Assembly: GCA_001606155.1 (NCBI GenBank)
Contig: LODT01000037.1
Coordinates: forward strand, 1,922,001 to 1,986,000
DNA from: Tieghemostelium lacteum
Lineage: Eukaryota; Evosea; Eumycetozoa; Dictyosteliales; Raperosteliaceae
Length of the DNA: 64,000 bases
Reading direction: 5' to 3'
Shown here: positions 1-64,000 of the stretch, in pieces
Numbering within the stretch: position 1 is the first letter of the stretch
Layout of the letters: each line of letters starts with the position of its first letter
The notes under the pieces: model-generated
What the model was told of the DNA's origin: nothing
What the model saw: only the letters and a program-made list of their open reading frames with translations
Database searches by the model: none
Program-made: the position numbers and the translations under genes

Positions 1-323
1 CCAATGCAGCTACTATGGGCACTTATATCTATTTCCTTAGAATTATTGGTATCTATTGTTTCCTAATTTATGGTTTCTCTAAGAAAGCTATAAATATATG
101 GAAAGAATCTATCATCTTTGATAATTCTTTGGTATCTGTTATGATGTCTAAATTTACATTCCAAAAATCATCTGGATCTAAAGTTACACAAACTACACAA
201 GTAAACAGTACAACTAATGGTGCTAGAGTATCATCTGTAATGAACAGTTCTGGTGATTCTAATTTCTCATATGATGATGACCTTGGAGGTGACGCAAACG
301 AACCAGATATCAAAGTCAGATGA
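1..323 (+). CDS. C-terminal end of an unidentified membrane protein (5' truncated by window edge)
   Basis: The frame is open from the left edge (codons before the first visible ATG read N-A-A-T) to a TGA at 321-323, so this is the 3' end of a gene starting outside the window. About 107 residues are visible. A hydrophobic segment near residues 6-25 (GTYIYFLRIIGIYCFLIYGF) looks like a last transmembrane helix. It is followed by a basic stretch and then a Ser/Thr/Asn-rich tail ending in an acidic D/E-containing segment, as expected for a cytosolic tail. I do not recognise the family. The gene converges on the PARP gene, with about 100 bp between the two stop codons. Confidence 0.6.
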   Translation, partial: NAATMGTYIYFLRIIGIYCFLIYGFSKKAINIWKESIIFDNSLVSVMMSKFTFQKSSGSKVTQTTQVNSTTNGARVSSVMNSSGDSNFSYDDDLGGDANEPDIKVR

Positions 324-423
324 AAAAACAAAAAAAAAAAAGAATTTAATTTAAATTGTGAAATTACATACAAATATTTAATTGGTTTTTTGTTATATAT
401 AGAAAGTGTGATTTTTGGTTATT

Positions 424-3400
424 TTAGTTTGTTTGAATTAGATATCTCATTCTAATTTGAGAAGCATCATAAACTATATATTCATTCATGTTGAGGAGTA
501 AATCTTTGTCAGGATTTTCAACTTGTTGACCAAGTGGAATGGTAACACCATTGTTGAGAATGATTGAGTTTTGGAAATCTGGACCTCTATGGCCAATACC
601 TTTAGTTGAGTTTGTACCTGGCATTGGAGACTCTAAATAGGTAGCTTGTTTAAGTTCAGCCATAGTGCCAAGTGCAACTTCAGAGAGAACTAAAAAGTTT
701 GATTTACCTCCTCCACAATAATTTATAGATTTCTGGTACATATCAGAGAAATAGACACCCTTACCAAACATGTAACCTGTAACTGGTGCCTCAGGTGGAG
801 CAACCTTAAGACCTTGAGCTAAGATACTAAGGTAATTGGTAGTTTTGGTACCGTGCCATAGGAGATAATGGTTCTTGAGATTACGATGAATTTGGAATCT
901 CTCAGGCTCGCCTTTACGTTGTAACTTGAATATTCTCTGTACTGAATTTGAACTGCACCCTGTATTAACAGCATAATTACGAATAACTGAAAACTCTGGT
1001 GAGTTCTTATCAATAATCTCCAATGAAATCTGAATAGCACTGAAACAGTAGTCATATGGATGCATAGAAGTATTCTGATGAGCAGCAATTAAAATCTTAC
1101 TTACAACTTCCAATTCATCCAAATTCTTTAATTGTTGTAGTTTTTCACTAATCTTTTTAGTGTCGCTGATAATCTCCATCTTGTCAGTTGTGAAATCAGT
1201 GCATGGGATCAATTCATAGTATTGGTTGGACAATTTAATTTGTTCCTCACCAATTTCATTTTGAGTGTTGTAGTCGAGTTTGTTGACTTCGACATGAGCC
1301 AACTCAGCCTTCTCTTTCAAGGTGTCAAGTAACTCTTTGAGTTTGGATAAGATACCAATAGCTTGGGTAATAAGTTCCTTTGAGATTCTACCTAATGGCA
1401 TGATATTGGAGTTGAATCTAAGGTTACTTAATTGTTTCTCAATAGCCTCGACATCACAGAACTGTTTCATAACTTCTTGAGTTTCTTTAGGTAATTTAGA
1501 AGGTGGATAGTTTTCAAGTTTAAATGGCAATAAGAGTTTCTTTTTAGTTCTATCAGTTCTATCAATTTTAACCATATTGTATTTACCAGTTTGTTTTACA
1601 AATCCATTTGGTAGGTCAGCAGTAAAGGCAGCACCAGCTTTTGATTTAAATACTTTTTTGAACTCTGCAATTGCCTCTTCTTTTGGATATGGAGTCTTTT
1701 GGAATTGACCATTGTCACCGATTCTACCCCAACGTTTGAATAAGAAATAGTTATCAGTTTGCTTATTGTAGATGAGTTGGAGGACATAGTAGTTATTCAT
1801 ACCCCAGTGACCAGAAGCAGCGTCAACTTTAGTCAAGAGTACATCATAGATAGCACCATCATCTCCAACGAAGATTTCAGAGTTATCCTTCAATTGTGAG
1901 TTTCTATCGACAACTGGTTTCAATGGTTCTTTCTGAGCTTGTTCTTCTTGATGTTTAGCCATGAATTTCTCATAGTCTTCTTCATAGTTAACAGTTGACC
2001 AATTGGAAATTACAGAAGTCTCTCTAGATGGTAAAGAAGTTGGGTTAACTTTCTTTGCACCTAAGGCAACTAAAGCTTCTGAGAGTTTACCTGAATCCTG
2101 AAGAGATGCATAATAGTTTGCAGTGTGACTACCAATATCTTGTAAGTCAACTGGTGCACCGGCTTTAACAAGTTGATTGAGAAGTTTAACATTCTCATAG
2201 GAACCATATGGAGTTGGGTTAACAAGATGATGAATAACACTCTTTCTGTCGTTATCTTGTAATGTAAGATTAGGTTTGGCAGGTAACAACTGATCGACAA
2301 TCTCTTGGCTATTAAGACGAACTGCATGCATAATAGCAGTTAATCCATCAGCATCTGGGGCATTGATATTAGCCTTGTAAGCCAATATCAATTTTATACA
2401 TTCCTTATTTTGAATGAGTACATAGTAAATCAATGGAGTGACTTTTGTATCTGTGTAAGGGATTAAGGTATTGATATCAGGATTATGAAGTAGCAATTGA
2501 TTGAGAATGGAACTTGGAAGGTCTTTAGGTTTATTAGTTTTCAATACACTAATGGCAAATGGAGTAAATCCTTTCTTATCCTTATGATTGACATCACATT
2601 TATTCTGTAAGAGGAATGATGTGAATGAACTGTTATTGGACTCGACTGCAAAGTGCAATGGAGTCTTACCAGAATTATCAACTAGATTTGGAAGTAATTT
2701 GGCATCAAGTAACTTCTGTTGAACTCTTACAGACCAGTTACTGACAGATGATGGGAATTTACCAATAAAATGGAAGAGATTTCTATTTTTACTTGAAAGC
2801 ACTCCCAATTCTTTAGGATCACGAATCTTGCTGAGTAAGGTAAGAGCCAATTGATACTTGTCAGCCTTGAATGCATCATGAAGTGCATTGAATGAATCCA
2901 AACCACTGTCTAACATGATATAAGCTACACCTTGCCAGTTGTTACGAACAACGTGGTAAAAGAGACCAACTTTCTTTACAGAGTTCTTTTGAATCTCAGT
3001 CTTGTATTTCTTCTCTAGAGGTGGAGTAGAAGGTGTTTGATGTCCATTGGCATTCTCTGCCAAGTGTGCAACTTCAACTTTAATTTTCTCAATTTGATAG
3101 GTAGTCAAAAGAGCCTTGACATTTGCATTCTTTTGAATGAGGGATATAGCGCAATCTGGATGAGAGAACCATAAGGCGAAGGATAATGGAGTATTACCAT
3201 CTTCATCAGCACGATTGATATCAGCACCTCTTTGAATGAGATGAAGTGCTGATACAGTACTACCATGTTGAGCGGCATAGAATAAAGGTGATCTACCAAA
3301 TTTATCGGCAATATCAACTTTAACATCCTTGAATGAACAAATGGAACTTACAAATTGAATTGGATCATAACTGGAACCACTTGAGATATGATTGAATCCC

Positions 3401-6400
3401 ATTTTAATAAAGCAGTAGTGTAATGGAGTACGACCTAGATTGTCAATGGCATTGAGAGAGGCTTGTTTGGAGATTAAAAGATCTTCAACCTCAAATGAAC
3501 TGTTGGCATCTCCAGATGATGCATTGACAGAGTAATGCAAAGCAGTACGGTTCTTTAAATCTACAATCTTTGGATCAGCGTTATTCTTGAGTAGCAATGA
3601 AATTGGGTTATCTTCACCTTCAAGAGACCCATCACTAATAGAACCTTTATGAATACAAGCATACATTAGAGGAGTTATACCTTGATCATTCTTTTGGTTA
3701 ACTGAAACACCTTTGGTAATGAGTTTCTTAATCAATGGGAAATTCATTTTCATACATGCCAAATGTAATGTATTATTCTTATGTTTATCAGAAAGTTTAC
3801 CATTGGCGCCAGAGTCAATCAACAATGAGCAAATATCAAAGTAGCTGTGATTGATGGCAATGAGTAATGGAGTTAAACCATTACAGTCAAGTGTATCCAT
3901 ATTCTTTGGTTTTAAATCAACAATAGTCTTAAGAATAGACAATGTACCTGTATATACAGCAAAATGTAGTATGGATCGTAATTTGGATTTATCCTTTTCA
4001 TCAACATTGGCAGCGGCAGCAGTTTTTGAGGCATCTGAACCATGATCAACAGACATTTCATCACCACTATTGTCATTGTCATTGTCTTCATCTTCATCTT
4101 CATCATCGTAATCAGACATATCTTCATCTTCATCGCTATCATGAGAAGCTGCCTTCTTCTTTTTAGCAGCTTCTAAACTTTCACGAAGATGTGCAGGGGG
4201 CACATATACACTCTTGTTCTCAACCAGAGATACATCAGCTTTAGCTTTAATCAAAAGATCATGGAATGAATTGGTAAACAATAATTCAGTTTCTTTCTTA
4301 CCAGAGGTATTTGTCTTATATTGTTCAATCATTGACATTACTGGAGTGAACCCATCAGCTGAATACTGGTTAATCAGTTGAGGTAAGTCTTTTGATTTCA
4401 AAACAATCTTGAAAATCTCAGGGAAAATGTAAGCAAAGTTCTTTAACAATGAAAATATATTGTTGTGTAGAATATTCTCTCCATTTGGATATTGTCCAAC
4501 TAAAGATGCACCTTGATTCAACAAATACAAAACCATAGCAACATTGGTAGTATCAGAACTGAACGATTGCATAAGTGGAGTTATACCCTTGTTATTTGGT
4601 AGATTAATATCAGCACCATTATCAATTAGTAATTTACCATATTTGGAAAGAATTTGAATCTCACTATCAATGACTTTCTTTAGTTCTACAATTTGTTCTG
4701 GGGTCTTATCAGAATTGTTTTGACGATTATAATAATAAGGTCTCTGTTTAGTAGAGAGTTTTTCATTGACTGCTAAGGCAATGTAATGGAAAGGTCCATT
4801 ACCATCTTTATCAACGTGTTTGACAGATGCTTTACTCTTGGAGATCAAAAAGTCAACAGTTGGTAACTGACCTTCGGATACAGAGTCAGAGATGGTTTGT
4901 AACAGTAGAGATAAACCATCTTCATTGCAAGCATTGGCATCAGCTTCCTTTGACATTAGATACTTACTAGTTCTCAAATGGTTCTTTTTAATTGAAACTG
5001 ACAATGGAGTAGACTTCCAATCATTCTGGTCATTCACAGGGAGTTTAAAAGTCTCAACTAGATATTTTGTAATTTCAAACCAACCATAAGCAGAGGCATA
5101 GTGAAGTAAAGTGTTTTTAGAGGTATCTAAATTCTTTACCATTGCATTCATGTGTAAGAGATAGGAAGTGATAATCAACTCACCATTGACTATAGCTCTT
5201 GTAAGTGCAGTATTCTTGTATTTGTCCTTCTTTTCAATATCTGATTTACCAACTTCAACCAACAACTTTACAGCTGGATAGTGACCATAGGATACAGCTT
5301 TAATAAGTGGAGTATCCTTAGTACCCTTTTCAGCAACATTTACATCCGAACCAGCTTCGAGCAGTAATCTAATAATCTCAGGATTACCATTCATTGCAGC
5401 ATAATGTAAAGCAATTTGAAGTTTCTTATTCTTGAAATTTACAAACTCTTCAAGATTATTACGTTCTTTTGCAATTTTTAGTAATGCTTTAACATTAGCT
5501 AAACGTCCGTATAGACAGGCAGTATTGAGTGGTGTTAGACCTGTAGAACCTCCTAAATCATTCAAATCAGTTCCTCTACTGGCGAGATAGACAAGATTTA
5601 CAGGACTTGTACAAGCAGCTGCATATTGAATAGGTTTGTAACCGTGATGATCAGGTCTTGCAATTTCACCTGGAACTGCTTCTAAAAGGGTCTTTAGGTA
5701 TTTACCATTAGGATTGATAGCTGCGTGATGTAGAGGTGTGATAGATCCACTATTTGGTTTCTTAGTTGCTGATACACTCTTGAAGCTATCCATTTCAACA
5801 CCACTTGTTGAAAGTGCTTGAACATGAAGAACATTGAATCCAAATCCAGTTCTGTCAAATCTAGTTTTAACAATGTGACTTGAGAGCTCTAGATTACCAG
5901 CACGAAGTGCAATAGCAAGTTTATCTTCAATACTTTCTTTCAAATCTGTAAGATACTTGCATGCAAAGTCTATAGTTGACATGGAGACCTTTGAGGACTT
6001 ACAAATAAACTCAGCGAGCTGATCGCAATCTAAATAGTTATTCTGATGATACTGTTCACGATCATGGTTGAAAGCTTCGTTACCTTCTTTACCAGATGCA
6101 TGAGAGACTGCACGAACAGCATGTCCAAAAGTGTACTTGCTATACGACCCAGTACTAGCCTCATGAAACTGTGGTAATGAAGCACGAGTCTTCTTTTCAT
6201 TCTTGCAATCCTCCAAGATCAATTCCAAAGCCTTAAGGTTATTCTCCTGAATTGCATATTCCAAAGGTGACAAACGACTATGTACAGTAGTTCTAGAAGT
6301 CAAAGTACAAAAATCAGTACCCTTGATAATAGTAGCAAGCAGATCCATGTTATTAGTCAACACAGCTCTGGTGGCTTCTCTAACTACACAAAACGAGCAA

Positions 6401-7857
6401 CAAAACTCAAAATCGTTGCTCTTGCTCTCCCATGTTGGGTCCTCGGTTAACTGAGGGATATCAGGATTGGGATTACCCTTTTTAGTCAAAGCCTTTAACG
6501 AGGCTTTAGTAGGTTTCTTTTCAGTCTTGGTTTTGGTTGAGGTCACCTTCTTGGACTCACCTTTACTTCCGACTTTAGATTTCTTTTTTACAGGTTCACC
6601 AGTGGTAATGTCTTCAATTTCCTGGTGAGATTTCTCTTCATCTGATCCTTCCTCATCATCGGATTCCAATTTTCTCTTTTTGGAAGTCTCTTTCTTCTTC
6701 TTTGGAGTACTCTCCTTTTTAGAACTTTTTGATGATTTCTTTGTCTTTTTTGATTTTTTACTATCTTCCTCAGACTCTTCTTCAGATTCCTCTTCAGACT
6801 CCTCTTCACTTGACTCCTCATCACTGGATTGTGCCTTTTTAGTAGACTTCTTTTTACCCTTTGTTGATTTTTTTGATTTCTTAGGGGTTGAAGTGGTTTT
6901 TTTACCTTTTTTGGAAGTAGATTTTTTCTTTTTCTTTGAGTCTTCTTCACTGGATTCCTCTTCAGATTCTTCTTCACTTGACTCCTCTTCAGATTCCTCA
7001 GATTCAGTTTCAACCTTCTTCTTTTTAGATGATTTCTTTGGAGTTGAGGTTTTCTTTGTACCATTTGTTGCCTTTTCTTTCTTTGGAGTGGCTGCTACTT
7101 TCTTTTTAGTCTCTTTAACTGGAGTTTGCTCCTTAGATACAGATCTAGAAGGTTTCTTTTTTGGAGTGGTTTCAACCTGCATCTTGTCTTCTTCTACCTC
7201 ATCTTCCTCTTCATCTTCCTCTTCCTCCTCTTCAGATTCCTCTTGAGAGACATCTTTAATTCTGTTCAATTCCTTTTTGGAAATTCTGTAGATGTTAGGT
7301 TCCTTGGAATTGGCCTTCAAAAGAGTTACCAATAAAATGGATTCCATTGGAATCTTTGATGACTGAGCTTCTGGACCAATCTTATACTCCAATTCATTTT
7401 CTGGGCTGGCATTTAACCATCTTACATAGACTTCAGTATTCTTATTAGAAACATCTTCTAACGATATGGCAAGCCAAAAAAGCTCCTTATCTGAATCAGG
7501 TCTGATTGCAAAACAAGTTCCTTTGATATATTTAATCTATAAATCAAATATCAAGTTAGTTTCACAAAAATATCCTAAATATAATATTCTGTTTTTTTTT
7601 TTTTTTAATTTTAATCTAACACCAAATATGAATAGACAATGAAATTTTAATCAAAAGTGTGTCACATCATCTCTTCAGTTTGATCTTTTACCATTTTTTT
7701 TTTTTCCATAAAATCCAAGAAAATTTAAATTTTTGAGAAAATTAAATTCAATTTGGTAATTGGTATTTAAGATTACCCTCCATTAACTAATTAAATATCA
7801 ATGATAACTTACTTTTTCGGCTTCAGGGTTTCCTCTTCTTATACTAGTGGAAGCCAT
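424..7857 (-). CDS. Ankyrin-repeat / WGR / PARP poly(ADP-ribose) polymerase, about 2385 aa, two exons
   Basis: Exon 1 is 7857-7813 (15 codons, donor GTAAGT). The intron is 7812-7537 and exon 2 is 7536-424 in phase 0. Order of parts: a short N-terminal region (about 16-85) resembling a small chromatin-reader fold (uncertain); a long Lys/Ser/Glu tract (about 85-370); more than 20 ankyrin-type repeats up to about residue 1850, interrupted by an acidic D/E run; a WGR domain (about 1925-2015, motif KRWGRIGDNGQ); a PARP regulatory helical domain; and the ART catalytic domain (about 2190-2385). The full H-Y-E signature is visible: LLWHGTK, GVYFSDM and NEYIVYD. This implies a chain-forming PARP1/2-type enzyme that uses NAD+, probably nuclear, with WGR/regulatory domains giving DNA-dependent control. 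Ankyrin-plus-PARP also occurs in tankyrases, but those lack WGR. D. discoideum has large multi-domain pART proteins; which one is orthologous was not checked. Confidence 0.93.
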
Positions 7858-8054
7858 ATTGTTTTTTTTTTTTGTACTGTTAGTGTTGGTGAAGAGAAAA
7901 AAAAATAAAAAAAAATTGCAAAAACTGTTCTTTTTTCAAATTTTTAAAAAAAAAATATTGATAAAATAGCAAAAAAAGGGATTTTTTGAAGATTTTTATT
8001 TTTCTAAGTAGTCAATCAAAGCAAAATTGCGATAAAAAAATACAAAAAAAATTT

Positions 8055-9555
8055 TTAATTTTCTTTGTGATCTTCGTCTTTTTGTTGATTGTCTTGGTTG
8101 TCTTCGTCATCTTCTTGATTATCGTTTTCCTCTTCATCTTCATAGTTTTCAGTTTTCATTGCATTCAAACCTAATTCTTCATTTTGATCGTAGGTACGTT
8201 CGTATTCAACTTCAGTGAGATTTGGGTCTGGGTCTGGTGCATAGAGGTTTTGAATATAACTGTTGGAAATTGGATCATCTATAATGAGAGTGAATGGAAC
8301 CTCACCAGAGATGAAGGTTTCCAAAGCTTTGGTAACCTCTGCAAATCTCTGTCTGGTTTTAGGATCTGATGAATCACCAGTAAAGAATGGGTTTTTGTCT
8401 AGTTCCTGTAAGATTGCAGTTACTAAACCCTCAACAGTGGTGAATTTACCACCTAATGAACCATGAGTAATTTCCAAATCAATCTCAGGGATGATAGCAT
8501 TGGCTGTATCTGATTTTAAGACATCTCTAGAGAGATCCTCAATGGATTCTACTTTGAGTGTAAGTGTCTTACCCTTCTCAGAGATGGCACCACCTGCTTT
8601 GATTTCATTGTTTTTGTATCCGCATTGGTCGCAGGTGAATGCCATCAATACTATCTGTTTAAAGTATGGTATATCTGTAACTACCATCTTACAATTACCT
8701 GGTGCTCCACAGAAAGAACAATCGTTTGGTAGTTCCAAAACCTCACGATCCTCTAAATTTGTTGGGATCTCTGCTTTTTGTAATTTTCTTTGTTCACCTA
8801 ATCCCAATCCTTCATTATCCTCTTTAGTTCTCTCAAAATGAGTAATCACCAAATTTGGATCAGCCTTTGGTGCAGTTGGATTTTCAATATAACTATTTCC
8901 AGAGGGATCATGAAGAACAAGTGTAAATGGTCCACTTTTCATCTCAATTAAATCTTGAAGTTTTTGTACAAAATTTCCAACTTTTACAGCATTTTCTTCA
9001 TCTTTTAATCTCTACATATTTCATAATTAGTATTACATTTATCCAATTTCGAAATTTGAGATTACTTACTTGAAGATTTTCAACAGCAGATTGAAGATCA
9101 GATATAGATGCAGATAAGATACCTTCAATAGTATTTAAAGAACCTTTTTGAGTTTGGGCTGGTATTTCAAAGTCTAGGGAAGGAATGCTGATGGAGGCAC
9201 TATCCATTTTGATGACTTGTCTATTGAGATCAAGTTTGGTATGTACCATTAATTCAATGTGAATGCCTTGAATTTCAATAGAACCACCGTGTCTGATCTC
9301 ATTGGATGTAAATCCACATTCTGGACAATTGAATGAATAGATTAAGATCTCTTTGAAAAATGGTACTTTAGTCAACATGATTCTAGTCAAACCATCCTCA
9401 GAACGACAATTCATACAGAGACTTTGAATCTCTTCAATTGTATTGTTTTCTGATGAGATTTCTTTGAATTCCTCATGTTTTTCATCTTCTACTTTTGCAG
9501 TAGTAGAAGTGGTAGTTGTTGTTGTAGTTGTTGTTGGTGTTGTACTTGATGACAT
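8055..9555 (-). CDS. zpr1: ZPR1 zinc-finger protein, 480 aa, two exons
   Basis: Exon 1 is 9555-9070 (ends CTTCAA before GTAAGT), intron 9069-9012, exon 2 9011-8055, phase 0. The protein has the duplicated ZPR1 layout. Zinc finger 1 is CMNC...CPECG (about residues 47-80), followed by a ZPR1 beta domain with NEIRHGG and TIEGIL motifs. Zinc finger 2 is CSFC...[10 protein letters not shown] (from about 260), followed by a second copy of the same domain with NEIKAGG and TVEGLV. In other eukaryotes ZPR1 binds eEF1A as a folding chaperone and also contacts the SMN complex. The N-terminus is a Thr run and the C-terminus is acidic and Asn/Gln-rich, both common dictyostelid additions. It lies upstream of the PARP gene on the same strand and diverges from the BAR-J gene. 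Confidence 0.95.
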
Positions 9556-9998
9556 GTTCTCTCTCTAAAAAATTTAGTTATTATTGAATATCTATACTAG
9601 TACTGCACTAAGATTTTAAAAAACGTCTATTCATGAACTAATAATAAAATCGAATGAATAGGAAAAGAAAAAAAAAATTTTATAAATTCAAACAAACTGC
9701 GAATTTCATAAGATTGATTCTGGTATAATAAACATAATTATAATAAATTCATCAAATTTCTTGAGAACAAACTCATTTACAATGAACTTCTATAAATTTT
9801 GAGTATAAGTTTTGCTTTATTTGAAAACACTGTCATGGGGATTGAACGTTGATAGTTGCCAAATAAAATAAATAAAATCCTTTTTTTTTGGAATTTTTTT
9901 ATAACACCCCAATTTTTTTTATATTTATATTTATTTTATTATAATTTCTGTTTTATTTATTTATAGAATAGAATAAAATATAGGAATTTATAAAAAAT
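9556..9998. other. Divergent intergenic spacer, ZPR1 / BAR-J gene
   Basis: About 440 bp of AT-rich DNA between two start codons. It holds homopolymer A and T runs and a TTTATTTATTT-type stretch just before the downstream start. No tRNA, open frame or clear motif is visible; presumably it carries both promoters. Confidence 0.6.
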
Positions 9999-12228
9999 AT
10001 GGAATCTTTTACAGAGAAAATATTTGAACTTCAGAGAAAAGCTACCCAGAGTGTAATGCAAAAAATGGGAGTTTTTGAAACTACACATGATGAACAATTT
10101 GATAATACATTTGGGAATTTTAAGAGACTTGGTGAGTTTCTAGGTCATTTAGAAGATCAAACTAAACAGAGTTTGAATTCCATGGAAAAGATGTGCATAA
10201 ATAATAATGCATTGGCAACTTCACTATGTAATTTTGTACTCTCGGAAATGTCATCTGACGACCCAGAATTCTCAACTGGTCTTCTCAATAAATACTTTTT
10301 AAAAACAGCAGCATCCTCAGCTAGAACATCTACAGCAGATATTCAAAAAGAAGCTGATGCTAGAAAATCAAAATTTCAAGATTCAGTGCAAAGAGTAAGG
10401 GATCTATATATTCTACTCATTAAGAGAATAGAGAGAGGATATATATTAATTTTACATATAGTTATATGATGGATTAGGTACTATTGGACATGAAAATATG
10501 AAAACTGCATTGGATTCTATTGATTATCAGGTACTGAATCCAATTAAAAAAGATCAGGAATTCAATAAGATTACTAAACAGTTAATTGATAAAAAGAAAA
10601 AAGTAACATTGGACTATGACTCTATAAAGAAGAGTTCAGAGATGGAAAAGGTTAGATTGGCAAAAGAGGAATATGAAATGATTTCAAAAAAGACAGCTTC
10701 ACATTTACAAAATAGATCTTTTATCAGGTGTAAATTGATTATTCACAGCATTGTAACCATGATTCAACAATTTTGTGTCTTTTTTGAATCCAATTCTGTA
10801 TTATTAGATGGTTTGATAACATTTATTGAACCTTTGTTGTCATCCTATCAATTAAATGATGAACAACTATCGGATTTATTTGTTTTGAAAAAACCAACCC
10901 CCACTCAACCTACCCCACTAAACAATTCAAATAATAATAATAGTCATAGTAATAATAATAATAAGTTTAATAGTAGTAATAACAGTAGTGCTGGGTCAAG
11001 TCCATATTCACCTCCATCTTACAATGAACATATTAAATCACATCCAATACCTAATAATAATGGTATTGATCCTAATTCATATGGCCAATTCCCAAATATG
11101 TCAACCCAATCACCACACTCCTCTTCATATACATCATCACCATCTACAACTACATCATCTGAGGATAACTCACCTCAGCCTGTACGTAAACAACCTGAAC
11201 CCAAACTATTCAGTGTTTGGGATGAAGATTCAACATCAACCACCACCACAACAACAACAACAACAGCAACAACAACAGCAGACACCAACCAAAAAAGTAA
11301 TCAAACACCCAAGAAATCAGATGACGATTGGATGTATCATTCAACACCTAAAACCTCAACAAATGGAAGTACAGGTATTAATATGAGTAATGATAGTAAT
11401 TGGGAAGATCCTCTAATACCTGAAAAGAAACAAGCTTCTCAACAACCAACTCCATCATCCACACCACAGACTCCACAAAATACATTTAATAACCATTTTA
11501 GAAATTTTAATACAGGTAGTAATGGTATGTCTAATAACAACAATAGTACACCAAATATGAATAACGGTAATTATATGAATCAACAACCAAAATTCCCACA
11601 ACAAAATCAATATCAAAACTTTAATCAACAACAACAAACACCCCAACAACAAACACCCCAACAACAAACACCACAACAACAAACACCACAACAACAAAAA
11701 CCCAAATCGGGTTATGAAAATATTTTTGGAGATTTTGATTTTACTCCACCACCCAATTCAAAGAATCCAAGTCATAATAGTAGCAGTAGTAACAATAGTA
11801 ATAGTAATAGTACGGGTAGTAATGGTTTTAATTCAACCTACTTTATGCCACAACAACCTAGTGTAACAACAACAGCTTCACAACATATAGATGACTCTCA
11901 ATACCACAGACAAGCCATTGAACCAATCATTTCGGATAAGATAAAGAAATGGTCAGAAAAGAATGGAAGAAAGAATAATCTCAGAATTCTCTTGTCCACT
12001 CTACATGAGGTGCTTTGGGAAGATGCTGGTTGGGAGAAAATTGGTATTGGCGCAATGGTAGCTCCAGTTCAAGTTAAAAAGGTTTACAGAAAAGCAATCA
12101 TGGTAGTACATCCTGACAAGGTTCACAATGGCACCATTGAACAGAAAATGATTGCTCAGAGAATATTTGAAAGTCTAAGAGAAAGTTTTGAAGTCTTTAA
12201 AGTTGATCTTGAACCAAACTCTAATTAA
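9999..12228 (+). CDS. N-BAR domain plus C-terminal auxilin-type J-domain protein, 720 aa, two exons
   Basis: Exon 1 is 9999-10394, the intron 10395-10461 (GTAAGG...ATAG) and exon 2 10462-12228, phase 0. Residues about 1-245 form a coiled-coil-rich BAR domain of the amphiphysin/endophilin kind (FETTHDEQFDNTFGNFKRLG resembles the start of Bin/amphiphysin BAR domains). A long low-complexity Ser/Asn/Thr/Pro/Gln linker follows, including tandem PQQQT units and a GYENIFGDFDF segment. The last 90 residues are a J domain with HPD (VVHPDKVH) and the WE.AGWE.I.. context of auxilin/GAK. Auxilin J domains recruit Hsc70 to uncoat clathrin vesicles, and N-BAR domains bind curved membrane. A role in endocytic vesicle shaping coupled to uncoating is a reasonable inference. 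No PTEN-like domain is present. Confidence 0.85.
11627..11697 (+). repeat. 15-bp tandem repeat encoding PQQQT units
   Basis: About five copies of a CAACAACAAACACC-type unit inside the linker of the BAR-J gene. It is in frame and near perfect, so likely length-variable. Confidence 0.85.
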
Positions 12229-12578
12229 AATTCAAACATTTCTCTATTTATTCCTGATATTATTATATTAAAATACAATAAATTCACAAAAAGTGAGTGA
12301 CGCATGGGTTTAAACAAATCTACAACCATATTTTGTAATTTTATGAATCATCTTTTAAAAATGAGTCACTGCATTGGAATTTCAATTTGGAGATAAAAAT
12401 ATGGTTATGAATCACAACTATTTTAGAAAAAAAAAACTGAAAAAAGGTGACGATGCGGGTTGATGCGTCACTAAAAAAATAAATAAAAAAAAAAAAAAAA
12501 AAAAAATTTTACGATATCATTTTTTTACAGTTCACTGTTTATATATATTATTTAGAAAAGACAGACAGAGAAATAGAA
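12229..12578. promoter_or_regulatory. BiP upstream region with bZIP-like motifs
   Basis: About 350 bp between the BAR-J stop and the BiP start. It is unusually rich in TGACG/TGAGTCA elements for such AT-rich DNA: TGACGCAT at 12298-12305, TGAGTCA at 12362-12368, and an inverted pair GTGACG (12447-12452) / CGTCAC (12466-12471) enclosing two GATGCG hexamers. An A-run and a TATATATATTA-like sequence lie just upstream of the ATG. bZIP factors of the unfolded-protein response bind TGACG-core sites in other eukaryotes, so these are plausible stress elements; function here is inferred. Confidence 0.5.
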
Positions 12579-14659
12579 ATGTTAAAAAAATCCATTTTTT
12601 CATTTTTAATTGTATATTTATTGGCAACAGCATTCATTGCTGCAGCCACCGAAGAACCACCAGTAACTGAAAAAGTCACTGATGTCATTGGTATCGATTT
12701 GGGTACCACTTACTCTTGTGTTGGTATTTTCAAAAATGGTCGTGTCGAAATTATTCCAAATGACCAAGGTAACCGTATCACTCCATCCTATGTAGCTTTC
12801 ACTGATACTGAAAGACTCATTGGTGAAGCCGCAAAGAATCAAGCAACTCTCAACCCAGAAAACACAATTTTTGATATTAAACGTTTAATCGGTAGAAGGT
12901 ATGTTTCTTCTCTCTTTTCTCACTATCAAAATTTATTAAAACTAATTTAACCACGGAAATACTAATTTAATTGAAAAACCATTTTTTTAAAAATTCTAGA
13001 TTTGATGATGAAGAAGTTCAAAAAGATATTAAATTGTTACCATTTAAAGTTGTACCAAAAGGTAATAAACCATATGTTGTTGTTAAAGTTAAAGGTGAAG
13101 ACAAGACATTTTCTCCAGAAGAAGTATCAGCTATGATTTTGACTAGAATGAAAGAGATTGCTGAAGCTAATCTTGGAAGACCAATTAAATATGCAGTTAT
13201 CACATGTCCAGCATACTTTAATGATGCACAGAGACAAGCTACCAAAGATGCCGGTCAAATTGCTGGTTTGGAAGTTTTAAGAGTTATTAATGAACCAACT
13301 GCCGCAGCATTAGCCTTTGGTTTTGGTGATAAAGGCGCTGAGAAGAACATTCTTGTCTATGATTTGGGTGGTGGTACATTCGATGTCTCTGTATTGACCA
13401 TTGAGAAAGGTGTATTTGAAGTCTTGTCAACCAATGGTGACACCCATTTAGGTGGTGAAGATTTTGACCAACGTGTTATGAAACACTTCTTATCTGTATT
13501 CCAAAAGAAAACTGGTAAAGATGCAAGCAAAGACAAGAAATCATTACAAAAACTCAGAAGAGCCGCTGAAAATGCCAAACGTGCATTATCAACATCACAT
13601 CAAACTCAAATTGAAATCGAAAACTTCTTTGATGGTAAAGATCTAGTTGAAACCTTAACCAGAGCCAAATTTGAAGAACTTAACATGGATCTCTTCAAGA
13701 AGACTTTAGACCCAGTAAAGAAAGTCTTAGAAGATGCCAAACTCAAGAAATCACAAATTGCAGAAATTGTATTAGTCGGTGGTAGTACTCGTATTCCAAA
13801 AGTTCAACAATTACTCAAAGACTTCTTTAATGGAAAAGAACCAAATAGAGGTGTTCATCCAGATGAAGCTGTAGCTCACGGTGCTGCTGTTCAAGGTGGT
13901 GTCTTTGCCAAAGAAGAGAAAACTGAAGATTTAGTCTTACTTGATGTCGCTCCATTGACTTTAGGTATTGAAACTGTTGGAGGAGTCATGACATCTTTGA
14001 TCCCAAGAGGTACCCTCGTCCCAACCAAGAAATCACAAACTTTCTCAACCTATCAAGATAACCAAGATAAAGTACTCATTCAAATCTTTGAAGGTGAACG
14101 TTCCATGACCAAAGACAACAACCTTTTAGGTAAATTTGAACTCTCTGGAATTCCACCAGCTCAAAGAGGTGTACCACAAATTGAAGTCACATTTGAAATG
14201 GATGTCAATGGTATCTTACATGTATCCGCTGAAGACAAAGCCAATAACAATAGACAATCAATCACCATTACCAATGATAAAGACCGTCTATCTAAAGAGG
14301 AAATTGAACGTATGGTCCAAGAGGCTGCCGATGCCGCTGATGAAGATAAAGCTGCCAAAGAAAGAGTTGAAGCTAAAAATACCTTAGAAAACTATGTATA
14401 TCAAATTAAAAACGTTATTACTGACACTGAAAAAGTTGGTGACAAGATCTCTGAAGAGGAAAAGAAAACCATTGAAGACGCAGTCAAAGAGACTTTGGAT
14501 TGGATCAATGTTAATTCATCTGCCGATAAAGAAGAATTTGATGCCCAATATAAAGATCTTGAAAAAATTGTTCAACCAATCTTTGGTAAATTATATCAAG
14601 GTCAAGGTGGTGCCGCTGGTGGTGCTGAAGAAGATTTACACAACCACGATGAATTGTAA
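12579..14659 (+). CDS. ER-lumenal Hsp70 chaperone BiP/GRP78, 659 aa, two exons
   Basis: Exon 1 is 12579-12898, the intron 12899-12999 (GTATGT...TTCTAG) and exon 2 13000-14659; the Arg codon at the junction (GRRF) is split. A hydrophobic signal peptide (about 1-23) is followed by the Hsp70 ATPase domain with [25 protein letters not shown] and [12 protein letters not shown], then the substrate-binding domain ([14 protein letters not shown]...), a helical lid and the C-terminal ER retrieval signal HDEL. This is the canonical ER Hsp70 that folds secretory proteins and feeds ER-associated degradation. Length is typical of the family (about 650-665). Codon use is more biased (AAATC, GGT, GCC choices) than in neighbouring genes, as expected for strong expression. 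Confidence 0.98.
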
Positions 14660-14896
14660 AAAAAAAAAACAACCAAAAACAAACTAAAATTTCAATCAAA
14701 AAACCTTAAAATATATAATATATAATAAATAATAATAAGTTAAAAATATTATTTCTTGATTTGTGTATAACAAAAATTAAAATTATATTAATTTTCCATT
14801 TTTAGAAATATTTTCAATTTTTGTAAATTAAATTTTTTTAATTTTTGTAAATTATTTGAAAGTAATATATTAAAAGGAGTGTTAGATAGATATAAA

Positions 14897-15457
14897 ATGG
14901 CTATTGAAACTGATATTGATAAGGTTTTAAATAATGATCAAAAGATTAAATTAAATCCAAAGATTAAAGAGATAATGACAGTCAAGGTTTTACATTGTAA
15001 ACCTGATAATAATTTAAAAGAGGTTTTTGAAGTAATGACAACTGAAAATATAAAAAGAATACCAGTTGTAAATAATGACTATGATTTGGTTGGTATGGTA
15101 ACTGATAGAGATGTTAGATTAGCATGTAAGAATGGTTTTGATTATACTTTAGATGAAATTTTGAAATCTTTGTCTGAAATTAAAGGTAATTTTTATTCAA
15201 TGAAAAATCAATTCTATTACCTATACATTATATTCTAATATTTAATTAAATTGATAGTTGGAGATATGTTACCTCCTAAAGAGGCATGCCAATATATTGA
15301 TGAAGATCAATCTGTATTGGATGCTGCTAAAGTAATGAGAATGTTTAATATTAGTGGTTTACCAGTTGTAGATAAAGATTCAAGATTATCTGGTGTTATA
15401 ACTAGATCTGATATATTAGATCAAGCAATTCGTATACTTGATCCAATCAAAAAATAA
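14897..15457 (+). CDS. CBS-domain pair protein, 162 aa, two exons
   Basis: The start is the ATG at 14897; earlier in-frame codons have no ATG. Exon 1 is 14897-15185, intron 15186-15257 (GTAATT...GATAG), exon 2 15258-15457, with a split Val codon. The whole protein is two CBS motifs (about residues 17-85 and 98-158). The hallmarks are IKRIPVVNNDYDLVGMVTDR in the first and ISGLPVVDKDSRLSGVITRS in the second. CBS pairs bind adenosyl ligands (AMP, ATP, SAM) and usually act as regulatory modules; stand-alone versions are common in bacteria, plants and amoebae. Partner and ligand cannot be read from the sequence. There is no signal peptide or membrane segment. Confidence 0.9.
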
Positions 15458-15657
15458 AGGAAACCTTTATTGACTATTTTTTCATAATTACACTATATCA
15501 TATTCCTATTATTGTTATTGTTGGTGGTAACATTCTTTACATATTTAAATTATAGATTGTTCCTACAATCATCATAATAAGGATACTATCAATAGTATAG
15601 AAAAGCAGTTTACTACTGGAAGTAAAATTGTATGCTCTGTTCTACTATATCTATTAA

Positions 15658-16133
15658 TTATTCCATATCATCGTCAATATCCTCCCTAATAACTCTAATT
15701 CTTTTTTTATCTTCCCTTAGATCCTCATTATCTGCATCCCTGTATAATATTGTATAAATCTATTAGACACCGAGGTAAAAGTTAAAGGAGAGATTTAAAC
15801 ATGTAACTAACCTTTTTGGTGTAATATGTAACTTTACAGTTCCTTTACTTAATGATCTAATAAGTATATTAGTGTCATCATTTTTAACAAATTGGTCATC
15901 TATATTGTTATATATTGAACATGTTAGAACTCAAGTAAACAATTATTCAATGTATAATATATACTTGGAGGATTAGTTGAATGTGATGGTATATATTTAA
16001 TAAATGTCTGACTATTTGCTTTCTTATAGTTTAATAAGGCTCCATTAGATGGTAGCGACATAAGTGGTGAATTGCTATTCGATACTGGTGTCATTACACA
16101 GTCTTTTAAATTTTTATCATTGTCACCATTCAT
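15658..16133 (-). CDS. DDA1-like small protein (DET1/DDB1-associated), 112 aa, three exons
   Basis: Built from splice signals: exon 1 16133-15965 (donor GTATAT), exon 2 15899-15812 (donor GTTAGT), exon 3 15739-15658, with in-frame junctions and a TAA. The predicted core runs NYKKANSQTFIKYIPSHS, then NPPSNDQFVKNDDTNILIRS, then a basic/acidic tail rich in R, E and D. The spacing of the P-rich segment, the Q-x-V and TNIL(I/L)R-x-L match what I recall of DDA1, a core subunit of CRL4 ubiquitin ligases bound to DDB1 (with DET1 and COP10 in plants). The assignment rests on a short motif. It lies 80 bp downstream of RRP36 on the same strand. Confidence 0.6.
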
Positions 16134-16213
16134 CTATGCTTTTTAATTTAACTTTAAAAAAATTAAAAAAAATTAAATGAAATATTGTAATTCAAAAGTA
16201 ATAATAATAATAT

Positions 16214-17161
16214 TTATTCCATTGTTCTTCTTTTTCTTGGTAAAAATACTTTATCTTTCTGGGAGACTTTCATTCTCTTCTTTTCCATGAATTTATCTAA
16301 TTGATTAGTTTCTTTTAATTGTTTAAATTGTTCTTTTAATTCGATTTCACGTAATTTCGATTTGGTTAAATGGAAAGGTGATTTTCCTTTCTTTATAGAT
16401 TCAACTTCTCTCTGAACAACTTTCTCATTAAACTGTCTCTTTTTATCTTTAATTTTGTCAGTTTGTAACTTTGATTTTTGAGATTGAATTAGTCTATCTA
16501 ATTTCAATAAATGTGTATCACCACCACTATCTAAACCACTCTGATAATTCTGTTTCAATATATTCTTTTTCAAATCTGATAGTTTTTCAATCTCTTTCTG
16601 TCTGACATCATCTAGAAACTTGTATTGTGTCCTATAGGCTTGTTCATTAAATTTACCAGAAAGACTATTAAATCTAGGATCTCTAACTTTACTACTCTTA
16701 TTAGGTATGACTTGTTTAAATTTTGAAACTGGTTTCATTGCTGTTATCTCTAATGGTGCATCTTTATTCTCTCTTTTAGGTTCAATCTTTTTGCTATTTC
16801 TATTTGTACTATTACTCTTCATATTATTACTACTATTATTCACTTGTTTTACAAGACTATTTTTACTTTTAACATTTAATTGTTTTTGTTCTTTTTTAAG
16901 ATTCATTAATTTTGAAAACTGTACATTTGATAATTCTTTTTTTAATTCTGCTTCTATTCTTTGTATTTCTTCATCTTCTTCATCTTCATCGACTTCTTCA
17001 TCAAGTTCATCATTATCATCACTTATATCACTTTCATAATTTTCTTCATCATTATCATTATCATCTATATTACTATTATCTTCACTATAATCATCCTCTT
17101 CATCAGGTTTATAGGTGGTATAATCTTCTTTATCCCAATCTCTATAAGATCTCTTATTCAT
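16214..17161 (-). CDS. rrp36: RRP36 ribosome-biogenesis protein, 315 aa
   Basis: Single exon. The N-terminal third is an acidic D/E/N run (about 10-75), followed by a basic Asn/Lys/Ser linker. The conserved RRP36 domain begins at about residue 150 with the diagnostic RDPRFNSLSGKFNEQAYRTQ and continues with YKFLDDVRQKE, a long charged helix, then PFHLTKSKLREIELKEQFKQ and a K/R-rich end (KKRMKVSQKDKVFLPRKRR). RRP36 is a nucleolar SSU-processome factor needed for early cleavages of pre-rRNA toward 18S rRNA. It is divergent from SMC1, sharing a roughly 270-bp AT-rich promoter region. Confidence 0.92.
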   Translation of the reverse strand: MNKRSYRDWDKEDYTTYKPDEEDDYSEDNSNIDDNDNDEENYESDISDDNDELDEEVDEDEEDEEIQRIEAELKKELSNVQFSKLMNLKKEQKQLNVKSKNSLVKQVNNSSNNMKSNSTNRNSKKIEPKRENKDAPLEITAMKPVSKFKQVIPNKSSKVRDPRFNSLSGKFNEQAYRTQYKFLDDVRQKEIEKLSDLKKNILKQNYQSGLDSGGDTHLLKLDRLIQSQKSKLQTDKIKDKKRQFNEKVVQREVESIKKGKSPFHLTKSKLREIELKEQFKQLKETNQLDKFMEKKRMKVSQKDKVFLPRKRRTME

Positions 17162-17428
17162 TCGTCTTTCGTTTTTACTAGATTTAAAAAAAATTTTAAA
17201 AAAAAATAATTTTATTTATATTGTTATTACTTAATAATATTATCAGAATTAATAGAGAAATTTCAAACACCTCAGGTTAATTGAATAATCCAATAAAGTA
17301 ATAAAAATTTAAAAGGTTAATTCTTAGAAGCCTGTTCCCGCCTTTTTTTTTTTTTTTTTTTTGAAAATTTCATATCATTTTCACAGTTAAAAATTTAAAT
17401 CAACAAACACATATATGCATGTTGTAAA

Positions 17429-20400
17429 ATGAGAATTGAAAATTTAGAAATTAAAGATTTTAAATCTTATAGTGGTGTTCATACTATAGGTCCATTTAAA
17501 ACATTTTCGTGTGTGATTGGTCCAAATGGTAGTGGTAAAAGTAATCTATTAGATGCTATAATCTTTGTGTTGGGTTATAAAGCTACTGCAATTAGAGGTT
17601 CAAAATTACAAGATTTGGTATATATAGGTGCTGATATTGGTATGTTTATTTTTGAAATTCAATATTGTAATTTATAGCAGATTAATTAACACCATTATGT
17701 TTTATCTTTAAAGTTAACCCTAAAACTTATGTTAAATTACATTTTAGAGATCAACATAATAAACTTTATGTATTGGGTAGAAATATAACAGTAAAGAATA
17801 AGAGATTTGAATCATCTTATACTATAGATTCAAAGGAACTCAGTGCACAGGAATTTCAGAAACAATTGTTAGAGTTGGGTATAAATATTGCTAGTAAGAG
17901 TTTCTTTATCTTTCAGGGTGATGTTGAGAACCATGCTAATAGACATCCAAAAGAGATTACACATGAGATTGAAGTGGTTTCCGGATCGGTACAGTACAAG
18001 CAACAGTATGATCAGTTGGAAAAACAAAAAAAAGATGCAGAAGATGCAGTGTTTTCAGTGTACAGTAAGAGAAAAACTATAACTCACGAGAGAGATCTTT
18101 TCAAGGAACAGTGGTCTGAGGTTAAAGTCTATCAACAAATGCAAAATAAGATTGAAACTATACGTGGAAACCAAGATTTGGCAAAGTTGTTTTTCACTAG
18201 AAAACTGGTGGATCGTGAGTCATCTTCCATTAATAAGATGCATAATTCCATTGAAGAGACTCGTTTGAATCTTGAACCTTTAGAAAAGAAACAAACTGAA
18301 CTTAGTATACAACAAGCTACTTTGCATAAAGAGGTGATCGCAACTGAGGATCAGATTGAACAGTTGACAAAAAAGACAAAGAGAAAGGGTGATAGTATTA
18401 GAATTGCTGAGGACATAAAGTATATAACTGAGAGAATAGATCAGGCAAAGAATCTTCTAAAGAAACAAGAACAGAATAAACAAATTCAAAGTCAAGAGGT
18501 AGAGCAACTTCGTGAACAGTTGGTTAGATATACTCTAGAATTGGAACAAATTGAAAAGAAACATTCTGAAGAGATGAAGATTAGTGGAAATTTGGTAATG
18601 ACTCATGCTGAAATTGAAGAGTATAATCAATTAAAGATGGCTGCAGGTAAAGAGACTTCAGAATTACGTATTCGTTTAGATAAATTAAATCTAGATCACA
18701 AGATGGATTCTGATAGTTTATGGTCTGAAAAAGAGAAGAAAGAGGAACAGCTGGCAATGAAAGAGGAGTTTGAAGAGAATTTAGGTATCTATAAATTCCA
18801 AAAAGACAATGAAACTGAGTTATACAAGAATATTGAAAAGCATCTAAAAGAGGCTGAAGATGAGTTGGAAGAGGTTTCAAAATCATTACAGGATACTGAA
18901 AGTCGTTATAAGACTTTGAATAATGAATTGGAAAAGATTCAATATACTCTCAGTGATATGAAAGCTTCAAAATCAGAGACTCATCGTGAGAAAAAGTATA
19001 ATCAAATGGTAGAGACTCTAAAGAATCTGTATCCAGGTGTCAAAGGGAAGGTCTCAGATCTTTGTGAACCTACACAGAGAAAATATCAAGCTGCATTGAC
19101 TATTGCAATGGGTAAATTCATGGATGCAATTGTGACTGATACTGAGGCTACAATGTATAATTGTATATGGTATATTACAACTCAGATGTTGGGTGCTGCA
19201 ATCTTTTTACCTTTGGATAAGATTAAGGTTAAACCAGTTAATGAAAAATTCAGAAAATTACCAAATAATGCAAAGTTACTTTACGATTGTGTAAAGATTC
19301 AGAAGGGTATGGAAAATGCAGTTCTTTATGCTGTTGGTAATACTGTGGTTACTGAGACTGAGGCACAGGCAAAGTTACTTGGGTATGGTGCTGAGAGAAT
19401 GAATGTGGTTTCTCTTGATGGTATTAAGATTACTAAAGCTGGTTCTATAAGTGGTGGAGGTATGTCAAGTATAAAGGCAAAAGGTTCGACTTGGGATAAT
19501 AATAGAGTTGAAGAATTAAAGAAACAGAGAGATGAAATTTTAGAGGAATTACAAAATATCAATACTCTAAATAGTCTATTTGCTAGAAAACAAAAGATTA
19601 GTGGTCAGATTAATGAATTAAAATCAAATCTGTCATTGTCCAAGACCAAGATGGAATCATTTACCAATCGTTATGATAGAACTAAAGCTGAGATTGCAAC
19701 TATTACTCAACAGATTGCAAATATAGAACAGGATATTCAAAAACAACAAGATGTTGTAACAAAGAGATCAGGAGATATTGAAAAACTTCAGAAACAAATT
19801 CACCAGATTGAAGATAAGTTCTTTTCCAGTTTCTCCAAGAAATTTGGTGTTGATAATATCAGACAATTTGAAGATAGTCGTTTGGCAAGAGTACAAGAAA
19901 ATATTAAACAACGTGTTGAAATTGAATTACACATTACTGAGATTCAAGCCAATCTTGATTATCAGGAATCCAAGAACATTACAACTCAAATTAAAGAGTT
20001 GGAGGATGAATTAAAAGAAGATGAAAAACTGTTGGAGACTGAAATAAATGCAAAGAAAAAGAATGATGCTGATTCTGAAAAGTTAAATCAACAAATTGAA
20101 GATCTCTATGGTGAATTGAATGAAAAGAGAAAGCAATTAAATTCTTTAAATTCAGAGATTAAGAGTATTAAACAAAAAGTTTCTCAGTCCAACGAAAGAA
20201 TTGCTGATCATAAAAAGGATGTCAGTATTGGAGAGTTTAAATTACATAAATTGAAATCTCAATATCATTCCATTCTGTTATCAGCTAGAAATAATAATGT
20301 TTTCTTACCTTTCCTAAAGGAAAAGAAGAAAAAGGATAAAATGGATGTAGATAAACCAAAAGGAAAAGAAATTGAAGAAGAGGAAGAGGAAGTAGAGGAA

Positions 20401-21696
20401 GAAGAGGAAGAAGAGGAAGAAAAAGATAAGAAAAAGAGTAAAAAGAAACCAAAACCAAAATCAAGATCACAAAGAAGAGTTAAAGGTTCTAAAAGAAAGA
20501 GAGATGGTGAGGATGATGAAGTTTCTGAAAGTGGAAAATCAGATCAATCTGAAGTTGATTCTGATATTGAGGATGAAACTGAAAAGAAAAAGAAAATCAA
20601 GGAAATTGAAGAAAACATCTTTGAAGATGAAGATGATCTAGACTCTGAAGATGAATTTGAAAATAATCTAGATAAAGAAAACCCATTAAATGAATTAATT
20701 AGAGATATTCCAAGTGATACCTCGGATCAAGATCAAGAAAAAGTCTTTAATAAGGAATTGGAATTGAAATTTGATTTCTCTGCAATCTCCAAAGAAAAGA
20801 TTTCTGATCAGATTTCATTTGATGAGTTTCAGAGAAAATGTCAGGTTGAGATTGATGCAATCAACAAGACAATGCAAACTGTTTTACCAAATCTCAAGGC
20901 ATATCAACATCTAAAAGAAGTACAGGAAAAACTAAACAAGATGAATACTGAAATCAACAGGGCTAGAGATTTAGCTCAAAAAGTAAATAATGAATTTGAT
21001 CAGGTTAGAAACAAAAGAAAGAGTCTATTCTTAAAGGCTTTCAAGAGAATCTCAAAGAATCTCACTGTAATATATGCTGAATTGACCAAAGAATTAGAAC
21101 CACCTTATCATAGAGGTTCTGCACATTTGTCATTGGAAGACCCAATGAATCCTTTCAATGCTGGTGTTAAGTTCTCTGTGATTCCACCAAATAAGAGATT
21201 CCAAGAAATTGATCAACTCTCTGGAGGTGAAAAATCAGTTGCTGCATTGGCATTTACTTTTTCACTCCAGGGTTTTAAATCCACTCCATTTTTGATTCTA
21301 GATGAAATTGATGCTGCTTTTGATACTGAAAATGTATTGAAACTTCTTCGTTGGGTTAGAAACAAAACCAAAGTTAATGCAATTCAATTCATTGTAATCT
21401 CATTAAAAGAAATATTTTTTGCACATTCTGATCTTTTAATTGGTATCTGTAGAAATACAGATTCAACTTCACAGTCATTGACATTAGCTCTCGATCAATT
21501 GCCTCCTGATGAAGCCTCTGAAAAACTAATTGCCAATGTATCTGATGATGAAGATACTCTTAATGTATCAACAAGTTCTGCCTCCTCAACTGATTCTTCA
21601 TCTTCCAGTGAAGAAGAAGAAGATGATGAAGAAGAAGATCATCATAACAAATCAAATGATAAATTAACTACAGATGATGATTCTGAAGATAAATAA
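17429..21696 (+). CDS. smc1: Cohesin subunit SMC1, 1397 aa, two exons
   Basis: Exon 1 is 17429-17639, the intron 17640-17713 (GTATGT...TAAAG) and exon 2 17714-21696, with a split Val codon. The N-terminal head has Walker A GPNGSGKSNLLDAI (residues 32-45) and is followed by SFFIFQGDVE (Q-loop region) and coiled coil. The hinge spans about 510-670 (YPGVKGKVSDL...SISGGGMSS), then coil. The C-terminal head has the ABC signature LSGGEKSVAALAF and Walker B FLILDEIDAAFD. SMC1 pairs with SMC3 and kleisin to hold sister chromatids together. Two departures from the usual roughly 1230-residue length: an acidic/basic KEEEEE...KKSKKKPK insertion in the returning coil (about 940-1090) and a Ser/Glu/Asp-rich tail after the head. 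Confidence 0.96.
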
Positions 21697-21753
21697 ATAT
21701 TATTTGAGAATCGTTTTATTATTATTATTAATATTACTATATTACTGTAAATG

Positions 21754-22476
21754 TCACTGTAATTCTGGTATTCTAGTGTATTTTTGTGATACTTCTCTTG
21801 ATTTTCCACAAAAACATCGAATGGAAATGAGTATTAATAATATTAATAGAGATATAAGTGAAAGTGTTAATAAAACACCTGATGTAATTGCAGAGGCTGG
21901 TGCATATTTTGGTACCGGTACTATAGATACATCATTTGTATTTAAAAGTGACATCCAACAATGAAATTCAGGATCAACAAAATATTGGTCAAAATCATTG
22001 GCGTCATCATAACTACCAAATACATATAGACTCTTAGTTGCCACAAAACTACTGTTTATTGGATACTGAAAATCCACCGTACTATTAAAACATTGGGTTG
22101 ATTTTGAACTTGGACATGTATTCAAAGGTTTTGTCCTATTACTATGAGGTATAGGTGAATCATCTGAATCGTATTCATAAGGAAATGTGTGATGTTGTCC
22201 ATTTGTAAAATAGTATGGGAATTGAAATTGGTTGGTTTCAGATTGACATGTCTTTTTACTCTGACACACCTGTTCAAATGTTGAATCTGTCAATGAACAA
22301 TTTATTCTAACCCAATTGTCTTTATATTGAATTGAAGGTATTAATGAAACTCCCATTACTATACTACCAGCAATTAAAAATGATATAAATATACATATAT
22401 TCAATCCAATTAAACAATTGGAACATGAATATCTTTTGTGATGAACATGATGGTGATGATTTCTAGGCCTACTCAT
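21754..22476 (-). CDS. Two-TM Cys-rich membrane protein, 240 aa, family not recognised
   Basis: Single exon, convergent with SMC1 with about 57 bp between the stops. A His-rich basic N-terminus (RPRNHHHHVHHKRYSC) precedes TM1 (about 23-50, IGLNICIFISFLIAGSIVMG). An extracellular or lumenal loop of about 140 residues follows, with seven Cys and several N-x-S/T sites. TM2 (about 193-222, SGVLLTLSLISLLILLILIS) and a short basic tail (RCFCGKSREVSQKY) complete it. This N-in, loop-out, C-in layout recalls auxiliary channel subunits such as BK beta, but I see no motif that proves it. No ER-retention signal is evident, so a plasma-membrane or endolysosomal site is possible. Confidence 0.8.
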   Translation of the reverse strand: MSRPRNHHHHVHHKRYSCSNCLIGLNICIFISFLIAGSIVMGVSLIPSIQYKDNWVRINCSLTDSTFEQVCQSKKTCQSETNQFQFPYYFTNGQHHTFPYEYDSDDSPIPHSNRTKPLNTCPSSKSTQCFNSTVDFQYPINSSFVATKSLYVFGSYDDANDFDQYFVDPEFHCWMSLLNTNDVSIVPVPKYAPASAITSGVLLTLSLISLLILLILISIRCFCGKSREVSQKYTRIPELQ

Positions 22477-22714
22477 ATTTTTATTCTTATTTTTTGTTGT
22501 ATATATATATATATATAATAAAAAGGCTTAATAAATTTAAAGTGTGAAAATATGTGTTGAATTAAAAAAAAAAAAATAATTTAAAATTTTCCTTCCATTT
22601 CGGGAAATGAAATCCTGGTAACAAATTTAACAAAAAAAAAAAAATACTTAAGTTTTTTATTTGAAATATAACCTTATTATCTTCCGATTGTCTTTAAATT
22701 TTTATCACATGTGT

Positions 22715-25478
22715 TTAAAAGACAGAATATTTACCTTTATCACTAGTTAAAATGTGAATTTCATCCAAAAACTTTTTAATTTCAAATTTTGCAGTTTTTA
22801 CAGACATTTGATCGGTACCTTCAATTAGTAGATACAATTTACGTTCATTTGCTTGAGGTGTTTTACTTGGTGGGAAAAATGTACCTTTTGGAGTGATTGA
22901 AGTATTGGTATATTCTGTAATAAACAATAATGAGTCCTAGAATAAATTAAGTGATAAGAAATTGAGTTAAGTAAATCATCATCAAAAATTATAATTGTTG
23001 AATTGGTTGTTTGTATACATACTTTATGAGTAGCTTTCCAACGAGCTTGTTGAGAATAATCATTAATTTCCAATTCCTCTTGATAGTGAGTAATAAGTGT
23101 ACCATTAATTTGGTTAGTAACATTAGTACCACTGGAATTGATTGGTTGTGTTTGTTGTAATGGTTTAGAATGTTGCAATTGATGTTTACTAGCTAATTGA
23201 ACTTGTGCTTGAATTTCTCTAATTGTATCTTGAGTACTCAAAACCTGTCCAGAACCAATAACTTGAGCCTTGGCTTGTAATTCAACTGAAAGTTCTTTAC
23301 TAGGTGTTGTAGGTACCATTGTTGGTGATACAGAACTTGTAGTAGGAACACCAACACCAGGAGTACTAGATACACCAACACCAGTTGTAGCTGTTGTAGC
23401 TGTTGTAGCTGTTGCAGTTGTAGAAGTAGTTGTAGTTGTACCATCTTCATCAATTGGCATTTCAGGTTCTTCTTCATCATCTTCAATACCATAATTCTTT
23501 TTCAATAATTTTCTCTCAAGAATCTTCTTTTGCTCTTCATTAGCATCAAATTTATGACCTCTACCTGTGAAACCTGTTGGAGCTAATTGTACATCTTTAC
23601 CCTCAGATTTCTTTTTCTGATATTCCTTATCGAGTTTAATCAATTCCTCAGGAACCTTTGTATTTGATTGCTCTAATGCCTTTATAATACTAGCAGCATA
23701 ACGTTCATCTAGAGGTGTTATGAATGTATATGCAGTACCTTTGTTACCAGCACGACCAGTTCTACCAACTCTATGAACATAATCTTCCAAATGATCAGGA
23801 CAATCAAAATTAATGACACAATTTAGATCTTTAATATCCAAACCTCTAGATGCCAAAGGAGTTGCAATCAGAATGGTTTTCACCTTGTTTTTAAAATCTT
23901 GAATTGTCTCATCACGATCAGTTTGATCTTTACTACCATGTAGCGATAGACAATTGTACCGATTATTCATTAACAATCTAAAGAGATTATCAGTAGTCTC
24001 TTGTTTGTTTGTGAAAATCAAAATCTGACCTTTATGATACCAAACCGATAACAATTCCATTAATCTTCTAAATCTAGTTTCGTTAGGTCTAACCTCTACA
24101 ATTTGCTCAATCTCAGCAGAGACAACTGATCTTCCACCAGCTATAATCTCCAGAGGTTTAGTGAGAATTCTCTTTGCTGCATTCTCCACTTTTGGTGGAA
24201 AAGTAGCAGAGAACATGATTGTCTGTCTATCCGGTCGGATATTATCAACAACACACATAATCTGAGGCCCAAATCCTAAATCAAACATACGATCGGCTTC
24301 ATCGAGAACTAGAAATGTAACCCTACGTAAATTAGTAATTCTCTTATTATTTGCGCACAAGATGTCAATCATTCTACCTGGAGTACATACAACAATATCT
24401 GCACCTCTCTTCAAATCGGCAATTTGCTCAGACATTGATGCTCCACCATAGACACATGCTGCTCTGAGTCCTAGTACTTTTGTAAACTTCTTACACTCTG
24501 CAAATATCTGTAGAGCCAGTTCTCTAGTAGGCGACATGATCAGAGCTGTCATTCCCTCGCCTGGTAAGGACTTGGGTTGTGCTAGAATATGTCTAAACAT
24601 TGGTAACAGAAATGCCAATGTCTTTCCACTACCAGTACGTGCAATACCAATGAGATCTCTACCCATCATTGCAGCGGGTATAGTCTGTGCTTGAATAGGT
24701 GTTGGTTTCTCATAATTGTATTTTTTCAACAATAAAAATACTTTTTCATTCAACCCCACTTGTGACCAAGTTTGTATGGGTTTAGGACAATTTTTTCCAG
24801 TAATTTTTAACCCTAATTCTGAACGATAATCTAGAACTTCTAAATCGGAAAGTGACGAAAGACTAGGAACCTCTACATAAAATGATTTTTCAAAGGGAGG
24901 ATAATTTACTTTACTGTGATCTGTTTTTAGAATTTCAGATTTACCCTTTTTAACAGTTTTATCTTTACCATCATCCTCATCCTCTTCATCTTCCATCTCA
25001 TATGTCTCCTCATCATCCAACATTTGTGCTTTTTGTTTAGTTGTTGAGGGTTTATCAATTTCATCCTCATCTAAATTCTCCATAAATGCATCTAAAGGAT
25101 CCACTTCATCATCATCTTCACCAGGTTTCTCAGATTTCTTTTCGGTAGTATCTTTACTCTTTTCATCTTCATCTTCATCTTCCAGACTCCATTTCTTACC
25201 CTCACTACCTGTACTACTCATACTCGACTGTTGATCAATATCAGGTTTCTGTTGTTGCTGTTCAGCTTCCATCTTTTGTTTTCTCCATAATTCTACCTTT
25301 TCTCTTCTCTTTCTCATCTCTTCCTCCATTGCTTGAATTTCTTTTTGTTTTTCAAGCTCTTCTTGAGCTGCTGTTTTTTGTGGTGTTTGTACAACAGGTT
25401 GTGATATAATAGGTTGTTGAATCTTTTGTGGTGCTAGTTGAGGTGGTAATGGTCCATTTGAAAATTTACTTTGTGGTG

Positions 25479-25564
<86 letters not shown>

Positions 25565-25803
25565 GGAGTTACTCCGTTATATGGTGTATTACTACTATAG
25601 GGTTTTTGATATCTATTATCATAATCTCTTCTTCTATCATTATAAAAATAATCTCTATCTCTATAATCACCTCTAGGAGGACCATCTCTTCTCAAGTCTC
25701 TATCATCATAATATTCTCTTCCGCCACCTCCACCATATGGTTCATATCTTTTACCGCTTCTATATTGTTTTAAATCAACATCTCTTTTCCTTTTATCATC
25801 CAT
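22715..25803 (-). CDS. DEAD-box RNA helicase DDX46/Prp5, 1000 aa, two exons
   Basis: Exon 1 is 25803-23023 (ends before GTATGT), the intron 23022-22937 (...TTCTAG) and exon 2 22936-22715, phase 0. The N-terminus is Arg/Tyr/Asp-rich with a run of about 28 Gln, then K/E coil and acidic stretches. The helicase core (about 345-720) shows the Q motif (PTPIQAQ), motif I ARTGSGKT, Ia PTRELALQ, II DEAD (VLDEADRMFD), III SAT and VI HRVGRTGRAG. The C-terminal exon carries the Prp5/DDX46-specific tail: ITPKGTFFPPSKTPQANERK, LYLLIEG, and a final KGKYSVF. Prp5 remodels U2 snRNP during branch-site recognition before the prespliceosome forms. The tail lies wholly in the small last exon and would be lost in an intronless model. 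Confidence 0.95.
25480..25563 (-). repeat. CAA triplet run encoding about 28 Gln in DDX46
   Basis: Uninterrupted TTG repeats on the plus strand, read as CAA codons on the minus strand. A pure triplet tract like this is likely polymorphic in length. Confidence 0.97.
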
Positions 25804-26144
25804 TTTTCAGAAGTAAAGAAAATATAAAAATATTTTTTTATAAATTATATTCTTTAGTGAAAATTCAAAAAGGGGTGTTTTATATTTTATTAAATATTTA
25901 AATTTTATAGTAAATTAAGTAAAATAAAACTAGTTATAAAATTATTCAAAGGTGGGCCAAAATTATAATATCTGAATGGGAATTGAAGAAAACCGATGTT
26001 TGAAAAAACAGGAGATATTTTTTGTGTAAACACACTGGGTTTGGAGCCCCTAAGGATATTTTTCATTAGAATTTTTTTTTTTATTTTTTATTTTTATTTT
26101 TCAATCAGGAGGGGTGTTTACATTCTATATCATTCATTCAAACA
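25804..26144. promoter_or_regulatory. Divergent promoter region, DDX46 / cation antiporter
   Basis: About 340 bp between two start codons. The nine-base GGGGTGTTT occurs at 25872-25880 and again at 26111-26119, once near each start, in AT-rich surroundings where G runs are rare. Dictyostelid promoters often use G-rich boxes, so a regulatory role is plausible but unproved. Confidence 0.4.
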
Positions 26145-28664
26145 ATGTCTGATATACCATTAATTACACCGAGTGACAAGGATTATAAAAACAATAACAA
26201 TAATAGTAATAACAATAATAATAATAACAATGTTAACAATGGAAATGTTGCAAATTTAGTTAATAGCTATAATCATCAGATTTCAATGAACAATAACTTT
26301 AGTAGTAATGACCTATACTCTAGTAGTAATTTAACAAATTCACAAGTTACCAACAGAAAATCAATATATGCAGTTGAGTCAGAATCACCTTTAACCTATG
26401 AGGATTATGGTATCACTCAAGATACAAATCCACTAGAAGCTAAACACACAATTCAGAACCATCTTTTTGGTTTCAAACCATTCAAGAGTAAAATTGTTAA
26501 AAAGAAAATTGAAGACCGCTCACCTGAAGTTAAAAGTCTATATGTAGAAGATAACTTATTTGTCGATAAAAGTATGTTTATTTGAATTTTAAATCAACAC
26601 CCACCCCCACCCACATTATACATTATACTAATAATACCTAAATGAACTGATATAGGTATTAAAACAATTGGAAATTATATATATGCCATAACATTTGGAG
26701 CATTGTTATTTTTACTGTTTATTCTGTTCAGTGTAATATTAACATTAACATTTTTTGGATTTCCCTATGCAAAATTGTTTTGGAGATTAAAGAACTTTGT
26801 TTTGTGGCCTTTTGGAAAGTATCTTCAGTTGTCAAATTCAACCAATTTTAATGATGACGATGAAAGAACTCCACTTCGTAGTGGAAAAAGAAGTGTAATT
26901 CAAGAGAAATACTCAGTATCATTAATCATTGGTACTGGTCTATATTATCTATTAATTTCACCAATTCTCATTATTGTTGAATTTATAATTCTTTCAGTTT
27001 CTTGGGAAGTTGTAATAATGATACCAACTGCCAAAGTATGTTCATTCACATTATCAATTTTATTTTCAAATTAATAGTTTGTTATTAACCATTCAATTTT
27101 AAAATAGTTACATACTAAATTATTAGTAAATCTCTTAAAGAATCCATTATTATTAAGAGTTAATAATTATCCAAGAGCTGATAATCAAATATTATTATAT
27201 CCTGTTGAAGCATTTAATATTTATTATTATAAATTTACAATTAATGGAATGAATGTTTGTTTAGTTAGTATGTATTTAACTTTCATTGAAAAAAAAGATT
27301 ATTAAGATAATTGTGCACAATATTAATATTAATTGAAAATTATTAAAGATTTATTACCATTTGTAATATTATCATTGGTATTTGGATATGCGTTAGAAGA
27401 ACATATTCCACCAATTGCAATATTTATTTCATGTATATTATCAACTATTCCATTGTCCTATTACAATGGTATGGCAATTGCATCCATTAGTGCACAGACT
27501 AGTTTTGCAATTGGTGCATTGATAAATGCAAGTTTTGGTTCAATTATTGAGTTGATTTTATATATTGTAACTATTAATGGTTCACAAGAGGAAGTTGCAA
27601 GATCTGCATTGACTGGTGCACTACTTGGTGCAATGTTACTCATTCCAGGACTTTCAATGATTATAGGTGGTATCAAACACAAGGAACAACGTTTCAATCC
27701 ACAAGTTATGGGTGTGAGTACTATTCTATTGATGATTGCTGTAGTTGCTGCATTTGCTCCTACTCTATTCTACAAAATCTATGGAAACTATTCACTTAGT
27801 TGTGGAACTTGTGTAGAAGAGATTACCAGTATGACATGTTCATCTTGTATTGATAATCCTGATTTCTATACACTAAATTGTACACAATGTCTACAACAAA
27901 AGATTTCACTAAATTGTGGTAATTGTCAATACACCCAATCCAATCTCGATGATGATCCAGTATATACCACTAAAGCACGTACTTTAATGTACATTTGTTC
28001 AGGTATATTACCACTTGCCTATCTAGTGGGTTTACTGTTCACATTAAAAACCCACACACACATTTTGCATCCACAAGCTTCAGATAACAGAAAATCTCAA
28101 CAAATTGGTCAGAGTGGTGAAATTCCAAAACCTCAATCACATAATACTGAATCTCAAGGACATGGAGGTGAATCCTATGAAACTGAATGGTCAAAATCAC
28201 AATGCATAGCAGTATTATTAGTTTGTACAACCATGTTTGCATTAGTCTCTGAAAAACTTGTAGATACCATTGATCCTGTTGTAAAAGCCTTAGGACTAAC
28301 ACACGAATTCCTAGGTGTAACTATTCTGGGTATCATTCCATCAGCAGCAGAGTATCTAAATGCCATCCAATTTTCGATAAATAACAATATGCCTCTGTCT
28401 TTGGAGATTGGTGCATCTGCTGCCGTACAAATTACACTTTTCCAAATGCCAGTTTTAGTCTTGATATCAGCTATTATGAATCATTTATCCTCTGATGGTT
28501 CATTTACACTCATTTTCCCACTAATGGATTTCTTTGCTGTGTTCTTTGGTGTAATGGTTATGAATTTAGTATTCACCAATGGTAGAACAAATTATTTTAT
28601 TGGTTCTACTCTAGTTATTATATATTTAGTCATTGTCTTTTGTTTCTTTTTCACTCCATCTTAG
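26145..28664 (+). CDS. CAX/Vnx1-type cation-proton antiporter, about 760 aa, four exons
   Basis: Exons are 26145-26571, 26656-27035, 27108-27267 and 27349-28664; the third junction is the least certain. A cytosolic Asn-rich N-terminus carries a LFGFKPFKSK segment. Two or three hydrophobic helices follow in exons 2-3, then the CAX core of about 11 helices. The c-1 repeat reads GALINASFGSIIELILYIVT and the c-2 repeat LGIIPSAAEYLNAIQFS, followed by VQITLFQMPVLVL. These are the cation-selecting regions, but Asn is missing from the usual FGN..E of c-1 and GNAAEH is replaced in c-2. That points to the Vnx1-like branch (vacuolar monovalent cation/H+ exchange in yeast) rather than classic Ca2+ CAX. 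A loop with four CxxC motifs and then a Ser/His/Glu hydrophilic loop separate the halves. Confidence 0.88.
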
Positions 28665-28825
28665 ACTAACAATCCCCCAATCCTCAGTAATCTCTCTATT
28701 TATTTTAGCAAACAAAAAAGAAAATAAACCCCTTCCCCAAAAAAAGATATATCAAATATGGAATACATTTTGATTGATTTGATCAAATACTTTTTAATTT
28801 TAGTTAAATTTGATTCTTATTTATT

Positions 28826-30744
28826 TTAATTTTTGGTAGAAGATGTTCCATCAACAAAACTCATTAATTTTCTATAGATTTTAGCAATGGGACGATCAGA
28901 GACAAATTCTTGACCATTAAAAGTATCTTTAAGTCTTCTAATGAGAATATTAATCATGGATCCAAAAAATAAGGCAAATACTGTACTGGTCAATGTAATT
29001 ACATTATACAACATGCTGAAATCTGGAGTTGGAAGTGTTATAAGTAGACCTTCAGTATAGATTCTGACCGGAATGGTGGTATTATCTCTCGAGGACTTTT
29101 TAGTGTACAACAATGGTGACCATTCCAAATCTATAGATTCACCGTGTAGTGTTGGTATGGATTCTGGTTGAATATGACATGTTACAACACCAGAACCTAA
29201 ATCAAAACCTCTGTTGGCATCAGGAGGATGTTCGGTATAATGTAAAAACACTTTATCAAAATCAATAGACATGGAGGCAACAGAGTTTGGTGGAAGTTCA
29301 AATGAGAGTTCAAGTGTCGATGGTGATGATCTAGTCTCAGCTGGCATTATATAGTGGTAGGATAGATCACGGTCAGTGTAAATCTTGTCATTAATCATAA
29401 AACTAAAAGTATGGAAATAGATTCGCAAGTACCATGGTATTGCTTGATAGTAGGTAATGTTAATTGCCGAATGATGGTAATTGAATATTTGAATTGCTAG
29501 ACCACCTCTTTCCTGTCCGTATCCAGTTAGATGACTGTGAGCAACTACTGGTGCATTTATAGATCCCAATGTGGGAGATAATGGGTTTTTCAACCAATTG
29601 ATATTTAATTTCAATGAATTGGATTTTGAGTAATTTTTTAGATTAAACACTGTGAATTGTTTGTTGGCAGTTGGACTATATGACGCTGGTATAAGTGAAA
29701 TTTGGTATTGGTCCATGGATTTAGTTGGTATATAGATTCTAGACTCTGAAGCTAAAGGACACGAATACAACCCAGTTCCACTTCCAGATGATGTTATTTT
29801 TCCAAATAACTGATCGATATTTAAGTCAATTCTTCCAGTTTCTTTATTGGTAAATGAAGATACATCATTTACAACAGTTAATGACTGAATAATCTCCATT
29901 GAAGGTGCTAGACAATCATGACTAGTGGGTTTACATATCTTTCTGATATTAATAGTCATAGAGTGATAGTGTACATCATAGAGTTTTAAAGGGTTTAGTA
30001 ATTTACCAATACCTGATTGTTCTCTACATGGTAGTAACTTTATCCAAGGTGTTAGATTCTCAGTACAAACTGATTCTCTAGGTAATATACCATATCTTAA
30101 TTGTAATGCTGTAGTTGTATTATCAGCTCTATTAAATATACCAGGTGTTATAGATTCATCGTCATTATAGTAAATATTGCTTTTACCATCTGGTCTAAAT
30201 GATCTGTTTGGTGATGAGGTGTGATGTGTAACCTGATGTAAAAACTGCATACTAGCACAAAAGAAACCACTTAGAGAATGTGTAAGTTCTCTCCATTGTG
30301 CATCAATATCTTTTCCAGGTAGAGGTTTCAACCAAGCTACCAATTCTACACCAACAGGAGATGCCCTAACTGGGTATCCCCACTCTGCATAATTCCAACG
30401 TCCCTGTGTAAATACTAACTCTAATTCCTCAATACCAACTCTATTAATCAAATCACCAATTGATCTAGGAAATAAATCATAATGTTGAACTAGCCAAATA
30501 TATTAATATTTGAGTTCCTAAAGGATCGTTTTCTCTCTTTTATTTACATACAAGTTGATTGATCAAAGAAATTTGATTTCCATTCAGTTGTAAATTGAAC
30601 ATGTGTCATTAATTTACCTTTTGGTAAAGGTTTAAGTATCATTTCCTCATAAAAGGATTGTGATTCATTAAATTTTATATGATTACTTGTTGAAAACACT
30701 ACATTTATAAAAACAAAATAAATAGCTATTTCAATCCATTTCAT
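28826..30744 (-). CDS. pigT: GPI transamidase subunit PIG-T (Gpi16), 618 aa, two exons
   Basis: Exon 1 is 30744-30552 (donor GTATGT), the intron 30551-30490 (...GGCTAG) and exon 2 30489-28826; the junction reads QST-FQHYDLFPRSIGDLI. A signal peptide (about 1-19) is followed by the typical PIG-T start (ILKPLPKGKLMTHVQF). Next come HYDLFPRSIG and ELELVFTQGRW...WGYP, a region that is nearly diagnostic of the family. The long lumenal domain has N-glycosylation sites, and one TM helix near residues 555-590 precedes a short basic cytosolic tail. PIG-T bridges the catalytic PIG-K and the other subunits of the ER complex that attaches GPI anchors. Length is close to the family norm (about 570-640). 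Confidence 0.95.
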
Positions 30745-31232
30745 TTTGTTTTGAACTGAAAATTAAAAAAAATAAAAAACATAGCTTTATTGTTTTGTAA
30801 GATCAAAGTTGAATTTCAATTAATTTAATATTAAAATTATTTAATATTTATCATATATATAGAAATATATTTAATTATAAAATATTAATTAACAAGTAAA
30901 TTCTGAAATTTATACTATAAAATGTCCAATACCACCATTATTTAAAAACTTGTAAAAATGAGTAAATGTCATACAATATCAAATATAACAGCTCTGATGG
31001 GAAACTTTAAATTCCTTTCTATTTTTGTTAACAAAAATAAATGTTTTACATCACACCTCCCAATTTAACATTCAAGTTTTTAGTTGAATTGTTTTCTAAA
31101 AAAAATCTGCTCAACCTTTCATAATTTTAATTCATTTAAAAACTCTCGAAATTTTATCAGTTGATCAATTGGTAAAATTTGAAAAAAAAAAAAAAGATTT
31201 AGTTAAAAATAAAGTAATCAAGATATTTAAAA
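30745..31232. other. Divergent spacer between PIG-T and the TM-repeat gene
   Basis: About 490 bp, very AT-rich, with A/T homopolymers and a weak C-rich patch (CACACCTCCC near 31052). No RNA gene or open frame stands out. It must contain both promoters. Confidence 0.6.
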
Positions 31233-34200
31233 ATGTCAGAGACACCATTAATTATCTTATTATTAAAATACTTTTTTAAATTGATTGGGTATATATGCTC
31301 CATTGGTGCATTACCTATCACTTTATACTCACTATTGGTTTCGGTAAGTGAAGAGAATGGGGCTAAACTAGGCCCCTTACAGTTTTTGGGTACAGATTGT
31401 TAACATTTAGATTTTATAAAATGATCATATAGGCAATAGTAAATACAAAAGCAGATAGCCCGTCTAAACATTTTTTGATATTCATACCTAGAATATTAAT
31501 AGTATTACCATTTTGGGCATCATTCTTTTTACTTTCGTATTTGTATGGATGGTTGATTACAAAGGCAATTGATGATCCTAAAGTATGGGTACCTTGGGTT
31601 ATAGCATTGGGTGCACTATTTGTAATATGTATTGGTACTTGGTTTACAAGATATATGAGTTTTCTAAAGAAATCAATGCCTGAACTAAAAGTTGGAGATT
31701 ATTTTAAATCTCTATTAGAAGCAATTATTGATATTGGTGCTGTATTTGCATTGGCATTATCTATTGCATCTGTTATTAGAATACCATTCATATTAATGAT
31801 GATTGGTAACAATGATAAACATAAATATCGTACACAATTCTATTTACATTTACTAATGGCATTTGTAGATATACTCTGTCTGCCATTACTTCTTATTCAA
31901 TTTATAACAATTCTTAGAATACCAGATCTATTCCATTTCATTAATAAGGTATGTTTTTTGTTCTAATATCACCACCGGTTTTATACTAACATCACCACCA
32001 CCACATACTTTTAATATTAAATTTAGAAAAACTTTAATGATTCATATCATCTAAGTTTTATGATTTCAATTAGAGGTAGAATTATTGGAAACTTTTGTAT
32101 ATTGTTGATGGAAATTGGTATAATGTTATTTACATGGTTATTCTTGTTGGCACCATGGAGAATACCAACAGCTTATAGAAAATGTCAGAAAGTTGGTAAC
32201 AATCAATTTGATAATTTTGTTGAAATATTCCTTCAGGAATGTTTGTGTATAATGGATTTGGGTTGTATTTTGGTAGCTGTAATTCCATGTGCTTCTATAT
32301 ACCGTGGTGTAATTTTGATTAAAAAGATCAAAAATGACACTAATGGAGGTGACAGAAGAATAGAGGTATTCATTCAACTTGGCCAATTACTTTGGGATAT
32401 TCTTTCAGTTATACTCTTTTTATGGTTACTAGTTACATTCTATAGATTACCAGTACTTTGGAGAAAGAGAAACAATCGTGATGATATCAGAGTTGTTATT
32501 GGTAGTCAATTTATAGAGTTACTATTTGATATTCCACACATACTAATGTTTGGTGTCGTTGTAATTCTGGTTTGGAGAGCTGCTTTTATCATTAGAGATG
32601 TCATCAAATCTGATGAAAAGAGAAAATGTGTTAGACATCACTTTAAATATCTATTTATTGATATTCTAGACAGTCCATTCATTCTGGCATCTTTGATTAT
32701 TCTCCTAACTCTATGGAGATCTTATCTATTTGTTTGTGGATTCATTACACTAAAAAAGAGATCTGAACAAAGAAAATATGTATTCAATCAATTCATTGCA
32801 TGGTTACTTGATATTCCTTCTGCAATTGGATTGGTGTTAATCACTTTAACTGTTTACAGAGCTCCAGAGACTTATAGACAACTGAAAGAGTATTATGATA
32901 TATGGTGTGAAGAAACTCCAAATTATGGTAAACAACAACAACAACCACCACCACCACCTGTAAATCAAGATGATGATAATCCACTTCCAAATCAAGGTAA
33001 AAGAACAAACCAAAGATCATGGAGATATATTATTGCAAAGAATTTCTTCTTGATTCTTATTGATATCCCATTCCCACTATTGTTGATATTGACACTTTGG
33101 AGACTACCAATTCTCATTGGAAGATTAAGAGAAATTACTGATCCATCTAGACAATATGTTCAAAGACGTTTACTCATTTTAAGATATCTTTATTACTGTC
33201 TATTAGATATCCTTTGTGCTCCTATTGTAATTCTATGTTTTGTAACCATTTGGAGAGTACCAACATTTATCAATATCGTAAAGAACTACAAAAGAGGTGA
33301 TAATGAACATAAAGAAATTGGACATTTGTTCATCAAGATGATTGTTGATGTACCATTTGTATTATTTGGTGCATTTACTCTAATTGTTCCATGGAGAGGT
33401 CCATTCCTTATTAAAACAATCTACAAGAAATCCAAATCAGATAAAGAATCTAGAGAATTTGCACTCATTTACTTTGGAGCTTGTCTGGTTGATATCTGGA
33501 ATGGTATTGTGCTTGTTCTCATTGCTGCTATTGGAGCTTGGAGATTTCCAAAAGTCAAAGAAATGTACCTATATTTCAAAAAACAAAATGAAACAGCTCC
33601 ATGGGTACACTCCATTTCTTTGACCAAAGCTATAAACTTTGGTTTCGTATTTGTATTAGTTGACTATCTATCAGCTATACAGTTACTCTATATTACCATC
33701 TTTATTAAACAGTTACCAAGTTGTATTAAATCTGCAAGAGAGATAATGAAGAATCCAGATTTCAAGATTGATGATCTTCGTCCAGTACTCATTCACTATA
33801 CTCTAGAGACTATGCATGATGTTCCACATATTCCATTGATTCCATTTAAACTTGCTGGATGTATATTCTTACCAGTTCACTTGTTCATGAAAAAACGTGT
33901 TACTGAATCCCTTGCTAAATTCCCTCTACAAGAACTCCACATTCTCTCTGCTAAATACCTCAATTACTATGGTATGGATAAACTATTCCTGGTCAACTCC
34001 GTTGCCAGTTTTATTGTAATTCCAAATGAACTTGGTATGCTTGTAGCACTAGTTAACAGTATCTATATATTCATCATCACACTTGGATCACCACTATGGA
34101 ACAAACAAAGATTAGCAGCAGGTTGGAACAGATTAGGTGATGCCACTGGAATTCTATCCATTCTAGAAATTATAATTCTAGCTGGTCAATCCATTACATT

Positions 34201-35604
34201 CCCATTATTCATTGCATTACAAGGTTTCATTCTATTACTACCAGTTATTGTCTCTTTAGGTATGTACCAGTTACCATCCTCCCCAGGTTTCTCTGAATTT
34301 TGGAAATTACTTTTCACCTCCAGAGAATTTTGGAGAAATGCACATAGATTCAATGCAGGTATATGGTTCCTACAAGTATTCTGGTTAGTTGTATGTCTTG
34401 CAACTTGGAATCATTTAGTTATTTTCTCACGTAAACACTTCCCATTATTCTCTCCATTGAGATCTTACTATTGGGTTGTAAAGAAGGTCTTTGCTGGAAG
34501 AATTTGGGGTTTCTATAAACTGATTCTTGCAAAATCCACTCAAATTTGTTACCGTCTAAGAAAAGCTTGTTTCATTGGTGAGTTACTCATGTTCCCTGTA
34601 TTTTTAGCTTGGAGTTGTTGGCCACTAGTCATTCCAATTGCCACCAAGATTTACTATATTTTCATTCCATCTGGTATGGCTACACTTACATTAATGGTCT
34701 TTGCCTATCGTGTTATTAAAGCCAACTGGACAAGTAACCTTGCCAAAGCAGGTGGACAAATTAGTAATACTCCAGATCTCAAACTTAAAAAGATTGTTTT
34801 ACAAACTCCAGAAGATGGTGGTTTGGTATTCAATATTGAAGGTGTATTCCCACAACAAACTGCCTATAGAGAAGTACGTCTTACTTTGGATTCTGAACCA
34901 CTTTGGGATGCCATTAGATCAGCTATTGGATCTTCTAAAGTCTCTGCAGGTCTCTTCTTAGTTGGTTATCCAATTGCCTTGACACCAATGTTCATGAATC
35001 TCGAAGAGGTTTCACCAAAACTCGGTAATGTTGAATTCTCTATAAAGATTGGTATGCCAGGATCAAAATTCCATCTCAAAAAGAAAGTTCTAATCAAATT
35101 TGTTAGAATGATTGTTCAAGTTGCAGACCCAACATTTGACTTTGTCTTAGAACATGGTAAAAAAGATTTTGGATGGAAGAAGTTGGGTATTGTAACTAGA
35201 TTCACTGCCAAACTCTCACAGATTTTGGATCTACCTCCAGGTGGAATTCTATACAATGATGATGAATTTGAGAATTATATAGTACCCAAAGCACCAGAGC
35301 CTCCAAAGGCAGGATGGAAGAAACAAGCTGGTAACAATAGAGTCAATTTCCATCATGATAATAATGATCTTCATGAAATTACACCAAAAAATATTAGAAA
35401 TTCCATTGGAGAATATCAAGACTATGTTTATAATCCAAAAGATTTTGAATCGGATAGTGATAGTGAAAGTGTAAAAGATAATGGTGAATTGACACAATCT
35501 CCACCTCCACCACCTCCACCACCTTTACCTCCAGTACATAAACAAAATCAACCTGTAACACCACCAGTTAATGATATCACTTCTCTACCTCCACCTCCAC
35601 CTCC

Positions 35605-35644
<40 letters not shown>

Positions 35645-35755
35645 CTACAACAACAAGATCACAGCAATATACATGTATTTTATGATGAAGAAACTGGTCA
35701 AGAATTAGTTTTGGATGATTTTGTCGATGAAAAAGATAAAAGTAATATAGTCTAA
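31233..35755 (+). CDS. Giant multipass membrane protein with about 13 tandem TM modules, 1451 aa, three exons
   Basis: Exons are 31233-31343 (donor GTAAGT), 31433-31948 (donor GTATGT) and 32027-35755, all phase 0. From about residue 100 to about 690 the sequence repeats a unit of roughly 45 residues: (L/V)-D-I, a hydrophobic run of 15-18, then (W/Y)R-x-P, then a charged loop. Examples are LLDIPSAIGLVLITLTVYRA, LLDILCAPIVILCFVTIWRV and IVDVPFVLFGAFTLIVPWRG. More hydrophobic helices follow to about 1110. A soluble domain (about 1120-1290, LKKIVLQTPEDGGLVFNIEG...) and a disordered acidic, Pro-rich and Gln-rich tail complete the protein. I do not recognise the family; the repetition suggests internal duplication of one helical unit. 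No transporter motif is evident. Function unknown. Confidence 0.9.
35608..35655 (+). repeat. CAA triplet run (poly-Gln) in tail of TM-repeat protein
   Basis: In-frame CAA repeats, interrupted once by CTA, after a CCACCTCCA Pro run. The tract is in the predicted cytosolic tail. Confidence 0.9.
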
Positions 35756-36050
35756 ACCCACTAACCACATTTTTAATAAATATTTATTTATAAATTCATA
35801 TAATACTAAAACTTATTTCCTTTCTCTATTTTTTTTTTTTTATTTTAATGTCTCTATAGATAAATCATCTCTATCTACTGTTACAAAAAGACATACAAAA
35901 GATTCAAATTCTAAACAATTATCAAACAAAATTTAATTCAATAAATTTTTATGATTTAATTTGTAAGGAAATATTTTTATTTATATTCTTTCAAAATAGA
36001 CCTTGTAGTTTTTGTACTCTTTAAATTTAAAATTTGATAAGGATTTAAAT

Positions 36051-39000
36051 TCAGTTTTTTTTTTCATGATAAGTGTGAATATTCATTTTGAATTTCAAGA
36101 GTTGAATAGTTTTATGTTGATTTAGACTTTGAAATAATATATGATAGAAACTAACTAGCCTCTCAGCTTCATCACTATAATGATAACCATGGTTGACATA
36201 AAAAAACCGTTTCAATAATGAAATTGAGAATTTGGTTATTGATGGGAATGTAGATAATAATAGAGGTGGTGAGAAATCCATTAGAATTCCTCTAAATGCA
36301 ATCTGTTCAATATTTAGAAGTTGAAATTTTTGTTGTTCTCTATTATACATATCGGTGATGTTGAGGAATTTTAGTTTTTTTAGATTGATATAGTTTAAAG
36401 CTATGTCTGGTGTAATGTTTATATCACCAAGGTTTTTCAATTCTATTGATGTAGATGGTTTGTAGAAGTAATTTGGTACATCTTTATTCCAACCCTGTAC
36501 TGAGGTTTCTAATTGGAACTTTGGAGCTTCTTGTTTGTTATGTTTTCTGAGTAGTTTTATAATTGGTTTAACATCGTCACGGAATTGATATCGAAGGTGA
36601 AACTTTTTAGGTTTCTTTTCAAGAATTTTTTCAATAAATTCTTTGATTTCCATTGAATTGTCATCAGTGGAAATTTCCAAATCAATCATTTGTAAATTAT
36701 TACAATGAGATATCAATTCATAGAGAGGTCCCAAAAATAATACTTTTTTAGTGGCACTACGATATGGTCTAATCTTTAGATGAGTAAGATTTACCATTTC
36801 TTTAGTGACATTGAAAAAAAGGGGACAATCAATGTATAGAGATGATAGGTTGTAAAGATAGTTTTCACTATCTTTAATATAAATCAATTGACTGTATTTT
36901 AGATGATAACACCCCATCGAAAATAGTGAACGGTCATTATTATTAATTTTTAGATGTAATGGTTGTCTATGATTGTCATGGTGCAACAAAATCTTTGTAT
37001 CACTGAATATTCTAGAGGTTTCTTTAAAGAACTGTTTAGAGACCAAGGCAGTTTGGAGATAACTGCTTAATGGGGACAATGTGAAATTACATTGAAAGAG
37101 TGAAGACAGAATATGATTAATGATAGAATTTGGAAGAATATATTCTGAACTTTCAGAATGAACTACACCAGTGAAGAAATACGACATTTCATTTTCTTCA
37201 ATGAAATCCAAAGAGGTAATTTTGTTTTTGTTGATAAACTTATGTAAAATTAACTTTGAATCTTGATCTAACCTAGTGAAATGGTAGATTATTTCATTCT
37301 TCAGTTTGTTGTCTAGTGTTTTAACCCTTTTACAATGGATATAGATGCGTTTAATGATATCGGCATCTTTAGTTTTTAGAGTAACTAGTATTTTACTAAC
37401 TAAATATTTGTGCATACTATCCAATTCTGCTTCATCGAATCTTGGGTGTCTTTTAAGTCTTGAAAACAGATGTTTGTGTATTAAATTGAATTCAAGATAT
37501 TGGTAGTAGGTCGATGGACTACTACTAATGAACTTGTCAATAAATTTTGGAAGGTATTTTGGAAGATCGTTCAAACTTACTAATAAATCTGATATCATAG
37601 TGTGTACACTTTTACTTTGTGGTTTAGAATAGTTATCAATCTTAAAGTGATACAATAACAAATCCTTTATATGATCATCAACATTGATGAAAGATTTTAT
37701 CCCACTTAAAATATCTAATAGATGATAATAAGCACTAAAGTTATTTTCATTCTCCATCTCCGAATTAACATTAGATATTTTTGCCTTTTTTATATCTTTC
37801 TTTTTTACCATTGTACTATAGATTTTAATATAGTCACTGAGATACTCTATTGATTTGGACTCGTCAATGTAGGTTATGTATTTTAAAACCCTAACTATAT
37901 CATCTGGACTACTGAGGAGTAATTTAGTGTGTTCATACAAACACTCTATTTCTCTATCATTCAGTCTAGAAGGGAATAATACATTCAATGTAACACCACT
38001 TTGTTTTTCAGCAAACCTTGTCATTACACCCTTTACAACCTTTTCATAAATGGAAAATGGATCACCTTTTGAACCAACTGTATATTTGGTTTCCGTTTTC
38101 AGTCTATGATAGAGTTCCAGTAGATTTTTAAAAAATTTATCATCCCGATCTTTACTATTATTTATAATAAATTTTGAGATGAGTTGGTTGACTTCTTTTA
38201 AACCATCAATGTCATCATTTTCAAGAATATAACCAAGCATATAAATGGTATTTCTTGGTTCCGGATTACAAACTTTTTCAATTACATGTGCATAGAATTC
38301 CCGGTCCTTTTCCAAAACTTTTAATACCTTTTCAGATGATAACAGACTATTTAGACACCTGATATCTAATTTCTTGATCGATTCTATGATTTTATATCTT
38401 GATTCAAAGAAAAATTCAGGGTCTTCTTGGAGTATGGTGGATATAGATACTACATTATGATAGCTCACATTATAGATTTTTGATAAATAGGTTCTGGGAA
38501 GCGGAATTCCATTAGTACCAACAATTAATGCCAATAAATTCCAATCAACGGTATTATTTTCCATCAATAATGTGAATATAGCTTGGATATTATCTGTAAT
38601 GGCTTCTGATTTTCCATAATAACAAAGAATACGGCATGCGCCTTTTATGTAAATAAAATCTGATGAATGTGAATTACCACTTAGAATATCCCGTAAATAT
38701 TTAGAAAAGTATTTTTCAATAAGATTTCTATCTAGATACTTTAAAATATAATCCAATTTTAACTCATTATATTGTGTGGCACTGTTATAAATTAACAATG
38801 GTAATATATTCATGAAGCTTTCTTGTAGTTCAAGAATATCACCTGTTTTCATAAAAGGTAATGTATAATAACTAAGTAGTTTTAATACCTCGATCTTCCT
38901 ATTATAACCATCATGTGTTCGGTTTTCAAGTTCCAAGAAAATTACTAAATTGACTAGATCCTTGTCCAGTTTTTCACTCATTTCCAGTTTTGTAGGGGGA

Positions 39001-39617
39001 ACAGAAAGAAATGCACTGGATTCATTTGTACTAGACCTATATCTATTTCTTTTTTCTATGGCCAATTTAAGTGCATTACTGGATTGTTTAAACTTTTGTT
39101 CATAAATTATGATAACAAATAGATTGAGTGTATCTAAACAAATACTTTTTTTATAACTCAGATAAGCCTATTTGAAAGAATATTAGTGTCATTCTATTTA
39201 GAATAACAATATACATATACATACCTCTTTAATAAGTGATACTATGTGAAGTGATTTTGCATATCTATTTACATTTTTCTGAAGAAATAATAAGCATTTA
39301 CCAACAATCTTTATTTGTAGAAAAGATGGAAAGATGTTCACATTGTCAATCATTTGCCGTTTAAATTGATTTGATGTATATTCTAGCAGGAATTCCAGCA
39401 ACTTAATATCTTCAATACTATCTTCTTTAACTGTTAATACCCAATCCAACAACTTTTTGCTTAGTATAGGATCATCAAATGACTCTAATATATCCCGAAT
39501 TCGAGTGGTATTATAACATGAAAATAAACTAGAAAATAACTTTTCTAAAAAGTCACTATTAAATCTATCATTGGGATTATCTCTGATAGAAATAAAAAAT
39601 GCATTCAAAGATGTCAT
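36051..39617 (-). CDS. Large F-box/LRR-like protein, 1169 aa, two exons
   Basis: Exon 1 is 39617-39225 (GTATGT donor), the intron 39224-39168 (...AAATAG) and exon 2 39167-36051, phase 0. The first 700 residues are helical and Leu-rich with no motif I recognise, perhaps HEAT-like solenoid. Around residues 790-830, LSPLSSYLQTALVSKQFFKE looks like a degenerate F-box helix (the typical LVSK.F position). The last 330 residues alternate short strands and loops with an LRR-like pattern (NLTHLKIRP, NNLQMIDLEIS, LKFLNITDM). Dictyostelids have many such lineage-specific F-box/LRR proteins, presumably substrate adaptors of SCF ligases. No signal peptide or TM helix is visible. Base composition is more AT-rich than in neighbouring conserved genes. 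Confidence 0.75.
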
Positions 39618-39722
39618 CTTAATAGAAATAAGAAAAAAAAAATTTTTTGGTTTTATTCAAAATATTTTAAAACTAGTTTATACAAGACAAAAAAGTAATT
39701 TCTAGAAATTTTTAAAATTGTT

Positions 39723-40403
39723 TTATTGCGGATTGCAAGTGTATGAAATACCATAATCTACACATTGATAATTTACTGAATAGGCATCATAGACTGTTGA
39801 TGCATAGTTATTTGAATTACAATATGGATCAGTACTACCTTCTAAATCTCTACCAGTATAGCTTCCAGTTAACCATCCAGAATAAGATCCAGTGGCTGAT
39901 GTAGCTGAATTACCAGTAGGAAAATTATTAACTCTATAAACTTGAGTACTAATAGTAGTACTATTACAAGTACTGATAGTAGATGCAATTGGTTCAATAA
40001 CTTCTACAAGACATAGACCAAGTGAATAGGAAGAAGCTCCAATAGGTTCTGTACTCTGGCTACAATCACCAAAATGTAGCTCTGTAAATGTATTAGATTG
40101 TAAGGTTAAATCATTACCACAATTGACAGTCATTCCATTTTGGCAAACACCTAAAGACAATGGTAAACTAGCTAACTTGGTTTGGCAATCATTATCAGCA
40201 TATTTTATCATAAAAGCTCTATCTTGATTAATACATTGAAATTCTGTACCATTCATACAATAATTGGTTATATATTGTACTGAATATTCTGGATTTTGTG
40301 AACATGCATTGTCAGCACTGTTATAATAATCATATTTAATATATTGTGATGATACAACTATTGTAGATAACAATATTACAAATAATACTAATATTCCTTT
40401 CAT
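39723..40403 (-). CDS. Secreted Cys-rich protein, paralogue 1 of 5, 226 aa
   Basis: Single exon with an N-terminal signal peptide (about 1-19, ILVLFVILLSTIVVSSQ). The mature protein begins with the family pattern YIKYDYYNSADNACSQ, then regularly spaced Cys (YCMNG.EFQC, DNDCQTK, GVCQNG, VNCGNDL), a CNSTTIS motif, a Ser/Gly/Thr linker and a C-terminal YQCVDYGISYTCN block. There is no TM helix after the signal and no clear GPI-addition tail, so secretion is likely. It resembles small dictyostelid-only secreted families (I associate this pattern with Pfam DUF3430, not verified). It is the most divergent of the five copies here. Function unknown; cell-surface or extracellular matrix roles are only a guess. 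Confidence 0.85.
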   Translation of the reverse strand: MKGILVLFVILLSTIVVSSQYIKYDYYNSADNACSQNPEYSVQYITNYCMNGTEFQCINQDRAFMIKYADNDCQTKLASLPLSLGVCQNGMTVNCGNDLTLQSNTFTELHFGDCSQSTEPIGASSYSLGLCLVEVIEPIASTISTCNSTTISTQVYRVNNFPTGNSATSATGSYSGWLTGSYTGRDLEGSTDPYCNSNNYASTVYDAYSVNYQCVDYGISYTCNPQ

Positions 40404-40709
40404 TTTTAAAAATTTATATAGGTTATAATTAAAATTTTAAATATTTTGTTTAAAATAATCTATCTTACGTCATGAGGTTATATTATTTATAAATATCTAA
40501 AATATCCAAAATACTTAAGATGATCTTTGAATTAAAAAAATTAAAATCAGAAATTTCAAACAGTCATGATATCATCATTTTTTCACAGTGGGATATCCTT
40601 CAATTAAAATTCTACTTCCATTTAATTCAAATCTTAGTCATAAAATTATTAGATTTGAATTTATTTTTAAAATAAATTGTATTGTAAATTTAACTAAATT
40701 AATACATAT
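40404..40709. other. Spacer within the Cys-rich gene cluster
   Basis: About 305 bp of AT-rich DNA upstream of paralogue 1 and downstream of paralogue 2. I see no RNA gene, open frame or repeat. Confidence 0.55.
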
Positions 40710-41399
40710 TTAATTGCAAACAAAAATTGAAGTTTCAGGTACACAATCAGTGGATGTTGCTACTGGAAAAGTTTGTACGAGACCGCTTTCACCTTCACAA
40801 TATGATGGTGTAGAGGAATCAGAACTAATTTGATTTTCAGAAATTCTAAAAAAGTTACTACTACTTCCTGAAAATGAACCACTTGACTGACCAGTACCAC
40901 TTGACTGACCAGTACCACTTGATTGGCCAGTAGAGTAAACAGATTCAGCAACAGTTGTAGAATTACATGTAGCATAAATAGCATATTGTTGAAGTGTTGG
41001 GAATACAAAACAAGTATTAGTTGGGTAGGTTGTAGTCAATAATGGAGATTTAGTATTAACACAACCACCAAATTGCCAATTGGAATAAGTGTTTGGTGGT
41101 GACAATAACTGTGGTGAACAACTGAATAAGATACTGCCATTACAATTATTCATTGGTATTGAAAGGGAATGAATTGGTTTAGTTTGGCATTGAGAATCTT
41201 GGTATTCATCATAGGTTATAACTTCACTGCTATAATCACATGTTATAATTTGATTATTAACACATTGATCTGTTAGAATTTGAATCAGTCCCACAACTTG
41301 TGAATCACATTCATCACCACTTGAGTAATATGTATAACTAACATAATCTGAATTAACAATAGATAAAATCAATAGTAAACAAATAATTGTATATTTCAT
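40710..41399 (-). CDS. Secreted Cys-rich protein, paralogue 2 of 5, 229 aa
   Basis: Single exon. A signal peptide (about 1-17, ending SIVNS) is followed by DYVSYTYYSSGDECDSQ. Conserved positions shared with its neighbours include ITCDYSSEVIT, SQCQTK, MNNCNGSILFSC, LLSPPNTYS, GGCV..KSPLLTTTYPTNTC and ATCNSTTVAESVY. The linker contains three perfect GTGQSS units encoded by an 18-bp tandem repeat, then an acidic/Ser stretch and a final CVPETSIFVCN. The layout (Cys domain, Ser/Gly linker, C-terminal two-Cys tail) is constant across the cluster. N-glycosylation sequons are present. Likely secreted. Confidence 0.87.
   Translation of the reverse strand: MKYTIICLLLILSIVNSDYVSYTYYSSGDECDSQVVGLIQILTDQCVNNQIITCDYSSEVITYDEYQDSQCQTKPIHSLSIPMNNCNGSILFSCSPQLLSPPNTYSNWQFGGCVNTKSPLLTTTYPTNTCFVFPTLQQYAIYATCNSTTVAESVYSTGQSSGTGQSSGTGQSSGSFSGSSSNFFRISENQISSDSSTPSYCEGESGLVQTFPVATSTDCVPETSIFVCN
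40879..40932 (-). repeat. 18-bp minisatellite, 3 copies, in Cys-rich paralogue 2
   Basis: Three tandem 18-bp units (CCACTTGACTGACCAGTA on the plus strand) coding for repeated TGQSSG in the linker. The third copy has drifted slightly. Confidence 0.93.
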
Positions 41400-41587
41400 A
41401 TTAGATTCTTGGTTGATAATAATAAAACTAATGAAAAAACCAATTATATATAATAATTATTATTATATTATGCCGATAAAATTTTCGGGGTAGATAGATA
41501 TTTTTATGACGATATTGTGTTCAGATATTCAGATATGAAAATATACTAAAATAAATATCTAAATTTTATTATACCAATTATTTTTAA

Positions 41588-42292
41588 TTACGGAGTACAT
41601 ATATAAATTGAATCATTTTCAATACATTGTGAATCGTCATCTACTGGATAATAATAGGATTGATGTCTACCTTGACATGAATCTGATGAACCTGATATTG
41701 ATCCTGAAAGAGATCCACCTGATATGTATCCTGAAAAGGAAGAAAATGAACCACCAGTACCTGTATTTAAATTGTCGGTTTTTGGTATAATTGTTTTTGA
41801 AGTTGAAGTTTGTGTATTATAAACTGATGATGTTATATATGTACTATTACAAGTATTATAGGTAAAGTAACCAGGCATACCATGAAAAGTACAAATATTA
41901 AGTGGATAGGTAATAGTATACAATGGTAGTTTTTCAGATTGACAATTATTTGAATAAGTTAATACTGAATAGCTACTTGAAGGTGTTAACAAATCTATAC
42001 TACAATTGGCAATTGTACTGTAGTTACATTGGTTCATCTCTATATTCCATGATCTTATAAGTGTAGTTGGATTACATTCATTATCACTGAATGATTGAAT
42101 GTTAATTACACTATTTTGGTAATCACAAGTTTGAATAGAACCATAATAACAAACTCCAGTTTGTATCTGTTCTATTGAATAATATACACCATCACAGCTA
42201 TCAAAATACTCCCCACTATAATAAGCAACATAATCTGAATTTACATATAATATTATGTTAATTAAAAATAAAATAGTTAAATATATATTCAT
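41588..42292 (-). CDS. Secreted Cys-rich protein, paralogue 3 of 5, 234 aa
   Basis: Single exon, signal peptide about 1-19 (TILFLINIILYVNS), mature start DYVAYYSGEYFDSCDG. Shared landmarks are QTCDYQNSVINIQSFSDNEC, MNQCNYSTIANC, LLTPSSSYS, NNCQSEKLPLYTITYPLNIC and YNTCNSTYITSSVYN. The linker is Thr/Ser/Gly-rich (GGSLSGSISGSSDS) and the end is CIENDSIYICTP. It is closer to paralogues 2 and 4 than to 1 by eye, consistent with tandem duplication along the minus strand. Predicted secreted, N-glycosylated; function unknown. Confidence 0.87.
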   Translation of the reverse strand: MNIYLTILFLINIILYVNSDYVAYYSGEYFDSCDGVYYSIEQIQTGVCYYGSIQTCDYQNSVINIQSFSDNECNPTTLIRSWNIEMNQCNYSTIANCSIDLLTPSSSYSVLTYSNNCQSEKLPLYTITYPLNICTFHGMPGYFTYNTCNSTYITSSVYNTQTSTSKTIIPKTDNLNTGTGGSFSSFSGYISGGSLSGSISGSSDSCQGRHQSYYYPVDDDSQCIENDSIYICTP

Positions 42293-42462
42293 CTTTAGTT
42301 TGCTAATTTAACACTCTCTAAACCCAATATTAAATTTTTTAACACAAAAAAAGTTCGACAGATATTTAATTAATGCCATTTCCTATCAAATTTTTTATCT
42401 TATTTATTTTGATGAAATTTAAATTGGTTTTAACAAGGTTTTGGTTAGATCATAATGAATGA

Positions 42463-43086
42463 TTATTGATTACAAGTATAGAAAGTAGCATCAGATTGAC
42501 AGCCATAATTATACTGAATTGGATAATAGTTGGCACCTGCTGGTGGGGGCCATGAACAATGATCTTGACTAGAGTCAGAATTAGAATTTGAAGATTCAGA
42601 AATATAGATTGATTGTGTTATAGTAGTACTGTTACAACTATTTAGGAAATAGTAACCTGGAAGTTCTGGATCTTCAATACAAACACCTATTGGTGTTGTT
42701 GTAGTGTATGCTGGTAGTTTTTGATCTCTACAATTTATAGAATAGAATATTTCAGAATAGGATTGTGGAGGAGACAATAATTCTGAAGTACAATTTACAA
42801 TGACAGAATTATTACATTGATTCATTGGAAGAGTGAAACTGTAATAGGCATTTTGACAAGTATTTATATCACTAAAACTAGTGTGTGTAATTGTATTACT
42901 CTCATAATTACAACTTATAATTTGACCATTAAAACAATAGTCTGTTATAGTTTGTAATAATTCATAGTATTCACCATCAGTACCATTACATTCTTGTGAA
43001 ACCATTTGCCAATAGGATACATAATCACTTTTCGCAATTCCTATAGAAATTACAAATAAAATTAATGAAATAATTAATATTTTCAT
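42463..43086 (-). CDS. Secreted Cys-rich protein, paralogue 4 of 5, 207 aa
   Basis: Single exon, signal peptide about 1-19 (IISLILFVISIGIAKS), mature start DYVSYWQMVSQECNG. It keeps the family landmarks YCFNGQIISCNYESNTIT, FTLPMNQCNNSVIVNC, LLSPPQSYS, NCRDQKLPAYTTTTPIGVC and NSCNSTTITQSIY. Its linker is the shortest (SNSNSDSS) and it ends GCQSDATFYTCNQ. Its start codon faces the HIBCH gene across a roughly 270-bp divergent promoter region. Predicted secreted; function unknown. Confidence 0.87.
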   Translation of the reverse strand: MKILIISLILFVISIGIAKSDYVSYWQMVSQECNGTDGEYYELLQTITDYCFNGQIISCNYESNTITHTSFSDINTCQNAYYSFTLPMNQCNNSVIVNCTSELLSPPQSYSEIFYSINCRDQKLPAYTTTTPIGVCIEDPELPGYYFLNSCNSTTITQSIYISESSNSNSDSSQDHCSWPPPAGANYYPIQYNYGCQSDATFYTCNQ

Positions 43087-43360
43087 ATTGTTGTTGTTAT
43101 TATTACTTGTTTAATTTAATCTAATACGGAAAAGAAATCACTAAAACAATTCCACATGTGTTTTTTTTCCAGATATTTTCAAATTGATTTTTAGAATCTT
43201 AAATATCTTCGCATTCAATTGAGGAATTGGTTCTCGTCATTATAGTGGTTTTTATAAGATCCCAAACGAATGAAAAATACAATTCATTGTGTGTTAAAAT
43301 ATGATGTCCATATATTTTTTTTAATCTTTTTCATTTTTTTTTTTGAGTGTACAGAGAAAA

Positions 43361-44656
43361 ATGGAGAAGGTAACTGAAAGAATTAAAAATATACAACAAC
43401 AATTGATAACTTCAAATGATACAGGTAGCAGTACTTTTGTATTAGTACAAGATAAATCTAAAGATTATTATAAAACAACAAAAGAGGATTTAGAGAAACT
43501 GTACAAGTACCAAGATGAACAAGATCAATTGAGTAGTAAGAATCCTTTTGCTGTTGATACTATAACAGAAAATACAATGGTATTGACATTAAACAGACCA
43601 AAGAAACTAAATGTACTCAATACATGGTTATTTGTAAATTTAAAAAAGAGATTTGAATTCTATCGTGATAATGATAAGTTGAATCTACTGATTATTCGCG
43701 GAAATGGTGAGAAGGCTTATTGTGCTGGTGGTGATATTTCTGAACTTTCAACACAGACTAGAGCTATTGGACCTATATTCCCTAGATATTTCTTTAGTAA
43801 GGAGTATAATTTAGATTACACTGCTGCAACAATTAAAAAGCCTAAAGTGGCATTTTGGAAAGGTATTTCATTTGGTGGAGGTTTGGGTATTTCAATTCAT
43901 GCTGAATTCAGAATAGTTACAGAGACTACAATATGGTCAATGCCTGAAGTTGGTATTGGACTATTTCCGGATGTTGGTGGAAGTTACTTTCTACCACGTC
44001 TAAAACACGATGGTATTGGAAATTACATTGCATTGACTGGTGAGAAACTTAATGGTCAAGATTGTTTACATTTTGGAATTGCAACTCATTTTGTAGAGAA
44101 TAAGAATTTGGATATTCTAGAACAGAGACTTATTAAAGTAATGTCAGAACAAGGTGCACATAATAGATATCAAAAGAATATTGAATTGATTGATTCAGTA
44201 ATCAATGAATTTGCAGTACATTTCAAACAAGATGAAACGACCTCACTTATTAACAATTGGTTAGTACTTTCAAAATGTTTTTCAAATAAACATGCAACAT
44301 TGTGGGATATCTTAAAATCATTAGAAGATACCAATACACCTCTAACCAAATCTCTTGTATCTTCCATTAGAACCAAATCACCTACCTCTCTAAGATTGGC
44401 ATTCAATCAAATTAAATATGGTGGATCAATGTCTCTCGAAGAGGTATTCAAAATGGAATATAGATTAGCCATCAGATCACTCTCCAATAATGAATTTATT
44501 GAAGGTGTAAGAGCAACTGTCATCGATAAAGATAAGAATCCAAAATGGAATCCACCAACACTTGAACTCTTAACTGATGACTATATTAACCATTATTTCT
44601 CACCACTTCCAGAGGAATTCCCAATTGGTAATGATCAAATATATATTAAACAATAA
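43361..44656 (+). CDS. 3-hydroxyisobutyryl-CoA hydrolase (HIBCH-like), 431 aa
   Basis: The start is the first ATG at 43361. After a roughly 60-residue N-terminal extension the protein follows the crotonase fold: VLTLNRPKKLNVLNTWLF, then KAYCAGGDISELS (oxyanion/CoA region), FWKGISFGGGLGISIHAEFR, MPEVGIGLFPDVGGSYFLPR, ALTGEKLNGQDCLHFGIATH, and late motifs KSPTSLRLAFNQ, MEYRLAIRS, EGVRATVIDKDKNPKW. The last group is specific to HIBCH rather than generic enoyl-CoA hydratases. HIBCH releases 3-hydroxyisobutyrate from its CoA ester in mitochondrial valine breakdown. The N-terminal extension (KMEKVTERIKNIQQ) is more helical and charged than a typical mitochondrial presequence, so location is uncertain. 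Confidence 0.93.
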   Translation: MEKVTERIKNIQQQLITSNDTGSSTFVLVQDKSKDYYKTTKEDLEKLYKYQDEQDQLSSKNPFAVDTITENTMVLTLNRPKKLNVLNTWLFVNLKKRFEFYRDNDKLNLLIIRGNGEKAYCAGGDISELSTQTRAIGPIFPRYFFSKEYNLDYTAATIKKPKVAFWKGISFGGGLGISIHAEFRIVTETTIWSMPEVGIGLFPDVGGSYFLPRLKHDGIGNYIALTGEKLNGQDCLHFGIATHFVENKNLDILEQRLIKVMSEQGAHNRYQKNIELIDSVINEFAVHFKQDETTSLINNWLVLSKCFSNKHATLWDILKSLEDTNTPLTKSLVSSIRTKSPTSLRLAFNQIKYGGSMSLEEVFKMEYRLAIRSLSNNEFIEGVRATVIDKDKNPKWNPPTLELLTDDYINHYFSPLPEEFPIGNDQIYIKQ

Positions 44657-44686
44657 AATTCTATTATATACTTGTAGATTTTATTA

Positions 44687-44703
44687 TTATTTATCTTTGT
44701 TGC

Positions 44704-44782
<79 letters not shown>

Positions 44783-45508
44783 GCTGTTGTTGCTTTGTTG
44801 TGTTTCTAAATCTAATAGTGGTGAATCATAAGATGAACAACAAAAGAAATCATTTTGTAATCTTGGATGTTTAGGTTCAAATTTACAAATTTTCATTTCA
44901 GGTAATAAACTTTGAATATGAGGCCACTGTATTCTACCAGTGAGTAAAAGTAATCTAGTTGTTGGTTTTCTAAGTTTGTTTATAGATTCTACTACTTTTT
45001 CTAAACACTCCTCTGAGAGGAACGGTGGATCAAAACATATATAATCAAATGAATTTTCACATTCTTTTGGGAATTCCAAAGGATGGTTATAATCATAGAA
45101 TGAAAATCTATCACCATATATTGAAAATCTTTTATCATATTCAAATAAATGTGATTTTATATTTTCATTATTATTTCTCTGAATATTCCGTAATATTAAT
45201 ATCTCATAAAAGTTGTTGTTTTTATGAGAGGTTACTCAATCTTCTATACTTACATATAAAACTTTAAAAATAGATGGAGTTGATAGGCATAGAACTCTTT
45301 TTGAATCACCAATAGTTTCATTTTCAATTACATTAGCTACAAACTCAGAAGTTGATTCTTCATACCAAAACTGTGATAGATTCCAATCCTCTCCTATATT
45401 ATCTGATGACTCTTCCTCTTTTTCTAATAATGCTTTTTCTTTTAAAAATTCATTTAAAATTGATAGAGTATCACTTGGTAGTGTTATTTCGTCTTCTGAA
45501 TCTGACAT
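44687..45508 (-). CDS. EEF1AKMT1-type (N6AMT2/Efm5) lysine methyltransferase, 248 aa, two exons
   Basis: The start is the ATG at 45508. Exon 1 is 45508-45254 (GTAAGT donor), the intron 45253-45179 and exon 2 45178-44687. The joined protein shows the family order: an acidic N-terminus, DWNLSQFWYEEST, VLCLSTPSIFK, FEYDKRFSIYGDRFSFYDY (SAM-site region), then the catalytic DPPF (YICFDPPFLSEECLEK) and LLLLTGRIQW, and the C-terminal FCCSSYDS. Its human and yeast relatives methylate eEF1A at Lys79. The C-terminus adds an Asn run of about 26 AAC codons. The stop is only 30 bp from the HIBCH stop, so the mature 3' ends must overlap in antisense. Confidence 0.92.
44706..44783 (-). repeat. AAC triplet run encoding about 26 Asn
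   Basis: A pure GTT run on the plus strand, read as AAC in the C-terminus of the methyltransferase. It lies within the likely 3' UTR of HIBCH on the other strand. Confidence 0.95.
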
Positions 45509-45514
45509 ACGCAA

Positions 45515-45908
45515 TCGTTTTTTTTATCTAAAAAAAAAGAAAATTAAAATGCTAAATATAATAGTCTATCAAAGAGTTGATATGAATGAATTAAATAGAT
45601 AAACATTTATTATGCAACAGAAAGAATTAAAGTTTGTGATTGTATAAGATTAGGTAATTTTATTATTATTATTAAGATTATATAAAGATATTTTTTAAAT
45701 TTTATTATGTTCAAATTGATTGAATCAAAAATTTCTTTTCACCTTTACCAAGTCGGAAAAATCTAGAGGGGTTATAGACTTGATAATTCATTGGAAAATT
45801 ATATAGTTAAATATCTTGATTTCTTTAAAAATCTTAATAGAAAAAAAAAATTAAAAAATAAAGCGACTATCCATATTTCATCATCATTTACCCCTCTGAT
45901 ATATAATA
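45515..45908. other. Divergent spacer, methyltransferase / Cys-rich paralogue 5
   Basis: About 390 bp, AT-rich, with A/T runs. No RNA gene or conserved motif is visible. Presumed promoters for both flanking genes. Confidence 0.55.
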
Positions 45909-46847
45909 ATGAAAGTATTAAATAATTTATTGTGTTTAGTTATTGTTGTTGGAACTATTGTTTCAGGCGACTATGTAAACAATATCTTTTATGAAGACGG
46001 ATATCTAGCTGGTTGTGAAGGACAATTCACTAGTGTACAATCATTTTTGACTGGAATCTGTGGAAATAATAGAATTTACCAATGTGATTATAAGAATAAT
46101 AGAGTTGAAATTCTAGATTTTAGAGATGCATATTGTACTGAATACTCTGGTGTACTTACACAACCATTCAATGAATGTACATACTCTTATTATGTTTTAA
46201 ATTGTAGTGCTCAACCATTTGTTCCTCAACAAGCATCCTATACTCAATACACTTATTCTCAAGATTGTAATTACCAAAAATTACCATTACTAGTTACCAG
46301 TGCTCCAATTAATGTTTGTTATGGTTCCTCCTATACTAGCTATGAGAATTCTTGTAATGGTACAACTCTAACTGAGAACACCTACAGTCCAAATAATCAA
46401 TGGACCACATCTTCTTGTGCTAGTAGTACATGTACTTCTCAATCAACTTATGATGGTACCTCAACTAGTTCAGGTAGTTCTGGAACTGGTGGTTCTCAAT
46501 TCAAGAGTCCAATGGATATCCTTGAGAATTCCCAATCTTCTAGTCAACCAACAACCACATCAACTACATCAACCACCACTACCACTACCACCACTAGTTC
46601 ACAATCTGGTTCAAACAGCCCATCTGGTTCAAACAGCCCATCAGGTTCAAACAGCCCATCAGGTTCAAACAGCCCATCTGGTTCATCATGGACTACTGGA
46701 TCTAATCCAACTGGATGGAGCACTGGTTCATCATCATCAGAAAGTGCAACATGTTTATCACAAAACCTTTATACCACTGTAAACACTCCATTATCCACCA
46801 ATTACCAATGTCAAAATTCTCAGACCATTACAGTTTGTAACCAATAA
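45909..46847 (+). CDS. Secreted Cys-rich protein, paralogue 5 of 5, 312 aa
   Basis: Single exon, opposite strand to the other four copies and separated from them by HIBCH and the methyltransferase. Signal peptide about 1-20 (LLCLVIVVGTIVSG), then DYVNNIFYEDGYLAGCEG. Family landmarks are GICGNNRIYQCDYKNNRVE, YCTEYSG, FNECTYSYYVLNC, QDCNYQKLPLLVTSAPINVC, ENSCNGTTLTENTY, and the final YQCQNSQTITVCNQ. The linker is much longer (about 120 residues), rich in Thr/Ser with a run of T and five NSPSGS units from an 18-bp tandem repeat. Heavy O-glycosylation of that stretch is likely. Function unknown. Confidence 0.88.
   Translation: MKVLNNLLCLVIVVGTIVSGDYVNNIFYEDGYLAGCEGQFTSVQSFLTGICGNNRIYQCDYKNNRVEILDFRDAYCTEYSGVLTQPFNECTYSYYVLNCSAQPFVPQQASYTQYTYSQDCNYQKLPLLVTSAPINVCYGSSYTSYENSCNGTTLTENTYSPNNQWTTSSCASSTCTSQSTYDGTSTSSGSSGTGGSQFKSPMDILENSQSSSQPTTTSTTSTTTTTTTTSSQSGSNSPSGSNSPSGSNSPSGSNSPSGSSWTTGSNPTGWSTGSSSSESATCLSQNLYTTVNTPLSTNYQCQNSQTITVCNQ
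46605..46685 (+). repeat. 18-bp minisatellite, about 4.5 copies, in Cys-rich paralogue 5
   Basis: Tandem copies of TCTGGTTCAAACAGCCCA (one T/A variant position) coding SGSNSP repeats in the linker, in frame. Confidence 0.93.
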
Positions 46848-46941
46848 ATTACTCTTTTATTGTACTCACAATGACGAATTGTAACAATTTACTCCTAATA
46901 ATATTATAACTATTTTACAATACCCTTAATATTTATTACTA

Positions 46942-48159
46942 TTATTCAAATTTTACGAATTTTAAGGATAGTGGATAGGCACCAGGTTGTGTTCTCTGAT
47001 AAAAGACATTCGGTAGCGTTAATGCAATGAGAGTTGGGGGCAACACACCGGGATCTAATGGATGTGTAAACGAATCAAATAAAAGTGTTTCTAACTTTGG
47101 TGGTAATACACCTACTGATAATGGACTATTATATTTGAATAGTGACAAGTTTCTAACACTTTTTGGTAAATGATTTGATTTTAATTGAGTATTACCATCC
47201 ATTGTAAGTTTTAGTGTTATCAAGTCTGAATTTTCATAGTCTGCAAATATCAGTCTATTTATATATATTCTACCTATTATATCCAGATTAGTTAATGATT
47301 TTGGTAGATTATAGTATTCATTTGAATTTGCAAGGTTGTTGACTTTAAGAATCTTTATAGATGGTGATAATGGTGGTTTACAATAGAATAGGTTTAATTT
47401 TAGGTATATAAGATTAGGTAAATGTACATCAATAATTTTTGTATTGTCAAAGATATCTAATGATGTCAATGAACTTGGAAAGCTACCAATCTGGTTCATA
47501 GGTGTTAGATTTAGTTTAAGTTTGGTTAGGTCAATGGGTAACGTTGGTATTGAGGCTTTACCTTTTAAACTTAAATACCTAATGCTATCAGGTAAGCAAT
47601 CAGCATTACATCGAATAGTACCTTTTAGAATCTTTAATGATGAAGGTAGATCAAGCTTTGAAGTAAATGTTTCAACAGTTCCATAAATTCTAAGATACTC
47701 TAATGTTTCTGGTAAATCGCCTGGTCTTATTTTGAGTAAATATCTATCAATTTTTAGTACTTTTAAACTGCTAGGTAAAGAATACTGAAATGAACCATTA
47801 TGATATTCTAATATCAAAACTGATATATTATGAAATAGAAAGAAACCAAGTTTATGTGCATCAGGTAGATTATAATCTCTATAGATCATAGAATGTATCA
47901 GAATATCGTTAAAATTCTCTTTTGAAATTATATTAAAATCTGATTTTTCATGTATGGTTATTTTCTTAAATTTAGATGGCAATGCTATTGTGTTAATAAT
48001 ATCATTATGCTTTTTAAGATATTCTATTGGAAACCTAATAAATTCTATAGACTTTTTGATTGTATAAAAATCTTTGTTTATAGATATAAAATTAATTATA
48101 TCTTTATTCGTTTGTAAATATCCACATATTTCTTTTGTAACAAAGTAGTTAAATGTCAT
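46942..48159 (-). CDS. FNIP/LRR-repeat protein with F-box-like N-terminus, 405 aa
   Basis: Single exon. The first 40 residues (FVTKEICGYLQTNKDIINFI...NKDFY) resemble a degenerate F-box. The rest is a run of about 22-residue repeats with the FNIP/LRR pattern (LPSSLKVLKI, DLPETLEYLRIYG, CLPDSIRYLSLKG, FPSSLTSLDIFD, LPKSVRNLSLF, PLSVGVLPPKLETLLFDSFT, HPLDPGVLPPTLIALTLPNV, TQPGAYPLSLKFVKF). FNIP repeats are greatly expanded in dictyostelids. The protein is probably an intracellular adaptor; no substrate is known. It diverges from the first ankyrin gene across a short spacer (the fossil-like short frame at 48231 begins 71 bp away). Confidence 0.85.
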   Translation of the reverse strand: MTFNYFVTKEICGYLQTNKDIINFISINKDFYTIKKSIEFIRFPIEYLKKHNDIINTIALPSKFKKITIHEKSDFNIISKENFNDILIHSMIYRDYNLPDAHKLGFFLFHNISVLILEYHNGSFQYSLPSSLKVLKIDRYLLKIRPGDLPETLEYLRIYGTVETFTSKLDLPSSLKILKGTIRCNADCLPDSIRYLSLKGKASIPTLPIDLTKLKLNLTPMNQIGSFPSSLTSLDIFDNTKIIDVHLPNLIYLKLNLFYCKPPLSPSIKILKVNNLANSNEYYNLPKSLTNLDIIGRIYINRLIFADYENSDLITLKLTMDGNTQLKSNHLPKSVRNLSLFKYNSPLSVGVLPPKLETLLFDSFTHPLDPGVLPPTLIALTLPNVFYQRTQPGAYPLSLKFVKFE

Positions 48160-48230
48160 TTAAATTATTTTTAAAATAAATTAATTTTATTAAAAATATA
48201 AGAATTTTTGATCAATCAGTTTTTCAAAAG

Positions 48231-48353
48231 ATGGAATATCAATTATATAAAATTGTATTTGGAAATGCAGTAATTTTTAAAAAGATTATCAGTTTTATAA
48301 AGATTAATAATAGAGTTTCTAAAAAGTATCATCAAATTAATAATGGAAATTAA
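48231..48353 (+). other. Short upstream frame conserved with the N-terminus of the second ankyrin gene
   Basis: ATG at 48231 opens a 40-codon frame reading MEYQLYKIVFGNAVIFKKII and ending in TAA at 48351-48353. It aligns with the N-terminus of the downstream paralogue (YQLYKLIFGNCYLYKKVFSY), but it is one base out of frame with the main ankyrin frame starting at 48343. The stretch matching the paralogue's VHWICTNGYFSLLHEKLK is absent. It is either an upstream frame left by a small deletion in this host gene or a 5' coding piece made useless. Confidence 0.6.
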
Positions 48354-50472
48354 AGAACACGTTTATCATTGGTCACCAACATCTATTAATAATATATGTG
48401 AAAGTGGTCAATTAAAGTTACTTGAATATGCCAATGAAATATTACCAGATTGCTATTTCGTAAATACCAGTACTGATTGTGCTGCAACTAATGGGCATTT
48501 AGATATTCTAAAATGGTTATTTAAACATAAACCTGATATAGGATGTACAAATGCTGCAATGGATCATGCTGCTGCAAATGGTCATTTTGAAGTTGTAAAA
48601 TATCTTCATGTAAATAGAAAAGAAGGTTGTACAAACTATGCAATGGATCATGCTGCTGCAAATGGTCATTTGGAAATTATTAAATATCTTCATGAGAATA
48701 GAGATGAAGGTTGTACATGGTATGCGATTGAATCGGCAGCATTATTGAAAGATCATAAACTATCAGTTGATATCTTTAAATTTCTAATTGAACACAAAAG
48801 AATTGAAGAAATTTCATTGAAAACAATTGGAAATCTAGGTTTATCAGGAAATATTCAATTATTTGAATATCTCTACAGAGAAAAGAAATTAATTTCTAAT
48901 ATTCATTTGGGAACATTGAATAGCTGTTGTTTGAATGGAAATTCAGAATTTCTTGACCATTTACTATCAAATGAAACTTTAGATTTTAGTTTTCTGAACA
49001 CCAAAGAAAATTTTGATGATTTAGAAAATCAAAATAACAAGAAATTACTATCTATTAGTGCTTGTAAAAGTGGTCATGTAAATGTCTTAAAAGTTATTCA
49101 TAAGCACAATATGATCATAGGTGATTATTTGTTAGATACTGTAAAAGATGGTCAATTAGATTGTGTTAAATGGCTCTTTGAAAATGGTTTCAATATCCAC
49201 TCTACACATGCTATTAATAATTGTCAATCTTTAGAATCTGTAAAGTATTTCCATGAAATCACTCCATTCAAATGTGATAAAAATTTAGCAGATCACACGG
49301 CTAATAACCCTGATATACTTGAATTTATCTTTGAAAATGATAAACCTTGTTCTACTGATTGTGCAAAGAATGCTTGTAAAATTGGTAATTTAGATAGTAT
49401 TAAACTAATACACCGACATTATCCACTGTCTATTGATATTGTCAGTTGTTATAGTAATGCAGCCATCAATGGTCATTTACATATTCTTAAATATCTAGAA
49501 TCACAGGGATATAAAACCTCACTCTCTATAGATTTGCTTAAAAAAGTAGTAGAATCAGGACATTTCGAAATTTTAAAATATTGGGAAAAAACAGATTTGA
49601 TTGGTAGTAATGAACTTCCTCAAATTGCAAGTTTATCACTACAATACGGCCAATTGGAAATCTATGAATACTTTAAAGATTATGAAACAGATGACATTAA
49701 AAAGAAATTTAATAGCATGTTAAAATCTATTCTAACCAATGATATGGAGTTATTTAATATATTTGATTTGAATGAATTCGTATCGCTTGGTTATCCACTA
49801 CACAGGATGTTCTATGATATTCCACCTAATATTACAGAAAAATTGGTAAAAACCTTTGGAATTGAGATATTTAAATTAGACTTCATGTTAAATTGTGAAT
49901 ATAGACCCCATGATAGTATAAAGTATATTCTATCATTGACCAAAAGGGACAATCTTCCAATATGGTATACTAGTTGTTGTAAAAGAGGTCATGTTCATCT
50001 TATGGATTATATATCAACTTTATATCCAGATATCCTAGATACGGTAATGTTTTCAAATTTAATTATTCTTTCTATTACCAATGGACTAGTAGATTGTTAT
50101 GATTATTTGGTTAAAAAATATAAAGGAAATACGGATACTTTACCTAAACAAATTAGCATTGTTAAAATTTACCAATTAAATTTTTTCACAATGATACAAA
50201 GTATAACTAAACTATTTCCTTCCAGTAATTTTCTTTCGGAATCCCATACATACATTGCATATGAAAACTATAGACTCACTATACTTAAATATCTATACTA
50301 TAGTTGTAACTTTCAACTAAACCCTTCAGAAATAATGACTCAACAAATTCTAAATCTACCAACAAAACAAAAAACAATTGAAAAAATCCAAAATGAAGCC
50401 ATCTCACATCTAAACTCCTACCGAAGTTATGATAATTTTGATTTTTTAGGATTTTATTTTTCTTTTTTTTGA
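48343..50472 (+). CDS. Dictyostelid ankyrin-repeat protein, copy 1, 709 aa
   Basis: Starts at the ATG at 48343, giving a protein that begins inside the family's N-terminal region (HVYHWSPTSINNI). Degenerate ankyrin repeats of the amoeba type follow: ATNGHLDILKWLFKHKPD, AAANGHFEVVKYLHVNRKEG, AAANGHLEIIKYLHENRDEG, and many weaker ones to about residue 600 (GQLDCVKWLFENGF, GHLHILKYLESQGY, GHFEILKYWEK). No catalytic or membrane segment is seen. Such proteins number in the dozens or hundreds in some dictyostelids and their roles are unknown. A 486-bp segment (48528-49013) is almost identical to the neighbour gene, while flanking parts are only about half identical in protein. The true 5' end may be affected by the frame change described at 48231. 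Confidence 0.8.
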   Translation: MEIKEHVYHWSPTSINNICESGQLKLLEYANEILPDCYFVNTSTDCAATNGHLDILKWLFKHKPDIGCTNAAMDHAAANGHFEVVKYLHVNRKEGCTNYAMDHAAANGHLEIIKYLHENRDEGCTWYAIESAALLKDHKLSVDIFKFLIEHKRIEEISLKTIGNLGLSGNIQLFEYLYREKKLISNIHLGTLNSCCLNGNSEFLDHLLSNETLDFSFLNTKENFDDLENQNNKKLLSISACKSGHVNVLKVIHKHNMIIGDYLLDTVKDGQLDCVKWLFENGFNIHSTHAINNCQSLESVKYFHEITPFKCDKNLADHTANNPDILEFIFENDKPCSTDCAKNACKIGNLDSIKLIHRHYPLSIDIVSCYSNAAINGHLHILKYLESQGYKTSLSIDLLKKVVESGHFEILKYWEKTDLIGSNELPQIASLSLQYGQLEIYEYFKDYETDDIKKKFNSMLKSILTNDMELFNIFDLNEFVSLGYPLHRMFYDIPPNITEKLVKTFGIEIFKLDFMLNCEYRPHDSIKYILSLTKRDNLPIWYTSCCKRGHVHLMDYISTLYPDILDTVMFSNLIILSITNGLVDCYDYLVKKYKGNTDTLPKQISIVKIYQLNFFTMIQSITKLFPSSNFLSESHTYIAYENYRLTILKYLYYSCNFQLNPSEIMTQQILNLPTKQKTIEKIQNEAISHLNSYRSYDNFDFLGFYFSFF
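48528..49013 (+). repeat. Near-identical tract shared with 50947-51432 (copy A)
   Basis: 486 bp with no indels and about ten mismatches by eye (about 98%) against 50947-51432; similarity falls sharply at both borders. It codes four to five ankyrin-type units in the same frame in both genes. This is the signature of a gene-conversion tract. Confidence 0.9.
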
Positions 50473-50602
50473 TTAACCCTTAACCCTTTTTAATCAATTA
50501 ATATATTATTAAATTTATAAATAAATATTAAAATTGTATTCTGTGCGATTAGATTTTTTTCTATTTTTTTTTAAATTTTTGATCAAAAATCATTTTCGAT
50601 TA

Positions 50603-52990
50603 ATGAAGGATATATACCAACTGTATAAATTAATTTTTGGTAATTGTTATCTTTATAAAAAAGTATTTTCATATATTAAGGGAACAGGAAAGAAGTATGA
50701 TAAGATCACACATGTACATTGGATTTGCACAAATGGCTATTTCTCATTATTACATGAAAAGCTAAAGAGAAATGAAAAACTATATCATTGGTCTCCACAT
50801 TGTATAGATTTGATATCTACATCGAATAATTTAAATCTATTGATTGATATCAGTAAAATTCTACCAGATTACTATTTCGGTTGTAATAATATGGTTAAAT
50901 CAGCAACTAATGGCCACTTGGGTATTCTCATATGGTTACATGAAAATAAACCTGATATAGGATGTACAAATGCTGCAATGGATCATGCTGCTGCAAATGG
51001 TCATTTTGAAGTTGTAAAATATCTTCATGTAAATAGAAAAGAAGGTTGTACAAACTATGCAATGGATCATGCTGCTGCAAATGGTCATTTGGAAATTATT
51101 AAATATCTTCATGAGAATAGAGATGAAGGTTGTACATCTATTGCAATTGAATCAGCAGCATTATTGAAAGATCATAAACTATCAGTTGATATCTTTAAAT
51201 TTCTGATTGAACACAAAAGAATTGAAGAAATTTCATTGAAAACAATTGGAAATCTAGGTTTATCAGGAAATATTCAATTATTTGAATATCTCTACAGAGA
51301 AAAGAAATTAATTTCTAATATTCATTTGGGAACATTGAATAACTGTTGTTTGAATGGAAATTCAGAATTTCTTGACCATTTACTATCAAATGAAACTTTA
51401 GATTTTAGTTTTCTGGATACCAAAGAAAATTTATCACTTTTGGCAACAATAGCATGTCAAAATGCTCACTTGAATATCTTAGAGGTATTAGATAAACATG
51501 GTAAAATACCAAATATTTATCTATTAGATATTGTAAAAAATAGTCAATATGATATTGTTAGGTGGCTTTTTGAAAAGGGTTATAAGGAACACTCTAAATA
51601 TGCAATGGATAATTGTAGATCATTAGAATCTGTAAAATATTTCCATGAAAACTCTAAAGTTGGTTGCACTAAAAAATTGGCTGATTGTAATTTTAATAAT
51701 CCAGAGATTCTCAGTTTTCTCTTTGATAACCGTGTAGAAGGTTGTAGCACCCAATGTTTTAGAAATGCTTGTGAGTATGGGTGTTTAGAAAGTGTACATC
51801 TAATAGCATCTAAATATCCAAGTGCAATATCCTATAAAAAGTATATGGAATCTGTAAAGAATGGTCATTTGGATATTGCAAAATATCTTGAAAAGAACAA
51901 GCAGGTTAGGTTTTCACAAATAATATCTAATCTCTATGAAATGCTATGGTCAAGAAGAGATGAAGCCATTCGATATTTCTTTGATAACAATGAGGAACTG
52001 GTAAATCAAATTCGATCACATAGAAATGATTATACAACATTGTTAAGGATTTGTATAAAAAATTATATGGTATCAACTTGTGATTATTTAATCAATAAGA
52101 TTGAAGTTAATAATTGCATCTATGGTGAGACCATAAAATCACTCTATATGGAAGACATTGATAATCTCGATCAACTATTAGATGAATTTAATATGCAGTT
52201 GGGAGATCAACTTCCAGATCTATTCTATAAGTCATTGGAAGTTGGTAACATTGAAATTGTAAAGATTCTCATTGGCAAGTTAAAATCAACTGGTAAAATT
52301 AAATCAATTCATCCTATTGCTACTCTCATTGAAATGTGTTTAACAACCTACAATAATGGTGATATTGTTAAACTAATTATTCAAGAAGGTGCATACAAAG
52401 GTTTGCTATTAGTGAACCCAACCTTTTTAAAATTCTGTGAATCTGATGCCTTTCATTTAGCACAATATCTACTAGAGTCTTCAGAAATACACCACCAACC
52501 AACTACCATTGAACATAGTACTTTAATGAGCCTTTTTGAAAGATCATTTAATTATGGTTCTATGCCGCTATTAAATTATCTGATAAAGTACTGCAAATTT
52601 CAACCTACAGAAAAAAATGTCAGTGTATTAACTTGGAAATATCATATACTAAGTTCAAATTGTCTTAGCATGTTCCAATTGGATTCTATTCCATGGAAAT
52701 CTGTAAAATCTATTGCTAGAACAATAACTACCTGTACAGAGCTTAAAACTATTGAAAAATTCATCACTAATTTATGTGCAATAGATAATGTATTTGTAAA
52801 AGCCTCTACACCCAAACCAAATAATTACCTCACTTATTTAGCATGGGATGATGATATGGATATAAAAGAAATTATTCAACGTGATAAAAATGATATTGAT
52901 GATGTATTAGATTACTTAACGGATGACTCTTTAAGTAGTCTTGAAGATGATGAAGAAAATAAATATTTTTTTGCTGATGATTATGAATAA
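50603..52990 (+). CDS. Dictyostelid ankyrin-repeat protein, copy 2, 795 aa
   Basis: The first ATG in the frame is 50603; the frame is open further upstream but only through AT-rich leader without an ATG. The protein begins MKDIYQLYKLIFGNCYLYKK, then HVHWICTNGYFSLLHEKLKR and KLYHWSPHCIDLI, followed by ankyrin-type repeats (ATNGHLGILIWLHENKPD, AAANGHFEVVKYLHVNRKEG, NAHLNILEVLDKHGK, NSQYDIVRWLFEKGY, KNGHLDIAKYLEKNK, VGNIEIVKILIGKLK). The C-terminus is acidic (DDVLDYLTDDSLSSLEDDEE). It is intact where copy 1 is not, so it looks like the better-preserved member of the tandem pair. It converges on the RasGEF gene with about 96 bp between stops. Function unknown. Confidence 0.87.
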   Translation: MKDIYQLYKLIFGNCYLYKKVFSYIKGTGKKYDKITHVHWICTNGYFSLLHEKLKRNEKLYHWSPHCIDLISTSNNLNLLIDISKILPDYYFGCNNMVKSATNGHLGILIWLHENKPDIGCTNAAMDHAAANGHFEVVKYLHVNRKEGCTNYAMDHAAANGHLEIIKYLHENRDEGCTSIAIESAALLKDHKLSVDIFKFLIEHKRIEEISLKTIGNLGLSGNIQLFEYLYREKKLISNIHLGTLNNCCLNGNSEFLDHLLSNETLDFSFLDTKENLSLLATIACQNAHLNILEVLDKHGKIPNIYLLDIVKNSQYDIVRWLFEKGYKEHSKYAMDNCRSLESVKYFHENSKVGCTKKLADCNFNNPEILSFLFDNRVEGCSTQCFRNACEYGCLESVHLIASKYPSAISYKKYMESVKNGHLDIAKYLEKNKQVRFSQIISNLYEMLWSRRDEAIRYFFDNNEELVNQIRSHRNDYTTLLRICIKNYMVSTCDYLINKIEVNNCIYGETIKSLYMEDIDNLDQLLDEFNMQLGDQLPDLFYKSLEVGNIEIVKILIGKLKSTGKIKSIHPIATLIEMCLTTYNNGDIVKLIIQEGAYKGLLLVNPTFLKFCESDAFHLAQYLLESSEIHHQPTTIEHSTLMSLFERSFNYGSMPLLNYLIKYCKFQPTEKNVSVLTWKYHILSSNCLSMFQLDSIPWKSVKSIARTITTCTELKTIEKFITNLCAIDNVFVKASTPKPNNYLTYLAWDDDMDIKEIIQRDKNDIDDVLDYLTDDSLSSLEDDEENKYFFADDYE
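50947..51432 (+). repeat. Near-identical tract shared with 48528-49013 (copy B)
   Basis: Partner of the tract in ankyrin copy 1: same length, same frame. Five of the roughly ten differences cluster within eight bases (around 51138-51146). Confidence 0.9.
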
Positions 52991-53086
52991 AATAAAAAAA
53001 AAAAAAAAAGATACTCGTAATGATGTCTGTTGAAAGGTGTTGTTGTTTTATATATACTATATACATCTATAAATTTCTTTTATTGT

Positions 53087-56000
53087 TTACATTCTTGGTT
53101 CAAGATTTAGAGATATTTGATAGAGTACCTCATCTTCAGCAGTTGGTAAACTATCAAAATAGTTTAGAACCAAATCAGCTTTTGTTTGAACGGATGGAGA
53201 GGGATTACCAAAATCATAAGGAATTCTTTGACATTTCTGAATAATGGAAATGATATTGTGAATAAGTTTCTTTTTAGGCCAATTAATGAGACTATTGATG
53301 GTATCAGGATTACCATCTTCAATAAATGTAAGATCTTTTAGATAGACACCTAGATAAGGTATACAAGGTGGAATGGTTTCAGCCATTCTCTGACGAAACT
53401 CTTTGAAAGAACCTTCCATAGACATGATCTTTTCCAACTCCTCCAGAGTGTGCAAGTACTTTTTAGGTACTTTTCTCCAGGAGAAACGTAGTCTCACCAC
53501 TGAACTATTTCTAATACCTGCCATAAAGGCAGTGAGTAAATGATAATTATTTAGGTCCCTCAAGTGTTGAGAGATCTTTATGAATCTACATATTAATTTT
53601 ACACGTGATTTCAGTTTGGGTTGATTAAGAATTGCAGTGCTAACGGCCGTTGATATCTTATTGAAACGTTCAATCATCTTTAACAGATTAGGTGCCTTGT
53701 ATTGCAATTTAGGTTTACCCCAAGCCTGATTGAGAAATTCAACCGTTTGAATTCTCTTGAATGTTTCATACTCTCGTAGAGTCAATTGTTGTGCTACGAA
53801 TAATTCATCTTCCAGTAGACTAGAGGTTAGTGATGGTAATTTAGCCAATGTATTAGTACGTGTTACATCAGGCATAGCATAAGCTCTCTTCTCTTTTAGA
53901 GCATTATCTATCCATTTATTCAGTTGTGGTACAACCATATGGAATCCATCTTTAGTCAAAACTAGAACAAACTCTGAAAGTCTTTCGAGGAATTTCTCTT
54001 CCAGGCCACCACCAGATGCAGCTTGTGGTGCTTGTTGTTCTAACCAATTCTTTAGGAAAACAATAACATGTAATTGAACTACTGCTTTTTGTTCCTTTTC
54101 TGATTCTGGTACATTATAACGTTCAATTAATTTATCTAATAATAAATCAGAGGTGGCAAATGAGTAATAGGTCATTAATAGAATATTCATTAGTTCACGA
54201 TCCTTTTCAATGTTATTGGTAGCACATTCCAGTAGTTTGTTTAGAGTTGCAGCTCTGATTTGACTTGGGTTATCTGGATCACAAATATAGGTAGAACTAT
54301 CAAATTGTTCTTCCCAGATATTAATCTTATTGTGGTTAAATTGTTCTTGATTGGAATCCTCTTCATCAGCTTGTAGAACATAAATCTTATTCTTTTCAAA
54401 TGAAAATGACTGACCATTCAATGGTTGGAACTGATTTAATTGTGGACCATCAAATGAGTCCAAATGAAATGTACATTTTGATTTCTCAATAGTTGTGTCT
54501 AACCATGTATCATCAATCTCCAAAGCCTCACCCAATGGTAAATGTAGAGGTAACTGTACTGTAATCTGTTTAGATTTAATTGGTAATGGTAAATCAATCT
54601 TAAATTCATGACCCATAGTTGAAACACTATGACGTGTTTCCTCATCAGAATGATCTGAATCTGATACTGATAGTTTTTCTAGTGTTGGGAGTGCTTCACT
54701 ATTTATCAAAACTGTAGTTGTTGGATTGGTTGATGTCTGATCATTAAGAGATTCACTATCAACTACAGTAATGGTAGGATTCTTAAATAGTGCTTCATCA
54801 ATAAACAATTGAACTGGTGATGGTCTAACTGCAAATCTTAGACAAACTCTAGTATTAATTCTATAGTGATAGAGTGGATAACCTTTTTCTAACCATTCTG
54901 GTTTTCTCTTTTGTTTATCCTCCAAATTAAAATCATCTGATTGTCTGTCTATATAGATACCATAATAGGATAAATTGATATTATTATTGGTAGCATCAAC
55001 AACTTTTTCAGAGATCTCTTGGAAAATCTTTTCAGTAGGAGACATTAGATCAAATCTAAAGTGTTCAAAAGAACCATCGGCAAATTTCAATTTGACAACC
55101 TTTGGTCTGGGTTTCAGTATTACAGTACTCTTTGGATCTTTAAATATCTCATAGTCATGAAGTTTCTCCAGTGGTTCCAACCAGTATCCATCTGATCCTT
55201 GGGCACCCCATGCCATCGATGAATTATAAAGTCCAAAATCATCAGAATCCAAACAAAACTTTCTATCAATATCTGGTAAATGTTTTTTAACTAAATGACT
55301 GACTAAACCTGAGCATGTCATTGTTGGATCCATAGGTTCCTCGGCCATATATCTATTGGCATGTAATGGAGAGGATTTTGGAATCATATCTCTAACTTGT
55401 TCGAGTGATACTCTAACTTTCCAAGGCATCATTTTTAGTCTATACTCTTTGAATGGGAATAACATGGTAGAGAGTCTATTCTTTTTAGGTGATGCTTCAG
55501 TTGGTGATGATTGACCACGAGTATTAATATCAAATATATATTCATCATCACGCAGGAATCTACCAGAACCATTATCAACCACATATAGACCCCATTCACC
55601 AAGTTCTTTTAGATTGGAATTTGAAGACAATAATGAACGTATAACATCACATGCTTGTGATTTTCTTAAGATTGGTACAGATACTTCTTTGGTTTGGGGT
55701 TGATCAAGACTAATCTGATCACCACCAATAGATACCAAAACTACAATCTTTGATTCTAAATTTTGGAAAGATGTAGAATCTTTGAGATTTGATAATGTAG
55801 GTGGAGATGAATCGTCTTGGAAATCTTTTCTAGGTGATAGTGGTGGTAGAGTGACCATTGGTTTAGAGGAATCATCATCTTCTTCATTATCATCTTCAGA
55901 TAATTGAGTGTCCTGTAGATATGATGATTGAGTATCATCATCAACCATAGAGGATTCAAATGATTTCATTTCCATTTCTAGTAGTTTCCAAGAACCAGTT

Positions 56001-59000
56001 GAAATACCTTCACCATCAATTCTTAGATCTTTAATTGTCTTTAGAATATCATTCTTTAGGAACTCATGACGAATAGTGTTTCTCTGTTCCAGTGATTTAC
56101 AAGACTTTATCAATTGATTAATAAGTGACATACAACTAGCTTTAATATCAGCTGGATATGGTCCATCTAGTGATCTAGTAATATTTGCATATATTCCACC
56201 ACCACTACTACCATTAATACCATTGATTAATGATTGACCTAAAAGAGATGGTGACAATGGTATATTACCTTGTCCTGAAAATGATCCTAATGAAGGTGAT
56301 GTTGAATATCCTGATAATGATGATGATATTGAACTTGATGTTGATAATGTATTATTATTATTACTATACTGATTCTCTAATGATTTTATAGATTCCAATA
56401 TAACATGTGCACCTAATGGGAATGTTTTACCAATAAGATCTAAAACTTCAAAAGTTAATCTCTTTATAGATCCATTATTAAACATTAAAAGTGGAAATAT
56501 AACTTCAATAGTATTGGTCAATAATAATGATTGCATTTCTAATTCAACCAATAATTTTAAACATGATAAACATTCAACTATAATTAATAAATCTTCTTCA
56601 ATTTTACTATATAAATATTATTATAAAAAAAAAAAAATGTTAATAATTATTATGTAAATATTGTTTTAAAATATGATAACTAACCTTTCTTTAATTGAAA
56701 AAGTTGAAATCATAGATAGAATTGCAGTTATTCCAGATGATTCAGCAAAATTAATAACCCATGGAACAGGTTTAGATTGAAGTTGTGATTTCAATTTTGA
56801 GATATCTTCTAGAGTAAAGAGTGAATGATGTGATAAGACTTTAGAATGACCTCTAGGACTTCTTGGTGCACCAATAGAAAGTGTTGGAATAGATTTTAAC
56901 ATTAAATTACCAGATTGATTTAATGTTTGTGGATTTAGTTTTGGTGGTGAAGATACTAATGATTTAATATCGCTGCTTGAGGATTGAGTTTGAATAGTTA
57001 AAACACCATTTAGAATGAGTGAATTGGTACAATCTGGTTTAATCTTTTGTAAAAAGTTCCATCTTTCCTCAATTGGTAGACTCAGTAATTCTTCTTTTCT
57101 CTTTTTACTGTAATCTAGATCATCAAGTGACGATTCAAATAAAGTTTGGAATGATTTATAGGTTGGTGATTGTGGTGGTGTTGTTGCAAAGAATGATGAT
57201 TGACTAGTTGACATTGGTAGACTACCTGTACCTGGTGTACTATTACTTAATGGTGATGGGGTAATTGATTTTCTTCTACCCAAAACACCACCAAGAAAAC
57301 TACTTGATGATCTACTTAATGTTGGTACAACATTATTACTAGTATTATTAGTTGGTGATATATTACTAAGTGATCCATTAGGTAATAAATTACCACTAGA
57401 TTCATTACCACTACCACGTCTTGGTCTTAAATGGCTTAGATTTGGACTACCATTTTGAATATTTATACCATTTGGATGATTATTATTATTATTATTATTA
57501 TTACTATTACTATTACTATTACTATTATTATTATTAATATTATTATTATTATTAATATTAATATTATTTGGATCCAATGAAGATGGTATACCATTAGATA
57601 GATTTAAACTAGATCTAGGTGATATTGATGAACGATTTTGATTATTACCAAATAGATTTATACTCAGACTACTATTAGAACCAGTATCAGAATCAGAGTC
57701 AGAATCCTCATTTGAGAATTCTTTTGAGATGGTAAGTTGATGGAATTTCTGGACAACTGATTTTTGAAGTGTTCCTCCAGAACTACCAGATGAGGATCCA
57801 TTTAAATTTAAGTTACCCAAACTACTAGAAAGTCCATCTTTTTTCATTTTTGAAAAAAGAGCTGAACTTGCAGGTGATCTAGTTGTTGGTGATCCTTGTG
57901 GACTATTACTATTTAAATGTACACTAAATAATTGACCAGTATTACTATTAAGTGATGAACTAGCTTGACTGTAATCAAACTCATCTTCTTTAATAGTATC
58001 AATCTGACCACCTAATGAAGAAGAAGAATGCTGTTGTTGTTGTTGTTGTTGTTGTTGACCAGTTATATTCAAATTATTAAAATAATTTGTGAGATATTGA
58101 ATAGAATCAGTAATCTCTTCTCGTAGGAATGGATTATTGTGAATAGTTATTCTGATGAGATGTTGAAGGAAATCTAAACTGAGGAAGGAGGGTATCTCTT
58201 CTAGACTATTATCGTGTAGTGTCAGTACATTTAGATTGATTAGATATTTCATTGATGCTGGTAGAATTGTCAATTTATTATATTCCAATTGTAACTTTTT
58301 TAAAAATTTACATTGTTGAATTTCGTTTGGTAATGTAACCAATTTGTTCTCTTGTAAATATAATTCCTGTAAATTTGAAAGATTACCTATCGATGGTGGT
58401 AAGCATGTTATTGAATTATTATTTAATCTAATTATTGTTAATTGACTATTACTACCATTTTGCATTAATGTACTATTACTATTATTATTATTATTATTAC
58501 ACTGATCTAAATCATCTTTACTACAATTCATATCGGTACTACTACTATTATTACTATTACTATTATTGATATTACTACTAGAGATACCAATATCTTCTGG
58601 AAGTGATCTTAATTTATTATGTTGAAGGTATAGATATTTTAGATTACCTAATTTACCTAAATCTATTGGTAGTTGATTTAAACTGTTGGAAGATAGATCC
58701 AGATGAGTTAGGGTTTTAATTTTTGAGAGTGATGACGGAACACTTTCTAAAAGGTTACCAGAGAGTACCAATTTACGTAAAGATGACATGTTACCAATCT
58801 GTTCTGGAATAGTTTTCAATTGATTATCAGAAAAAGACAGTGTGATCAATTGACAAAGTTCACATAGATGATTTGGAAAATTTGAAAATTTGTTATTGTC
58901 CAAATAAAGTTCTCTCAGTGATGACATGCTAAATAATCTAACTGGAATTGTACCTAATTGATTCTGTGAGAGATCAAGAATACGTAGAGACTGAAGTTTA

Positions 59001-59329
59001 CTAATAGATACTTGAAATCTCTGAATTTCATTCTGACATAATATCAACTCTTCCAATTGTTCCAGTGTCTCAATGGATGGTAAATCTGTAATCTTATTGT
59101 CTTCTATATGTAATTTACGTAATGATACAAGTTGACTAATTTCCACTGGTAACACTTTTAATCTACATGATTTTATAGATAGTTTAGTGAGTACTATTGG
59201 ATTGTCTTTACACAATTTAATTAATCCTGGTCCATTGGCTTGTTTGATTTTACTATTATCAATCTTTAGAGTTTTTTGATCTTTACTAAGACCAATTTCA
59301 TATAGTTTATGTACTCCAAGTGATTTCAT
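53087..59329 (-). CDS. RasGEF with LRR, FH3-like and talin F0-F1-like domains, 2054 aa, two exons
   Basis: Exon 1 is 59329-56685 (GTTAGT donor), the intron 56684-56607 (...ATATAG) and exon 2 56606-53087, with a split Ser codon. Parts in order: about 14 leucine-rich repeats (45-400); a long Ser/Asn/Gly linker; a GBD/FH3-like armadillo region (about 730-1090, [37 protein letters not shown]); several ubiquitin-like folds, of which FGLYNSS...[16 protein letters not shown] (about 1300-1440) closely follows talin F0-F1 (FGLF...WLE...LDYY) and then [15 protein letters not shown]; a RasGEF_N/REM domain (about 1650-1770); and a CDC25 catalytic domain (about 1800-2054) with NHYLLTAF-like [13 protein letters not shown] and [16 protein letters not shown]. 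It loads GTP on Ras-family G proteins. Dictyostelids have about 25 RasGEFs and an LRR-bearing one is known; the precise orthologue was not checked. Confidence 0.92.
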
Positions 59330-61834
59330 TTTTTTATAATACTAATTATTATTATTATTATTATTATTAATGAAATGATTCCTGATTTCTAAAATGTGTG
59401 TTGTGTGTATTGTAGTGGTGGTTGGAGTTATGTTTTTGTTGTTGTTTTTTTTTAACCAAACAAAGGCAATTTCTATTTTAGAATAATTCTTTAAACTATA
59501 TTCTATAATATATAAAATTAAAAAAAAACACAATTATGTATTTTTTTGTTTGTTTGTTGTTATATAAGTTGTTTGCTGTTACTGTTGTTGTTACTTGGCA
59601 AGTACAGTGTTGGTTTGATTGTGTTGTTTTTTAAAAAAGATTTGTATTTGTTTAGTGTGAATTTTATAATAATCTTTTATAAAAATCAATTGAAAATATA
59701 AATAAATAATTTATCTGTTATTGTTGTTGATATTTAAAATAAAATAGATATTAATATTAATACTAATAATAAGAATGTATTTAAATAACGTGGGTTTTTT
59801 AATTTTTGAAAACACTAGAATTGATAGGGTAGATGATGAAACCAACCAAGAGTGAAGATTAAACAAATTATATTTTTAATTTTAATAATAATAAAAATAA
59901 TATTATTGTTGTTGTGAGAGTGTTTTTACGTAAAAACTGAAGATGGGTTGAAAAATACTATTATTCAATAGATTAGCTATTCTAATCTATTGGTATTGTC
60001 TATACTAATTACTTTAATGAGGTTTTTGTAGATAAAATAAAAAAAAAAAAAATAATCAAAAACTGAACAAATCAAGATATAGAAATAGGATTGAGAAAAA
60101 ATTTACCAAATTGTATAGATGTATTCAATTCTATTGATCTATATATTTACACCCTATTTGTTGTTGTTGTTGTTTTTGTATTTCTTTATCAATAGAGTGG
60201 AGATGATATTGATATTTTGTTGTTATTTTAAATATTTGAATATTACATTAAAATATTTTTTTTTATAATTTTATTCCACCACTTATTTTTTTTTTATCTT
60301 GACATTATTTGATTTGATATATAAAATACCACCCCCACCCCTTCTCTAACAACCCCACCTTTCCACCACTCATACCACACTAACAATAAAAAAAATAATC
60401 AAAACCATCAAAATTTTCTTAAAAAAAACCTAAACCCAAATCAAACAAAGTGATGGAGAAGCAAGTAGAGGATGGGAGGAAATATATAGGTTTGGGTATA
60501 TGCTTTTATAATTTTAAAAATATCCAAACCCTTAAGTTTTTCTTTTAAACATGTTTTTTTCATCATCATTATTATTAACATTTCAAATATTGAATTCATA
60601 GTACTTTACCTAAATTTGAAAAAAAACTAATAATAATGGATTGAGTTTGTTTTCTTTACTACTATAGTACAATTATTAAAAAACCTATTGTTGTTGTTGT
60701 TGTTGTTGTTGTTGTTAATTGTGTTTTTGCTTTCTAATTATCCCTGTTGCTTTTGTTATTCTATTGAGTGCAATGATTAATACATTAAAGGAATTTATAA
60801 AAAGTCTGTTGCGTTTGTAATTTTAAATGTAAGGTGTTGTAGTGTGTGTTTGTGTGTTCACTATAAAAATACAAAATGGATTAACAAACACATCCCAATC
60901 ATCAATCAAGAAATTTAGGAAAAAAAAAACAAAAACACCTGATGAATGAAATTATATGAAATCAATAGCTACTTTACAAAAAATATAAAGTCTTTTGTGA
61001 GATGCGAAATTAACAATTATATGAAATTACAAGGCTTTATAAGATAGTGTGTGAATAAAATATAAGTCCTTTTTACAAATATTAAAACAAAAATAAATTC
61101 TAAACAATTAATAAGGTCTCTCTGCATGGAAAGAGTCAAAAATAAAAATTTTTTTTATGAGACCTTGAGATATCTTTTCCTTGTGATAAGATTTTAGAAA
61201 ATCACTGTTTATAAATAGAGTGCACTAACAATGAGATTTAAATGAATTCTAATATTTGTCTCTCTAAGTCATGTAACAATAAATCGGTGTTTATATAAAC
61301 ACTTTCAGATTTTGAGTGTGATTCAATGAGGGGCTGAAATATCTCATTTATCTATCTACTTACTCTTTCTTTCTATTATATATATTAAATTGCTGTAATA
61401 TAAATTACTGATAAAATTAAACAACACAACAGTAGATCTATTGCAATGAAACAAAAGGACACACAAGTTTTTTGATCAAATAAAAAAAAAAAAACCAAAA
61501 AAAAGGAATGCGATGGTTTGAGCTTTGGATTGTGTAACAGAATAATTTTTCAGAGTATCGCAGAAAATGCGTTAAGCGAGTGATAGGACCTAATTTGAGA
61601 TAAAAAAAACAAAACTTTATTTAAATCATTTTTGTCATCAAATACCGTTTATTATAGATTTTTTTGATTTTTTCCGTAATGACAATCTTATTAAAAATTA
61701 GTGAGGATATTTTATAACAAAAAGAAGAGGGAGGAGGAAGTTAAAAGTGGAAGAGATTGATTTGTGATTTATTTTTTAAACAAAAATGATGATGATGACG
61801 ATGATTAAATGTGGGAGGAGGTTATTAATAGCTC
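59330..61834. other. 2.5-kb non-coding region upstream of the RasGEF gene
   Basis: Lies between the RasGEF start and the stop of the PH-like gene, both on the minus strand, so it is mainly RasGEF promoter/leader plus a 3' UTR. No frame longer than about 60 codons begins with ATG and resembles protein. It holds A/T homopolymers, a TTG run at about 60688-60717, a C-rich patch at about 60329-60378 (CCACCCCCACCCC and CCACCACTC), a short inverted repeat at 61113-61166, and G/T-rich bits (GTGTGTGTTTGTGTG near 60841). It is far longer than any other spacer in the window (median about 250 bp). Confidence 0.7.
60329..60378. promoter_or_regulatory. C-rich patch, candidate G-box-like element
   Basis: CCACCCCCACCCC followed by CCCCACC, CCACCAC and CCACAC within 50 bp of otherwise AT-rich DNA. 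In Dictyostelium the factor GBF binds G/T-rich (C/A-rich on the other strand) boxes in developmentally regulated promoters. The match is only in composition. Confidence 0.35.
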
Positions 61835-63019
61835 TCAACCAAGGAGATTTAATTTTGATTTGGATCTAGATTTTATAACTTCATCTTTTTCTTCTTTTAA
61901 TAGTGATTGTTTAGTGCATTTTTCAAAGATTCTGCGAATTTCATTGACAAGTAAGTTCCTCTCTAGTTGGTCTTTTAGAATAAATTGTTGCATTTCTTTT
62001 ACTTTGGAATTCTCTTTGTTGTCTAGGTGTAAGATTAAGATGTTGTTTGGGTTCTTTGATACTGTTAGACTCTTTAGAGCACTGATTGGGAATGACCATT
62101 TGATTTTGCCAATCTCTAATGACTGACTTTTTACACTGATATTGTATAGTCTCTCTGTTGATAATACTATACAACGTATTTGATTTTTACCTTTTCTATT
62201 GGTCTTGTAGACAAAGAGATGTAATTGATAGATGGATGGTGATGCTATGAAATTACTCTCAAAGTATTTTTGAAACAATTGTCTAGTTAGAAACTTTAAA
62301 GAGATTAACCATTGATCTCTTATCTCTTCAGACTCTGCAATAATAACCTTCTCTGAAATGTAAGATTCTGATGTTTTCTTTGAAACTTGTGAGGTTAATT
62401 GTGAAATTCTGCTGTGAAATGTTGGTGAATCTGGTGGTGATAATTCCTGTGGTATATTACGATCATTTAATGCATTGGGTGGATGATGATGATGATGATG
62501 ATGTTGATGATGGTTATGATTATTTGGTGAATTTGAGCCACCAATGATACCAGAAACCAATGAGGTTGGTGACTGTCTTATATGATATACAATCTTTAGT
62601 GTTTTGGGATCAGTTGATTCATCACCTTCCACAGAATGTATATCCAATAGATCTATAGTCCATATTCTCTTTAGAGAGTCAGGATCAATCTTATACATTC
62701 TATGGTTAGTCAATAGTACTATAAATGTAGTCTCTGATGATTTGTTCTTTAAAAATGTTGAATGTGTGATATAACGCTCCTCTAGTGGAACAATTTTATC
62801 AAATTTACCTGGACATGGATATAATGATGAATCTGAGTATTTCTCTTCTAAATCATCTTTATGACTACCCGATGTACTAGTTGCTGTACTACTACTATTT
62901 TGATTCATTGAGCTACTTGATGAACTTGGTGATAATACACCATGACTATTATTTGATGTTGTGTTTCCTGATACCAAATTTGAATTGGATGTTGATGTCG
63001 TTATTTTATTACTTTTCAT
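61835..63019 (-). CDS. Tandem PH-like domain protein, 394 aa
   Basis: Single exon. The N-terminus is Ser/Thr/Asn-rich and disordered (about 1-65). A first PH-like fold (about 70-245) reads GKFDKIVPLEERYITHSTFL, FIVLLTNHRMYKIDPDS, LKRIWTIDLLDIHSV; it is split by a His-rich low-complexity insert (HHQHHHHHHHHPPN) and closed by the typical terminal helix around EEIRDQWLISLKFLTRQLF. A second PH-like fold (about 260-370) reads HLFVYKTNRKGKNQIRCIVL, STERLYNISV, KIKWSFPISALKSLTV and the helix ERNLLVNEIRRIFEK. The pattern suggests lipid or protein binding at membranes. No other domain is seen, so it is probably an adaptor. It diverges from the SMN gene. Confidence 0.75.
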   Translation of the reverse strand: MKSNKITTSTSNSNLVSGNTTSNNSHGVLSPSSSSSSMNQNSSSTATSTSGSHKDDLEEKYSDSSLYPCPGKFDKIVPLEERYITHSTFLKNKSSETTFIVLLTNHRMYKIDPDSLKRIWTIDLLDIHSVEGDESTDPKTLKIVYHIRQSPTSLVSGIIGGSNSPNNHNHHQHHHHHHHPPNALNDRNIPQELSPPDSPTFHSRISQLTSQVSKKTSESYISEKVIIAESEEIRDQWLISLKFLTRQLFQKYFESNFIASPSIYQLHLFVYKTNRKGKNQIRCIVLSTERLYNISVKSQSLEIGKIKWSFPISALKSLTVSKNPNNILILHLDNKENSKVKEMQQFILKDQLERNLLVNEIRRIFEKCTKQSLLKEEKDEVIKSRSKSKLNLLG

Positions 63020-63290
63020 TTCTATTCTATAACTATTCTATACACTTCTCTATACTACACTATTACATTACAATAAATATCTATAAAAAAAAAAAATTAA
63101 CAGTTTGATAATAATAATATAATGTAAAATGAAAATATAATCTCAAAAATGATATAATTTCCAAAAATTATGATAATTAAACTAAATTCTTAATATTAAG
63201 TAAATATATATATTTTTAGTTTAATGTGATTGTTGAAAATATGTGTTAAAAAAAAATTTTTTAATTTTAAAATATTTTAAAAATTGTGTT

Positions 63291-64000
63291 ATGAGTGGTA
63301 AATCTAATAATAGAAATAATGTTCATTCTATTGTAGAGAGTGATTCGATAATGTTCTCTTCAAATTCAAACTCCAACAACAACAACAACAACAACAACAG
63401 AAGCAACAGCAAAGATGATCAAAATGGAAATCCATGGGATGATTCATTATTAATTAATGCATATGAAGATGCAATTAATAGTTATATACAATCACATGAA
63501 GGTACTACTACTAGCACTACTAGCACTACCACTAATCAACAAGATATTAGTAAAACCAATAAAAATAAATTAAACATAAATAGTACTAATAGTAGTAAAA
63601 AAAATGAGCAACAGCAACAAATTCCACAAAGCAAATTAAATAATAAAAGTAAATCTACAAATAAAAAGGATGATGATGAAAGAAAACCAAAATCTTCCCC
63701 TACAAAAAATAACAAAACTAAATTACCTGATGAGAGATATCATAATGATAAATATGATTATGAAGATAATGTTGATGATGAAAATGGTTATTACCCCACA
63801 TCCAGTAATTATGATTATTATAATAGCTACTCATATGGTAGTGTACCTCAATCAGTTCCACCACCACCACCACCTCCTCCAGTTATGCCCCCAATTCACT
63901 CAATGAATTTAGAAACTAGTGAATTCACAGATCTCCTATTAAGTTGGTACTATAGTGGTTATTACACTGGTGTTTATCAAGAAAGACAAAAACAAAAACA
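63291..64000 (+). CDS. SMN-like protein lacking a Tudor domain (3' end beyond window)
   Basis: The frame opens at the ATG at 63291 and stays open to the right edge (236 codons visible). An Asn run is followed by the Gemin2-binding box NPWDDSLLINAYEDAINSY, matching SMN's WDD..LI.AYD.A. A long low-complexity K/S/N/T linker, an acidic/Tyr stretch and a poly-Pro run (VPPPPPPPPVMPPI) follow. Near the edge lies the YG-box SDLLL-like FTDLLLSWYYSGYYTGVYQE, which matches the SMN self-association motif (SWYMSGYHTGYY). There is no Tudor domain between the two boxes, as in fission yeast Smn1. SMN assembles Sm cores on snRNAs. The end of the protein is outside the window, shortly after the YG box to judge from the family. 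Confidence 0.88.
   Translation, partial: MSGKSNNRNNVHSIVESDSIMFSSNSNSNNNNNNNNRSNSKDDQNGNPWDDSLLINAYEDAINSYIQSHEGTTTSTTSTTTNQQDISKTNKNKLNINSTNSSKKNEQQQQIPQSKLNNKSKSTNKKDDDERKPKSSPTKNNKTKLPDERYHNDKYDYEDNVDDENGYYPTSSNYDYYNSYSYGSVPQSVPPPPPPPPVMPPIHSMNLETSEFTDLLLSWYYSGYYTGVYQERQKQK

Follow-up and report, generated by a model that had tools for sequence, protein, structure and literature searches.

Gene structure and parts of the encoded protein

We analysed a window of 64,000 nucleotides of Tieghemostelium lacteum (contig C31, positions 1922001-1986000), from a genome of 23,333,832 bases in 43 contigs (30.5% G+C); nucleotide positions below are those of the window. At 31233..35755, on the + strand, lies a gene for a protein of 1451 residues, with three exons (31233-31343, 31433-31948 and 32027-35755) that we infer from the open frames and the splice sites. 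The codon usage of the gene correlates with that of its pooled neighbours with r 0.97, as compared to 0.78 and 0.83 for the two shifted frames. The neighbours include a gene on the - strand at 28826-30451, the product of which presumably resembles a PIG-T-type GPI transamidase subunit, and two adjacent genes on the + strand, at 48343-50472 and 50603-52990, which we take to code for ankyrin-like proteins. The translations of these two genes share long near-identical stretches, as in a recent tandem duplication.

The protein begins with a hydrophobic region (residues 1-116; 31233..31669, on the + strand as are all the features that follow), which holds the intron at 31344-31432 and no detectable copy of the repeat described below. 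Eight units of that repeat come next: u1 (D137, R153; 31670..31819), u2 (D183, R199; 31808..31948, its final 3 residues lying past the intron), u3 (E238, R254; 32051..32200), u4 (D286, R302; 32195..32344), u5 (D333, R349; 32336..32485), u6 (D377, R393; 32468..32617), u7 (D421/D424, R440; 32600..32749) and u8 (D471, R487; 32750..32899). A linker rich in glutamine, proline and aspartate (residues ~504-534; 32909..33001) is followed by u9 (D555, R568; 33002..33151), which is shorter by 3 residues, u10 (D603, R619; 33146..33295), u11 (D650, R666; 33287..33436) and u12 (D698, R715; 33431..33580). Two probable decayed units, u13 (D755) and u14 (D807), in which the arginine is out of place, occupy 33602..33907. 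The remainder of the protein comprises a C-terminal hydrophobic region (residues 846-1110; 33935..34729), recognised by hydropathy and lacking the repeat in shuffle tests, a mostly hydrophilic C-terminal domain (residues 1111-1290; 34730..35269) and an acidic tail rich in proline and glutamine (residues 1291-1451; 35270..35752). By eye the C-terminal domain looks strand-rich; it found no family match in the libraries searched and may offer the best handle on function. Low-complexity tracts rich in glutamine and proline are seen between u8 and u9 (32909-33001) and in part of the C-terminal tail (~35500-35658).

A module of about 47 residues recurs at least twelve times

In this protein a module of about 47 residues is repeated in tandem at least 12 times. 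Each copy is a hydrophobic segment that has an aspartate or glutamate close to where it starts and that ends on an arginine, usually within a W/Y-R-x-P motif. For comparison, 14 candidate units were aligned, hand-anchored on the acidic residue (position 0). Both the acid, mostly in a D-I pair, and the terminal arginine are present in 12/12 of u1-u12, as the initial annotation had proposed for every unit. The arginine is found exactly at +16 from the acid in 9/12 units, and the core between the two residues consists of exactly 15 uncharged residues, also in 9/12. Proline or glycine occupies +2 in 8/12 units, with u7 anchored on D424. Tryptophan or tyrosine precedes the terminal arginine in 10/12, and a proline stands two residues past it in 9/12. 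Upstream of the acid, arginine is found at -13 in 9/12 of u1-u12, isoleucine at -10 in 6/12, and phenylalanine or leucine at -6 in 11/12. Unit u7 carries two aspartates, D421 and D424, in the motif D-I-L-D-S-P (32660-32671); when counted from D424 the 16-residue spacing is restored, as though a duplication or shift of the start motif had taken place.

The units are diverged, with a mean pairwise identity of 23% (range 11-38%) and no block or parity pattern, and the remnant of the repeat at the DNA level is one 30-base family with three copies. A superperiod, including one of two units, was looked for by lag (smallest one-sided p 0.12) and by parity, and none was found; nor did odd units differ from even ones. 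That at least 12 units keep an acid and an arginine at this degree of identity points either to a module that inserts regardless of orientation or to a membrane protein made of many hairpins.

Comparison of the repeat with shuffled sequences

Hydrophobic segments align readily with each other. An ordinary polytopic protein with evenly spaced hydrophobic helices could thus mimic a repeat. Each unit was scored with a leave-one-out profile against 500 shuffles that preserved local hydropathy. Ten units (u1-u8, u10 and u11) scored above all 500 shuffles, and u9 and u12 above 498 (2/500 each). The decayed candidates failed this test, u13 being matched by 295/500 shuffles and u14 by 20/500, a failure that speaks for an ordinary polytopic protein. 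Because the anchors had been chosen by hand, an anchor-free comparison of the two parts of the array was added. When u1-8 was compared with u9-12 the score was 131, the best of 300 shuffles reaching 108. The u13-14 region, examined in the same way, was matched by 1/300 shuffles against u1-8 and by 15/300 against u9-12. As it resembles the first part of the array, and less clearly the second, this region likely holds two decayed copies, which we do not count as full members.

No repeat copy was detected by the anchor-free test in the N-terminus (256/300 shuffles as good), in the C-terminal hydrophobic region (296/300) or in the C-terminal domain (241/300), and an unrelated multi-TM protein did not match the array (266/300). 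The intended positive control, the two halves of a protein that we take to be cation-exchanger-like, was also negative (182/300), and the test therefore misses very old repeats. Together, the leave-one-out and anchor-free tests rule out chance similarity of hydrophobic helices for u1-u12; an ordinary polytopic protein, which we consider very improbable, is taken as refuted for these units. We conclude that the periodicity noted before is significant and that the repeat in u1-u12 is real and unusual.

Searches for related proteins

Exons 2 and 3 were compared with Pfam, and three parts of exon 3, which omit six bases and the tail, were compared with Pfam, NCBIfam and PHROGs; exon 1 (37 aa) was in no library scan. 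Exons 2 and 3 gave only sub-threshold Pfam matches (E up to 1), to Romo1 (E 0.018) and DUF5381 (E 0.43), and the exon-3 parts gave COX14 alone (E 0.23, at E up to 10). The same parts had no match in NCBIfam and a single sub-threshold one in PHROGs, phrog_15541 (E 0.095), on the C-terminal domain. These four matches, all below threshold, were taken as noise. No Pfam match at E up to 10 supports the idea that the C-terminal domain is LEA_2-like and binds lipids.

Among PDB sequences there were no matches to the exon-3 protein (E up to 1) or to the C-terminal domain (E up to 10). A profile of the 14 units gave 35 weak chain matches (E up to 10), of which 28 were to PsbK (best E 0.024) and 5 to integrin (best E 0.0076); others were the oxaloacetate decarboxylase gamma chain (E 1.1) and an antiporter G subunit (E 2.1). 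We judged these matches to be due to chance between generic helices; neither an array nor W-R-x-P was seen in the three alignments inspected.

We looked for a second genomic copy with three protein queries and found none among the best-scoring candidates, which corresponded to this gene and to two weak matches to its tail that probably stem from the low-complexity tracts. Peptide scans of viral and prokaryotic sequences, which reach close relatives only, returned 1, 21 and 600 pattern matches, none of which was confirmed. Motif scans at the DNA level gave 27 viral and 31 prokaryotic matches; these scans were partial, in that the arginine codon of the first module was AGN (viral) or CGN (prokaryotic), tryptophan was demanded before both arginines and, for the prokaryotic scan, D-I-P was additionally demanded in the second module. 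When open stretches of at least 60 residues in the six frames of all 58 loci were searched with the repeat profile, the best E values were 0.015 and 0.15, and the loci were read as chance matches, not as viral or prokaryotic relatives. In the literature on repeat membrane proteins of Dictyostelium and single-helix repeats, and in that on membrane solenoids and tandem hairpins, the protein was absent among the matches listed, as far as titles and the openings of abstracts go. With no match judged real, we judge that the protein, described from the outset as unrecognised, has no catalogued family among the Pfam, NCBIfam, PHROGs and PDB sequences searched. As the further collections covered were viral and prokaryotic, this does not make it an orphan.

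Segment length and loop charge

Tandem one-helix repeats are awkward for topology, because copies of one and the same sequence would need to enter the membrane in both orientations. Two lines of evidence bear on whether each unit crosses the membrane once, and they disagree. The first is length. The 12 hydrophobic stretches of the array are 17-27 residues long (mean 21.6), near the length of single TM segments and somewhat longer than the stretches of the MFS proteins of the same genome (81 stretches in nine frames; median 17, IQR 14-20). Each unit could instead be a re-entrant or short two-arm hairpin, the first arm extending from D-13 to D-1, the chain breaking at D-I-P/G and the second arm running to W-R-x-P, with all loops cytosolic; the protein would then carry 12 or more wedges that bend the membrane, an action ascribed to reticulon-type hairpins. 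Lengths near those of single TM segments speak against this arrangement. The stretches in the genome's own reticulon, in two frames, are of 13, 50, 16 and 12 residues, a spread into which the array stretches fall, and a comparison that is mixed and not clearly against hairpins.

The second line of evidence is charge. The loops after u1-u12 carry net charges of 0 to +4, with a mean of +2.5 for those that follow odd units and +2.2 for those that follow even ones, the 67-residue linker loop (net 0) being included. As a reference we used MFS proteins, taken to have 12 helices and the N-terminus inside. In the MFS proteins of this genome, outside loops have a mean of -0.04 (n 24) and inside loops of +1.06 (n 16), the reference being limited to four of nine frames, as five were dropped for lack of a 12-peak assignment, and the assignment of peaks being rough. 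Central loops and loops of more than 60 residues were dropped from this reference, and the array loops are longer than the MFS loops. An earlier reference with two usable frames had given -0.25 outside and +1.62 inside. Array loops of each parity differ from the outside loops (p about 0.001) and not significantly from the inside loops (p 0.11 and 0.19). As both parities are positive, the positive-inside rule would be broken for half of the loops if the helices alternate. Absence of odd/even alternation, with each parity unlike the outside loops, is what the hairpin arrangement would give. The initial annotation had described a repeat of one helix per unit; a repeat of one hydrophobic segment in ~47 residues stands, but a full crossing by every unit does not follow, since the loop charges oppose simple alternation.

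Two further features of the loops point in different directions. All three N-glycosylation sequons found in the array are in loops that follow even units, as chance alone would give in 1 of 4 cases; this placement weakly fits alternation. The Q/P-rich linker, however, comes after an even unit as well, which would put it on the sequon side if the helices alternate; this is odd for the lumenal side and argues against alternation. Thus, length is TM-like while loop charge is cytosol-like for both parities, and the charge fits hairpins better.

A possible arrangement of the array in the membrane

We tentatively rank first a model in which the array forms a row of membrane helices zipped together by pairs between the arginine of one unit and the aspartate of the next. 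In this model, the helix of each unit would begin at the acid (mostly D-I, with proline or glycine next in 8/12 units) and end at the arginine, usually in W/Y-R-x-P. On an ideal helix, 16 residues correspond by simple arithmetic to ~24 A along the axis and ~160 degrees around it, so that the two residues, at opposite ends, would face opposite neighbours. If successive helices are antiparallel, the arginine of unit i and the aspartate of unit i+1 would be in the same leaflet, so that an ion pair could form and the helices could be zipped in order. Whichever way each helix points, the outcome would be an open sheet or a solenoid, and such a zipper would account for one module having been copied in both orientations with both residues kept. 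The protein might then have a structural role, as a scaffold or fence within the membrane, and the C-terminal domain together with the acidic, P/Q-rich tail might be the end at which it docks.

The frame of acid and arginine in all 12 units and the uncharged 15-residue core in 9/12 support the row of helices. Glycine or proline at D+2 in 8/12 units fits a helix start, and the absence of a difference between odd and even units is what a single module that works in both orientations should show. Against this row stand the positive loops of both parities and the position of the linker on the sequon side. The re-entrant hairpins, which we hold to be possible and somewhat short of an even chance, are nearly tied with it, because they better explain the loop charges. 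The breaker at D+2 (8/12) also falls near the middle of the hydrophobic region, which in the mean profile extends from about -10 to +21. On the other hand, a hairpin would place an aspartate near its tip; the amphipathic character of its first arm shows in the mean profile, whereas per-unit tests of the hydrophobic moment are mostly not significant; and the protein has no reticulon match.

Alternatively, a lipid or an ion could move along a polar groove or ladder made by the acids and arginines, as in a transporter, a scramblase or a lipid bridge. The charged pair that all 12 units carry and the second, non-repeat hydrophobic region past the array would suit such a path. However, we found no transporter family above the cut-off in Pfam or NCBIfam and no two-unit superperiod, and in 9/12 units the charges flank the 15-residue uncharged core instead of being within it. 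We consider a transport path quite unlikely.

Returning to the row of helices, the module might more generally be a single helix independent of topology that offers an acidic 'socket' where it begins and an arginine 'plug' where it ends, an idea that we regard as rather doubtful. If it were true, each copy would lock to the next in any orientation and build an open-ended, membrane-embedded solenoid. Such a solenoid would be the membrane counterpart of soluble repeat scaffolds, from a module that could be copied any number of times.

Comparison with known systems

The reticulon family (PF02453) has long hydrophobic hairpin segments with all loops cytosolic. The array, too, has hydrophobic segments, its loops might all be on the cytosolic side, and a role in membrane shaping is conceivable; it differs in its 12 or more units with a conserved acid and arginine. 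PF02453 had no match in exons 2 and 3 (E up to 1) or in the three exon-3 parts (E up to 10), and a reticulon search of the genome gave a match on contig C30 alone, at a separate locus. An idealised, leucine-rich consensus scored 32.6 bits against Promethin / LDAF1 (PF16015; cut-off 27), the only family above its cut-off for that consensus among 15 listed. The real stretches (exon 2, exon 3 and the exon-3 parts) had no Promethin match, and we rejected this score as an artefact of composition. With PsbK and the integrin TM chains of the PDB, the feature shared in the three alignments inspected is a hydrophobic helix only.

No carrier family was above the cut-off (Pfam for exons 2 and 3; Pfam and NCBIfam for the exon-3 parts). 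MFS_1 (PF07690) had no match in the protein (exons 2 and 3, exon-3 parts) and is found elsewhere in the genome at no fewer than nine places (nine scored of 59 candidates). Internal duplication probably gave rise to MFS proteins and cation/proton exchangers, in which several helices are repeated as a block. Here, in contrast, one unit of ~47 residues is repeated at least 12 times.
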